From Symbiodinium sp. CCMP2592 (lineage: Eukaryota; Sar; Dinophyceae; Suessiales; Symbiodiniaceae): a stretch of DNA of 64,000 bases. The notes beneath the pieces were generated by a model, which saw only the letters and a list, made by a program, of their open reading frames with translations, was not told the origin of the DNA and did no database searches. Of the stretch, positions 1 to 64,000 are shown in pieces. The DNA is taken from positions 62,001 through 126,000 of the forward strand of contig CAJNDT010004657.1 of NCBI GenBank assembly GCA_905221615.1, written 5' to 3'. Position 1 is the first letter of the stretch, and each line of letters opens with the position of its first letter. A program made the position numbers and the translations under genes.

Positions 1-30
1 AGGCGTCTTTGAGGATTCAAAACATTTTCA
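1..30 (+). repeat. 3' end of the 5' LTR
   Basis: Thirty bases identical to 8519-8548, ending in CA as LTRs do, directly followed by the primer binding site. The rest of this LTR lies left of the window. Confidence 0.88.
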
Positions 31-42
31 TGGTAGCGGAGC
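31..42 (+). other. Primer binding site, initiator-Met tRNA-like
   Basis: TGGTAGCGGAGC abuts the LTR end. Its reverse complement ends in CCA and would fit the 3' end of a tRNA whose acceptor strand begins AGCGGAG, as initiator methionine tRNAs roughly do. Minus-strand DNA synthesis would be primed here. The identity of the tRNA is inferred from similarity to known copia primer sites, not checked against the host tRNA set. Confidence 0.75.
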
Positions 43-213
43 TTGGGAAAGCCCAAGCTTCGAGACACGTCTTGGGGTTCCTTTGCACTTTGCTCTGCGG
101 GGTGCTTTCGGGGAGCCCAGGCTTTGGAAAGAGAGTTCTGGACCTTTGGGGTTTTTCGCTTCTTCGGTGAAAGTAGGGCGCAGACCTCGCTCCCAGCGAG
201 ACGAGTATCGTAG

Positions 214-738
214 AGCCATTGGGACCGCGCCTGTGTGTGCTCAAACAGGGCAAGAATCGAGGCCAGCACGGCTTCTCTTGCTGCAGTAGAGGAAGTGAAA
301 GAAAGGTTGCACAGCCTTTACGTTGAGCAGCTTTGCGAACGGCCCCGTCCCGAGGGCAGATCTGGTTCTTCTTGGGATAAGATTTTATCAACCTATAGGG
401 TAGCCTTTGAGCGGAGACTTGAGGAGTTGCATACGGTTGAGTGCGTGTGGAATTTTGCGAGCAAGTGTCTGAAGAAACAGCATTTGAGAGAAGTTTTTGA
501 GGCATTCGCACCTGAAGACGTTGCTGAGAATTGCATTTCAGAGGAGTTGCAACAAGCTTCGTTACATCCGGTGGAGGAAGGCCCTAACTTCGAGCGCGAT
601 CTTCTTGCGAGCAGTGTTGAGTTGCAGGAGCTTTTGAGAGCAAGTGCTGATTGTGAGCTGCCAAGTTCTTCAGCTGAGCCAAAGCGTGCATTCAAGCGTC
701 GATTGCAACAGCAAGATTCTGTGATTGATTTGGATTAA
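214..738 (+). CDS. Open leader frame before gag, no ATG, unknown function
   Basis: A 174-codon open frame runs from just after a TAG at 211-213 to a TAA at 736-738, ending 32 bases before the gag ATG. It contains no in-frame ATG, so it would need a non-ATG start, a spliced upstream exon, or it may simply be a non-translated leader. The predicted product is charged and helical (for example VEEVKERLHSLYVEQL and FERRLEELHTVE) and has no motif I recognise. Composition is protein-like rather than random. It could be a short accessory protein ahead of gag or a fossil of one. Confidence 0.35.
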   Translation, partial: SHWDRACVCSNRARIEASTASLAAVEEVKERLHSLYVEQLCERPRPEGRSGSSWDKILSTYRVAFERRLEELHTVECVWNFASKCLKKQHLREVFEAFAPEDVAENCISEELQQASLHPVEEGPNFERDLLASSVELQELLRASADCELPSSSAEPKRAFKRRLQQQDSVIDLD

Positions 739-770
739 TTTCCTTGATTTCTTGATCAGACAGAGAAGAG

Positions 771-3700
771 ATGGACCCTCAAGGACAGAATGTTCAGCAG
801 GGGCCGCAGTTGCCCCAGCAGCCCCTAGGGAGCGCAGGAGTTGAGCCGCCAGTGGCTCAGAACCCGTTCTCTCCAGGTGGGCAAGCACAGCAGCCAGTGC
901 CACAGATGGTGCAAATTGACATGACACAGATGCAATTGCTTATGGCACAGATGGTTGAGACGGCGCAAGCAGCGTCGCAGGCTGCTCAGGCAGCCGTTGG
1001 CAGGGCCCCGAGCAATTTGACTTCAGGGTTTTCAGATGCCAATAAGATCCTTAATCGCCCGTCGGAATTTGGGTCAGGGGTGCACGACAACGACCTTGCA
1101 AATTGGTCTGAATGGAGCCACTCCTTCAGAACATGGTTGGTTTTTGCAGAAAGTCAGTTCGAACAGGACTTAAAGCTTGTGGAGGATAACTTGCAGGGCC
1201 CTGTTGATCTGACTGGGGCATCTCCGGATCGCATTGCAAGGTCTCAGAGGCTCTACGCGATCTTGGCAAGCATTCTGCGTTCGAAGCCAAAAGCGATTTT
1301 GCGTCAGGTCGGCAACAGAAACGGCCTAGAAGTCTGGCGGGTGCTCACCAACACTTTCGCACCCAAATCGAAATTCAGAGGACTGGCTCTTTTGAACGCT
1401 CTTATGACGCTCCCGAGCTTCGGGAAAGATCGCAGCCTGCGAGAACACATCCAAGGCCTCGAGAGAATAGCGGAAGAATATCAAAGGGTCACTGGACATT
1501 ATCCTGGGGAAGAGGTCATGCTAGGCACCCTAGTTCGGTCCCTTCCCTCTGCGATAAAACAGCACGTTCAACTTCAGATGACAGACTCCAGTAGTTACCA
1601 AAGCATCAGGGACTACGTTCTGGGGTACGAAGTAACGACAACGTCATGGACCCCGGCTAAAATGCACCAAGCTCTTGGTGTAGTGCCTTTGCCCAGTGCT
1701 GTCGAGCAAGGCCCAGTCCCGATGGAGGTTGATGCACTGCAAAGAAAGGGGCCAAAGGGCAAGGGCAAGAAGGGCAAAGAGCATAAAGGCAAAGGTGGAC
1801 AGCAACCGCATGTTCCTTACGGTGGCAAGGGCAAGGCCAAAGAAGGCAAGCAAAAGGGCAAGAACAAGGGCAAGGAGCAAAAAGGCAAAGGTGGACAGCA
1901 GCCGCAGAATCCTGGTGCCAAGGGCTCCCGTGCAAATGTTGTTTGCCACAATTGCCAGCGCAAAGGTCATTATGCTAGTGAGTGCTGGCGTCCTCGTGTG
2001 CAGCAAGTCCAGGCACAGGGTTCAGACACGGCGTCCACCGTTGCGCCTAGCACAGTTGGTCCTTCAGCATCGCAAGTCGCCGGCAGCGCTGCTACCACCA
2101 CGAAGCGCGTTGCTAGAGTTGAGATAGACATGACTTCCAGTGCATTTCAGGACGATGCAGAGATCAGCGGTCACATGTGTGTTTTGACAAAAGTGTGTCC
2201 TGAGGACCCAGCTGCAGCTACTGCCCAGCCGAGTTTTGCTTCACTGTGCAAGTCTTTGGCGTCTGCATGCATTGACCCCTTGAAGCCACATGTTCTTTTG
2301 CCAGTGCCCGAGACTGAAGTGTTTGACATGTCATATTCGGACAGTGACTGTGTCTGGACAGTGCCAGATGAGATGCATGGAGCCACATGTGTTGGTTGGT
2401 TGAGCAGTGCACGTGATTCTGAGTATGTGAAGTGCAAGGCACCAGCCCGCAACCGTGCAAGGCCAGGAAGGCGATCACGGCAGCCACTGCAGTGCGAGCT
2501 GATGTTGCACTCATGCGAAGCCGCCGCTGAGCACCTTGTGACCCCACCTGTGCATCCACTTCAGGACCTCAGCGTGTGTGCAGTGTCATGGGCAGACATG
2601 AGCAACGAGATTGAGGTTGTGGTCGACTCTGGGTCGGATGCCTCATGCTTGCCGCTGTCCTGGGCACACGTCGGAAGGGCTGATGGAGCGAGCCTTGATA
2701 GTTTCAGGGATGCCCAGGGTCGCATGATTAGGGGTTCGCAAATGCGTACGGCAGTGCTTCAGATTGATGGTGTGCAATTCAAGGAGCGATGGCTGTTGAG
2801 CAGTGTGACACAACCGCTTTTCAGTGTCGGCAAGTTGCTCAGGCGGGGATGGGACATCATCCACAGTGACGGTGTTCCTTACTTGACAAATCCTGGGGGC
2901 ACAGTGCGAGTGCCTATGCACTACCGGCACAATTCCTTGCATGCACGAGGCTCCATCATGAGCGTGGTAGTGTGCGCCAATGACTGTTTGAGCGATGACA
3001 GAGAGGACGATGCGGCCCGACACCACGAGCCCCAGGAAGCCGAGCTTGATGATGAGCAAGTGCACGGCAATGACCAGCAGGTCGAGGTGCCCCGGAGTGC
3101 TGAAGCAGACAGCCCTGTTGCGGCTGCGGTGCGTGCGCTTAAGCTTGGCAGTGCATGGCTGAACCTACTGGGTAGCCAATACACCGAGATGCAGCATGGA
3201 ATCTTTGCTAGGCAAGATGAGTCGGATCGGTTTCTTGATGTGTCAGTGCCTTTGAGCCACCACGGAGTGGGCTTTCGCACGACTCTTCAGTACGATGGTG
3301 CTGAATGGAGACTGATTGAAATCAACTGCATGATCAGCCTCTTCGACGATCTTGAGAAGGAGTTTGAGCCTAAAGGGTCACGCCACATCATCACCATTGG
3401 CTCTGTTCATCCCTTGCAGGTTGAAAAGCTGTTTGGTCATCAGCCTGTAGCGTGGAACGATGAAAGCTATGATGGCGAGTATGCTGATGCACCGCCTGAT
3501 GAAAACATGCTTGAGGAGGATGAAAAGGCTGAAGATGTTGATGACGGTAGCGGCGTAGGACCTGTACCTCTCGCTGAAGTTCCGTCGCAGGGTCATGTTG
3601 TGGTCAATGGGGTTGAACTGCATCCCGGGTGTACCCTTAAGACCCTAAGGTCGGCCTGTGAGGTTCTTGGAATAGGCAAGTCCGGAGGAAAGCACACGGT

Positions 3701-4460
3701 CTTTGCGAGGATCGAGCAACACTTGAAAACTCAGGAGTTGCTGCAACAGCATGCTTTCCAGACTGATGGTGTGCCATTGCCGCTTGAACAAAAGTTTGTC
3801 GAGGAGCCAACGGCAGAGCAGAAGCGACGGCATGAGCTCAGTCATGTGCCATATGCCGATTGGTGCCCACACTGTGTAAAGTTCCGCGCCAAAGCCGACA
3901 AACATGTGTCGAGCAAACCCGAGCTGCGGGACGATTCGGTGTGCAGCTTCGATTTTGCTTATACAGGACGGAGCAGCCCAGCTGAGTTTGAAGGTGCATC
4001 AAAGGACAAGCTTGTTTGCCTTGTTTTGAAGGACTCCCACACGGGAGCGATGCATGCTGTGCCAACGCCAGCCAAGGGCGGACCGGTTGCGTTCAAGTAT
4101 CTTGTTGCCGAAGTTTGTCGGTTCTTGAATTACTGTGGGCATGAGTCCGTCACGATCAGGTCTGACGGTGAGCCAGCTTGCTTAGCGCTTCAGCAGGGCA
4201 TCAAGGCTTTCAGGACCAAGATGGGGTTACGTACCCACTTGGAACAGACCGAGCCAAGTGATCACCAGTCAAATGCTTCGGAACAAGCCATTGATAGCAT
4301 TCGGCAGCTTGCAGGATGCATTCTTGACCAGTTTGAGGATCGTGCCCAGACAACTGTAGGTGCAGTGCAATGCACCCAATGCACGGCTATGCTTGGAGAC
4401 ACGCGGCATGGCTTCACATGCGAATGTCGCGGCACAACGACCTCAGTGCGTTTCAGGTGA
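771..4460 (+). CDS. Copia polyprotein part 1: Gag, protease, SAP-like domain, integrase
   Basis: Starts at an ATG at 771. Residues about 75-290 are a gag-like helical region. Residues about 325-385 are a Lys/Gly/Gln-rich tract made of repeated KGKGKKGKEH-like units, followed by a CCHC knuckle, CHNCQRKGHYASEC, near residue 393, which binds RNA. The protease active site is VVDSGSDASCLP near 618. Residues about 944-988 read like a SAP DNA-binding motif (LKTLRSACEVLGIGKSGGK). The integrase follows: zinc-type HELSH...WCPHC near 1020, then acidic residues in SFDFAYTG (about 1060), IRSDGEPA (about 1130) and NASEQAID (about 1170). The frame ends 4460 in out-of-frame residues; the integrase continues in the -1 frame from about 4370. 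No heptamer slip site is visible, so a mutational or assembly frameshift is likelier than programmed recoding. Confidence 0.9.
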   Translation: MDPQGQNVQQGPQLPQQPLGSAGVEPPVAQNPFSPGGQAQQPVPQMVQIDMTQMQLLMAQMVETAQAASQAAQAAVGRAPSNLTSGFSDANKILNRPSEFGSGVHDNDLANWSEWSHSFRTWLVFAESQFEQDLKLVEDNLQGPVDLTGASPDRIARSQRLYAILASILRSKPKAILRQVGNRNGLEVWRVLTNTFAPKSKFRGLALLNALMTLPSFGKDRSLREHIQGLERIAEEYQRVTGHYPGEEVMLGTLVRSLPSAIKQHVQLQMTDSSSYQSIRDYVLGYEVTTTSWTPAKMHQALGVVPLPSAVEQGPVPMEVDALQRKGPKGKGKKGKEHKGKGGQQPHVPYGGKGKAKEGKQKGKNKGKEQKGKGGQQPQNPGAKGSRANVVCHNCQRKGHYASECWRPRVQQVQAQGSDTASTVAPSTVGPSASQVAGSAATTTKRVARVEIDMTSSAFQDDAEISGHMCVLTKVCPEDPAAATAQPSFASLCKSLASACIDPLKPHVLLPVPETEVFDMSYSDSDCVWTVPDEMHGATCVGWLSSARDSEYVKCKAPARNRARPGRRSRQPLQCELMLHSCEAAAEHLVTPPVHPLQDLSVCAVSWADMSNEIEVVVDSGSDASCLPLSWAHVGRADGASLDSFRDAQGRMIRGSQMRTAVLQIDGVQFKERWLLSSVTQPLFSVGKLLRRGWDIIHSDGVPYLTNPGGTVRVPMHYRHNSLHARGSIMSVVVCANDCLSDDREDDAARHHEPQEAELDDEQVHGNDQQVEVPRSAEADSPVAAAVRALKLGSAWLNLLGSQYTEMQHGIFARQDESDRFLDVSVPLSHHGVGFRTTLQYDGAEWRLIEINCMISLFDDLEKEFEPKGSRHIITIGSVHPLQVEKLFGHQPVAWNDESYDGEYADAPPDENMLEEDEKAEDVDDGSGVGPVPLAEVPSQGHVVVNGVELHPGCTLKTLRSACEVLGIGKSGGKHTVFARIEQHLKTQELLQQHAFQTDGVPLPLEQKFVEEPTAEQKRRHELSHVPYADWCPHCVKFRAKADKHVSSKPELRDDSVCSFDFAYTGRSSPAEFEGASKDKLVCLVLKDSHTGAMHAVPTPAKGGPVAFKYLVAEVCRFLNYCGHESVTIRSDGEPACLALQQGIKAFRTKMGLRTHLEQTEPSDHQSNASEQAIDSIRQLAGCILDQFEDRAQTTVGAVQCTQCTAMLGDTRHGFTCECRGTTTSVRFR

Positions 4461-7114
4461 TCAATGGCCGGCCATATGCAGGGAAACTAGTTTGTTTTGG
4501 AGAAAATGTTTACGCAAGGGTCAAGAGCAGTGTCAAAGGAAAAGCACGCTGGTGCAAAATGCTTTGGCTTGGAAAACTTCCTGTGTCGGACCTACACTTT
4601 GGAGTCACCGAGGGAGGATTCATGCTGTCCTCAAGGTCCATCAGGCGGTTGCCAAAGCAATATGATTCATCCTTGTGTGCCAAGCTGCGCGATATGCCGT
4701 GGAGCCAAGCGTCTTTCCTTGCAGGCCAAGTTGGTCAAGCACGTAAGCAGAAAACGCTTGAGGGTGATGAGGGTGCCGGAACCGAGCCTCAGGTTGAGCA
4801 GCAAGCCGAAGTGCCTCCACAAGCGGGTGCGGCGGAGAATCCTTTGCCGTTTCCGGGTCATTTGTTGCCCGACGATGCAATGTTGCAAGAGTTTGTGCCA
4901 CCGCTGCCCCGAGAGCCAGTGTTGCATTCGCCTGAGCCGCCAACTCCTGTAGCGGCCACTCCAGGGCAGCAAGCAGAGACTCCGATGCAAGTTGAAACGG
5001 CCTCGCCACTTGTGTCGTTTGATGATGGGCCTGGGATTGCTTCTTCGTCCTCTGGGATAGCACGGCCTGCGACTGAGGAAGCAGGCGGGGAAGCTCCAGC
5101 CCGAAAGAAACTTCGTCTTGATGCTGTTCAGACAAGTGCATATGACTGTGAGATGTTCCATCATGATGAGGCCCCAGAGCTTCTTGATGAAAGTGCAGAG
5201 CAGTTTCTTGACTGTCAGGATGAGTCCATTTGGGACACTGAGGATTGGGCTGATGACTCAGCCAATGCACCCGACATCCCGAGTATTTTGATTAAGCCTT
5301 TCAGTGAAACTGAGCCAGTGTGCGATGCATCCGAGCTTGAAGCCATCGACGCTGCAGCAGATTCCTTTGAGCTTGAGCGGTTGACAAAAGCCGGTGTTCT
5401 TGAGCAAAGTGAGTCCTGGCTTGAAGGGCATCGGACATTGTCTTCAAAGTACGTTCGCACCTGGAGGCCTAAAGTGATCAATCAGGAGCGCGTTTGGTTG
5501 CGCAGAGCCAGGTTAGTAGCGCGCGAATTTGCGCATCTAGATCCGGGCAGGCAACACTTGTTTGCACCGATGACAACCCAGTGCATGCTGAGAATCGTTC
5601 CATCGCTTTTCATTCGCAACTTTGGGGACGGTTGGCCCCTACTGAGTCTTGATGTGTCTGACGCTTTCTTGCAGTGCAAGCAACAGCATGATACCTTGAC
5701 AAAAGTTGATGGAAAATGGTATAAACTTTTTCGTATGCTGCCTGGGCAACGGGACGGATCTGCTACCTGGTTTCAAGATTTTATGTGTGAAATCCGCGCA
5801 GCTGTTGCTGCTGAGCCATTGGCAGAGCAGCCGGTGTTGTTTCGCATCCCACATGCGGAAGGCAACCACGTGTGCCAAGGAGGTGGAATGGTGCATGTAG
5901 ATGACATGCTTGCGGCAGGATTGACCGCACGCCTTCAGGAGCTTGAGAATCACTTGAAGTCAAAGTTCAAGGTGTCCAGTGAATGGATTCGCCAAGTAGG
6001 CGACGAGGTTTCCTTCTTGAAGCGGCGACTGATCCTAGTCAGCCCCAACTTGCTTGTTGTTGAGCCTGATATCAAATATCTTGAGAAACTCTTGAAGATC
6101 ACTGGACTAGAGGGTGCCAAGGAGCGGTACAAGGCGGCCCCGTTCCCGACTGGAGGCCTGCCTACAGACCTTGCATCGGACCGTGAGCTGAACTCAGAGT
6201 CGGCATCAAAGTATCGCTCAGCACTTGGTATCCTAATGTACCTTGCTTCTGACCTGTTGGCGTGTCAATTTGGGATCCGGTTCTTGTCCACACATGCTCA
6301 CAAGCCTACCGAAGGCTGCTGGAAGCTACTGAGGCATCTGACTGCCTATGTGAATTGCCACAAGTCACATGTGCTGGGTTTGCCAAAACCTCAGCTTGGG
6401 CAAGGACTGGTCTGCAATCGTGTGTCTGAGCAGAAAACTTCTACCCTCGAAATGTTCTCTGACAGTGACTGGTCCGGGGATAAGAAGACACGCAAGTCCG
6501 TATCTGCATGTTGCATTCTTTGGGACGGGCAGCTGCTCCACTCCAGCAGCCAAACACAGAAGGTGATCAGTCTTTCTTCGTGCGAGGCTGAGTACAATTC
6601 CCTTGTTGCTGGTGCGGCAACTGCCATCCTCCTTAAGAATTGCGTCACACACCTGTGCCCGGAACTGCATATTTCGTTGACATGCTTGTGTGACAATGCA
6701 GCAGCTAGGTCGCTTGGGAATCGCCAAGGAGTCGGACGGACTCGCCACATTGACGGAAAGCTGTTGTGGCTTCAGCAGATGACTCAGGAAAAGATGCTCA
6801 ACATTTCACCGGTTGGAACCGCAGAGAATGTTGCTGACCTTCCCACGAAGCCGCTAAAGCCAGAGAGAGTTGAGTTCATCCTTGCACGTTTGAATGTTCG
6901 TGACAAGGAATGCGGCTATGCTTTGGTTGGGAACGCCCACTTGCTTGATCACAGGACGCGACATCATGTGAGTCGTGTTGTGAAGCGAGGAGCAGTCAAC
7001 CCACAGCTTGTGCTTCAGATCCTTGCATTGGCTTTGCAAGCAGACTCTGTCGCCAGTGCCGATGATGAGCCCAATACGCATGACGATGACGCCTTGAGCC
7101 AGGGGACTGAATAG
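4370..7114 (+). CDS. Copia polyprotein part 2: integrase C-terminus, reverse transcriptase, RNase H
   Basis: This frame overlaps the previous one by 91 bases and begins with the conserved integrase continuation WRHAAWL and FGENVYARV. Reverse transcriptase motifs are SLDVSDAFLQ (about residue 427), the copia motif-B variant RMLPGQRDGSATWF (about 458) and the catalytic VHVDDML (about 508). RNase H follows with EMFSDSDWSGD (about 695), SLSSCEAEYNSL (about 735) and LCDNAAARSLGNRQG (about 773). All catalytic acidic residues are present, so apart from the frame change the pol region looks intact. The first ATG at 4370 is probably not a true start; the protein is expected to be made as a continuation of the upstream polyprotein. 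Stop TAG at 7112-7114. Confidence 0.92.
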   Translation: MHPMHGYAWRHAAWLHMRMSRHNDLSAFQVINGRPYAGKLVCFGENVYARVKSSVKGKARWCKMLWLGKLPVSDLHFGVTEGGFMLSSRSIRRLPKQYDSSLCAKLRDMPWSQASFLAGQVGQARKQKTLEGDEGAGTEPQVEQQAEVPPQAGAAENPLPFPGHLLPDDAMLQEFVPPLPREPVLHSPEPPTPVAATPGQQAETPMQVETASPLVSFDDGPGIASSSSGIARPATEEAGGEAPARKKLRLDAVQTSAYDCEMFHHDEAPELLDESAEQFLDCQDESIWDTEDWADDSANAPDIPSILIKPFSETEPVCDASELEAIDAAADSFELERLTKAGVLEQSESWLEGHRTLSSKYVRTWRPKVINQERVWLRRARLVAREFAHLDPGRQHLFAPMTTQCMLRIVPSLFIRNFGDGWPLLSLDVSDAFLQCKQQHDTLTKVDGKWYKLFRMLPGQRDGSATWFQDFMCEIRAAVAAEPLAEQPVLFRIPHAEGNHVCQGGGMVHVDDMLAAGLTARLQELENHLKSKFKVSSEWIRQVGDEVSFLKRRLILVSPNLLVVEPDIKYLEKLLKITGLEGAKERYKAAPFPTGGLPTDLASDRELNSESASKYRSALGILMYLASDLLACQFGIRFLSTHAHKPTEGCWKLLRHLTAYVNCHKSHVLGLPKPQLGQGLVCNRVSEQKTSTLEMFSDSDWSGDKKTRKSVSACCILWDGQLLHSSSQTQKVISLSSCEAEYNSLVAGAATAILLKNCVTHLCPELHISLTCLCDNAAARSLGNRQGVGRTRHIDGKLLWLQQMTQEKMLNISPVGTAENVADLPTKPLKPERVEFILARLNVRDKECGYALVGNAHLLDHRTRHHVSRVVKRGAVNPQLVLQILALALQADSVASADDEPNTHDDDALSQGTE

Positions 7115-7129
7115 CATGGTTACGGGGAG

Positions 7130-7816
7130 ATGTTTTGGAATTTTCTTGAACAGTTGCTGTATGCGATTTTCTTGATTGCTGATTTCCTTGCAGAGCATCC
7201 CATGACGAGTTTCATTTTGAGCCAATGCGTTATCCTTGCAGTGCTGTGTGGTATCTTCTGGTGCCGCGGAAGCAGACCAGAAAGGTTGCAAGAGAAGGCG
7301 AGTGAGGTAGCAGCATCGTGCAACGAGCACAATGCGCCGCAGGTGACACCGAGTGTATGCATTAATGTAACGGTCGAAGGAACCAAGGTTTCGGTTGATA
7401 GGGTAGCCCCACAACCTGCCGAAAGCCCTAATCCTTGCACCTTGGGCAGCCCTGAGAGTAGTGCCGGACCTTGTAGTGCAAGTGTGCTTGAGCAGAGCGG
7501 CGCCCGAGCCGCCAGCAGCAGCAGTCGAGCTGCTGATGATCATGATGTTCCCGACCCCGATGCAAGATCATCCAATGGACCTGCGGTGCAGCCGAAAGCA
7601 CCGAACCCAGCAGTCGCACATACACAAGTACTTGAGCAGCGCATCAGAGATGAGCTTGATCAGCAGATCGTGTGGGTGACCAAGTCACGTGGCTATGCAT
7701 ACCATGGTCGCCGAAGTTGCGGCAACTTGAAGTGTGCCAAAGCACTTGAGCGCCTTACACGTGGAGATGCAGTGCGCCGAGGCTTTAAGCCGTGCAAAGT
7801 GTGTTACGGAGGCTGA
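7130..7816 (+). CDS. Third ORF of the copia element: N-terminal membrane segment, C-terminal cysteine motif
   Basis: An intact 228-codon ORF with its own ATG starts 15 bases after the pol stop. Residues about 5-45 are strongly hydrophobic, with one or two membrane spans (LLYAIFLIADFLA and FILSQCVILAVLCGIFW), followed by basic residues. The middle is Ser/Pro/Ala-rich and probably disordered. The last 55 residues form a compact domain with YAYHGRRSCGNLKCAKAL and GFKPCKVCYGG. The pattern Y-H-x(3)-S-C-x2-L...A...G-x-x-P-C-x2-C resembles the small cysteine domain found at the C-terminus of some bacterial nuclease and competence proteins (weak resemblance, from memory). The position after pol is where env-like genes sit in some LTR elements, but no viral envelope similarity is seen. 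Confidence 0.7.
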   Translation: MFWNFLEQLLYAIFLIADFLAEHPMTSFILSQCVILAVLCGIFWCRGSRPERLQEKASEVAASCNEHNAPQVTPSVCINVTVEGTKVSVDRVAPQPAESPNPCTLGSPESSAGPCSASVLEQSGARAASSSSRAADDHDVPDPDARSSNGPAVQPKAPNPAVAHTQVLEQRIRDELDQQIVWVTKSRGYAYHGRRSCGNLKCAKALERLTRGDAVRRGFKPCKVCYGG

Positions 7817-8340
7817 CTTTGTATAATGCTCTTGATGCGCCAATCCTTGAGTGCGCTGCTTCGGGCAGTGCACTGATCGGTTGGATTCTTGTACAAAGGC
7901 TGCTGTGGCAACGACGATTGTATATAGTCTTGTTTGAGCAGAACCTGACAGGACTTTGGAAACAGCATTTTGCTGTCAATCTTGATTCACTTACCAACCG
8001 CTTTGGCAGCTGTGGAGCAGCTGCGAGTCCACAGGAGCAGGCTCACGAGCCACTCGATGCAACTAGGCATCCCAATACTTTGTGCTGATTTCTTAGGAAT
8101 CATGCTTTGTCGTGGTGGGGCAGCCCAGAGCTGCATGGAGCTCACTTGAATCGCCTACGCTTGGGCGAGTCAAGCTATCGTCTCGTGGGCGATGCACGCC
8201 CTCAGAGACGGTGTAACCTAGTCGTAGATGTACAGTTCTACGTAGTTGAGCATAGTATCGAGCCAAAGACCTTTTGGGGCAGTGCTCATGAAAAGTCGTC
8301 TAAGTCGAGTGCGATCCTGAACTAAGCAAGCTGTTGTTCT

Positions 8341-8348
8341 GAAAGGGG
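8341..8348 (+). other. Polypurine tract
   Basis: GAAAGGGG lies immediately 5' of the TG that opens the 3' LTR and would prime plus-strand DNA synthesis. Placement is fixed by the LTR boundary. Confidence 0.7.
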
Positions 8349-8548
8349 TGAGGCAAACTAGATTATGCCGAAGACTTCAACCCGCGAGCTCAATGAAGCT
8401 TCGTAGGCGGGGTGTTTATTATTTTGCCTCCTAGGAAACCTCATGCAATTTATCTTGATTTGCTTTATCGTATTTCATGCACTCATGTGTTTCACATTGT
8501 GATTGCGCTATACTCCGCAGGCGTCTTTGAGGATTCAAAACATTTTCA
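8349..8548 (+). repeat. 3' LTR, 200 bp
   Basis: Begins TGAGGCAAAC after the polypurine tract and ends TTTTCA, giving the usual TG...CA ends; its last 30 bases match window positions 1-30 exactly. It contains a short internal inverted repeat, GAGGCAAA near the start against TTTTGCCTC near 8425. No TATA box or poly(A) signal can be assigned with confidence. Its start is inferred from the tract and TG because the 5' copy is missing. Confidence 0.8.
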
Positions 8549-9156
8549 TGTATCCAGGTTCCAGGTAGCTTAAACAACCAGCAGGCCTGGTGGTAGCTGG
8601 TGCCACTAGGAAGCTGGAAAAGGGGAACAGCCCCTCCTTACTAAAACGGTAGGTCCCGACCCGTTTCACCCGCCGAAGGCAGCGACTCGCTCCGCCCACC
8701 GAGAAGAAAATCTGTAACATTACCTGCGGTATGACAGCATAGAACCAGCTTTTGCAGTACATGAGGGCATGAGCTGTGGAACGAGGTTTTATTTTCCAAC
8801 CAATGTGCATTTGTGGTGCATGTGAAGACATGAGCATGTTTTTGCCACGATGTGAGTTTTTAGCATAGAAGAGTTTCGTCAGCGAGCTGAAGCGAGCGTG
8901 ATATGCAAGCATATCACTCCAGTTTGAAGCTGTGGGCCGCGTGTTGTATCTGCATCAAGAATGCAGAGCTCAAGAGCTGTGAAACAGCGAAGTAGGTCAG
9001 CAGTAGTGCAAGGACAAAGTCACGACACCTCTCTTGCTGTGAGTGCGAAAGTGCTGTGCAGGCTGTGCGAGCTGTGTTAGTGTTTGTAAGTTTCTACAGC
9101 GGCGGCCAACCCAGCAGAGAGGGTGCCATTATCGCTGAATCGAAAGGAGGCCAGGT
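8549..9156. other. Non-coding flank of the copia element
   Basis: About 600 bases right of the 3' LTR. No gene, tRNA or repeat could be recognised. The five bases after the LTR (TGTAT) would be the right target-site copy. Confidence 0.4.
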
Positions 9157-11250
9157 CTACCCCTGTCCCCGCAAGCACCCGTGGCGATAGCGGAGGAAGC
9201 TCATGAGCTCCTGCGTGGTCTGGTCCGTGGCAATGTGCGCAAAGTAATAGCTACCCGGAAGGGAGGCGACCGCCCACCTCGTGTTGTGCTCATCCGCTCT
9301 CATTTCCGTAGCTTCAACGGTCACATCCGCGCGCCCCTTGATGCCGCGAAAATGAATCCTCAAAGGCCTCATACAGGCGAGCCGGGGGCTGGATCCCTCG
9401 TCCCCGATAGGCTCTTCAGCCACACAGAGAGAGCTTGTGGGCGTTCTCAACATCCAACGTGACGACGTATGGATCCGTTGTGTCGAAGGCAGAGAAAAAG
9501 TAGCTGGAGACCCGGGGCTGTCCGCGCCGTCCCGTCAGGGCTTGTCGGGACCTCGCAAGTGCAGTTGGGCCCGGTGTTGTCCGGTATCTTCATCAAAGAC
9601 CACAACCAGCAAGGCCGTAGCGTCCACGATGGGCGGAAAGGAGCGGGCATGCCATCGCAGATGAAAGTCCTGTACGATATCCTGGTCGCCCAATAGAGCC
9701 CGCCTCCATGTCGGAGGCAACCCCTTATCCGCACATATTGTGTGCCACTGCATCAACGAGCCATGGAGTCGGGCGTGCATGCGCGCAGCGGCGAGCAAAC
9801 CAGACGCGTGGGCAGGAGACACCGCCAGGAGCGGCCCGGTTCCCCGGGTGAGCGCCGCCGTAAGTCGCTGATGCGCTGCTTCCCCACACTCTGTAAAGTC
9901 GCCCACCCTGTCGACACTACAAAGGTTAACGGCCCCCGTGGAGCCGGCGCATGCCGTTGCTGAGAAGAGGTCGATGAAGGGGCCAAGCTCGGCGTGCCGA
10001 TTGTCCAAGAACTGCCAAACAGCCTCCGCGCGCCGGACCGTGGTAACCTCCGCGGGCGCCGGCAGCGTCGGCTCCAGCTCTCGGGCCCAATCTGCAAGAA
10101 ACTTCCCCTTTACCACCTCACTCGACTGGAGCTGTTCGTGTTGATCCGTCAGTCCCGCGTTGCTCAGTCCCACATATGCTTGGAAGTTATGGAGCAAGCG
10201 ATTGGCCGGGTTGACCAGCACTAGGCCAGTCACTAGGCGCTGACCACCCAGGGCACGTATCCTGTGTTTCTGCGTGATGTAAAGATGGGTGAGGACGACC
10301 AACAGGTGGCTCCGTAAGCTGTCCGGGTGCCAGATACGATGCCCCTCCTCAGACTCGGGGATATCCAGGAATCGGAGTCCCGGCTGCCATTGACCTCGCG
10401 GGTCACGAAGAGCTGCCTCCCGGGCGGTGCTCGAGGACGCCAACCAATGTTAGGTCCGCCTGGCGGTATGCCCGGAGTAAGCTGCCATTGTACGGCCTGG
10501 GGGTACCGGGCTGCGGTAATCAGAAGATATACCTCGGTAAGCAGGCGTGCCGAACTGACTAGTCCAAGGTTGAATGCCACCCCATTGATGGCCTCCAAGC
10601 CCTCGGCTTGAAAATTGCTTCTGGCGACTTTGAGTCGTACTCCCATGGCAGCGAGATTAGCCATGTGAGTGAGGATCCCACGCGGTCCGAGCGCTTCAAC
10701 CGGTGTAGCCACGACAGCGATGTCATCCTCGTCGATCCCTGGGCTGGCAAAGCATGGGAGGCCTTGCACGCGCAACAATGCCGCGTATGGGACGCGGCTC
10801 GTCACTCCCGCGATGGTCACATCGCAGGTTCTCTCTGCTGGGGCATCCCTGAATAGGGAGCCCCTTGTGTTGGGCGCAGGAGATAAGAAAAGCCAACGCG
10901 CACAGTCCTCCCTTAGCTCAACTTCTACAGGCAGGTTGCGATCATCACGCAATAGTGTGCCTTGCACCGACTCCGCTAGACAAGTAGATGCCCCCACACG
11001 CACAGGCCCGAGGTGAGTGGACTCCACGAGCCTGCTTGCGGCGCGCCCTACCTGCAAAGGCTGTATCAGTGGGAGCCCGGCGTGGGCCACCCCTCGGATG
11101 CCGACCTGTTTCTGGAGGAGCCGGTCAATAGTGGCAAACTGGATTTCATTGCCGCCGCAGACAGGGCCCTCTGGCCTCCGAGCTTCAGTCTCTCGCCCAG
11201 TTCTGGGAGATCTGGCGTCTTCTTCTGACTCCAGCTCTCTGGTCCAGCCT
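9157..11250 (-). pseudogene. Decayed coding region of about 700 codons, unknown family
   Basis: On the - strand three protein-like frames follow one another: about 11250 to 10430 (contains GLPCFASPGIDEDDIAVVAT and EAINGVAFNLGLVSSARLL), 10443 to 9535 (RFLDIPESEEGHRIWHPDSL, LLHNFQAYVGLSNAGLTDQ) and 9540 to 9157 (SYFFSAFDTTDPYVVTLDV, then SYYFAHIATDQTTQELMSF). At least three frame changes and one stop separate them. Codon composition is gene-like and GC-rich against AT-richer DNA to the right. No reverse transcriptase, integrase, zinc knuckle or protease motif is present. The combined length is that of a single large structural protein; a viral capsid relic or a divergent Gag are possibilities I cannot tell apart. 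No function is assigned. Confidence 0.5.
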
Positions 11251-14200
11251 TCTGGCCACTTCTGGCTTCTCTCCTCTTGGTGCCTTCAGCTCCCTCTGTC
11301 TGGCTTCCCTATGACCTGCCACCTGGCTCTTGTGCACTATCACAGCGTGAGTGCCAGGTCTTCCGCCATGCCTTCAGATATCTGATTTGGAAGGAGGAAA
11401 AAGATCACGGTTTCAGCTCATTGACGCGAAGAAAAGACGCAGCAGATGTTGCTTGCAACATGTTTTTTGGAAGTTCTGGCCAGCTGCCTGCCAGCAGACC
11501 AGCCACCGGACGAACATTAAGACAAGCTGCGTACCTCTCGAGTTTGCTTCTGATGCTGGCTCTGAGTCGCAACCATTACAAGAAGGACAACAAGAAGCTC
11601 GAACGGAGAGTCTCCAAACTGGCGGCCGAGACAGAAACTTAGCACCAGTTCGCTGAACGAAAAAAACGCCTCTCAAAGCGTGCGGTTGAGCTTGAAGCCT
11701 GAAAGCAAGTTCAGCTTCAAGCTCCAAACATGACAGCACGCAGTTGGGTCCAAACGCTTGAACATCTTGAAGTTTTTTGACAGCGGCTTCAGTTCCAAGA
11801 ACAAAAGAAGGCACAAAAAAAGACAAACTTCTGACTTCCAGTTGATTTGTGTGACCTCCTAAGGTTCCCAGTTGGATGTTGGAAGCACTCGAACTTGATT
11901 TGGAAAGTTTTGCACAGCCTTGATTTGCATGTCATGTGAGTACGATTTGTTTTGGCATGGTGAGAGCTTGAAACGAAACCATTTCGCATGTTTTCGAAAC
12001 CTTGTTTCGTCTATCGGTTGGTCGGTCGGTTGGTTCGCCTGTCGGTCGTCCCGCCTGGACCTCATAGTGAGCTTTGCGGACGCTTGGAGTGTTTGTGAAG
12101 AGGATCGTGCAAACGATTAAGTCTGTATGTCGCAGCTAACTCGTTTTTCACTTCACACAGAGTTTTTTGCTTAGTTCTGTTCCTTTCTCATCAGGAGGAC
12201 TGAGCGCAGCAGCCGCTTAGAACATTGTTGCTCTTGGAAGTTTCAGTTGGGATTTCATTCGAAAAACACAAAGTTGGCAAGTATGAATTCCCATCTTTCA
12301 ACGCACGCACTTTGCAAAATTGAGAATTTTTTTGCAACTAGAGAAGATTGGATTTCCGCTTGCAAGCAAAAATGTCTGTTTTAGAATGATTTAAGCTTGG
12401 ATCGAGTCCAAGCGATCAGCTGGAAACTGCAGCACAACCATTCGAGCGGAATCCAGCACAACTGACTCTTTCTTGGCTTGATCAAAGATTTCCGTGCTTT
12501 TCTTCTTTTGGTTCATGAAGTATATTTGTGTTTTCCTTTGTTTTTCGCTTCTGAGCCTTCTGAAGCGATTTCAGTGTGGCAACTTGAAGTGTCTTGTTTT
12601 CTTGTATTTGGATGTGTGTCACTGTTTCTCGCCGTACGGACGCCAGACCTTGCTTTCCAGTTCTTTTTGGTCCGTTTGAGCGGAACGGCATGGTCGCTGC
12701 GAGGGGCTTTTCATGCGTATTTTGTTTCGACATCTACATAGAAAGAATGCTGACATCATGGCACTGTTTTTTGGAGCGGTTCGAACGTTTTGATATGGTC
12801 ATACCGCAAGTTTCATTGCCAAACGCCAGACCAGGATTGCTTTGGGCTGTTTATGCAAACCAAACCAAGTTCTTCAAATCAGGCTAATTTGGGTGGGAAG
12901 GTTCTTTCCAGTAACTCGGCTGTGCAAAGTTGTGCCTTGTCCATTGTGATGGTTAGTTAGTTCAGCATACGCAGTTTTGCCACTGTGTTGAGCACTTTCA
13001 CGTTTATTTGCTTGTATAGAAGGTGATGTACACATACGCTGCTTTCTCCTGTTTTGGAAGCAGTCATGTGCATGTTTCTTCTGTTTCGAGTCGACGTTAC
13101 ACAAGCTTGTTTGTGATGCTTCAACTCATTGAATGGGTGTTGTGGACAGAAGTATTGAGCCAGCTGGTATCGTGCCTTGATGTTTCTTCACAGCACTGCA
13201 CATTCCACGTAAAACAAGTCAAATCAATAATTTAGAATCGCAAGATTGTCACGTTTAGAAGCAATTGGGAGTTCATAGCACAAAAAGCAAGCATGTAACA
13301 TCAGCAGGCGACACACTCCATTGCAGACTACCCACAACGTCTCGAAGGGAGCATGGCAACGGCAACCAAGCTTTTAGACCAGTTGCAAAAACGGGACGAA
13401 AGTGGAGCTTGAGTGCCATGGGAGCCAGTGAAGCTAGTTTGAAGGCCCGTGGACTTGCGGCATCTGTTCTGGCAGCGGAATCACCAGGGACACATGCCTG
13501 CGCAAATGCCAAGACCAGTTTTTACGTCGGCGTTTCGCAGTAGTTTTGTCAACCCGGAACCACGATGCATGTTAGCGGTCGATCCATATGATCGGTCCGA
13601 GTTGGAAGTTACGTCATCTTATGCGCCATGAGGTCAGACATGTGGACCTGGCCGTTCGTACACAGCCATCGGCCATAACTGTCGGTTTTCATATGCCGAA
13701 TGCTTTTTCGGAGGCATGCTTGTTTTGAAGCAGGACGTTGTGGGTGCTTGCTTCGGTGATTGCTGAAGGTTAGACCAACACAGGGAGAGTCCAGCCGTTT
13801 TGCTAATGTACTTGCAAGGCTCCAGCGCCCCAGCGCTACCGCAGAGCTGGAGACCCAGTCGCTGTTTGTTTACATCACATCTTTCTTTTTGTTTTGCGAA
13901 GTTTCTTGTAAGTTCGGATGGTTCGGGACGTCCACGGGTTTGACTTCAACGGGGGGCACATGCACTGCATCCTTTCTTGAGGTTCCATTTTTCCGTTGGT
14001 CGCAAATCTTGACGGTGCTGCACCCAAAACCGCTTAGTCTGATCAGCAAAGTACCGCAAGGAGGTCATGGAATCTTGAAGTGCAGTTGACACTTCGGCAT
14101 GACCTGTGTTTAGCACGATGCAGATGTCGGATGCCTGAAGCCTGCGGAGCATGGCAAGCAAACATCCGCGTCAGCATGCAGGTAGTTGCATTCCGCACGA

Positions 14201-17200
14201 CGGAGGGCGATGCGAAGGGTTGGAGCAGGCCGTCGCTCTGGGTTGCCGAACATGTCAGCACAGTCGAGACTTCACGGTAGCTCTGCCCGTTGCAACGCAG
14301 ACTGTCTCCTTGAGTCATAACCGATGCCGTAGCTGCTGAGTAGGCTAGTCCTTCCCACTTCCAGTGCCCTGTCTTGCACCTAGACCTACACACCTTGCCT
14401 CTCGTGCCTTCAAAAGCCTTCAACTCTGTGCCTCTGCGGAGCACGGTAAACCGTTCAAACCAAAGCACTTAAAGGTCGTAGCCCGCCCCCTTTTGCGTTC
14501 GCATCGCGACAGCTGAGTTGAAACGGGGCTCATGGCATGTGACTCTTGCAAACTTCGAGACCAATTTACAGGCACACAGTACAAGGACTTGCATTTTATT
14601 TCGTCCGGGGTAGAACTCGAGATGAATCGCTGTGATGGGCAAACCGTGAAAAGCCCCGGGCCCTGGATGCTCCTGAGCATTCCATGCGTCCGGTGGTGAG
14701 GATCCAAGAGCTTGCGCTTGGCGCAGATGCGTCCGGTGGAGCGCAGGCCTGCCCAGGTCTGCATCAGAGGCTGTGCAGAAGCAGAGCGCTTCCTCGCTTC
14801 TCCGTGCCGTGAGTGATCAGGGAAGCTCGCAACTTTGATCTTTTTTCCATCCATACTGCATCCCCCAAAGTGTCATACCTCAAAGATGTTAGCCTTTCCA
14901 AAAGCCTCACACCGTGCTGCACCCTGGACTTTGCACAGGCTGCTGGGATCTTTGTGGCTCCGGCCCAGACGGTTCTAAGGCCAGAAGCATCGGCATGTAA
15001 GTGCGACAATGTATGTACGAGGGTGGCTTGCTGTGTGTGTGTGTGTGTGTGCGAGCGCGCTCGCGAGCTGGGGTTGCCTGAGAAGGTTGGGAGGCTTGTT
15101 CCAGTCACAGCTAAAGAGAACTACAGTTTCGGATCCATGCACCTTCGCAATCTCGAGACCGTGGCTGGGCTTCGGTGGAAGCTTCACAGAAGCTGCTTGG
15201 CTTGCACTGGTGTGGACTCTGGACTGAGTTGCTTCGAGCCTGCCACGCTAAAGGCAGAGCAGACCTCCGGACCTTCCAATCTGTTTCTTTGTCTTTCGAA
15301 GGCTTCGACTGAAACCCTTCGAAAGATGAGCCCAGAGAAGCGAGACGAGGCCCGATCCGTTGCTGTGTCAAGAGAAGTGGGCTTAAGTTTCGCTCGGTGC
15401 CAGGCCATGTCAGGCCATGTCGGGGTGTCCCTGTCTTTCGGAAGCACCTGGTCCCAAGCCCGAAACGCTTGAAGCCCGCCAAAACATATCTGCAGAACCC
15501 TGTTATCGGTGATCTTTCGCTTGACAGAGTCACAGGTGCTGCGCGCCTGCTACGATCAAGAGGCAGCTGCGTGTCCCCCGGGATTGCAATCGAACTCCAG
15601 GATCAGCTGCCCACCTTTTCCAACTTTTCGGGTCAACGGCAAAAGTCATTTCCCTGCACGCAGTTTCGAGGGTTTGAGATCCCTCACTTGTTGCATCCTG
15701 GTGTGCACACACTGCTGGTGTGATGTTTGCAGAGGGCACGAGATTTTTTCGGGAGTTGTCGCCCTGATCTCGGAGCACCGGAGGTGGGCTTGGGCTACAA
15801 GCTTGCGCGAGTGCACATCGGCTCCTGCGACTTCTCACTGGGCAACTGGACCTTTGCCCTTGCTTTACTTCGAGTCCGGGATGGGGCCTCTTGAACGTCT
15901 AGGTCTAGGATTCAGCTTCGAGCTTTCAAGTTTGGTTCTAGTGACGATGAAGGTCGAGGACAATGTGTTGACGGGCCGAATCACCGTGGAATGGAGCAAA
16001 GCACGGTTCCTGAGCCCAAGACACAATACTCTGACAAATCGAAGTCCATCCTCGCAGGTTGCAGGGCACAGGGCATAGCGACCTTCGGCCCACCATCAAG
16101 TCTTCATTTGCTATGAAGTCCGCACATAGGTTTCGTGGCCAAAGCATGTCTCGATCCCGAACACATCAAAAGCTTCTGACTCGACTCATGGTTTCGAAAG
16201 CTTCTGCAGAAGAGACTCGGACGGAAGGACTTGTGGAGATCTCGCGGAGGGTGACGAGGAATTGAAAGGCTTCAGCCTGGAGCACTACAAGGCCCCGTCC
16301 ATTTTCGAGCTTTGGTACGGCTTTCCCACTCAGTCCGTCTATGATTCCACGAGACCTTGGCAGGCCAGTATCTTGCCCGCCATCCACGATGCTGCGAAGG
16401 CTGATAGAGAGTCGAACCGTGGATGAACCCCAAGCATCCCTGAACGTTTCAACGTGTCTCGGGTTGTTCTTCTTCCTCTCTGCGCGAGCCAAGAACCAGG
16501 TCGTAATGCACGGAGCTGTGACACAATTCCACTCCCGCCCCGCAGCTCTTGCCCAGCTCGTTGGTGCGCCACTGGCTATGCTCGCTAGCCCATGGAGTCC
16601 ACCAATGTGGATGAAGCCGGAAGCCCAGGAAAAGACACATCAGAAATCAACGCAAAACGAAGATTCAACAGACCATGACTGGTTTTACTATATCACCAAT
16701 ACGCCGGGAAACTCAACGAACACGATTTATTCGGATTGCCATTCGAACAAGCACCCTGACGTGGCTTAGGACGAAGATGGAGTTCCACGGCGACGGGCAC
16801 CTGAAAAAAGAGTGTGCGGGACCGAGCTTTGCAGGGGAAGCAAAAAGCGGCTACTTCGGTGTCAGGTTTCTGCTCAAGGTGCTGGATTTGCATTGCAACA
16901 ATCATGCCAATGTTTAGTAAAGTTGACAAAAAGTAGAAGTTGCTTGCTCGTCTCTGTTCCCGTTGCTTTTTTTCTGGGATTTGGTGCCAAGGGCTTTGCG
17001 GTGGCTTGCGGCTTCAGGTATGCCGCGACAGTCTTGTGCAACCAGCACTGAACTTGTCAGGTCAGGCTTTGGTCCATAAGCCTGATCTCACTATCGCAAA
17101 AAGTTTGCTTGAGGCGCATGTTTAGCAGTCTTGGGCTTCCGGGTTTGGAGCTTTGGGGTCTTGATTTTTTGGAGTCTGGGAAAGTCAGGGTTAGCGAATC

Positions 17201-17626
17201 TGCCAGTCTCTAGACGGGTTGGAAATACAGATGTCGGTGATTGAGTCGATGCAGTCTGTCACGACCTTCCCATGCAAGACCTCTTTGTTGACACAGTACG
17301 CACCATCAAGGGCTATGTAATACACTTTGAGATCCAAATCCCCCGTTGACGGACCTGGAACACCCCACAACAAGCCAGGCTACGGAGCTTGGGCTCACCA
17401 CTTCGTGCGATTCGTCCAGGAGCCGGACGAGAGCCGCACATGTCCCCAACACGTCATCCGTTCTGACGCTGAAAGATCGCTCTGGCGTGGATGTTGCGGC
17501 ATGACCGACTTGGTTGACACAGCTAGTTTCCACGGAGAAGCAACCCTCTGATCGACATAGCATGGGCTCAGGCGGTGCATGTACAGCAAGGCCTAACTTT
17601 GCACGGTGCTCTCGTGATTGCTCGCC
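11251..17626. other. Non-coding stretch, partly AT-richer
   Basis: No gene could be supported. From about 11.7 to 13.3 kb the DNA is visibly AT-richer than the rest of the window, with many TTTTG and GTTTC runs and a small GGT(C/T)-rich repeat at 12010-12050. A (TG)9 run lies at 15032-15051. Open frames up to about 220 codons occur (14813-15472) but look compositionally random. Confidence 0.4.
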
Positions 17627-18094
17627 ATGGTTCGCTTCTTGCTAGTTGGCCTTGTGTGTCCTTCGCTCTTTGCTGGCGGCATGGCGTCGAGCGTGGCATG
17701 TTCAACGCTCACCACCCAGGACATGTGCAACACAACCTGTGGTGGTGGCCCATATACCAACTTCTCGTATGCGAATATCCAGAGCACCTCAACCATCACA
17801 TGTGAGGCAGACGGCGTCTCCTGTTGCACTTCTACCACAACTACCGGGTCGCCGGTGGCGTGCACCAGCCTCGCGGATATCGACCAATGCCGCAGTGCCT
17901 GTGGTGCACCAGCGGATGCTTTTCCCACATGGAGCCAGTCCTCAACAAACAACGTCGTCACGAGCGTCACGTGCATGTACCAGGGCAGCTCTTGTTGCGA
18001 AGCCGACTCTGCGGCATCAGTCTCCGGAGCCTCAGTCGTTGGTTTCGGCACGGCAGTGTCTGTGGCAGTGCTCAAAGCTCTCAGTCTGGCGTAG
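17627..18094 (+). CDS. Small secreted cysteine-rich protein with two tandem repeats
   Basis: The ATG at 17627 sits in a good eukaryotic context (GCCATGG) and opens a 155-codon frame. Residues 1-18 (MVRFLLVGLVCPSLFAGG) form a signal peptide. Two repeats follow: repeat 1 begins ACSTLTTQDMCNTTCGG and ends CEADGVSCC; repeat 2 begins ACTSLADIDQCRSACGA and ends CMYQGSSCC. Each has the spacing C-x8-C-x3-C ... C-x4-5-CC, so each probably folds on its own with three disulphides. The last 25 residues are small and hydrophobic (VVGFGTAVSVAVLKALSLA), as in a GPI-attachment signal or a membrane anchor. Expected place: cell surface. No named family is recognised; function unknown. It appears to be a single exon, although further exons cannot be excluded. 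Confidence 0.6.
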   Translation: MVRFLLVGLVCPSLFAGGMASSVACSTLTTQDMCNTTCGGGPYTNFSYANIQSTSTITCEADGVSCCTSTTTTGSPVACTSLADIDQCRSACGAPADAFPTWSQSSTNNVVTSVTCMYQGSSCCEADSAASVSGASVVGFGTAVSVAVLKALSLA

Positions 18095-18646
18095 TCCCAG
18101 ACGAGAATTTTGATTTTCCGCATCTGTCGCAAAGAGGAGGTGTATGCCCCTCCAAGAACTCGAGAAGCTGAATGCTGACGCCCAAATCGTAAGACATGAC
18201 GAACAGGAAGGAAAATGACATGTACCGTTTTAATCTCGAGTTCACATCTCTTCCAGCAGTGCAGATCTCCTGCCCCGTGATGTCCGGTGAGGCTGGAGGT
18301 GTGTCTGACAGGTGACCAGCAGCCGCTTTCAGAGCTGACGACCAGCTATGCAATGTCGCAGTCGGTAGTGGCGGTGGTTGTCAAAGCTGCCGAGACAAGG
18401 ATGACCTGCACCAGAACCCAGCATCGAATGCTCACCGCCCCAAAGTGTCGCATAGTAGGAGATGGAAAAGTTGGATGTCCCCATCTGGGCCGTCTCCGTG
18501 GGGGTCTCAACTGCGGTGCTTTTGTCACGAAAGCTAGCTTTGTTGAGCTCGCGGGAGTTGCCCTTTAGCAATTTTCACTTGGTCTACCTTGTATTAAGGC
18601 ACTAGGGCAAAACCAGGCTTACACCTTATCAGGTGGGACGTCCAAG

Positions 18647-18836
18647 AGTTAAGGTGGGGGGGTGGGGGGGAGGAGGGGCCGCCCCCCCCCTCACCTCGCT
18701 CATGAAGCATTTTGAAGAGACAAGGTGTGGTTTCCCCCCGCCTCCCCCCCCCACCTTTAAGGTTGCGGCGCGTGGGACAAGGTGGGGGGGGGGCTCCCCC
18801 CCCCCCTACCCACAGGTCCCCCCCCCCTCCTTCCAC
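18647..18836. repeat. Cluster of long G-runs and C-runs
   Basis: Seven or more runs of 6-10 G or C alternate within 190 bases, joined by copies of the octamer ACAAGGTG and its relatives (AAGGTGGG, CACCTTTAAGG). Runs occur on both strands, so the tract can form hairpins or G-quadruplexes. No coding sense. Polymerase slippage and assembly error are likely here. Confidence 0.6.
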
Positions 18837-21800
18837 AAGGTCCCTGAGTTTGCTTGTGTTTGAAGTTTATCAACTTGCACTCCAACCGTAACAGAAACTT
18901 GTAACCAGCACAAACCTCCAGATCGCAACGCCAACCCGGTGGTTCCCGTTACAGCATGGCGGCAGCACCTTCTAACTGAATGTGGCCTGTTGGCTTCTAA
19001 TATTACGTCTTAGGGTTACAGAATTTGGGATTGAAAATCCAAAGTATCTTTCAGCCAGCTGACACTCCATGAAACTGAACCGAACATACCTTGTCGCCTC
19101 GGCCTCGTGTTCGACAGTACTCTCATGTCACATGTGTCCCCCGCCTTACTCAGCCCCAATTGCTCGCAGCTACGCTTCCTCTCCCCTAGCTTTCGTGGCC
19201 CTCTTCTCAAGTGCTCGTTTCGCCTCGCATGTGTATGAGGTGCAGAACGAGCCCGAAGCGGCACAGATCTGGGAATCCTGCATCTACACGGCCGAGGCTC
19301 CCTTGAGACAGCCGACAGCCCTGATGCTGCCACTAGGATCAGATCAAGCTGCATCCCCCGTCTCACTCTTTCAGTCTCTCCTAGCCTCGCCTACCCTGTG
19401 CCAGGAAGAGAGGGATTTTGTGCGAGACCACTTGGGTCCTGCCCTGGAGGCCAGGCGAAATCCACGTGAAAGCACAGCATCTCGCCGAGTAGCCTGACTC
19501 GCGGTGATGTGTTGTGGACGCGTCAAAGCAGCGCAAGTGTCTCTGAACGAAGCCTGCCAGGCCGCTGATCTCAGCAGGGTGAAAATCATCATCTGGGATC
19601 ACAACCGTCCCCGGCCCGGGTGGTGGATTTCGGTGCGCAGTCCCACGGGCATGTTGACAGCCTGACGACACGGCGTTGAGCCGAGTCAAGCTCATAGGCA
19701 GGACCCGGCGTGCTGGGGCGAGCCCATGCTGTCCTTTGAAGATTGCGAGACTCCGACGACAGACTCCGACGACAGACTCAAACAGACTTGCTCTACAGGT
19801 GATGGCATGCCATGCCCTCGGAGTTGTTTCTTGCCGGGCGAAACGCTTGGCACTTCTGGCAATTGGTCCGAGTGTGTTCCATTTTTCGCAAGTTCAATTC
19901 GGAAGAAGTTTCCCAAGCTTGGAGTGCCAGGCATGGACTATGGATTCGCACCTTCGGGTTCACCTTGGGCACATTCGCCAGAAAGGGAAAGGGCCAAGTG
20001 GGGCGAGTGTATTAGGCGAGGTCCACAGGTCCTTCGGGGGCAAATTCTTAATGCCTGCGTCATGGATCGTTTGTCAGATCGGGTCCCTGTGCAAAGAACT
20101 TCAATTTGGAATGACCTTCAAGCCCCTGGCCGGTGATGTCCAACATCTTCTCACTTAGATTTTGTCTGGTGGTGCGCTTGAGGCTCGAACTGGAAGTGAG
20201 AAGCTCCATTGAAGCTCAGGGTAGTTGGGAAGCTGAAACTCTTAATCGATCTCACAGTGCCACAGTCATGGCTCGAGAGAAATTGAGTGGGCGTCCGATT
20301 CGTATGTGGGTTGAGCTACGGCTTGGCTGCAGCACTCGTGCCAGCAGAAGCTCACATACCGATCCATCTCTCGACCTTGCCATGAATCAGACCCTCAAAG
20401 CTGAAAAAGCCTGGCCAAGCTGGCGCAGAGTGGGAGGGTCCTCCAAGTTAGAGCCAAGGTTGGAGCGGGCGGCCGTGGCGTATGCGGACGTCGAAGCCTC
20501 GAAGCCGCTTGGCAATTGGGAACTCCTTTGAAAGTTTTGTCTTGCGCGCCCCCTTCTTGGGGCGGAGAGTTGTTCAAGAGTGCCTTGCTGAGCTTGACAT
20601 CGCACGAGTCGAACGCATTACTCTCCACATCACTTTCCGGTTCTACGTTTTGTAGGTTTTCGGATTGAGGGCTAGGCATTGAAGCTGAGGGTGTCGAGTT
20701 GTCATATTTCGTATTTTGGGTTCACATGGCCCCACTCAAGCCTGCAAACCGCCGAACCATCTGCCGCGATCATTGACCTGGATGGCTTCGTTCTGCTATG
20801 TTCTGCTGTAGACAGCCGACGCAGGTACATCTGGGGTCTCGGCTACCACTGGTGCGCCATGGGTTTTCTTAGCATTGAGCTATGAGGCATGCCCGGAAAT
20901 GGTGCGGTGTAGTGCTACGTTCAGCATTGGTGGTATCTCGTCGAACCGTCATCGGGGTACCATGTGATGTTTCTTCGATGCTAGAAGGTCCCGCAAGAAC
21001 ATGAGGATCAAATGTTGTTCCGACATCACCGGAGTTCCGATCAATATCTGCATTCGCCTCTTGTCATCTATGTTGCCGCAGTGGCTGAAATAATGGTACC
21101 TGCGGATGCAGCATCACTGCCATGCCATGACTGGCTCATGAGAGACCCTAGGTACGGCGATGCACGGTATGAGACCTGGCCCGAATGCTACGACATTGTC
21201 TACGAGGCTTCCATCACTTGCCTGTGCTCATTGAATCAATTGCCATGTCCAGCTTCGGTGGGCTTGGCAACGTGCAAGTGTTCAGTGCAGTCCTTTTGCA
21301 AGGTCGTTCCGTAGATTTTTCCAGTGGAGCGTCTTCGTGCGGGGTTGGTAATGGCTGGGAGAGTTACCGAGTTCTGTGTAGCAACTCCATGCGTGGATCG
21401 TCCAAACACCGCATCGTTGGCCGGCATGGTCGAAAGTTTCGTTCCAGGCGCCTCGCGTCCAATCTCGGTCAATAAACCAAGTGCCAGGTTAAGTCCGCTC
21501 TGCACTGGGCCCCTTTCCAGTCTCGCCTCGAAGAAAACGTGTGGTATCAGGAGTTTGCTCGCCAGCAAGCTTTTGGGCTCGTCGTGGTAGTGCCTCTTGT
21601 CGTGTTCTTTCTGCGCAGAATGTGTTTCACTCGACTGGCTCGTGCCACTGCACTTGCTGGCTCCTGTGCCTGCAAGTGCTTGCAGGCATGGTATGAAGTT
21701 TCACAGAAACAGATCTGCGACTGGGGAAGGTCTCCTTAGACTGCTGCTACAAGTTTTAAGCTCTTTCCCTTGAATCCTTTGTCGATCGCTCATGTACCCC

Positions 21801-21961
21801 GGAGAGACGACTTGCAGGACCGCAAGCGTGGCGGCGGCTCCGTCCAAGAGCTCAAAGCCAGGCCTGGACGGACACGAAGGGGCTTCAATTGAGCTGACGA
21901 GCTTCAAAATCCTAGTCTGCCGCGGAGCTTTGTCGACACCAGTGATCCTTGATGCCTGCAG
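18837..21961. other. Intergenic or intronic DNA, no gene recognised
   Basis: Many short open frames on both strands, none with a motif, signal peptide or convincing composition. Given the micro-exon structure of the genes further right, exons too short to notice may be hidden here. Confidence 0.35.
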
Positions 21962-22025
21962 GCTAGGTTTCGAGAACGTCCGGCGCTTGGCGGAGCTGGC
22001 CCCTCAGCTTAGGCGGCGGTACTAG
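21962..22025 (+). CDS. Possible terminal exon of an unknown gene
   Basis: After an AG|G acceptor (GCAG|G) the sequence reads LGFENVRRLAELAPQLRRRY and then TAG at 22023-22025. The amphipathic, charged composition and the acceptor match the splice rule seen in the other genes of this window. No upstream exon was identified, so this remains a candidate only. Confidence 0.25.
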
Positions 22026-24578
22026 TAGTGGGGCGCTGTAGCACGTTCATTTTTGGTGCACGTCACGTGGATGGAGATGCTGCATTTCCATTCCAAGTCC
22101 GTCGCAGCACAGCTGGAGGCCCTCGAGTGATTGATCTTGGCTCTGCCACCTTGAGGTTGCAACCGGACAAGCACATCATCTTCACGGAGGGCTGCCAGGC
22201 GTGATAGCTGCAGGCCTTGCCCTCTGCTGCAAAACAGAATGCAGGAGCTCTCGAATCGAAAGTTGGACGAGATGCTTGGGGCCGGGGGCCTAGGATGGCC
22301 GCGGGTTCTCGCCCCAGGGCTTTTCTGATTTGGGACTTTCTCTTCTAAAGTGAGGCGGTGTTCGACCTTCACAACACGATCTTGATCACTCGGCTCAGGT
22401 GTGGAAAATCGGCGAGAGGCACGATCCAGTCTCCTTTCACTGCCACATCTGGTCAGCAGAATCATTGCCGTCATGTGAGCCACGTTGTTCCGGGAGTCGC
22501 AGCGGAGTCAGATGATATTGCAGATTCCGAGCGCCTTGTGAAGGTACGGCATGAACATCATCAACGACATGAACCACGGAGTGGAGCTGAGAGTTTTTTG
22601 GTCGCTGCACCTCCGGTTCTTCGCGCTCCCCAGCCGTTTTTCTAGCAGTTCTGGTTCTTGTTACTTGCCAGCGACTTCGTGTGGGAAGAAACCTTGAGCC
22701 GGAAGAAGCCCGACGAGCTGAACGTGAGAATTTGTCAGGCTGCGAAGGCTGGATCGACTGGAACCTGTGCCTGGACGAGCAAGGACTGGACTGCTGAAAC
22801 ATTTTGGCATGGCATGTAACATCACAGTATGCGGCACAGATGAAAGAGGCTGATGCAAATCCAAGTCTATGAGTGTGCAGCAGAACATAAGACTGAAGAC
22901 AATCCCATCTCTCAACATCACAGAAAATCACAAGAGAGTGTGCAGCAGAGCGCGAGACAGCAGACAATCAAATCTCTCAGCATCATAGCAAAAGAAGAGT
23001 TCGCATCCTGGTGGTCAGGCGGTCCCAACCATGTCGGTAACTTTTGCCGCGACCCCGGGTAGGGTCAACACTCGCGGGCTTGAGACGGCCTCGTCGAAGT
23101 AGCTCCACTGGGCGCGCGGGACAGGGTCGTCAATGTCAGCTGAACAGAGGAACAGAGTTGACATCATGATACACCTCATATTGATTTTGGTCGTCCGAAG
23201 TCGAGCGTTGAGGCTCAGCTCCGATCATCTGCGACACGCGCAGCGACGAAGTGCTGCGACAGCCATCCTACTGGCCGCGGCCCTACTGTAGGGCCCTGTG
23301 GCCTGTCGCGATAGTCAGGCGGGACGAACCGGAGTGTGCACGATAAGAAGATGCCCTTCTGTTGCATCTTTCCACTTGGCCAGCCTCGGTGATTCACGGA
23401 CTTTCACGTGTCGTTGGCAAGATTTCTGAGGTATCTTGGTCATTTTTCCCGCTACATTCGCCCTGGCGCGTGCCGCGCAGTAAGCAGCACAAGCCGGGAT
23501 GTGCTTGAGGCTGGGTTGACAGTTAGCTTCTGCCGTGTCTCACTTCAGCAACTACGGACATATCCTGTCATATCAATCGCGCCGTACCTCATGGCACTTA
23601 CTTGTAGCTACCTGATTGCCGACGTCATTCTTCAGGTGACGTCTTGGGTGAACCCCGATGGCAGCACTAGCCTCAGTGTTCGAGCTCTTGCTTTCTCTCG
23701 CTGTCTGATGGTGTCTGCTTTGAGCTTTGACCCAACCTGCGTGGAGTCGCGTAGCCTGAGGGTTTCGCGCATTTCCTAAGCTCCCAGCAGTGACGAGCCA
23801 TATCGATCAGCCTGTGATTGCTTCGAAAATCTTACATCCTACGTGCTTCCACAGTAAGAATCTGCTGCAGCCCTTCCGCAGGTTTGGCTGTCGTGGTCAT
23901 GAATCAGAGTGCGGAGGACATCGAGTTTTGGCTGAAGGCTTTTCCGTCATGGACAACTTTTTGCTGCCTTTCTGCTCTCCTATCCGTCCTTTTCCGATTG
24001 ACAGATTTCATGGCCCCGACAGGTGCAGGGATCGGGTGCAGTGCGCACCGAGGCAGGGATTCTTAGAAGGTGCGTTCGTGGTCCCGTTTGCGGGTAATCT
24101 GTTTCCGTTTCACCTGCCATCCAGATCAGCGTGGGCAATCTTTTCTCTCTGCAAGTTGTGTGAGCTTGACATTGGCCACATCCGACATGCTGAATTGTGC
24201 TTGGAGCTCGCTCGTCATTTGCAGAGACTGATCGCTGGGTGGGTCCTTTCCGCTCCTAATCCGAAGCTACACCGTTGGATATAGACGATTGCATGGTACT
24301 GGGCCCACTGATTCGTAGGCCCCATCTCTCCAAAGGGCGCAGGAAGTATCAGGGTTTTGCACTCGTCTTCTGGCCTTGCTTTAGCAACGCTTTGGCCTCT
24401 AGTGCGGAAGCCGAAGTCAGTTCTCGATGCAGGCCCCCGCACGATCGATCACGACGTACTTGGTCGATGATGCGGAGCCTGCCGATGTTTAGATGCTGTT
24501 CCAATATGTGGAACAGCGATATGGCGCTCCCCCTCAACGACCCTGCGGTGTGATGCGTTGGTCGCAGCAGGTTGCAGC
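22026..24578. other. Intergenic or intronic DNA, no gene recognised
   Basis: Nothing supportable on either strand; open frames here (for example on the - strand at 22437-22967) have random-looking composition. Confidence 0.35.
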
Positions 24579-25559
24579 TCAAAGAAAGTGTAGCTGAAGC
24601 TCGTGCTGCGGCAATCTGCAATGGTTTAAAAAAGGGTTCAGAACCTGCAGAGTCGTCTGTGACTTCATGACCTTCACGTTGGGGCCGAGCTGGACAGCTG
24701 CCGCCTTCGTGCCTTTGGGGTAAGCCATCGTGCGAATCGATAAACTGATCGTCCGGTGGATCGGGGATAGGCAGAACCCGTCGTCAGGCGTGACTTTGCA
24801 TGGTAGCCCCAAGTCCCAAGCCTGCACAGTGGTTGCCTTGTTCAGCTGCAGCAACTGGGCTCGAAGCCGGGCTTGCACCAGAGCCTCCAAACTGGATGTA
24901 GTGCTGCTAGACGTGCCGGGATTCGTGTTCGCGTCCGCATACGTGCAGAGATATGTTCGTATCGTCTGAACGGGTGCATAAGACAGATTGACATACATGC
25001 ATGTAAGTAATTTTGTAGATATGTCCGTGCTGATGTGCAGCATGTACGCTTTGGGAAAGCCAAGGCCAACAGTCACCGGAGTCTCAGTTTGAAATCGGGT
25101 TACAGATCCTCTGTAATGTGGAGCTTTGCGTAGAGACTGCCACAGACCCGGCATTCCTGGCATGGCTGAAGCAAGCGACTGCGACTGGCGCGTGCTCCTG
25201 TGCCGAGTGCGGGAGGCATTGCAGATGGCACCCGCATCCACGCTCGAGGCTGCCCAGGTGGAACTGAGAAAGATGCTGGCGGAACTGGTGGCCCGCTGTG
25301 CGAAACCCCTGGATGAAGCCGAGATGGATGCTGCTAGACTGCTGCAGTCACATTGCTTGTGAGTTGTTTGGAAGGCTACATAGTCGCAGGTTGACGTTGC
25401 CGTGATGCCTGTTGTTGAAGGCTGCCATTGTGCACGAAATGGGGCTCCAGGGCTACCACCTGGAGTCTGCTCCCGTGCTGCCTGACGACTCCGCCCTGGT
25501 GGCGCAGGCATCGCTAAGCTCAAGGAAGGTTGTTTACTGCTCCCAGGCGACGTCACCAT
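24579..25559 (-). CDS. Long - strand open frame, doubtful
   Basis: An uninterrupted 326-codon frame, the longest outside the mobile elements and genes. The C-terminal half (SSLEALVQARLRAQLLQLNK, VQAWDLGLPCKVTPDDGFCL, TKAAAVQLGPNVKVMKSQ) reads like protein. The N-terminal half is Ser/Ala/Thr-rich and lies antisense to the better-looking + strand exon at 25162-25362, so at most the part below about 25000 is likely to be real. No domain recognised. Confidence 0.2.
   Translation of the reverse strand: MVTSPGSSKQPSLSLAMPAPPGRSRQAAREQTPGGSPGAPFRAQWQPSTTGITATSTCDYVAFQTTHKQCDCSSLAASISASSRGFAQRATSSASIFLSSTWAASSVDAGAICNASRTRHRSTRQSQSLASAMPGMPGLWQSLRKAPHYRGSVTRFQTETPVTVGLGFPKAYMLHISTDISTKLLTCMYVNLSYAPVQTIRTYLCTYADANTNPGTSSSTTSSLEALVQARLRAQLLQLNKATTVQAWDLGLPCKVTPDDGFCLSPIHRTISLSIRTMAYPKGTKAAAVQLGPNVKVMKSQTTLQVLNPFLNHCRLPQHELQLHFL
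25162..25362 (+). CDS. Probable exon or short gene encoding a helical protein, unknown function
   Basis: From an ATG at 25162 the frame reads MAEASDCDWRVLLCRVREAL, then alternating Ala/Glu/Leu helices (EAAQVELRKMLAELVARC, LDEAEMDAARLLQSHC) to a TGA at 25360-25362. The end TTGTGAGT overlaps a possible GT donor, so the frame may be spliced on to later exons. The opposite strand is Ser-rich, as expected for the shadow of an Ala/Leu/Glu-coding strand. Family unknown. Confidence 0.35.
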   Translation: MAEASDCDWRVLLCRVREALQMAPASTLEAAQVELRKMLAELVARCAKPLDEAEMDAARLLQSHCL

Positions 25560-26003
25560 CTCAGCACTAGGGGCAGCAATCCTCGAAAGCCCCGTCGTGC
25601 GTTTCGGGTGAGGAGCTGCAGAGGCGCAAGCGGCGGCGCCTCACGGGCAAAACGACCTCCTCACAGTTGGAGCTGGAGGAGCCGAAGCTCCCCTTAAGCG
25701 ACCACGGCCTGTGCGACCACAAGGCGAGGCAGGGCCGCTCGCCGGCCGCCGCTCCGCTCGGCCGCTTTCAGCCATAGCTCCGCCTTGCTCCGACTAAAGG
25801 TGCGAGAAGCAGCGGCGGCCCCGTCGTCCCCGCCGGACCAGTCCGAGGATGTCAGCAGATGGGGTGGCATGGAAGCGAATTCCCCCTGCACGGGCGAAGA
25901 GGAGTGCGGGATTTGGCATCGTGTGATTCATGTGCGGTTTGCGAAGTCGCCGTTGCTGGTGTTTCCATGCGGTACTTTCACCGTCGCTGCAACGCAGTGC
26001 TAG
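25421..26003 (+). CDS. Possible later exons of the 25.2-kb gene, with an in-frame TAG
   Basis: After GAAG|G the frame reads AAIVHEMGLQGYHLES and VLPDDSALVAQASLSSRKVV to a TAG at 25568-25570, then continues in the same frame with clearly protein-like sequence (GEELQRRKRRRLTGKTTSSQ, LELEEPKLPLSDHG) to a TAG at 25774-25776. A further block from 25800, after AAAG|G, reads through EEECGIWHRVIHVRFAKSPL to a TAG at 26001-26003. Either the gene is broken or short introns remove the stops. A competing frame through 25391-25480 is also open, so exon assignment is uncertain. Confidence 0.25.
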
Positions 26004-27040
26004 GATGAGGCATGACTCGACGCCTTCCGAGCACTGAAGGAGCTGGCCTCACCTTTGCCTGGGCTTGAAGACTTCGAGGACCTTCGCGTTCTGTAGTCCA
26101 ATCTGAAGCACCGTTGTGCGCGCGCGCAGTCTAGGACCCCTCGGGAGAGACGATTTTCGTCAGCCGGAAGGCCGAGCTTTCGCTTCCAACGCATTGAGCA
26201 GACCCAGACCCCTCGAGTCGGGAGGACGTAGACCCGCAGTCCTTTCACCCGTGTAAGTTTGCATTCGCCAAAAGTGATGGTGGGCAGCAAGACCTGTTTC
26301 GCCACTTCCAACGTCCTCAGCGTTCTGAGCTGAAGTTCACGGTTTCTCGTGTTGCCTGTTGCTGCTTTCAGGATGCGCAGCGATGGGTCTGTATTGTTTT
26401 CGGGCTTGTTGATCATTGTATTGTTCGAACAGAGCTGTCGGTGTTGCCCATGCATGTTGCATAGCCAGCATCGGGCAGTCTGTTCTGGCTCATGCTGCCG
26501 TTGCAAGTGGTTTGCCAGCATGCAGTAGCTGCTAATCTGCACAGCTTTGCTGGGCTTCAGTCGGTATCTTCAACTGAGCCCGAGGCGTTGTTGGCTTTGC
26601 AGACCAGAAGTCTGAACAACGAGTCCATTTCCAGCGACAGCATCTACAGTCTCTTCGACGGGAGCACACTCCGGGATGGTGAGGCGTGAAGGGACGGTTC
26701 CCCCCCTAAAAGCTGGTGCGACATTGTTACCCGACAAAGACACGGGCCTCCCCAAGTGGAAAAGAGCTGCGTATGAGAGAATTCTCTTGAAGTACTGCAA
26801 GATGCAACTCAACAGCTTTATCACAAACCCGTGCAGATTTCTACATTTTCTACTGGCTGATCCATGATGAACTCCTCCAGGCACTGATTGCTTTGGATGC
26901 TTCGCAGCTGATGGAGCCTTGGCCAGCTTCCACCGCGGCCGGCGTTGAGGTAGCACCGGCCTGTTTCAGCATCCGGGCGCGAAGCCGTGAAGCGATTCTA
27001 GCTCTCCTGGAACTTCTATTATCTTCTTGTTGGGACGATG
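26004..27040. other. Non-coding, no gene recognised
   Basis: Nothing supportable in this stretch. Confidence 0.35.
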
Positions 27041-27235
27041 GCTGCTGCTGCTACTAGTACTAGTACTAGTACTAGTACTAGTACTGGGCATTAGTACTAG
27101 TACTGGTACTGGTACCAATACTCGTACTAGAACTCATACTCGTTGTAGTACTCGTAGTCGTAGTAGTAGTAGAAGAAGTAGTAGTAGTAGTGCTGCTGCT
27201 GCCGCCGCTGCTCCTGCTACTACCGCGACTACTTA

Positions 27236-27334
<99 letters not shown>

Positions 27335-27352
27335 CTTCTACGACTACTACCT

Positions 27353-27409
<57 letters not shown>

Positions 27410-27470
27410 TACTACTACTACTGCTACCTAGTGCTCCTGCTACCGCTACCACTACTACCACTACTACAAG
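27041..27470. repeat. Compound microsatellite: (CTAGTA)n, (GTA)n and long (ACT)n
   Basis: Starts with CTG/CTA units, then a self-complementary hexamer array (ACTAGT)n at about 27051-27086, GTA/GTC units, and two long ACT arrays at about 27236-27330 and 27343-27426 broken by a short imperfect stretch. Open frames here are repeat artefacts (poly-Tyr, poly-Thr, poly-Leu). Confidence 0.95.
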
Positions 27471-27697
27471 TACATTTCATTCACACGCAGCGGGGGAGGA
27501 CTGTCTGTGGTGAAACTTATCGTCCACGCTTTGCGAGGGATCGACCTAGTGCCCTGCTTACTACTTGCGCGGTCACTCTTCACGGCAAGCCGTGCCTCAG
27601 CGCTGCACTTGGACCCTCATTTCGACAACCACCCATATGGCCAGAGCAGTTCTTTAGGTAGGATGGACTTCGTGAGTGTTGAAACCCATATGAATCA

Positions 27698-27961
27698 CCC
27701 TAAACCCTAAACCCCAGCATGTGTCCGTTCAGGGTTTAGAACTCAGGAAGCAGGTGCTTGAGGGAGTTCAGGGTTTAGGGTTCATGGGACTTAGTAAGTA
27801 CTGTTATAAGTACCTGAATTGATGTTATAAGTAAGTATAATAAGAAACTACAAGTACAGTTCCCTGATTTACAACCATTAGTTGCTCAGTCCCATGAACC
27901 TTCAGGTACGGCTTACGGTTCCCGACGAATGAACGAAAATCTAAGCCCTAAACCCTAAACC
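27698..27961. repeat. Fold-back sequence with interstitial telomere-like motifs
   Basis: CCCTAAACCCTAAACCCC at 27698-27715, AGGGTTTAG at 27731, AGGGTTTAGGG at 27770-27780 and CCCTAAACCCTAAAC at 27946-27960 are units of the TTTAGGG telomere repeat in both orientations. Inside them, GGTTCATGGGACT (about 27779) faces its reverse complement AGTCCCATGAACC (about 27890), so 27770-27960 can fold into a stem with telomere-like arms. The loop holds GTTATAAGTA twice. It may be a small non-autonomous element or a scar of telomere-repeat insertion. Confidence 0.7.
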
Positions 27962-28217
27962 GCGCGCGGCCTGCATCAGGAGTCGGGAGATGGTGGCATC
28001 GTTTAAAGCTGCGACCTCAGAGCTCAGAAGTCAGACCGGGAGGGTTCAGGGCACACGCTCCGCCCCTCAGGGCTGCAAGCTGTGAAGTGGGAAGCGAATG
28101 TGTCGTCAGAGTCTTATGCGGCCTTATGATTTCGGCACTAGCTTGAAAGCTAACCGGCTTGGTTGCCATGTATCACTGGCTGCCACCTGATGCTCTCCTA
28201 CCGTTTAAAAAACCCCT

Positions 28218-28364
28218 GGGGAGAAACTCCACCAGCTGTACACACATGGCAAGGGGAGAAACTCCTCCGATTGTTGGGGAGAGTCTCCTCCTAAGGGAGG
28301 GTTGTCCTCTGCCTCGTTGCTGGGGAGTACCTCCACCACGCTGTCGCTTCAGGGGAGAATCTCC
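28218..28364 (-). repeat. Five micro-hairpins in the LINE 3' region
   Basis: The + strand carries GGGGAGNNNCTCC at 28218-28230, 28253-28265, 28276-28288, 28322-28334 and 28352-28364: a GGAG/CTCC stem with a three-base loop (AAA, AAA, AGT, TAC, AAT). The loop varies while the stem is constant, the mark of selection for structure or of a copied unit. A sixth stem, CCTCC/GGAGG, overlaps 28287-28300. They lie about 40-190 bases after the LINE stop codon and would be in its RNA 3' end. Two related GGAGTAACTCC units occur inside the ORF at 30117 and 30150. Confidence 0.75.
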
Positions 28365-28404
28365 ACCTGACGGACCTGCGTCTCCCCGTTTAGGGGCAGA
28401 GCTC

Positions 28405-31400
28405 TCATCCATCGATGCTCGCTGGAAGAGCTCTTGCAGAGACATTACTCGGGAAATTGGCTACGTCCTGGGGCTCGTGAGAGACGGCGCTGCGAGCTAG
28501 GAAGATGACGTAGCTATTTTCTTGAAGCAGGGGATCTTCGAGGGTACAGGGACTAGGGGGGTGGGAGTCATCACCAACATACCAGGCATCTGCTGTGCGT
28601 ACAGCTGCACGGTAATGGCCACTAGTGGACTCCATTCCTAGGTGAATGATCACTGCCTCTACTGTGTAGGTACAGAACGAAACTCGGGATGTGTGGTCCA
28701 GGAAGACAGGGATCTGGACTTGCTGTGGGATTGTGATGCGAGTGTGATCCTTAGCTTCACCTGCGAATCTCGGCAAGGCTAAGCACACCTGCTGTGCAGC
28801 TTCTATGAGAGCACATGAGCGCTCCTGAGACGACCATGCCACTAGCATGTCCTGTAGGTTGGTCTTGATCGCCGTGGCAAGATGAATGGGAGAGCCCCCT
28901 TCTTCGTCCACTATCACGCCTTCCGGTACTGAGGCTCTAGTTTCCCACTGTCCAAATCTTGATGCAGAGAGATTCCGAAACACTTGCTGCAGGAACTCAG
29001 CAGAGTCGTGCTGGCCTCCGTCAAAGAGCCAGCCCATGGTGAGCTCCGAGAAGACTCTGTGTTCAGGGGTTATTCTCGCAAGCTGACTGATCCGGGATGC
29101 CTCTTGAAAAGTCGCCTCTGAAGGATCTGATAGCCAGTGGAGACACTGCAGACCTGAGTTGGCATAGCAGTGGTTGCGAGTATTGGCTAGCAGGAGAAAG
29201 CCTTCCAGTCTAAACACGGGGTGAGGAATTCCTGGCGTTGAATCTGAAGGCTTCTTTGTGACTGTCTTCGCCGATGCCGTGGACTTTGCTCGAGTATATT
29301 CGCGGGGCTGCTTGCTGAGCTGCTGGCGCGCTACCTCCTGCAGTACGTGCACCTGCAGTAATGGAACGCACTGCTGAGCATGTCTACCCGGGGCATCCAC
29401 ACGAAGTTTGCAGTATCGACAGCTATCTCCTTTGTGGAAGAAGACCTTGAATTGATTGAGTCTTGGTTGGAGAGTTTTCTCCAGCTTGGCCATCACCTCA
29501 GGATGCTGCTTGTTTAAATGCTGTTTGGCTCCTTTCTGGCCTACGAGGACCTGACCACAGAGTGCGCAGTGTTCCATCAGGTAATCATGGAACGCCGGAT
29601 TTCGAGCGGCGCCTTCTGGATTGTCCTGGGCATCAGACTGTAGACTTTCTACGAGTGAGATCCGGTTCTGTGCTTCTAAGGGTAGCTCTTCCTGCTGTCT
29701 AAGCAAAAGCTCTACCCTAGGGCAGGTAGATGCTTCGACATGTTTGCGCAGATAAAACACTGTTCGGAATGTTGCTCGACAGGCGATGCAAGTTGCTGAC
29801 CCTGGCATTGAATGCAAAATAGGATCAAATTTGGGTCCTTTCAGGCACTGCTGAGAATCTGGGTGAGCCTTCTGCAGGTGGCGACGGAGTGCTCCGGTGC
29901 CAGAGAGACATGCTCCACATTCACCGCAGGTCAGAAGCCTATCCTCCACATGGTGCGAGGAGAAGTCCGTGGAGAGGCCTTCCAATGCCTGGCTAACTGC
30001 CTCAGCACGCAACTTATAGTGTGGGAGAAGCTGGGGATCGGAGTGTTGCTGTCTCTTTATAAACTGGGTCATTCTCTTTTGCAGCTGCTCCTTCACGTGG
30101 GGAACCCGTAATCTCCGGAGTAACTCCTGGTTTGATTCCTTCGTTTCCTGGGAGTAACTCCGCAGGACGAATCTGAGTTGGTACATCATGTGTGAATGGA
30201 GCTTTTGCAATCCCTGCTGTGTCATCCCCACCACGTGGAGTGCATACAGAGCAGAGGCCCACGCAGTTATTGTCCAAATCGACAGACGACGTCTGTCTGA
30301 TAAGACTCGGTGGTTCCGAACTGCATGGGCTACTTCTGACATTGCAAGCTTACTGGATGACAGCCGATGTTTGAGAGTCTTCATTTCATAGTCGTGATAA
30401 GAAAGAATGACCCCCAAGTATGGGACCTGATAGCGCAGCGATATCAGCCTGCCCGAAGGGAGTTCAACATACTTCTCTCCCTCGACCTGGCGAAAGAGTT
30501 TCTTCCTAATGGTCGAGGCTGAGCCCCCTTGCAGCTGTAGCAGAATTGCTGACTTGGACGGATTGACCTTGAACCCAAGCTCTACCAGCTGATCCAGAAG
30601 CAGGTCGCAGTACCCTAGTGCTGTCATGAGGCCGGCCTCAGAGTCGAAATGCGACTGGATCAAGCTATCGTCAGCGTACATTGTGAGGAGCTTCACTAGT
30701 TCTGCTGGGCTGATTTTCCCAGAGAGCTTCCTAAAGAGAAGCTCTGATGCAAAGGCGAATAAAGAGGGTGCTAGCTTACATCCCTGCTTGATTCCCCTGC
30801 GTGTGGCTATCTCAAAGCTCTGATCGCTGGCTGTCATCTTGTACAAGGCTTTGATGTGGAGATGGCCTACCACCTCTATCAGAAGAGGATCTGCTTGTTC
30901 GGCTTCCAGGGCCTCTCTTAATCGCAGCCTGTTTACAGTGTCAAAAGCTTTGCTCATGTCCACGCTCATGGTGAGACTGCCTCTGAGCTTGAGCCCCTGT
31001 TGTCCCTTACCTGCAGCCCTAGTGGTGAGGGCCTGTCTGAACCTGGCCTGGTCCACATGTGTGAGGGCCTTGCAGATAGCCTCCTCTGTGCCCCTGCCTG
31101 GGACAAAGCCGAACTGAGAGACGCCGGTCATTGCTAGCTGGAGGGTAGACTTGAGTCTCTTCCTCACGAGTCCGGCTAGGACCTTACCCTCAGGTGCTAT
31201 CACCCCGATCGGACGGAGTGAGGTTGGTTTGTCTGGCTTCTTGGGAGGCTTTGGGAGCCAGGAGATCTGTGACGAGGTGACACTGTCCGAGAGCCTTCCT
31301 GCAGTGACTTCCCTATTAAGGGTGTCCGAGATTAGCCGGATTGCTTGGGGACCTAGGGAGCGCCAGGCTACTACGGGAGGACTCTCTTTAGGAACCGCCT

Positions 31401-32370
31401 TGCCCAGCTTTATTGTGCCAAGCTGTTCTTGCACTTCTTGCTCAGTGATGTGCAGGCTGCCTTGTATCCCTGAAAGCGGGAAGTCATCCCCTGCTCCAAA
31501 CAGGTCTAGGGAATATTCCTCTAATTGTCTTCTTTCTTCCTTGGCAGTAAGGAAGCGACCCTCAGAATCACGAAGCTGAACTCTTTCCTGGGGCCTCCCC
31601 GACCTGAAGCGCTTGATTACCTTGTAAAGGGAATGACTCCCGTCCTGCTTGGACTTAAGCTCTGCCTGCTGGAGTTGTTCATCTATTTCCTGCCGCCGCC
31701 GCTCCTGCTTGTGACGCTTTGCTACCCTCGCCTGTGCACTTTGCTGGGAGAACGAGCACCAGCATCGGAACACCATACGGACCTGCAGCTCGGGCAAGAA
31801 CTCTGCTAAGACCTTGACTGCTAGTGGGAGTGAGCGCAACACAGAGCGCTCTTCCCAGATGCTGAGATCTGATCTTTGTGCTGCTTCCTTTCTCTTGGGA
31901 AAGTGAGTCGCGAGGGCTGAGTTCATTGCTTGATGGAGACTCTGCCAGGTTTGGGGATGATCCTGAAGGAGGGAGTCTACCTCCCTGGCAAATGCCTGTA
32001 TTTTCGGGGAACGGTGTCTGTAGCAGTCCTCCATTGCCTGCTGGTCATAGGGTTTTGAGGCTTGGGCGGAGTATCTCCTGCTGTGCCTCAGTTTACCAAG
32101 AAGGGGGAAATGCCTACTACCATCCCTCCAGGATGCAACTGGGAAGGTCCTTAGTGGCCGGCAAAACCTGGCGGGGCCTTGGGACTGTGCAATCCTGACA
32201 AACGAGAAGTCAATCTGTGAAACAGAGTTGCCTTGTTCGTGGGTGGCTGGTCTATGCACTCCCCAAGTGTTGGTTGCGACTAGCTGGTGCTCCGACAGTA
32301 GGGTCTGGAGATCCTTAGATCCGCGATGCCCGAGTCTGCAAGCCTGGATCGTGCATGGCCCTACGTGTTT
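28405..32370 (-). CDS. LINE polyprotein: endonuclease C-terminus, RT, C2H2 zinc fingers, USP-type deubiquitinase
   Basis: An open frame of 1321 LINE codons (numbers count from 32589, where the chimeric frame opens inside the inserted element). It starts with the end of an AP-endonuclease (HVGPCTIQ, VATNTWG, SQIDFSFVR, GSRHFPLL). Reverse transcriptase motifs are SVDMSKAFDTVNR (about 541), RRGIKQGCKLAPS (about 600) and TMYADDSLI (YADD at about 637). Zinc-finger-like units follow: CGECGACLSGTGALRRHLQKAH (887), CIAC...H...C (934), CALC...HLNKQH (1007) and CRYC...H..QC (1056). The C-terminus is a ubiquitin-specific protease domain: Cys box LANTRNHCYANSGLQCL with Cys1141, GQHDSAEFLQQ (about 1191), His box SGHYRAAV with His1325, and Asp1340/1341 in YVGDD, ending NSYVIFLAR. 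The whole triad is present. No stop or frameshift is seen in this half. The domain is compact, about 240 residues. Confidence 0.93.
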   Translation of the reverse strand, partial: KHVGPCTIQACRLGHRGSKDLQTLLSEHQLVATNTWGVHRPATHEQGNSVSQIDFSFVRIAQSQGPARFCRPLRTFPVASWRDGSRHFPLLGKLRHSRRYSAQASKPYDQQAMEDCYRHRSPKIQAFAREVDSLLQDHPQTWQSLHQAMNSALATHFPKRKEAAQRSDLSIWEERSVLRSLPLAVKVLAEFLPELQVRMVFRCWCSFSQQSAQARVAKRHKQERRRQEIDEQLQQAELKSKQDGSHSLYKVIKRFRSGRPQERVQLRDSEGRFLTAKEERRQLEEYSLDLFGAGDDFPLSGIQGSLHITEQEVQEQLGTIKLGKAVPKESPPVVAWRSLGPQAIRLISDTLNREVTAGRLSDSVTSSQISWLPKPPKKPDKPTSLRPIGVIAPEGKVLAGLVRKRLKSTLQLAMTGVSQFGFVPGRGTEEAICKALTHVDQARFRQALTTRAAGKGQQGLKLRGSLTMSVDMSKAFDTVNRLRLREALEAEQADPLLIEVVGHLHIKALYKMTASDQSFEIATRRGIKQGCKLAPSLFAFASELLFRKLSGKISPAELVKLLTMYADDSLIQSHFDSEAGLMTALGYCDLLLDQLVELGFKVNPSKSAILLQLQGGSASTIRKKLFRQVEGEKYVELPSGRLISLRYQVPYLGVILSYHDYEMKTLKHRLSSSKLAMSEVAHAVRNHRVLSDRRRLSIWTITAWASALYALHVVGMTQQGLQKLHSHMMYQLRFVLRSYSQETKESNQELLRRLRVPHVKEQLQKRMTQFIKRQQHSDPQLLPHYKLRAEAVSQALEGLSTDFSSHHVEDRLLTCGECGACLSGTGALRRHLQKAHPDSQQCLKGPKFDPILHSMPGSATCIACRATFRTVFYLRKHVEASTCPRVELLLRQQEELPLEAQNRISLVESLQSDAQDNPEGAARNPAFHDYLMEHCALCGQVLVGQKGAKQHLNKQHPEVMAKLEKTLQPRLNQFKVFFHKGDSCRYCKLRVDAPGRHAQQCVPLLQVHVLQEVARQQLSKQPREYTRAKSTASAKTVTKKPSDSTPGIPHPVFRLEGFLLLANTRNHCYANSGLQCLHWLSDPSEATFQEASRISQLARITPEHRVFSELTMGWLFDGGQHDSAEFLQQVFRNLSASRFGQWETRASVPEGVIVDEEGGSPIHLATAIKTNLQDMLVAWSSQERSCALIEAAQQVCLALPRFAGEAKDHTRITIPQQVQIPVFLDHTSRVSFCTYTVEAVIIHLGMESTSGHYRAAVRTADAWYVGDDSHPPSPCTLEDPLLQENSYVIFLARSAVSHEPQDVANFPSNVSARALPASIDG

Positions 32371-32416
32371 GACTTGCAGCGATTGCAGTTGATACTTTGC
32401 ACTCGTAGCTTTTCGG
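32371..32416 (+). repeat. Split direct repeat A1
   Basis: 46 bases from GACTTGCAGCG to CTTTTCGG, identical to A2. Marks the left end of the element; LINE sequence resumes at 32370. Confidence 0.93.
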
Positions 32417-32425
32417 ATCCAGGGA

Positions 32426-32698
32426 ATGTTCGATAGGCCCGGGGTCTGGCCACTCCTTCTCGGGTGGCTGGGGTGCTCGAGCCATAGCTCTAGCGATTTT
32501 CTGCTGGCCATCTTGGTTAGCTGGCTGTGCGGCTTGATCTTCGGCATTCTGTTGATTGGGATTATTCTCAGCCGCACTGCACGGAACATCCTCTGGGCTT
32601 GTGTGGGATCAGTGGTGAGGGAACTTTCTCCAGTCGCCCCTGTGGCTGCTGGTGGTCAGCGCTTGGCCCGCTACCCCGGCCACGTGCATGAGCAGTGA
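32426..32698 (+). CDS. Small membrane-protein ORF at the 5' end of the PAT-like element
   Basis: ATG at 32426, 90 codons, TGA at 32696-32698. Residues about 25-48 (FLLAILVSWLCGLIFGILLI) form a long hydrophobic span flanked by Ser before and Arg after, so a single-pass membrane protein is predicted. The ORF ends 11 bases inside the next one, as in compact retroelements. Its antisense shadow is the false N-terminus of the LINE frame. No family recognised. Whether it is translated is unknown. Confidence 0.5.
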   Translation: MFDRPGVWPLLLGWLGCSSHSSSDFLLAILVSWLCGLIFGILLIGIILSRTARNILWACVGSVVRELSPVAPVAAGGQRLARYPGHVHEQ

Positions 32699-33275
32699 CC
32701 CCGACCCTCTGAACATACACCTTTTGGCATCTCAATTGCGCTCCCTGACAATCTCGGTTTCTATCTCGACTGATCAGGGCGAACAGCGGCGAGGTACCCC
32801 GGCTGCTTCTTCATCTTCAGCTCCTGAGCCTCCTGCTTCCACTGCTGCATCTTCTGGCAACTTGGCTCGGAACCTCTCTTGGGCTTTCCGTGACACTTCT
32901 GTTACTTGCCCAGGTTCGGTTCTTAGGCTTAGCCGCGCTTTGCATTCTGGGGCTTTGGGCAGCCCAGCGGATCGCATTGCTGGTGCTTACCGGCGCGGCC
33001 GGGAGGCAGCTGCTATAGTGCGTGGCGAGTCCACGTGCTACCGCTCCGACAGCATCGGGGGTCGCAAGGTTTGCTACGTCGTGTTGTTTTGCGGGGGTGC
33101 AGACGAGCCTTTCATCACCTTCAACAAGCACGTCTACTTCCAGTACGTCAAGACTGGACCCGGGGGCTCTTGGGATCCCGAAGCGGTGTCCCACGGATTT
33201 GCAACACAGAGTGAGGCAGAGGCATTCTGCTACGGGGCCGGCCTGGAGGGCTTGCCTCAAAGGCGGGATCAATGA
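32688..33275 (+). CDS. Element ORF with an RNase H1 N-terminal-like (hybrid-binding) fold, tentative
   Basis: The ATG at 32688 overlaps the end of the membrane ORF; the stop TGA at 33273-33275 overlaps the next start (ATGA). About 195 residues. The N-terminal part is Ser/Ala-rich. Residues from about 120 read KVCYVVLFCGGADEPFITFN ... VSHGFATQSEAEAFCYGAGL, matching the pattern of the small domain at the N-terminus of RNase H1 and in viroplasmin (YVV...G...F....EA..F), which binds RNA or RNA/DNA hybrids. That family call rests on pattern memory only. It precedes Gag and probably packages with it. Confidence 0.5.
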   Translation: MSSDPDPLNIHLLASQLRSLTISVSISTDQGEQRRGTPAASSSSAPEPPASTAASSGNLARNLSWAFRDTSVTCPGSVLRLSRALHSGALGSPADRIAGAYRRGREAAAIVRGESTCYRSDSIGGRKVCYVVLFCGGADEPFITFNKHVYFQYVKTGPGGSWDPEAVSHGFATQSEAEAFCYGAGLEGLPQRRDQ

Positions 33276-34994
33276 CTGCATCTCCTGAGTACCTCGGCAC
33301 CTATCTCACTGCCGAGGCGATCGCAGGCTACAGCAAGCTATGGTACACTCGTGGCGAAATATGCTCTCAAGCGTTTGTCGTGAAGGCTATCCCGGCGGAG
33401 TTCATTCTCTGCCTCCCCCAAGGTGGCATCAGCGACGAAGAGCTGGCTCAGGCGACTGCCGACGAATACAACGGCTCCCTAGGTCCTTGGACTCAGGTGA
33501 ACATCACTGCCGTGGGAGCCAGTGGCCGAGAGCTGAAAAGCACTATTCCTTGTCTGCTTATCGATCTGCAGGCTTCGGAAGCCGGTGCTTTGGCAACGGA
33601 GCCGGACCCAGCTCGGGCTGTCAAAACGTTTGGGGTGGTGCGCCTCCAGAGTGTTTGGCCGGCCCGTGTTCGTGCCCTGGAAGCTCTAGAGCATTTTCTC
33701 AATGGCGAGGACATCGACGATCGCTTGGAGGGCTACTTCACCGAAGAAGTGCCGGAGGCTCCTGCCGCCGCTCCCGACGGAGCCGGCCTCGATCTTGGTA
33801 CTTCGGAGGTGCTGCACCAGCTCCTCCAGCAGAGCAGCTCGCAAGCCGGGGTGCTGCACGGCATCCAGAGACGCCTGTCGAGCCTGGACGAGATCGAGTC
33901 GCGATTGAGCAACCTGGAAAAGAAGCCGAATCCTTCGGCGAGAGCTCCGGCTGCCGCCCCTCCTGCCGAGGGTGCTCCGGCTTGGGCTCCGCAGCTGTTC
34001 GCCCAGGGCGGGCAGGCAAGCTTGGGAACAGATCAGATGCAGCATCTTCTTTCGTTGGCGGGCCGAGGCCCGAAACGTCTGGCGGACCTGGGGTCCCATT
34101 CTGCGGCTGCAGCTCGCCCGTCTTCGAGTGCAAAGCTGGGGGCTACACCCAAGGCTGCTGCTGTCCCGAGCATGCTAGGAGATCTCCCCGGAGAGGAAGA
34201 CGAGGCGGACGCCGCCGACGCCGGGGATGCCGGGGATCCAAGCGATCCGCTGACTCGACTGTTGGCCCAGCAAACGAAGATTCTGATGCAGCTCACGAAG
34301 AAGTCCAGGGATCCGCTCCATGGCCTTCTCAGCGGCAGTGCGGCCGAGGACGATTCCAAGCTCCCAGGGGTGAAGGGCATGGCGGCCAGACAGTTGATGG
34401 TGGAGCAGTTTGCCGCTCATCCCGATCGGGTTGTTCTTCAAGTGCGAGCTCGTCTGGCCACGGCCCGGAGGAAGACCATCCAGGAGCTGCAACCGCGCGA
34501 CATGTACTACCACTTCGCCGAGACGGTCCCGTTGGGGTCCTACAAGACGCTGACCTACTTCCCTCCTGGCAGAGATGTGGGAAGCTGCAGAAAGAGGCCA
34601 GGCGGCGGAGATGATATCATTGCTGGCTCTAGGATTGGTGTTCGCAGAGCAAGTGGCCAACGAGCAAGGGCACACCCGACTAGGGTGGTTACTCACGGGG
34701 AGGCAGGACCCGCCCTTTGCCCAAGTGGAGCAGAGGCGGGCCCCTCGTGCAGAGGTGCCGCACGGCATGTTGGCGGACCCTCGTTGGATCGCTGCCAACC
34801 TAGCTTACCTGAGGGATGCAGATCTGATCAGCGAGCGCACCAGCCGATCCCAGCAGCTCCCATCGACCCCTGCAACCCCGAGCCCAGCTCGAAAGGAAAG
34901 GGCAGACGAGGCCAGCGGAAGCAGGAGAGCACCGCCGAACCCAGACCCAGTTCCTGAACGGTTCTCCCTGGCTCCTGCCTCAGCTTTTTCCTGA
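33272..34994 (+). CDS. Gag-like ORF of the PAT-like element, one frameshift
   Basis: ATG at 33272 overlapping the previous stop. Residues 1-130 form a folded N-terminal part (YLGTYLTAEAIAGYSKLWYT); residues about 185-220 contain a coiled-coil-like segment (LHGIQRRLSSLDEIESRLSN); then Ala/Pro-rich linkers. Near 34570 the sensible reading changes by +1: from there WEAAERGQAAEMISLLALGL and VANEQGHTRLGWLLTG continue the protein to a stop at 34992-34994, while the original frame runs on in meaningless Arg/Gly-rich sequence to 34957. No zinc knuckle is visible. Gag identity is inferred from position before RT and overall build. Confidence 0.65.
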
Positions 34995-35049
34995 CGGCCC
35001 GGATTCATCGATTAGTGCCTCAAGGTTAAGTACAGCAATCTCGAGGTTT

Positions 35050-38000
35050 TTGCCCAGATGTAAAACCAGGTTGTCAAACTTCATTGCGTTATCTCTTGCA
35101 CAAAGTTTTCCGAGTACTGCCTCGCGGTGCTCCACCGAGCTGTGGCCCTGCGCTCTTCCCCCACCTTTGGCTGTCCCTAGGACTCGCCTTGGTGGCCGGC
35201 GCGAGGCGCTGTGGAGGGCAAGAGCGGTGAATCGACTTGTATGTCGCCACATTGTTGCAGCGAACAATTGGTTGGTTCTTAATCGCCCGAGTTCCCCGTC
35301 AGCTGCCTTGCTGCCCTGGTCCAATCAGCAACGCGTGATGCTCTGCAGGTTGGAACGCTGGGCCGCAGTTTGGCTCCGCTTGGGCCACGGGCCCAAAAGC
35401 GGGCTAGGTCGCTCTGTGCAGAAGCTTCAGAGCATCAGCGATCAAATCCGCCATGTACACCAGATGAGTCAACGTTTGTTTTCGGAGTTTCAGCCCTATT
35501 CCAAAGCTGCTCGAGGCACAGATGAGTGGAGTGAGCCTGTGGCGCCGGCTCCGACTGAGTCTTTAGCTTTGGGCAGGGCGGCACCCGTGGCATCGAACAT
35601 GACGATTGAACCCTCCAGGCTTAACTTTGAGGAGTCCCCTAAGTTTGATGCGAAGCGGTTTCTTACTGATCCCTTGCTTCGAGCTGGCCTTCAAGATCCT
35701 CGAGCCTTTAGGTTACCGTCTTGTCAGTGGGTGCGGCCCAAGCTCGCCCGGGTGCATTGCAGCCGGCAGAAGCAGCTAGAACTTTTCCGCAAGTGGGACA
35801 AGGTCCATTCGTTGTATCTGGTTCCAGCTGCTCTCAGTGAACATCGGTATAGGTGTGGATTATTTGCTGTCTTCAAGAGCGAATCCGTTGACCGACAGAT
35901 CCTGAACCCCATCCCGGAGAATTCTAGATCTTTTTCGGTTTCGGAAGCCACCCATACCCTTGCACATAGCAGTCTCCTTTGCCAGCTTTACATCCCCGAC
36001 ACCAGTGCCCTGACGATCAGCTCGGATGACCTCACCAACTACTATCACGGGTTTCGGGTAGATGGTTCTCATGCTGTTCGAAATCATTTGCACGGGGTGT
36101 TTAAAGGAGAAGAGTTCGAAGGCTGGCACTGCTTTAGTGAAGAGCTGCGTGGCACCGATGTGGTGGGCTGTTTTCGCACTCTCGCTATGGGGACGAATTA
36201 TGCTGTTGAAGTGGCACTGCACGCTCATGCAAATCTCCTCTATCGTGCAGGTTGCTTGCGAGAACATGAGAGAGTTGCTTATCGCAAAGTTTTTCCAAAA
36301 GGCCCCGGGTTCGATCTGTTATGTATCGATGACCACGTCTTCCTACTAGTGATCGACCTGAGCGAGGTTGGTAGAACACCGAGCCCCAGCCGACGAGATG
36401 CGAAACTTTTTGCACAGGCCTCTGAGGCTTACTTGCGAGCCGGGCTCCGGGTCTCCGCCAAAAAGAAGGTTCGGAATGCGACTCAGGGAACAATCCGCGG
36501 GGAGCTGGATGGTATCCGGGGTGACCTCGCTGCACCACGATTGCGCACTACGGCTCTGGGATGCCTCACTTTCCAGCTCGTGCTTTTGGGTTTCTGTACC
36601 AAGGACCTCCTGCAATGCATTGTCGGATGCTGGGTTTTCGTTTGCATGTTTCGGCGACCGTTCATGTGCTTATTGACCCAAGTGTATCACGAGATGCGAG
36701 ACCGAGCTGGAAGTGAGGTGTTCAAATTGTCGCACGATGCTAGGCAAGAGCTTTTGGCTTTGGTGCTTTTGAGTCCTTGCATTTTCACTGATTTGCGAGC
36801 TGCCCCACTAGATCGCATATTCTGTACGGACGCTTCTGGATTCGCAGCTGGTGCTTGCCAAAGCTCGATCAGCCGCGCTGCTTGCCTAGACCTTTTGCGG
36901 TATGCGGATCACAAGGGCTACCATACAGCTCTTCTTCCGAAGTCTGCGGAGCTCATTGCACGCCTAGGCGACCAAGGTGGTTTTGAAGCTTTACATCAGG
37001 ATTTGCCGCCACAACTGACTGAAGGTGTGATCTTTGACTTGGTCGAAATCTTTCGAGGTGAAGGGAACTTGTCTTTGGTTGCATCCGAGTTTGGTTTACG
37101 CGTCCATCCTGGTTTCGATGTTTCGGACGGGCCTAGCGGCGACGTGATGAGCTCAGCTTGCTTTGACCAGATTGTGGGTTTAGTATGTCGCAGAGTAGTG
37201 GCTTACGTACATTTGGGACCTCACTGCGGAAGCTTCGGCACTATGTGTAGGCCTCACCTCCGGAGTCGACGAGAACCTTGGGGGTTTGACATTGAGGAGC
37301 ACCAAAGAAGGAAACCGGCTAGCCTGGCGAGTTGCTTTCATCCTCAATCTGGCAGCTGCGTATGGTATCCTTGGCTCTGCTGAACAACCAGTGGGGTCTA
37401 CTATGTTTGCTTTGGGTGCTTTCAGGAAGCTAGCTCGTGTGGGATATCACTCTGTCAAGCTTGCATTCTGTAATTTTGGCACCCCATTTGAGCGGTATTC
37501 ATGCTGGTTGTTCAACAATCCTTCGCTTTTGCAGCTGCGAGCCAAGTGCTCTTGCCCTTTGAAAGGCAGTCACCTCAGACTTGAGTTCCTTCACTCGAGC
37601 TGGTGCAAAACTTTTCGGTGACGCGTGACGCGTGCCGGTCCAGCGCTCTGGAGGTCTTTGGTCGTGAACCTGTGGTGGGTGGCTCTTTACGTGAGTTTTC
37701 AGGGTCCTATCCACTACCTTTGTGCAGGCGGATTTTGGAGCTTCAGCTTCCTTCGATTCAGCTGCTCAGGCATCGTGATGTTGACGACTCCCGCCCAGCT
37801 TCAACTCCCCCTAGGTGGATCGCGGACCTAGGGAGCTGTTTGCCCTGGAAGACACTCTTCCAGTACAGATTCGCGCGAGCAAACCACATCAACATCAATG
37901 AAGAACTGTCCTACCGCAGTCTCGTCAAGCACCTCGCCAAGGTCGCGGCAGATCATCGTTTCGGCATCCTTCTAGACAGCAGGGTTGTCATAGGCTGCAA

Positions 38001-38328
38001 CACGAAGGGGCGATCTAGCAGCGCCAAACTCAACTACTATTTGAGTACTGGTCTTCCGTACCTTGTCGGTGGCAATTTATACCTGTCGTTATTTCATGTC
38101 GGCACACACGAGAATGCAGCGGATGATCCATCTCGGCTAAAGCCCTTGAGACCGCCTTCTGGATGCTTGCCACTCTGGCTTAGGCGCTTCTTGGCAGGCG
38201 ACACTCGGTACTTGGCAGCAGTCAAGCTAGCCGACGATCGTCGTGGCCCCGTCGGCGGTTGGTCGCGGCTCGTGGTTCTGCTGAGTCTGCTTAGCGCTGA
38301 TGCCTCGCCGCCGCCGGGCTTACACTGA
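35050..38328 (+). CDS. Reverse transcriptase / RNase H with a methyltransferase-like segment (frameshifted)
   Basis: The frame is open from 35050 but the first ATG is at 35338. RT motifs: RQILNPIPENS, ISSDDLTNYYHGF (motif A), RTLAMGTNYAVEVALHAHAN (motif B), FDLLCIDDHVFLLV (motif C). RNase H begins at IFCTDASGFAAGA (about residue 592) and resumes after 37835 with HININEELSYRSL, LLDSRVVIGCNTKGRSSS and ENAADDPSR. Between these lies a methyltransferase-like region (FDLVEIFRGEGNLSLVASEF, VHLGPHCGSFGTM, then SAEQPVGSTMFALGAF and LAFCNFGTPFERY). Two frame changes break it: about 37285, and about 37620, where a tandem GTGACGC duplication can account for the shift. The final frame ends at 38328, overlapping the recombinase start by 29 bases. 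Confidence 0.82.
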
Positions 38329-39268
38329 AGAACGCCTTCAAGTCAATCTCGATTCGGCTGGTGGCCTCAGTGCGGTGGTTGCAGGCAGGCGAGACCAACT
38401 TTTTCAGCAGTTTCGTTCTTGGGCCGAGCTGGAGCTTGACTGCTCTTTCAACCAGCTTTGCAGCACAGGTTTGCTTCTTTGCACGGTTCTAGTTGCCTAC
38501 GGCAAGTTTCTTTTCTACGGTGGTTCGCCTAGATATATTTTCTCCGAAACAATCAATGCATGCACTGATCAGTTCAAACACTATCGGCAATTCTTTTCTG
38601 CGGCGTGGTCGGTGCTTACGCGCTGGCAAGAGGAAGAGCCAGGTGAACGATCCATGGTCATACCTGTGTCGGTATTTAAAGCCGCCGTTGCTCTGGCGCT
38701 CCTTTGGTCTTGGCCACTTTTCGCTGCGGGGCTGTTGCTAGGGTTCAACGGCCTGCTACGACCTGGAGAGTTTCTTTTGTTGCGGCGGCGTGATCTAATC
38801 CTGCCGCAGGACTTACTGACTGACCTGCCGTTAGCATACGTCAGGATCGTGGGCGGCAAGACCCGCCGATATATGCAACGACAGCATGCAAAGATTTCTG
38901 ACGCCATCACGGTGAACTTCCTGAGTTCTTTATTTGGACATCTGCCTCCTGAAGAGCCCTTATTCAACTGTAGTCCTTTTGTTTTCCGCAGTCGCTGGGA
39001 CGCCATCTTCCGACACTTAGGTGTTCCCACCTCTGACGGGCCCCAAGGCGTGACACCGAAGTGCTTGCGTGGCTCCGGAGCAACATGGATGTATCAGCTG
39101 ACTGAGGACATTCCGCGAATTCAGTGGCGGGGCAGGTGGCAACAGCGGAGGACTCTGGAACATTGCCTCCAGGATGTCGCTGGTCAGCTGCTTCTGGCAG
39201 ACTTGGCAGAGAGCCATCGCTTCCAGATCGTTCGAGCTGGCCCGCTTTTCTGCTTCGCTGGTGCATAG
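38300..39268 (+). CDS. Tyrosine recombinase of the PAT-like element, catalytic Tyr replaced by Cys
   Basis: Intact 322-codon ORF with an ATG at 38300. N-terminal helical core-binding part (VLVAYGKFLFYGG), then the catalytic domain: GFNGLLRPGEFLLLRRRDL with Arg154, VRIVGGKTRR with the beta-hairpin Lys, PKCLRGSGATWMYQL with Arg257, and QWRGRWQQRRTLEHCLQDV. In this last motif relatives have LEHYLQ; here residue 289 is Cys (TGC at 39164-39166), one base from TAC, so the nucleophile is missing. The usual His of the HxxR box is also not at its place. The enzyme would cut and join DNA during integration of the circular cDNA; this copy is probably inactive. Confidence 0.85.
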   Translation: MPRRRRAYTEERLQVNLDSAGGLSAVVAGRRDQLFQQFRSWAELELDCSFNQLCSTGLLLCTVLVAYGKFLFYGGSPRYIFSETINACTDQFKHYRQFFSAAWSVLTRWQEEEPGERSMVIPVSVFKAAVALALLWSWPLFAAGLLLGFNGLLRPGEFLLLRRRDLILPQDLLTDLPLAYVRIVGGKTRRYMQRQHAKISDAITVNFLSSLFGHLPPEEPLFNCSPFVFRSRWDAIFRHLGVPTSDGPQGVTPKCLRGSGATWMYQLTEDIPRIQWRGRWQQRRTLEHCLQDVAGQLLLADLAESHRFQIVRAGPLFCFAGA

Positions 39269-39311
39269 CTTCTCTCGAGCCTTGTAGTCGTCGGAGTAAC
39301 GTGACAAACTT

Positions 39312-39467
39312 GGAAGCAGTTTCGTTTCAATCTTCGGAGCAGCTTCGCATTGAATGCTCAGCTTCTCCTCACTGCCTTTTCTGACGTCAGATTGTGCATA
39401 GTCACACAGCTCCTGCGGCCGACTTGGGACCCTGCATGTTCGGTGCAAAAGAGACTGCCCATCGCTG
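39312..39467 (+). repeat. Split direct repeat B1
   Basis: 156 bases matching B2 with a single difference (C at 39317 against A at 39535), beginning 44 bases after the recombinase stop. The B1-A2 junction represents the joined ends of the circular intermediate. Confidence 0.92.
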
Positions 39468-39512
39468 ACTTGCAGCGATTGCAGTTGATACTTTGCACTC
39501 GTAGCTTTTCGG
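39467..39512 (+). repeat. Split direct repeat A2
   Basis: 46 bases identical to A1, fused directly to B1 (one shared G), followed by a 17-base C-rich linker (39513-39529). Confidence 0.92.
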
Positions 39513-39529
39513 CCCTCCCACTCCGCCCG

Positions 39530-39685
39530 GGAAGAAGTTTCGTTTCAATCTTCGGAGCAGCTTCGCATTGAATGCTCAGCTTCTCCTCACTGCCTTTTCT
39601 GACGTCAGATTGTGCATAGTCACACAGCTCCTGCGGCCGACTTGGGACCCTGCATGTTCGGTGCAAAAGAGACTGCCCATCGCTG
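39530..39685 (+). repeat. Split direct repeat B2
   Basis: 156 bases matching B1; marks the right end of the element. LINE sequence resumes at 39686. Confidence 0.92.
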
Positions 39686-40392
39686 TTGTCGGTTTTGAGC
39701 GAGGAGTTAAAATCTCCTAGCACAAAGAGAGTGTTGCGATTGGGAACAGCTCGGATGGACTTACTTAGGGCGTGAAGGGTCTGCTTCCGGGTTTCCTTAT
39801 TCTGAGCGATTGTCTCCTTAGAGCGCCAAACGTATTGATAGCAGCTGAAGACGTCCAGTGAGATGCCGTTGCTCGGCACCCGGACCTGGAGAACTCTTCC
39901 TGGAACAACCTCGTTGTAGCGAAGATCCTGTGACTTGCACAGCGTGGAGTGCACCATTATGAGGACCCCGGCTCCCTTCTCCCCTGTGGAACCAGAGCTG
40001 ATCACGTCCAGCCTGACTTGCTGAATTGCCAAGAGCCCCTCCAGTGTGTTTCCTGAATTGCTACCAGCTTCACATCCTGAAATGCGGCACTTTGCAGTAC
40101 GGAGAGTAACTCTTCCCAAACTGCTGTTGTGAGAGATCCTGCGTTCCAGGATAGATAGCTGAGATTCTTATCTTCTGTAAAATTCGAAGGCCGAGTCCTT
40201 CTGCCGGGATTGGTGGGCTTTACATGTGCCGGAGCAACTCCAAGCTCTGTTGACGACATCGTCCTTCCCTTGTAGACCGCACTACCTTCAAGCAGAGCTT
40301 TACGTGCTGCCCTTTGATAAGAGCGTTTACCCTTCCCTTTAGGAACGGGCTGATGCTTGGTCGAACCACTAGGCTGTTTCGCAGCACACATG
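39686..40392 (-). CDS. LINE AP-endonuclease, N-terminal half (cut by the PAT-like element)
   Basis: On the - strand an ATG at 40392-40390 opens a Lys/Arg-rich leader, then endonuclease motif LSYLSWNAGSL and the Glu motif KLVAIQETHWRG. About 40005 the frame shifts by one base and continues with EKGAGVLIMVHSTLC and LFVLGDFNSSLKTDN, carrying the catalytic Asp and Asn. At 39686 the element insertion interrupts it; the rest resumes at 32370. AP-endonuclease nicks the target DNA to prime reverse transcription. The frame is open a little upstream of the ATG, so the start is a choice. The frameshift plus the insertion make this copy non-functional. Confidence 0.85.
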
Positions 40393-40581
40393 TTGAGTAC
40401 GGCTCCTGTCGGCTTCGCAATACCGACAACCCTCACCTCTGGGAGATGTTAGAGAGCTGTAAATCTAATACTCCCTCCCGGACTTGGGACCGGGACTGCT
40501 CAGGCACTGACAAATGCCATGGCAAGAAAGGAAAAAGGCAACTGTACTAGCCTGACCTTTCCTGAGCCGAGAGGCTTACTA

Positions 40582-40815
40582 CAAGTACAACAACAACTAC
40601 GACAACAACAGCAACAACAACAACTACTACTACTTCTATTGCTCCTACTACTACGACTACTACTGCTACCACCTCGTTTACGATTACGACTACAACTCCC
40701 ACTACTGCCATTGCCATTGCCGTTGCCCATGCCACTGCCACTGCGACTGCCACTGCCACTGCCACTGCCACTTCCACTGCCACTACCACTACCACTACCA
40801 CTACGAGCAGTAGAG
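40582..40815. repeat. Compound trinucleotide and hexanucleotide microsatellite
   Basis: (ACA)n/(CTA)n, then CATTGC-, CACTGC- and CACTAC-type units. Codes for poly-Val, Ser or Leu only by repetition. Next to the 5' end of the LINE. Confidence 0.9.
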
Positions 40816-40950
40816 GTGAGTGGTAGTAGTAGTGGTGGAATGGTTGCATAGCACTGGTTTTCAGCCCTGATAGCAATGGAAATAGTGTTCACAACAGCAG
40901 AAAGCCACAAACGCGCTTGCAGGATATCAGGTCCGCCCGTACAACTACCG

Positions 40951-41005
40951 CTCCTCCTCCTCCTCCTCCTCCTCCTCCTCCTCCTCCTCCTCCTCCTCCT
41001 CCTCC
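40951..41005. repeat. (CTC)18 microsatellite
   Basis: Uninterrupted CTC/CCT array, followed by a few CTG units at about 41025-41040. Confidence 0.93.
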
Positions 41006-41464
41006 AACTATGCCCCTACCTACTACTGCTGCTGCTGCTCTGCGAGTGCTTTGCTTGTTGCTGCTCCATGCCATACTATCGCCACGACCCTGCTTGCTCC
41101 GTTCCATGGTGCACTGTACATCCTTTGCGCCTGCAACGGACTCCAACTCCCAGCAGGCACTGCTGGCCCTGGGGATGCCGGAAACTGTCCGGCGCATTCT
41201 TGGGGCGGCAGCGGGCGCCTTTGCCACAGTAAACTTTGGGGTTGATGCGGGGCGATGTGGTGAGCTGTGGTCTGCAACTCTCCTGGACGGCCAGGGGCAA
41301 CGCAACCATGTCAGGTAGCTTGGTGAAACTTGAACAGCTGAGAAAGCACAAGAGCTACCATCAAACCGCGGCAAGTAAGACATACATAAATTTCGATCAA
41401 AGCATGAGCACACCTGCAGATGATGACCATAGGAGGTGCAAGATGCACATACGAACAGTTAAGC

Positions 41465-41745
41465 TCCCGACATACATACCTACCTACGTACCTATGTACC
41501 TACGTACATACATACATGCGCCCGTTTGTTGACCGTCTTGAAGGCAAGTGCACATGTTCGCAAAAACATGGTTTTATATACGTATGTATGCATACATGCA
41601 TGCATGTGTGTATGCATTCATGCATGTATCTGCGTGTGTATGTATGTATGCATGTATGCAGGCATGTATGGATGCATAGACGGATGGATGGACGTGTATT
41701 TATGCATGTATGCGTGTATGTGTATGTAGGTAGGTATATGCAGGC
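41465..41745. repeat. Tetranucleotide array of TACA/TACC then GTAT/CATG units
   Basis: About 280 bases made of degenerate four-base units: TACA and TACC at the left, CATG and GTAT at the right, including self-complementary CATGCATG. It ends about 650 bases before the GDI start codon. Open frames across it (rich in Tyr, Met, Cys and His) are artefacts. Confidence 0.9.
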
Positions 41746-42392
41746 GTTTTGTTCACCAGCCATGCACTTATGTAGTGACAGAGTGCCTCTTGCACGACTA
41801 CATGGTTCGCGCAATCTGCGCAGGCATGTTGGCGTACTGGGTGGGTGTGCCGTTCTTCCCTAAAGATGTCAAAACCTCCTTGTGTGACATCATGATCCAG
41901 GCAACATCACAGAAGAGGACGGGGAAGAAGAAGAGTGCGAGGAAGACGCTTGTTTCGAGGAAGTGCAGAAAAGATTGTGAGATCTCTGCAGCTGATGCAG
42001 CGCACCAGCCTTTTGGCCGTCAACAGAATTGTGGAGCTAGCCGCATTTTTCTTCTCTTCAAGATCTGATAGAATGCCAGGCTGTCTGTGACGAAAGCTTC
42101 TCGGATCCGTCCTTCTATGCCAGGACCCATCGCAACCCTCTGTCCAGCCGCCTGCAGCATTCACCCACCCTCCTGGTGTCGCAGTCTTTGGTTCAAGCTT
42201 TGCAGCCCAGAGCTTTCGAAGGCTCCAGGCGGGGTGGAACGGTTTTGCTCGGCTTCAGTTCTCGAGGCAACGTATGCACCACGCTCGAGTGGAGTCTGCG
42301 ATTATGGCCAGCACAAACTCCGAAGTTCTTTTCTCCGGTGCGCTGCTTCGAATTCAGACTGAATCAAAAGAGACCCCATCGCGCTGGAGGTC

Positions 42393-42429
42393 ATGGATGA
42401 GGAATACGATGTCATCGTTTGCGGCACCG
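42393..42429 (+). CDS. GDI: GDI exon 1 with start codon
   Basis: ATG at 42393; codes MDEEYDVIVCGT plus the first base of Gly. The donor is GC (ACCG|GCTCTG). The exon stands alone, 9.9 kb from the next one. Confidence 0.9.
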
Positions 42430-45400
42430 GCTCTGGGCCAAGTCAGAAGCTTGCTTAGCACATGTAATGTACTAGGGCGGTGCCGAGAAGGACAGCGTGT
42501 GGTTGCGGGCCGGCGGAGAAGTACAGCAAGAGTCCGGTGATGTTGGGTGCACCGTGCAAAGTGGCTCAGTGCTGGTCAGAGCCACAGGTCGCCGCACATG
42601 GCTCTCAGGGCTTGCTTTTCAACTTAGGGCCGCTGGCAAAGGTAGCCGGGTGTGTGACTTGACATCTGGTTTACTTCGGCTTGGAGCCAAGCCAAAGTTG
42701 GTCTTCTTCAGCGATTCAGCCCGGCCGCTGGCCTCCCAACCCTCGGAAACTCGCAAAACCACCTGTGGCCATGATCACGTCACACTCAAACCATGGCGTG
42801 CCCGACGAAAGCAGTGGATGCCAAAGAGCCGCCACGAATGCCGCTTAGCGCAGAAATAGGTTTTGGTTGGCCCTTCCATGACCAAGCCTGGGGACTAGCC
42901 TTGGTCCTGTCGGAAAGCCTGTGCAAGGAGACTTCGTCAGGCATGTGCATCTGGTGCCAATGTGCATTACCTCGAGGCCCGAAGTCCAAGTCCTGCCAGC
43001 CGCGTCTTGGCAGGTGATATGGCCCTCGCAAGCCGGCCACCGAAAGCACGACTGCGGTCGCCATCACACAAGACTCCTGCTGGGACGCTCTGGCTCACAA
43101 TTTGCCTTCGAGGTAAGACCCGCGGTCAGCGTGCACAGCAGCCTTGTGTGCCCTGTCGGCTCAGGGAGCTTCGGCGGTGCCGGCGTGAGGGATGTCTTCG
43201 CTGGACCGGCTGGGCCTTGCCGTGGTTGCTTTGACCGGAGTTTCGTCGCCGGCGCTGGGCGAGGAGCCCGTGCTGCAGCCCGGCGAGCATCCGAGTTGGA
43301 CTGTTTAGGGGACTTCCTTGTGGATGCTTCGTCAGGCAGAGTTTCATGGAACTAGGATATCGGATGGCTCACAAGATATCTCCAACTTCCGGAAAGCATG
43401 CATTGGTAAAGGAGCGCGTTTGTCGGCCAAAAGTAGCGAGCTGCTTTTCCAAAACTGTGATGGTTTGCTGCGCACGAATACATGAAACTCCCACATGATT
43501 GATTGTTTGTTTGTCCTGGCTTTCCTTACTGTCATGACTTGTAATCCCATCCATGCGCTTTCAGACTCGACAGGAAAGAGATCTTTGCGTTTGCCAACTC
43601 AGCAGTGTGTCTCTTGTCTATCGCACGCGAGAGGTACGGCGGTTTCATTACCGCAAGGAAGGCGACTGACCGCCAAGTTCGAGCTTCGGTTGCCAGCATA
43701 GGAGTGTTTCCCAAAGCTTCAGCAGGGTGGTGAAGGTCCTGGACATTGGCAGACAATGCTCTTTCTGCAGGTTTCGCTGCGACTTTGTTCTGGACTTTAG
43801 CTGAAGTTGAGAATGAAGCAGCCTTCGCCTTCGCATTTGGGACCATGCCAGCATCGCACTCCTGGAAGTTTGGGGTCGTCGCTTCTGAGGATTCTGGAAG
43901 AAGCTCACGGCCGAAGGCATCCCTCTGGTCGCAACGCGGGTGCGGGACTCCGCGTACCAGCGCATACGCGCCCCGGACGAGCTGTGTGTGGGTTGACGGT
44001 TACACCGCCAGAGTCGCTGAATCTGGATCTTGCAATTTCGCAAAATTAGGGCTGTGGGGCACTGTGGGGTAGGGCAGGGGTTCGGAGGAGAAGGCTCACA
44101 CGGAATTGCTCGCCCCGCCTCTCTTTGTCCCGTGCGTTTCGTGTCCGAGAAGGGTAGGCTGGTACAAGCGAGAGACAGTAGCGGCAGCGTGGGAAGTGAT
44201 CGGCCTGCGCCATTCCCCAGGTGGCCATGCCGTGGTTGTCAAGACGCTTGGCAGGGAACCAGCCAGGATCTGCAGAGGGCATACAGCGTGTCTCTTGCAG
44301 CGAAGCTACGGTGATGTTGAAGTCGTCCCTCGTGAAGTTGAGCCGCGAACTTGCTGTAGGCACGGTAGGCTGTGGGTATGGCGAATGATCTTCTCTGTCG
44401 TGCTTTAAGAAGCTTTGTTGTGCCCGCCGGAAGCTCGCGGGGTGCGTTTCACTCGTGGCCTCAGGCAGTGCGAGTCGGTGGAAGCTGCAGCTCGGCCCAG
44501 AATTCTGCCGCCGGGGCCCGGCCCGGCCCGGCCCGGCCCGGCCTTCGAGGCTTCTGCCTGGGACTGGGCCTCGTCCGAGCGTCCGAGCGACGCGCTCACA
44601 ACGCGTTGCGTGCACGTCTTTTCCTAGCATTCTCTAGTTTGGAGCTGCGCAGTTGGAGTCCGAACTTCTCTTTTTGTTGGCCACATTCTCGTCGTGATGC
44701 ATGACTTTTTGCCTGGCAAGGATCTGTGCTTGATCATCGAGGACCGGAGATCCCATATGGCACTTTGCTCTTCTGCTACTTCTTTTCATCTCGGTATGGG
44801 GCTCTGTCGGAAGGCCTTCCTCGGTTGAACCGCCTGTATCCTCAGCTCCTAGCATAGGGTCCGCAATGACAGCCGATCTTCAAGACGGGTGCCAAATTGA
44901 GAACTTGGGGAGTGGAGGATTCGACTACGTGCAGGACTTTGTGGATTGGCGCAGCGGTTCTCTGGCACGCAGCATCCAGGCCGGGTGGCTCTGTTGCTCA
45001 GGGCGAATGCTTCTGAGTCCATGCTTGGAGAGGAGGTCGTCAACACCGTGCCAGACTTTGATGTCGCCATCCTTGGACGCAGCTCGGAGCGACGTGTTTC
45101 AGCTTCGGGTGGTGGTGTTTTGGTTGGGCGATCTTGCAGTTGCAGGCGTGTTCACAAGAACACTGCGCGTAGCGATTGTGATGTAGGATCATGACGCTGT
45201 TACACGCATGCTCACCGCATGCTCCCAGTTTTGAGCATGCCCTGAAGAGGTAACGACCAAGAGTTCCGATGTGCCGACCTCGCCGCACGGCCTGATTGAC
45301 TTCAGAGTTTCTGGTTCGAGTGGAAAAAGGGGAGGAGGCCCAGGATTGAGGAATATGTGGCGAAGAAGGAATGGCTGAGGCCACTGTAGGGCCGCTCTTC

Positions 45401-46701
45401 TGGGGTGAGTCGCTGAGGAGCCGGCTTTGGGGAGCTTCGCTCGAGTGAGATGCTCTCCCATTGCGAACTATGCCTACGTCGTTCATCGCAGGTGCACTCA
45501 GAGCTGGTGGGGATGGGCCATTTGGCGCTTAATTGGTTGACGATAGGTGCATCTCGACTACTGCCGGACCGCCCGATCTCTGGGCGGCCTGGGCGGATCT
45601 CCTGGTTATGTACTAAACAACAAAGAGAACCTTTAATTCATTGGGCGCTTTGCAGCTAGCATCATTTCGGCCAAGTTAGGCATAGCATAGATAGGTCCTG
45701 ACTTTCAAGGTGTCTTGATACAAACTCCGCACCCAATTTCGCAAGAGATCTCGTGCAGAAACATCCAACAAGTATCCAGATCCAACATGATGTCAAAGCC
45801 ACAGCATTTACGTGCTGGTTTTAGAGCTGACCCGCTTTGCTGTGTGAGACTCGACCCGGAAAGCACAGTCCAGCTGGAAAGTAGCCAAAGAATGCCAAAG
45901 AGATCAGAAAGCGCTTTCTGTGGTTCCAGAGATTTCGCCGACTGTGGAGATTGCCCCAGGCTCGTTCCTCTCAAACGCGCAGGTACTTCCAGGCCATGTT
46001 TGAAGCTCTCAACTCGCCGGGCGAGATCTGCGGCCTCCCGGCTGGGACCCCACATTGAGTTGCGAGTTTCGGTTCTGCCGTTGGGTTCAGGCTACCACAC
46101 AGACATCTACTTCGGCACTGAGCAGATGTATGCTGCTGGGCAGCCGAAGAGCACCCTATCGAGGTGTATCTTGCGTCACTGTCAGAATCGTGAAAGCAAA
46201 GTCTGACGCTCGATTGCGCAGCTACCAGTCCATGTCACTGCGGACACACAGTTTCAGTTCGTTGAAGGATTCCATCTTAGTAAGTTTGTTTCCAGGCGTT
46301 TTGGGATGTGGATCGGTGAGGCTTCATGTTCAGGCTGTGGATCCCAGCAGCCGCTGGTACGTGAAGTCGCCGCTGCCGGTGCGTGTGCCGGGGACCAAGG
46401 GCTTGCCATGAAGCAAACCTTGCAAGCCGGGCAGCTCGAAAAGACAAAAAAGGAAAGTAGCCGGGGCGCACCCACTTCCTGACAAAATCGCTCCAGCAGC
46501 CGCAAGTCCAAATCCAAGGCGCTGGCAGCGTGCTCCCTCCCCGGGAGACTTCGCCAGTCGCTGCGCCCTGGGGGCACTCTCGTCGCGGCCGGTGGTTTTG
46601 CTGCATCCGATGAGGCCGACCAGGGAGTGGACATGGAAGCTGCTTCGGACTTTGGGTGAGATCTGAAGACCCAGTCACTGTGAAGCAGCACACCCGTGAG
46701 C

Positions 46702-46753
<52 letters not shown>

Positions 46754-49700
46754 TAGGACTTAGAAGGCCTGCGCACAACAGAAGCCAAGATGAAAATTCG
46801 GAGCCTCAAAGATAGAACGACAAATCTCATCAGGGCCGGCGGAACCAGCCTTTGTGACCTCGCTGCGCAGTGGATCGACGTTGGCCGCAGAGGTGGAGTG
46901 GGATGGCTGCATTGGAAGCAGAAGCGTTGTTCATGCGCATCTGCGGTCAACGACTGCTTTCATGTTACGCAGCTTTGAGCTCTACCGTCAGGCCGTAGGG
47001 AGGCAAAACAACTGCCCTGAACATCAGGCATGCATGACGTGATCCCTTTACATTCGACGGCTAGTCTTGCAAAAGGCGAGAGGCGGAGGTAGTCGCTTCC
47101 AAGCCCCATTGAGCCTCTTGCCTCTTCTGGAGCAGATGCGGGTAAGGGTCGACGATGTTCGTAGATCTTATCCTATCTTATCTTTAGGGCAGACGTCAAA
47201 GTCAATATGAGGCCTAGTTGGACATGTGACTGATTTAGTCTTGTGCATTTGCCACCGGCAAGCACTGTCGCATGATCCCAGGTGGACAACTGCCGGATCG
47301 ACTCTTTGCAGGCTTTTCGCGATGCCGCGGGCATCTTCGAAGCGATTTGAGTTGAGCACGTTGCAGTCGGGGGAACGGGCCGGCATTGAGGGCTCTCAGC
47401 ACGACAGGTAGCACAGGTGATTTAGCCAATTGTTGACAGGGTGAGAAGAACCGCATGGTTTAGAATTCGAGTGCGATTCCGAGTCGCCGAGTCGCCTGAC
47501 CCCAACAGCAAGCAAGCAAGAAGCAAGAAGAAGTCGTTAGGAAAAAAGCAACTCGTGTCTAAGTCTTTGCAGAGGAGGACACCGCTGTCCAAGTGTCTCA
47601 ACTCAACCCTCTGTGCTCAGGCGCATGGCCCTTTGTACCGGACCACGAGCTGAATTCGGGGCAGGTGCGACCATCAGATCTGAGGCGATATCCCCCAAAA
47701 GTGTCATACCTCTTAGATGTTGCATGCGAACGTGAGCATGTGTTTCAGCACACTACTGGTAGACGGTCAGACTGGCACGAGTGCCTTAGAGTCTTAGAGC
47801 CTTCCCTGTCGAAATCGCTGAAGCCGTGCAGAGGCCAGACGTTTGTTCGCTCGCGGCCTGGGCGTCTGGGATGCACGGAGAGCTGAAACAGCTGGAGTCG
47901 GGAGCTTTGAGGCCTTTAGGCGCTGTTTGATGTCGGCTCTGAAGCGTGGTGCCAGCAGCCATACTTGCACGCTTCAGATCTGTGCTGGTGAAACACCCTG
48001 CCTGGCCACAGAGCGTCCTCCGCGGAGGTTTCATTTCGGTGGAGCCCAGCTTCAGCGATTGGGACGATGGCTCTGGGCATGAGGTGCTGCACAGTTCTCC
48101 ATGGAAGCACAATCCCTACCTGCCCTACCTCTACGTCTCTACGTCGGTTTGTGTTCTCGTGCAGCGCCTGGACCAGGATGGGACCGACACGAATCGTTCG
48201 GCCAGGATGGCCAGGCACAAGTGAGCCCTAAACCCTTTGTCTGTTCTCCGCCTTTGAGGCTTGGTTCAGGGCTCAAGCCATCTGGCTGCAACTGCACATG
48301 CAAGGCTTGCTGTTGTGACTTACTTGCTCGAAGAGTGAGTACCTACGCACCTCTCAGCCCACCCCTCTTTGACGCTGGACCATCCTCGATTGCAGGTGGC
48401 TTGGCTCCATGACAGGCAGCTCGATCTGCAAAAGTCGGCGTACAGCGAGAGATACTTGTTTGCCGTGTGAAGACTACTTCCCACGGGCAGAGCCCTGCCG
48501 CTTGGGTGAGTGCTGATGCAAGCTAGGCCTTCGCAGCGGCTTCTGGAGTTCCTACCTCCACGTTCTGATGGTGCATCCTGGCAGAACGCGGCCAGAGAAG
48601 CGGAATGTTTTGGACAACTCGTCCGTGCAGCGGGTAAGGGTAATTTGTGGTGTGCGATTGTGTCTCTTCATGCGCAGCCTTGTTTTTGCCCCTGTACCCT
48701 CTCTGTTTCGGGCCCTACAACTCCGAGACCTGTCGGTGTTTGGTGAGCCTTACTCCTGCAGGCGCAACCCGCTTGATCGGTATCTTTCTTGGCTTCAGTT
48801 CTGCTGCGTGGCCGCACTATCTGCGCTTGCCAGTGATGTGGATGAGAAGTGTGAGATGTGTCAGGCATCCCAGTGTGCAGCCTGATGGAGAAGGTGGACA
48901 TGGACCAGGCGGAGTCGCGCCTTGCCTGACGTCTCCATGACATTTCCATGTTGCAAGTTCTAGAACATTGCAAACCCTTGTAGACACGGCCGCTGTAGTT
49001 GGGGCAGCCCAAGTTGTAAGAAACTCAAACCGGTACGAGAACGCCAGATCCGCCAGATGGCATGGTGTTCGATGTCAATGCCTTGCACCATGTGGGATGA
49101 GGCTGAAACTCCTGACCCCCTCAAAGAGGTCCCATAGCAGTGCTGTATCTCTTCAAGCCGGTCTCGGGTTGTGCTGTTGACAACGGGAGTGCAAGGTATC
49201 GAGACTTCGTCGCCCGCTGTTTCAAGGAGGGTTGCACTGGTTTTCAAGTTGTTCGGAGACAGCCTGTAGGATGCCGTGTTAATGGAGCACGGACGTGTGG
49301 CACCGTCGTTTGGGCTGCTAATTGCAGCGGCAAACAATGCTCGGCGGGAAGAGCCTCCCTGAGTATAGGGGATGACTCACCAAAGACAGGGATATAGTGG
49401 CCAGCTAGTTTCTGGCGAATTGCATGTGCAGAGACCTTGTGAGTCGCAAAAACCTGTAGGAGAAAGTGTCAGAGTTCGTGGAGCTGGTTCTGGAACCTGG
49501 CTTGACAAGATCTTCGTTCAGCCGCTCGGATACCATCTGCCCATCTTGCCTCGGACCTCCGGCATCACCTGCCTCGAAGACTGCTCCGTGTGAAGCTTGA
49601 GGTATTCGCTCTCCTTTCCTCTTCCAAGACGATCGGCGTCAGTTTGTTCCTGGCTGCCGCCGTGCCACGTTAGGCTTCCAGGGGTGCAAACTTGTTGTGC

Positions 49701-52700
49701 CGGGCGTGCGCGAACAACAATTATCCCGATCTTCGGGGTCTGGACCTCGGTGGGGGTGCTCTGAGTGATCGTATGAGAAGTGTACTTGCCGATGGTGGTG
49801 GTCGTGGTGGTGGTGGCGTTGTTGGTATGGAGGTGGAGCAATAACTGTAGTAGTAGCAGTACTAGGGCCTCACTAGGTTCGTGCAGGCTCTTCCTGGTAT
49901 CATATCAGGTGGCTGCTTTCCTTCCAGGGGTACAATGCCCAGTTGGACCACTGGAACCTCAGTCGCGCATCTTCGACCTAGCAAACCACAGTGCGTCTCC
50001 CCAGCGGCAGGTTACCATGTTGCACAGGCCAGCAACTGTCTCGGCAGACACCTGGTGTGACTGGACTGCAGGATCTGGCTTGTTTGGAGATTCCCCGATC
50101 ACAGGCGAAGATGATTCGCGGGTTTCTTCCTGTGTCCCCTTTTCTGGGTCTTAGCTCCAAGGCCTGGCATCGGCCGAGCGGACGACTCCACAAAGTTGGA
50201 GGCTCCACCGAAATGGAGGACATCTCACAGAAGCTCTCAGCCCCGCAACTTGCAAGGAGGCCCTTTCAGTGCTTCACCGCTTCGATGTCGTGGCTTGGCC
50301 AGCAATTATGATGCGTTCACTGCCGCTGTTGCACAGGATAACAAGGTCCTTGCTGCAAAGCCAGGTCGTCGACGTGTCCTTCGCGCCGAATGAGAGCGGC
50401 GTGCTTCTGCAAGATGCTTTTCGCAGGACTGAGAGCTGAGAGGCTTGAATTTCACTCACTTTAGCTTCGGCTCCACCTTGTCGAGTGCAGGAATATCGCT
50501 TGCGGGGAGCGGTGTGCGGACTTGGCGGCGTTGCCAGACTTAAGGGTTCCCAGGAGCAGACCAGGCAGGGGCGGCCGGCGGCCCCGTGGTCTATGATTTG
50601 TTCTGAAAAGTTTTTGGTGCGAGAGTGGCGACAGGCCTCGAGAGCATGCAGCGAATCGATCGTGCCAGTCCGGTCCTCGGCTTTGATTTCAACGGAGCTT
50701 CTTCCTCACTTCCACATTTAAGTCAGAGCTTGTGGAAAGGAGGTTCTTGCTGGATTGCTTCGCATCCCTGTCCGCTTCTGTCTAGAGATAATCCATTGAC
50801 CACTAGCCAGAGACAAGACTTCGCTGCCTCTTTGAACTGTTCTGGCATCGAACGAGTACACTGCTGTCGCTGCGGTGGTTGCTCCCAGCAACAGCGCCAT
50901 GTGATGTTTCGTTGCAGCAGCAAATTGCCGGTGCTTTTTCCTTGCACTACTCCTGCTCTTACTGCTGCCTCGGAGATGCTTGTGATTCTTCTGTCTTCTT
51001 CTCGTCTTGCCTCGCGTGTGGGTAGTACAGAGTTGAGCCTTGTTCCTTCACCTTCTTCTTCTTCTGCTGCTGCTGCAGAGCGCACTCTTGCAGCGACCAC
51101 GACAGAGGCAGCTACCTGACTTCCTCGGCCAGAAAGTTGCCACGGCCCTGGTTCACTGGCTTTCACCCCTGGGAGGTTTGCCATGTGTCTACTGAAACTC
51201 TGTTTGTCTCTGTCCACGTCTTTACCTGGTGCCGATAAGTGTCTCGATTATCAAGTTGTACCAATCCCTTTGTTGCTGAACACAACCATACACCCGCAGC
51301 GTACGGCATACATGCAACACGCGCAGTATAACATCGTATGCGATAGGCGGTAGCATAGCATAATATCATACGTCAACATGGTATGTTGTAAAATGATACA
51401 GGGTCATGTAGCATCACATGCCCGACTCCGAGCGTCCCAACGCTAAGGTTTCTTTCAAATAGCATTCCCCCACCAAGGTTTGAGGAACGCAACCAAATCG
51501 ACAGGTGCGGATGAAGGGTTGGCTGAGGTGACTGCGGGGCGATAGCAGGGTTGCTTGGTTGTGATTCTTGTGAGCTTGATGCCGCTCTGTTGCTAAAGTT
51601 CTAGTTCAATGTCTAGTCAAATCTTGATGTACGTGGCATTCTTCATGTTGTCGTCGTCTTGTCGCATTGGGTCTGGGGCTCGCCGTCGCAGCTTCTGCTG
51701 CAAGTTCCAACATGAATTGCTACAATCCCTAGCAGCTATAGCATGGCCCGTGATCGGCTTTGAGGTTCAACGTGGGCAGAGCCTCTTGATTTCTGCATAA
51801 AATCGCGTGTTTGGTTCCCACAGTGCGTTTCTTATGACATCATTCCCCAGTTCCCCAGAGCTCATGCAATAGCCCTCAAGTGCAGAGTCTGGGTAGTGGC
51901 CCCCGGATCTTCCTGTTCTACGGTAGCCCTGGCATGTGTGATACTGCCCCGCAGATCCCTGGTGGCCACTGCGCAGAACTTGATCCTCGAGCGCTACTCG
52001 CAGCTTCTGCACACGAGCAAAAAAGCAGAGCGGACGTGTTTGGATCTGTCGTGTGGTTCCGCCTCATTGTGGCAAGGACCGATGCCCCTGGACCCCAACG
52101 GGAAGTATTCTAGAAAGCTTTTCCCGGCTAGCCATCTGTACCTTCATTCAACATGCTCGGCAAACTGGAAGAGAGTTGAGCGGCGCCATCCTTGAACTTT
52201 TCGAAACAAGGCTCAGATGAAATTGTATATGGCTATGGGTCTCTTTCGAAACATGGAGACGAGTCGTCGAGTAGCGCTTGCTTTCTGGCCCCATGCAACG
52301 GCAAACTCACCTGCCCTTCAACCAAGGCCTCAAAGAGTGCATTCTGAGCGGCCTGCTCTCTGTTCATGGCAAGAAGGCGCCCCGCAATGCAGGTTTGTTT
52401 GTCTTTTCGTCCAGACATCCGCCAGGCCCTAGACCAGGCCTGAGCACTGCCTCTTGCAACGAAAACATCACAAATCTCCCGAAACTCTTGCTCTTGCACT
52501 CAGGGGTGTTTCCGGGTTACAGGTGGTGTTACCATGACAAGCCGGGTACTCTGCCATATCTGTACGCACCATGGCACGAACCTCTACACGTGCTTCTCCC
52601 GATGCGACAGGTGTTGCACCTTGACAGGAACCCCTACTATGGCCGAGGCCTCAGGGTCTCCTGGGCTCCAGCTCGACACTGAAGCGAAGTGGCACGTGGT

Positions 52701-55700
52701 GCTCGGACTTGGGATTTTCCGGCTCAAGGCCCAGGCCGAGAGGACCCAGAAGAAACCCGAGATATCGCGCGGCGTAAAGCGAGAGGAGCTCGCCCCGCCT
52801 TGAGTTGCGAGCCTCCGTGTGCCCGCGGGTCCGCAGAGCCCGAGCTGGAGATGGAAGAGCGTGCCTCGGCAGCAAAAGGACTTCCTTTCAGGGCTCCAGG
52901 CACAGGGGACCGAATCTTTTCAGACTAGCTCGTGCATCCGATATACGACCGCAGCATGGTTTGAACATGGCGCAAGCTTTGTGCAAGTTGAGAGCGTTAC
53001 CGCTGCCAGCTTGGAAGCTTCGGCCCCCTGCTGAGAGCCAGTGTCCTTCAGCCCTTGGGCAGAGGCTCGCGGCTTCTCATCGGGCTGAACCTGGAGCCAT
53101 GCCACTTTGTCTGACTTATGCACAGATTGGGCCTTTTCCTGGGTCCTTGAAACCTGACATCAGCTGACGGAACACACTGAAGTCCCCATTATGGCTTGGA
53201 ACGCATGCCTCTAGAGATCCAGAAGTTGCACAGGTTCTGGGGTCGGTTATGATTGGTTCGAGATGTGTAAGCTTGTGGCACAGCGTTTCCAAATCTCGCA
53301 ACGGAGCCGCGCTGTGTTCTGCAGGTAGGGGACTTCGGCGGCTGAACAACCACTATGCTGCTTGATCTGAATAGAGCTTCACGAGCGTCGGGCTGAGACA
53401 GTAGATCTCAGCAACTGCAACACGAGGTCGGATTAGTTGGCTGACGCGTAGTATTGCAGTTAGAATGCAAGATCGTTCTCACGATGCTTTCCCAGTCTGG
53501 CTGCGGTGTTGGGAAGGCGGGTCTTCGTTTGGAAACCGACATGCACTTGAATACTATCTCCTCTTGCCAAGTGCAGTACACTGTGGGCCCAGGCAGCGTG
53601 GATGCACCGTAGCTCGAGACCTTCCCCCAAGCCGTACCTCGTGAGCTTGCAGCCCAATCAGATGAAAATGTTTGGCCAGTCCTTCAAGCTTTGCGATCTC
53701 GCAGGTCGTCGAAGGATTCGCACCGGCCGTAGGCAACGCAGCACTGGCTGCCGCACCGACGCGCCCTGTACCTTGGGCTCAGGGGGTGCTGGGCTGGTCT
53801 GCGGCAGTATCTGGAAGAGCTTGGTTTGTTCAGATCGAGGCAGAATTGCTGCCAGAAGTTTCCCCGCAAATCTGAGGCCCAGCCAACTGTCAGGACAGAG
53901 GACGCCAGGGAGCGGCCAGCTGATGAAGCCGCTGATCTTTCAGCCAGGGAAACAGATATGCCAGATTCTGTGAAATGAAGGCCCAAAGATCGGTGCAGGC
54001 ATGATGCACAGTGCATAGGCCTAAACGTCTTTGGGTCTTCATCTCCACGAGCAGCTCAGCGACACTGATGCCCAGAGAGTTGCCGGAGGCTATGGAGCCT
54101 GGGATGTACAGTCAGAGAAATGGATGCGAGCCGTTTCTTGAACGGGGTACTCGTAGCCTCGAAAATCTATTCGGAGACTCCCTTCGCCTTTCCAAGCCCG
54201 ACGGGAGAGACCGAATCAGGCCTGACCGGCTGAAGTTTCTGAAAGTAGTGTCAGAGTGTCAGGGCCTTGTAGTGTGAGGGGTGTGGGGGGATGTGCTTCC
54301 CACAACAAAGCTGTTGGTTGTCACCGTTCAGGCTCGGGGTACCCTCGACGTTTTCCATTTGGAATCATTCGTCGGGCAGCTGCTCCTCTTGTAAGACCCA
54401 TGTCCCTGTCCGTGCCGAAACTCTTAAGTGACTGGTGTCATTGTGGCCACGGCGCTGCTACCCGTCGTGTGGACCGAGGTTGATGTTGTTTCAATGTGTT
54501 TAAACGCGCAATCGCGCAGGATTCCTGGACCTGGAGTCCTTTGGGTCGTTGATCTGATGCCCAGCCGGGCAGAAGACTTCAAAACCTTGAAGGCAAATCA
54601 CAGACTCAGACTCAAGGTCCTTAGCCCTGTTCAGGGGGTTTCCGGTAGGCACGCGGCTCAAGCTGCACTGTGACCCTGTTGTCTATATGTACGCAGGGCA
54701 TGGGGTTGGAACTTGCCGGTAGAATCCATGAATGCGGGGACAGTAGAGCACAAACCGAGATTGTCACGGTGACGTCGTTGCTTTTGTCTTCGCTCCCCCC
54801 TGCTACTAAACCGACACGGCGACGCCGACACGAGTAGCTGTGTTGGTTGCGCTTGTCTTGGTAGTATCAGCAGTAGCATTCGTAGTTCCATCTGCAGTAA
54901 CGACAACTTGGAACAGTTTGCATACTAGCTCGCAACAGTTCTGTCGTGAAAACCTGACGCCCCCGCCATCAGCGAAAGCAATATGAACATCCCTGCCCTG
55001 CGCCGCCAAGCGTAAACAACAGAGGCTTTGCAACGCCCATTTCGGCAGTATTTTGCTTGCCCTTTTGATATCAAATAGCGTGACTGGACCGGCTTGTAAG
55101 GGAGGTCGAGGCTCAGCTCCGTTGTCCTAGATACGAGACAGCAGCCGCCACATTCCCAGGCCCCTGAACTCCAAGCGCAAACCGGTTTTTCCAGTGTTTA
55201 TGGAGAAGCTGTTACGTCGTCAGTGTGCATGGCCTTAGAGATTTCATACAGTGGGCAGCAGTGGTCGATAAACAAGGCTGCAGCATTCGGTTGCTCAGTT
55301 AGATTTGGGCCTTGTGGGTATCAGAGAATTAGAGGCGTCGTTTGCAGAGTTGTATCGCAAGCAAACTTTCCGATCCGGGAGAGACACTTCAGGAGAAGCA
55401 TCCGATGTGTATCATGGTTTTGCAGTCTTCGGTGTATGGTATGTAGTGGCACCCGAGACTTGGAGACTGCATATTGCATGGACATGGACAGCAACCTCAA
55501 GACGTGACGACCCCTTTAGCTCTGACCGCCCCAAGGTGGAGATTGTGCCTCTTTGCGCCTCGGAAGAAAACATGAGATCTTGATAGGCGTCAGCCGGTTT
55601 CCGGCAGGTTTTGTGGTTCACAGCCAGCAGCAAGCTTCCCAATCCTTACACCCGCTTCCACTGCTGCCCTGCCAAGAGCCCAGGAACATCACAAACCTCT

Positions 55701-58700
55701 GGCAAAAATTCATGCCTGGCTCGGCACCGCCCAAGGAGTCGGGGCACCAAGGACAAAGAAGTGTTAAAGTCTCCTGCGAGACACGTTGGGCACCCGTTTG
55801 ACGTAAGAACGCCGGATCTGGACACTAAGGTTGGGGGAGAACAGAGAGTGGAATGCTAGCACCTCAGGAACCAACGTTTGGCACATCGTGAGCATGTCTG
55901 CCCTTTGCGCCTTCGGGGCCAACAGGCGTATGTCAGGGTTTCTGATGCATCCGAGGGATTTAAGATTTCGAGGTGGATCTGATCCCCAAGTTCATCATGG
56001 CCTCGGGCGACCTCGTGCCGCTCCCAGCAGGGATTAAGACCTCTTTTGGGGGTTCTTCAGCCTTTTTCGTTTCACCTGGCTCTCTTTGTGAGGTGAAGAT
56101 CTTGTTGAAGACGAAAGTTTCGCGATACTTGGAGCAGATGCCTCGGAGAGTAGCCCACATTCTGGCACGGACCAATCCGGCAGTCCAGTTGTGTGCTGGA
56201 AGCCTGGAACGGCGGAGGTGGAAATCTTGCGAGGGAACCTACGTCTACCAGCACAGAGCTCGGCGGGTGATTGCTTCCTTCAGCGGCCTAGATTCAATGT
56301 GTTTGCAGGTACCAGGAGGCCGGCTTGTTCTCGGGTGCCAAGTACATCCACAAGGCGGGCACATTGGTTTGCACAATTTCGCGTGCTCCTTCACGCCGGA
56401 GTAAAGGATGCGCCATGCTTTGCTGCCTTTTGCCTTTGGCCTCGCTATTCGCATCTGGAGACCCTGCAGTCGGATCTCGATTGCGAGGTGCCAGCCACCG
56501 CCACAGACGGCTTAAAGTCGCCCTTGATGGGGATGCTCGAAAAGCCGGTGCCCAACCCACCTTGATCTTCGGATTTCCGTAGGATACTCGGGCCTGGCAT
56601 CGGCCACACGTGTGCTTTGGACAGAGGTGCGATCGGATGCTGGGTCGAGCAGTCGTGCAAAGCTCCTTGCGATTCGCTGTTTCCTTCGCTGCGCGACGCG
56701 CGCACGTAGGACGTTCTCTAGAATGTTGAACATCTCTCGGGCCCAATATTTCCTGCGAGACACCCTCAAAGCTGCAAGGGCCTTTTTTGGGATGACGGTA
56801 GTGGTGAAGCTTTGTAGCGAAACGCCGAGGCCCCGCTTCATCAACTTTGCGCAGTTCATCATGAACTGGGAGGTCCTTGACTACTTCCTCGTTCAAGGGC
56901 TCTGTAAGGGAGTGGGCTGTGTGGCTCTGAATCCTCGGGGCAGGATGACAAGCCTGGAACGCATCAGGACATCGACCCGAGGATCCTGGGCCGAAACTGC
57001 TTTCGGGGGCCTGCACTGCTCGAGGGGAGGAATCGTAGTGCTGGTAAGCCCACCCTTGAGGTTCGCTAGCATTAGAAGTTCCTGGGTACTCTGTTGCATC
57101 CAAGGCGGCACACCATGGCGCAGGTGTACCAGAAGCCAGTGCCCAAGGGCACATTGTGTGTCTTGGAGTTGAAGGTCTTGTGATGCGAAGAGGATTCAAG
57201 TCAAGCTTCCGAAATTAGTGTTGTTTGGAGTGTCCAAAAGACATGGCAAGTGTCAGCACAGTTGGTGAGGGGAGCGAGATTCCACACTTCCAGCTGCAGC
57301 TGGAGACTCGACACCTCAACCCTGCAGCGAGTGCGGCTTGACCCGAGCGTCACACCGTGACTCTCAGACATTTTCACATGAGCTGCGCAGCAGCTGGCCT
57401 TCTGCAAGAGGTGAGAAGGTGTGAGAAGGTCTGAAGTGCTGAAGTGCGCTTGATGAAGCTCGGCCCGGGGCCGTGCGGCCGCGGTGCGGCTCCGGTCTCC
57501 GACGCTCCGAGGTTCGGCCTCCAGGAGTCCACCATTGACTTCATCGGCCACGCCGTGGCCTTGCCGGCAGCTCAAGGGAGCTCAAGGGAGCTCCAAAAAA
57601 CTCGGGCTCGGATGGGTCGAGAGATCTCACAAAGCCCGCCGTGAGGCAGCCCAACGACAGCTACCTGAACGGGCCCTGTGGACCAACAATTCAGAAGTGC
57701 AGGCCAGAGGGATCCAGAGCCTTCTGCCTCTGTGCATTTGAGCAGCGGGAGTGTTGGATCGCCGAATTCGCCGATGGCTTGGCCCCAAAAACAGCAGCAT
57801 CTCTGGGAGTATTCTGCTATCAGCGGCGGCCCGGAGCCAGGCTGTACCTTCAGTCCGTGCTCCAGTACGGAGGCGATGGGGATCTGCGATCTGCCCTGTG
57901 GGTTTAACCGACTTAAAGGGTTGTCGAAGGACTGACGGACGTACGGGGTAACGGTTAACGGGGCCCTCGCCTTCTGTTTTGGGCTTTTGGCGATCGGTCT
58001 TCCTATCAGGCTCGCCTTTCATCTACCCCATCTACGGACTGGGCGGCTTGCCAGAGGGTGGGCCACCCGGGTCATGAAAATTGCCTCTCCTCCATCGGAT
58101 CCCGAATTCCTTGCCGTTTGCAGGCTTTCGTGGTTTTCGGTTTGTGCTGTGTTCCGTCCTGATCAAACCTCGATGTCCTTAGCCAGCTGCCTCAGCCGCT
58201 TGAAGCTTGATCTCAACACTCGCCGAAAGCCGTAAGCCGCCCCTCAACACCAGCCAGCAGCCAGCTTCGGGGAGTCTGCCTGTCGGTGAAGCAGGACACA
58301 TGGGATGAGTAGCGAGCAGCTCGAGCAGCTGAAAAGCCCTTCTCCCTTTAAACAATGACAGACACCGAGGCTTCTCCCGCCTTGCGGCCATCCATAGGGG
58401 AACTTACATGCACCTCGCCTGCAAATCTTGTGTGCTGTGTGGTCGTGGTTGTGGCTTTTGCTGTTGTTGTTGTTGCTGCTGGTGGTGGTCGTCGTCGTCT
58501 CACAGTCACAGGCTTCGGTTAATATGTGATTGAGGAAAGTGTAGTGGAGGAATTCAATTGACCTATACCATGCACAACATGTACACATGTGCTTTTGTCA
58601 GTTTAGTTCGTAATTTATGAGTTGCTTGACAGCAGTAGAGGACTCAGAGACTCAGAAATCAGCCATGATGACTGCCCTCCGGGATGCAGGTTGAACAAGT

Positions 58701-59090
58701 CAGTGGATGGCTTTGCGTACGATGACACGGGCAAGGTGCAACCTTGGGGTAGAGCGGGTTAAAGGTGTGCAGTCTCCAGACCAAAGTAGGACCATGAATG
58801 AATGTGTGTGTTTTTTGTGTTCATAACTTGGTAGCAAACAGAAGCTCTTGCCAGTCAGGCAGAAGGAGCACTGTGCGCAGTGAATCCATCATGAGACCGG
58901 ATTTTTGTGAATCCCGATCGTGTTGATCACACTGTCAGCGAATCCTATCCGAGCTCACGCGGGCTAAGCTTCAAGCCGTGTCAGCTTCCAACACTCCAGC
59001 ACGGCAAACTGTCCAGGGTCCGAGGGCACGGCGAGAAAGCTCTATGCCCAGGTGTGCGGTGTCAAGTCAGGAGACGAAGTCGCCAAGTGC
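42393..59090 (+). CDS. GDI: Rab GDP-dissociation inhibitor, micro-exon gene (3' exons not found)
   Basis: Encodes the cytosolic protein that extracts GDP-bound, prenylated Rab GTPases from membranes and recycles them. Twenty exons of 14-56 bp join in phase to 264 codons. Conserved GDI blocks appear in order: MDEEYDVIVCGTG (dinucleotide-fold start), LKECILSGLLSVHGKK, VLHLDRNPYYG, NVDLIPKFIMASGDL, VKILLKTKVSRYLE, CEGTYVYQ, MGMLEK, FGLQESTIDFIGHAVAL, SPFIYPIYGLGGLPEGFSRL, GTYMLNKSVD and VCGVKSGDEVAKC. GDIs are usually about 440-450 residues, so roughly the last 180 residues should lie right of 59090; I could not find those exons with confidence. The start MDEEYDVIV fits GDI better than Rab escort protein. 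Regulation is not visible; no promoter motif recognised. Confidence 0.92.
44514..44543. repeat. (GGCCC)n pentanucleotide repeat
   Basis: About six perfect units inside GDI intron 1; self-complementary GGCC cores. Confidence 0.9.
46702..46753. repeat. (GAT)17 microsatellite
   Basis: Perfect GAT array inside GDI intron 1. Confidence 0.95.
52327..52655 (+). CDS. GDI: GDI exons 2-3
   Basis: Exon 2 is 52327-52376 (LKECILSGLLSVHGKK, donor GC). Exon 3 is 52611-52655 (VLHLDRNPYYGRGLR, donor GT). Both acceptors are AG|G. NPYYG is the conserved GDI/REP signature near residue 40. Phases are 1 into exon 2 and 0 out of both. Confidence 0.9.
55335..59090 (+). CDS. GDI: GDI exons 4-20
   Basis: Exons: 4 55335-55360, 5 55830-55854, 6 55973-56014, 7 56093-56133, 8 56218-56250, 9 56309-56354, 10 56488-56543, 11 56830-56872, 12 56968-56981, 13 57105-57134, 14 57512-57562, 15 57646-57696, 16 57841-57869, 17 58010-58057, 18 58370-58409, 19 58690-58735, 20 59052-59090. 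Donors are GC in exons 4, 5, 7-10, 13, 14, 18 and 20; GT in 6, 11, 15, 17 and 19; GA in 12 and 16. Every acceptor is AG|G. Exon 12 (14 bp, DIDP plus part of Arg) is the least certain; it is placed because it bridges phase 0 to phase 2 between exons 11 and 13. The segment between the exon 11 and exon 14 blocks is shorter than in typical GDIs. Confidence 0.85.
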
Positions 59091-60649
59091 GCCCTTCGCC
59101 TTTCTCTTCGCCCAGCATGCTCTTGGCGATTCCAAGCTTCTGGTGACATTGGAATGGGTCACGTACACATGCACGTTCGTCATGTGTTGGTTTGCTTCGC
59201 AGCACATTCTATTCTGGTGAGACGGGATAGGCGGCTCTTGATGTTTCGCGTCGCGTCTGCAGCACTGTCTTCACTCAGCCTGTGTACAATCACTTCCTCA
59301 GAGCTCGTGAGACCGCAAGACGACATCAACGGCATACCAGATTCAGCTCGGCGCTGCAGCAATGGCTACAGTCGTTTGCCGCCATTGGTTGAAAGGACCT
59401 CACATAGATGGCGTTTGGTGACTGTGCATGGATTGCCATGGCTTGTCACCAAGTGCAAAACAGTGCACAAGCCCGGACCTGTTTATCCACGCTACCGTGC
59501 ATGCAAACTCATGAGACGCTTGAGGGCTTGGAAGTTTGCATGATCAGCATGTTGGCAGAGGGCCCGTGAGCATCAACCTCGAAATGCTGACTTGGTGGAC
59601 CGCGTTCTATCTTATTCTCGTCGCAGCATCGGGAAGAGCGAATCATCCGAGGTTCTCTGCCAGAGTCACTCCAACCTGAGCTCAGTTGGGGGATGTTTCG
59701 GAAGCGCTCGAATCTGAATCACGTCAGGTCTTGCTTTCTCAACGCACTCCAAACTGTGAGAAAGAGAGAAAGCCCTAAAGCGAATCGCAGGATACTGCGA
59801 GCGGAGCGCCTCCTGCAATTTCATGCACCCCGGGGCCGGCGGCGGGGGAGGCACGGCCGGCGCGGCCCCGCCCGCCCAACCGGGGGGCTCTCTTTCTTTC
59901 TTGTCAGCTCTCAGTTTTTTAGGGGAGGCCATTTGGGGCCCCCACGCGGTGTCACTTCGTCACAGTGACCCTGAAAGGTGGCGGCGTTTGCTGGTCTGCC
60001 GCCGGGATCTCGGTTCCGTCCGGCTCGGGGGGGAGGCTGAACGCAGCGCCGTCTTTCCCTGTTCTCGAGGAACCTTCCGCCGCGCAGGCCTCGGCCTTCA
60101 TTTCCGCGGAAGCATGGAGCCGGGGCCTCGGACTCAGCAAGATTCTCCCCCTCTCCCCCTTCAGCCCGAAGTATCCGACTATACTTCTCGGCAAGCTCTC
60201 AGCTCACAAAGATGAGCAGTGTCAGCGCTTCCGTCTTTTCAAGAGTGTGTCCACAGATCTGCATCCTCGAGCTTTGACTCGTCGTAATGCCTTGCTTTTG
60301 ATGATGTCTTCGTGCCAAGGTCCCGATCCACGGAAGCGAATGAGCACTTCGCTGCTTGACGCGTTTCAGCAGAAGACATCCAGAGCCGAGAGCGACAGCT
60401 AGATTTTGCCTTAGTTGGAAGACAGAGCGAACTTGAGTGCACTCACGTGGAGCAGTGTTTGCTTTCAGTCCCGTCGGAAGCAAGCACAGAGGAAGAATGA
60501 GACTGGACTCTGCGACTCTAGCTGTGGTGTATAGGCCCACCAAGAGCAGCACCACCACCAGCGACCCCGCACCAGCAGCAGCACCAGCATCAGTACCGGC
60601 ACCACCGCCGGCACTGCCGGCACCGCCGGCACCGCCGGCACCACCGGCA

Positions 60650-60681
<32 letters not shown>

Positions 60682-60881
60682 ACCACCACCACAATATTGG
60701 TGTTGGAATTGGTATTGGTACTCGGGCATATCATTTCATGCATAACTTTTTTTCTGGCCTCAGAGTGTCGGTGCTGTCACACTTGTCAGGACGCTTCCGT
60801 ATAACCTGTTGCAACAAAATCTGACTGGCTAGATCGTGTACGTCTCGTGATTTGCCGGGTCCTGCGCCACTCCGAAGAGCA
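59091..60881. other. Probable GDI intron or downstream region
   Basis: Starts with a GC donor (TGC|GCCCTT). The expected next GDI block (DPSY-like) was looked for and not found convincingly. A GC-rich patch lies at 59825-59890 and a Pro-coding triplet array at 60591-60692. Confidence 0.4.
60591..60692. repeat. CCG/CCA/GCACCG triplet array
   Basis: CACCGCCGG nonamers, then (GCC)n and (ACC)n. Gives a Pro/Ala run in one frame and poly-Gly/Ala or Val in others; judged non-coding. Confidence 0.85.
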
Positions 60882-63272
60882 ATGTTGCAAACGAGCAGTG
60901 TTCTGCGCAGGGAGTGGCCCACGGCGAAGCGGCACAAGTCGGTGCCGTGCCGCCACTACTCCCGCGGTTTTTGCCAGCTCGGTGACAACTGCAGCACGGG
61001 GCTTAGATGTGAAAGACGGGGTTGTTTTGTGTAATTTGTGTGGCCAGGTTACTGCAGTTTACAGGGATTCGGGCCTCGGGATCTCATTGGGACCAGGGGC
61101 AGGAGCTCAAGACCCAAATTATCTCCGATTGAACCCGCCGAGACTTCCTCCACGAGCCGTCGCTGGAGGGTGGCCGAGACTTTCTCCACGAGCCGGCGCT
61201 GGTGGGTGGCCGAGACTTCCTCCACGAGCCGTTGGTGGTGGGTCCACCGAGAGTAGTGCCGCCGCCAAAGCAAGCAGGCGCAATCCGCGGTCCTAGATGT
61301 GAAATTCACCTCGACCTCGCCTCTGTGGGAAGGCACGCCTGGCACGCTGCCTGCCCCGGTCCCGGTCCCGGTGGCTCCGGTGGCTCCGGTGACTCCGGTT
61401 GCTGCCGCCGAAGGAGCGGCTGCGGAGCAGGCCAGCCTCGGAAGAGGTTTCAGAAGAGATACCGCCTGAGACAATCTCTGGGGATGGCGCTGACAGACTT
61501 GTGGAGGTTTTTGTGGGCTGCCTTGCGGGAGGAAGCGTATGTGAATCGAAGGGACCTTGGTGTGGGGCATTGATTCCGTAAGCCCGAGCCCTGCGAAGGC
61601 TCCACAGCACGACCTCGGCGAGACGGCCCAGGCCCCCACCTACAAGAAGTCCAAGCTATGCAGCTTGGCTATCGTTGCATTGCAGTCAGCTGCAGCTCCT
61701 CTCCGGGTCGTGGTTCTGTATCTAAGCCTTTTGCAGGCATGGAGCACGGCACACATGGTGTCCATCAATGTGTGTTTGTGATCAGCGACACACCTTTTGA
61801 TAAAGTACTCGGCGGGGACCGGTGTTGCATCGAAACGCATTAGCTGTTCGTGGAAGACTTCAAGACGTTAGAGCTCGCACAAGATTGTCAGGGCTCCCGC
61901 AACCTCAGGCCATGGAGGAAGAAGCATGTCTGGGAGTGGGGCTGCGGAATGGGGTCCCAGCCCAGTATTTAACGGAAGAAGACGTGTTGTTAGTGACAGT
62001 GGCTACAAAGAGGAGAGCAGCAAATTTCTGATCGCGCCGGTGAGCCGGTTGCAGGCGAAAGATGACAGCAGCTCGGCTCAGAGATTAGTGCTTGTGCTGA
62101 GAGCGAGGTATCCATCACACGAATGGCTACTGCAGCCGGGGCTCCACCTGCAACTTCGCACATGGCTGCTTGGCACTGAGCAAAAAAGTCTGATAAAGTG
62201 ACAACGGGGACTTTTGGTAGCTGCTTCCGACCTCCTGTGGTTTCTGCAAGACCGTTGAAGTACTTTCTGCCTGCCGTCTCGCCTCGCAGTTCAACGCATC
62301 TCAGGAGAGCATGAGCTCGGGACGCCCCAACCCTCAGCTTCCGGTGCCGGTGCCGCCTGGTGTCCTGGCGGAGTCGGCCACTCTTGCAGCTGCACGAAGC
62401 ATGAGTCGAACCCCACTCCCTACTCCCTCTCAGGCGTGCGCTGTCATCAGGCCAACAGGCGGGCCGAGCCCTTCCCGATTCACTTCCGTGATGGAATGAC
62501 AGCGATAGAATAGAAGCAACGACGAGACATACAACATGGCAAGCAGGAAGCCGGAAGCCATGCTGATGGCAACTATTGCCATCTGCTTTGGGAGATGAAG
62601 ATGGGGTAAGCAAAGCTGAGTACCCGTTGACATGTAGACATCGAGAGTACTGCAGCGCTCCAGGAGCAGGTTTCCTGCAGCTTTTGTCGCTTCCTGTGCC
62701 AGCGAGTGCTCAGCAGCACGAAAACCAGATAGCATGCTAGGTCCATGACTTCAGATGCTGTCTCAAAGCCGTCTTGCCCTGCAGGGCTGGCAGTCGAATG
62801 GCTGGCAATCGAATGGCTGGCAATCGAGTAACTGGCAGTCGAACAGCTGGCAACCGAACGGCTGGCAAGCAAACGGCTGGCAGAAGCTTGGCCTTGCCGA
62901 AAGTCAAAGGAGACTTGAGACTGTCAAAGGTCGGACTTCAGTCTCAATTGAGTGTCCTTCGTCGTCTCACATCGGCGCTTTTCGGGTTTGGAGGGTTCGC
63001 TGGCAGCAGGAAGATCAGAACGAGGCATTGTTCCTCATCGAGCCACTCTGTCGGATCGGAAGACCTTGTCCAGCCCCAGGGCTGGCGGCCACAACGGTTC
63101 CGTACAATGTCGCCACTTCGCCCGCGGCTTCTGATGCTCGGCAGGAACGTGAGGCTGAAGCTAAAGACGCGAAGGTTCCCGCCATGCCTCACCTGCAAAC
63201 GAGTAAGAACAAGGTGCTTTGGGTGAGAAGTGCAACTTCGCACACGACGGCCCACCGCCGCCAGGGCCCTAG
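60882..63272 (+). CDS. CCCH zinc-finger protein with WQSNG repeats, multi-exon
   Basis: Exon 1 is 60882-60993: ATG, then a basic stretch and finger 1 (CRHYSRGFCQLGDNC, donor GC). An acceptor at 61737 supplies SMEH, completing C-x7-C-x5-C-x3-H; the end of this exon is not fixed. A repeat exon at 62785-62885 codes GWQSN pentads (GWQSNGWQSNGWQSSNWQSN), donor GC. The next exon, 63080-63132, gives AGGHNGSVQCRHFARGF with a GA donor; the last, 63214-63272, gives CALGEKCNFAHDGPPPPGP and TAG. Finger 2 has the same spacing as finger 1. All acceptors are AG|G and phases agree from 62785 on. CCCH fingers usually bind RNA, so an RNA-binding role is likely. Exons between 61750 and 62785 may be missing. Confidence 0.72.
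61139..61246. repeat. 36-bp tandem repeat, three units
   Basis: Units start CGAGACTT(C/T)C at 61139, 61175 and 61211 with an exact 36-base period. In the + frame they read ETSSTSRRWRVA, but they lie inside the first intron of the CCCH gene as modelled, so coding is doubtful. Confidence 0.85.
62785..62882 (+). repeat. 15-bp coding repeat (GGCTGGCA-type), six and a half units
   Basis: Period 15, consensus GGCTGGCARTCGAAT. Changes fall mostly on Ser/Pro/Ala and Gly/Ser/Asn positions and never on the Trp-Gln core, consistent with a translated pentapeptide array in the CCCH protein. Confidence 0.85.
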
Positions 63273-64000
63273 TTCCTCAACACCTCTGGTGTGAAGATGT
63301 TACGGGTCATTTTTTGCATGGAGAAAGTGGCGGGCGTCCTCGTAGTGAACACAGCAGAAGAGACACGAGGCAAGAATCTCAAGCCTGACAGCACTTGCCG
63401 AGTACCGGTGCACTCACAGCCTGACCGACCTTCCGGACACGAGACTGCCCCACACGGCACAGAGTCAGAGAGTATCTCGAAGGTCTTTCCCAGATGGCTG
63501 GGTGGTTCGGACCAAGGAGGCGCCTATACTCCAGGGAATATGCACGTCCTCGGGCCGAGATATTCGTTCTCTGCGTCTATGGGCTTTGGGGCCGCGGTGT
63601 GGAGTTGCCCTCAATCTGCTCACCTGCAGGAAATCCAGCTCTACAACTTCAAGACAACACTGTGTCGGGACAGCCCAAGATTGCAGTTTGGCCTTGTGGG
63701 ATTTCTCTGCACTTGTGATGAATGCGATATGCCAGCTCTGACCTCATTGTTCAGCTCGCATCTTGAATACAACCCTCAGTCATGCTTATGCTCACCTCCG
63801 AGTCCTGAAGCCTGCGCAGTCCCCGTGTGGTCCCGCAACCTCCAAGCCAGACTCTTCCATGCTGGAGTCGGCCGGAGAATCTGGGCTTTTTCCAAGGTTC
63901 CGGATCCGCGAAACATTTCCAGATTCTGTAGACCTCTCATTCCATCGGTGATTCTCGACACCTTGCACAAGCTTAAACTCCATGAGCAATGCTATGAGAC
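63273..64000. other. Non-coding, no gene recognised
   Basis: Nothing supportable to the window end. Confidence 0.35.

Follow-up and report, generated by a model that had tools for sequence, protein, structure and literature searches.

Does a dinoflagellate LINE encode a competent ubiquitin-specific protease (USP) as part of its own protein, and what would such an enzyme do for the element? These questions are raised by a long open frame in the stretch of Symbiodinium sp. CCMP2592 DNA analyzed here (the window; 64,000 nucleotides), at the end of which a preliminary description had placed an apparently active USP domain behind a LINE reverse transcriptase (RT).

Extent of the window copy and structure of the complete element

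The frame (P0001; 1,416 amino acids from stop to stop) is found in the ORF listing at 28405..32655 on the minus strand. A plus-strand reading of 28405-29230 was ruled out, as it contains stops throughout. The preliminary description had treated the frame as LINE from end to end, and this did not hold. By blastn, 29 other copies were 97.8 to 99.8% identical to the window copy from 28301 or 28417 to 32371 (L030 in two pieces), and above a break at 32371 none of them matched the window. Likewise, of the 33 own-genome matches to P0001, 32 began at query residue 95, and the remaining one is the window. Since homology begins at 32371, the 1,416-codon frame was ruled out as a complete LINE ORF; the segment 32372-32655 (about codons 1 to 94) is therefore not LINE but flanking DNA, open by happenstance. 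The window copy breaks off within the APE endonuclease, the first part of which is missing, and cannot be autonomous.

As delimited by blastn against the 29 other copies, the 5'-incomplete window copy occupies 27473..32371; it and the parts named next are all on the minus strand. What remains of the APE/EEP endonuclease, its C-terminal portion (about residues 95 to 190; 32086..32373), was located by an alignment with longer relatives (A1; 12 proteins, down to 29% identity). The RT domain (residues 472 to 750, with YADD at 660; 30406..31242) was recognized by Pfam as RVT_1 (4.4e-22). It is followed by a Cys/His zinc-finger-like region (residues 907 to 1100; 29356..29937) in which the Pfam zf-C2H2 matches are under the curated cut-off and the Cys and His columns of A1 are invariant or nearly so. 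The USP domain (peptidase C19, UCH) covers residues 1141 to 1391 (28483..29235). The 3' untranslated region (UTR) carries five GGGGAGA..CTCC palindrome-like repeats (repeat family D4; 28218..28367), and in most of the 29 copies matching pieces of the 3' part continue down to about 27475. The 3' end of the window copy reads ...GTGTGAATGAAATG, and directly past it lies a (GTA)n-like trinucleotide tract (27217..27472), read from the sequence as the target-site repeat. The 3' part also contains extra DNA (27612-28050) that other copies lack, L004 and L019 among them, the two sides being contiguous there; several TTTAGGG-like (telomere-type) units were seen within it. Since no duplication of at least 9 nt was found around the insertion in the window, the 5' break may reflect truncation on insertion or a later rearrangement. 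Elsewhere in the window, a 1,234-amino-acid plus-strand frame (756-4457) gave a marginal match to a Copia-type gag (4.2e-6; 26.8 bits versus a cut-off of 27), and the 925-amino-acid frame after it had no Pfam match.

The organism's own genome (1.098 Gb in 5,383 contigs) holds at least 33 matches to P0001 at 95 to 100% identity, the window included. All 33 scored matches extended through the USP and 30 were stop-free, counts that are lower bounds biased toward intact copies because such searches score the best candidates only. With the relative P0003 as the query, all 30 matches listed spanned query residue 1 to 1529-1531, and 29 were stop-free. The 5' end (...AGCCTCTCGGCTCAGGAAAGG) was present about 185 nt upstream of the first Met in 29 of 29 other loci, with its motif at position 609-611 in each; the 3' end motif (CTGCGTGTGAATGAAATG) was present in 28 of 30. 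The full element is about 5.5 kb long (longer 3' type) and, in copy L002, contains a single ORF of 1,557 amino acids from Met. This ORF specifies, in order, a basic N terminus, an APE-type endonuclease, the RT, the Cys/His fingers, and the USP. In 24 of the 29 loci fetched besides that of the window, a single frame spans APE to USP, L030 carrying an in-frame deletion; of the remaining five, two (L004 and L014) change frame upstream and three (L024, L026, and L027) contain a stop.

Among PDB chains, the RT of L002 best matched LINE-1 ORF2p (8.4e-10) and also matched R2 (1.8e-6), and YADD was kept in all 30 loci. The APE motifs LSWNAG...QETHW...GDFN...SQIDF were present in L002 and the longer rows of A1. 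Pfam placed RVT_1 and UCH over cut-off in both P0001 and L002, with APE, zinc-finger, and other rows sub-threshold; Exo_endo_phos was weak in full-length L002 (0.01) and above cut-off in P0015 (2.2e-5) and in P0024 (6e-10). Together, the non-LTR RT, the upstream APE, the dispersed copies with fixed ends, and the target-site duplications identify the element as an APE-type LINE. A host USP gene beside or under a LINE was ruled out, since RT and USP share one frame in many copies and relatives.

At both ends the element borders on trinucleotide repeats, mostly of the TTG type; LINEs that target microsatellites are known. A period-3 match of at least 0.6 was reached in the 36 nt upstream at 26 of 29 loci and in the 36-nt stretch just downstream at 21 of 28, the window's included, compared with 0.02% of random 36-mers inside the element. 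A common word of at least 9 nt occurred at both junctions in 19 of the 27 loci with both ends, several of these being plain repeats that are uninformative alone, and in 34 of 702 swapped flanks; duplications outside plain repeats were seen, for example, at L006, L008, L017, and L018. The insertions are therefore of the target-primed type, with duplications of about 10 to 15 nt. That copies are nearly identical and their target-site duplications fresh points to recent mobility. A piece of the 3' UTR of another copy was seen just upstream at 6 of 29 loci (L003, L005, L016, L020, L022, and L023), and L025 had a head-to-tail neighbor on its downstream side. In such head-to-tail copies, the 3' UTR piece and trinucleotide tract of one directly precede the next, as if the element's own repeat tails served as targets.

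The USP domain and its conservation

The USP signature reported earlier at the C terminus of the LINE ORF was recovered by Pfam (UCH; 1.8e-11 with the whole ORF, 3.3e-13 with the piece), the latter match to PF00443 covering profile positions 3 to 253 of 254. All the motifs named at the time (LANTRNHCYANSGLQCL, QHDSAEFL, SGHYRAAV, YVGDD, and NSYVIFLA) are present in P0001. The domain was also delimited by a profile and by an AF2 model and its structural matches. A profile from 15 chosen domains (A2; down to 21% identity, with P0071 left out) matched USP7 chains in the PDB at 1.8e-16. The AF2 model was confident and had a USP fold, with structural matches to USP35, USP12, and USP46. The LINE domains thus resemble cellular USPs (USP35, USP12, USP46, and USP7) in predicted fold and in their Cys/His/Asp/Asn active site, and they differ in being compact (about 250 amino acids), in being fused to a LINE protein, and in having, by eye, no CxxC zinc-ribbon pairs.

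The active site was mapped on the minus strand to Asn1158 (29182..29184), which by USP7 we take to be the oxyanion Asn; the catalytic Cys1163 (29167..29169); the QxD box, Q1215-H-D1217 (29005..29013); the catalytic His1347 (28615..28617); and the catalytic Asp1362/Asp1363 (28567..28572). The earlier statement that the triad and the oxyanion Asn are kept was borne out. Its numbering (Cys1141, His1325, Asp1340/1341) was not; stop-to-stop, these residues are C1163, H1347, and D1362/D1363, an offset of 22, as if counted from the first Met. All seven residues (N1158, C1163, Q1215, D1217, H1347, D1362, and D1363) were kept in 30 of 30 loci (L001 to L030), in each of which the USP was stop-free (L023 with one 3-nt gap there). 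N1158, C1163, Q1215, D1217, SGHYR, and DD were likewise invariant in all 12 rows of A1. In A2, where mean column identity was 39%, the corresponding N28, C33, Q85, D87, H217, D232, and D233 were among 20 invariant columns of 266; that the five named catalytic columns would all fall among these by chance has a probability of 1.5e-6.

The suggestion of selection for activity was examined in 29 distinct copies. Counting only variants found in at least two copies, the USP had 2 nonsynonymous and 9 synonymous changes (expected ratio without selection, 2.51; binomial P value = 3.8e-4), the RT 2 and 13, and the thumb-finger region 6 and 8. For singletons, the counts in the USP (26 and 31) and the RT (29 and 33) were indistinguishable (Fisher P value = 1.0). 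The copies compared were the best protein scorers, which lowers nonsynonymous counts in all domains; because this bias acts on both domains alike, the comparison of USP with RT is fairer than the absolute values. Only synonymous changes were found among copies in the codons of N1158 and H1347. Selection on the USP is thus purifying, like that on the RT, with the triad kept across copies and diverged relatives. A C-terminal USP fused to an APE-type LINE protein is present in many copies and in diverged relatives, and the prediction that the USP is enzymatically active is well supported.

Relatives and history of the USP domain

Of 22 homologs of P0001, 7 (P0002 to P0008; 56 to 59% identity) had precomputed UCH and RVT_1 matches. 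P0013 to P0016 (29 to 30% identity) lacked a precomputed UCH; even at E values up to 1, Pfam gave P0013 and P0015 no UCH match, and P0014 matched at 0.0032. Loss of the USP from these four was ruled out, since every box was intact in A1. Four more distant LINEs (P0018, P0019, P0020, and P0022) showed no USP by either Pfam or the USP profile; P0019 and P0022 end soon past the RT, and P0020 does not.

A genome-wide search with PF00443, in which the best 149 of 1,371 candidates were scored, gave at least 148 matches, many in frames of 1,600 to 3,400 amino acids; by eye, none of the 33 P0001 places was among the matches listed. One locus from the same genome, L032, is a second, very different APE-LINE with a USP. 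Its protein, P0024, matched UCH (2.4e-20), RVT_1 (3.9e-14), and Exo_endo_phos and had 48 homologs, 12 of them with UCH and RVT_1, the organism-named ones being from Symbiodinium. Across 73 rows (72 proteins and L002), the USP profile found the domain in 32, nearly complete in 28. By eye, His, DD, and QxD were intact in every one of these 28 and the Cys box in 26; the missing part of the Cys box in P0038 and P0072 apparently reflects gene-model limits, and P0071 has GHC in place of GHY. No close non-LINE donor of the domain was found: a search with profile A2 gave 23 short proteins, and those with enough upstream sequence resembled LINE fragments by eye.

Trees of the RT (60 rows) and the USP (26 rows) contain the same main clades, P0001 to P0008, P0013 to P0016, and the P0024 group. 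This agreement, judged from main clades, points to one old USP capture, probably followed by joint inheritance with the RT. P0038 was placed differently in the two trees, and P0070 and P0071 lay on long branches, which leaves the deepest rows unsure. Over the 60 rows of the RT tree, USP presence was scattered, requiring 16 changes. We put much of this scatter down to truncated gene models, such as P0025 beside P0024, P0058 beside P0027, and P0060, P0063, and P0065 beside P0033. One RT-tree group of eight has no USP row (P0036, P0040, P0044, P0050, P0052, P0054, P0061, and P0062), possibly a real loss. Neither a failure to match the USP family nor random loss of Cys, His, or Asp, findings named beforehand as refuting the domain, was obtained; the whole domain is apparently missing from some rows of the RT tree, a good part of which are truncated gene models. 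When 36 USPs were placed in one tree, a branch (99/97) separated 24 LINE domains and L040, L042, L044, and L045 from two Helitron USPs and six other own-genome USPs; L040 and L042 had beforehand been labeled other, and L044 and L045 had been labeled LINE by frame length alone.

Several side observations concern these relatives. The finger-USP spacer of L032 (6459-7262, plus strand), open in the RT frame, overlaps a 267-amino-acid ORF (MFEDDELTEFFGE...) in another frame, and related sequence stands at the C terminus of the diverged Symbiodinium models P0025, P0029, P0040, P0044, P0052, and P0063. The overlapping frame stayed as open in 17 of 2,000 synonymous shuffles, and this ORF is possibly an additional LINE gene that arose by overprinting. 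Deposited Symbiodinium LINE models are named MCAT (P0043, P0051, P0052, P0059, P0063, and P0065) or malonyl-CoA transacylase (P0060), and several of these end in the overlapping-ORF product, without a USP. P0017 (Symbiodinium microadriaticum, named kptA) joins a piece of window-family RT to a KptA/Tpt1 RNA 2'-phosphotransferase domain (1.8e-28), which may be a gene-model fusion or a domain capture.

Possible roles of the USP domain

Deconjugating proteases borne by transposons are known; apparently new here are the LINE as a carrier class for USP and the deep, well-kept history of the association. Searches of the open-licence PMC literature turned up no description of a LINE-borne USP, and the word ubiquitin occurred 0 times in the main text of two dinoflagellate genome papers (PMC8045281, PMC11453091). 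Helitrons and Helentrons carry VTD and OTU deubiquitinase (DUB) domains, and the VTD Helitrons named there include ones from vertebrates, insects, cnidarians, and molluscs (PMC9741609). Like the LINE, they have an in-frame DUB with its catalytic residues kept that has spread with the element. They differ in being rolling-circle DNA transposons whose VTD and OTU domains belong to cysteine-protease families other than USP/C19 (PMC9741609), and no helicase or Rep domain of the Helitron kind was found by Pfam in P0001 or full-length L002. Ginger1 and Mutator transposons with Ulp1 or OTU, and one Trichomonas vaginalis transposase_11-peptidase C19 protein, are described elsewhere (PMC2836005); they too place a deconjugating protease on a transposition protein, in one case a C19 enzyme that the passages on it name without analyzing it further, but are cut-and-paste DNA transposons, not LINEs. 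SymbioLINE-Dnmt elements are dinoflagellate (Symbiodinium) LINEs with a captured host regulatory enzyme under purifying selection, but that enzyme is a DNA methyltransferase, encoded in most cases by an ORF that precedes the RT ORF; in the main text of that paper, ubiquitin and peptidase occur 0 times (PMC5890265). Such an upstream DNMT ORF1 is absent here, the 5' end lying about 185 nt before the first Met and L002 having no DNMT domain.

The explanation that we favor, at a probability of roughly 0.55, is that a trinucleotide-repeat LINE captured a competent C-terminal USP once and most likely uses it to deubiquitinate its own protein or RNP. The ancestor of the LINE lineage would have acquired the domain, which would then have been inherited together with the RT. 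Covalent fusion to the RT would keep the DUB at the RNP for local action, removing ubiquitin from the element's own protein or RNP in cis or on neighboring copies, and the deubiquitinated RNP could escape proteasomal disposal long enough to reach its target and prime. For Helitron DUBs, the idea that transposition proteins are shielded from degradation has been discussed (PMC9741609). What the data establish is the fusion, the predicted fold, the intact active site, purifying selection, conservation over deep divergence, and insertion by a mechanism that duplicates the target site; we infer a single capture, an active enzyme, ubiquitin as its substrate in preference to another modifier, and the self-protective role.

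Unlikely, yet the best surviving of the alternatives, is that the active USP acts at the insertion site on chromatin or repair factors (ubiquitinated histones, PCNA- or FANCD2-like clamps), opening or finishing the target instead of saving the RNP. The structural matches include the SAGA Ubp8 module (6aqr, 3mhh), USP1-FANCD2 (7zh3), and USP12/46, though the fold is common to all USPs and its similarity is silent on substrate. The Cys/His fingers between RT and USP and a definite target type, trinucleotide repeats, would also suit such a role, and repair-related roles have been suggested for transposon Ulp1 and OTU domains (PMC2836005).

The preferred reading, deubiquitination of the element's own RNP, takes ubiquitin as the probable substrate. 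That the domain removes another modifier (SUMO-, ISG15-, or Fubi-like) seems improbable to us: C19 proteases for other modifiers exist, structures of USP18-ISG15 and USP36-Fubi are among the structural matches, and the LINE USPs lack CxxC pairs, but in A2 the QxD box never varies in its D, a residue that contacts the Arg-rich ubiquitin tail in USP7. We give very little credence to self-processing, in which the USP would cleave the LINE protein as a polyprotein, a role that the C-terminal position and the poorly conserved linker ahead of the USP (A1 columns 1301 to 1380) might suggest; USPs cut after ubiquitin-like moieties, and Pfam found no ubiquitin-like domain in P0001 or L002. The 5'-incomplete window copy might hint at a functionless passenger or an assembly or annotation artefact, a notion that can practically be set aside: the element recurs at 33 or more sites of the assembly, related proteins are deposited in separate records, selection is purifying, and the active site is intact.

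A LINE lineage with its own deubiquitinase, retained across a very deep divergence, would be direct evidence that ubiquitin signaling limits retrotransposition there. USP would also be added to VTD and OTU among transposon-borne DUBs, with recurrent DUB capture by mobile DNA as a general theme. A wider reading, to which we would give clearly less than an even chance, is that dinoflagellates use ubiquitination as a first defense against mobile DNA, that unrelated elements, LINEs (C-terminally) and Helitrons (N-terminally), independently captured USPs to disarm it, and that the LINE USP is now a standing part of the machine of an old, recently mobile lineage.

Helitron-like elements of the same genome (L034; L031 with L035) share with the LINE the pairing of a mobile element with a USP and differ in being of the helicase type, with an N-terminal USP from another USP branch. 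L034 (72-5582, plus strand; contig C994) matched UCH (5.5e-18), Helitron_like_N (2.9e-5, under its cut-off), and an AAA helicase, and on contig C1557 (L031, 3-1298, and L035, 57-4217, both minus strand) the N-terminal USP came from the genome-wide UCH search and L035 matched an AAA helicase. These Helitron-type proteins have, by eye, Rep-like motifs, and their N-terminal USP keeps CxxC pairs. Several UCH matches with array-like spacing were seen on each of contigs C994, C1987, and C2844.
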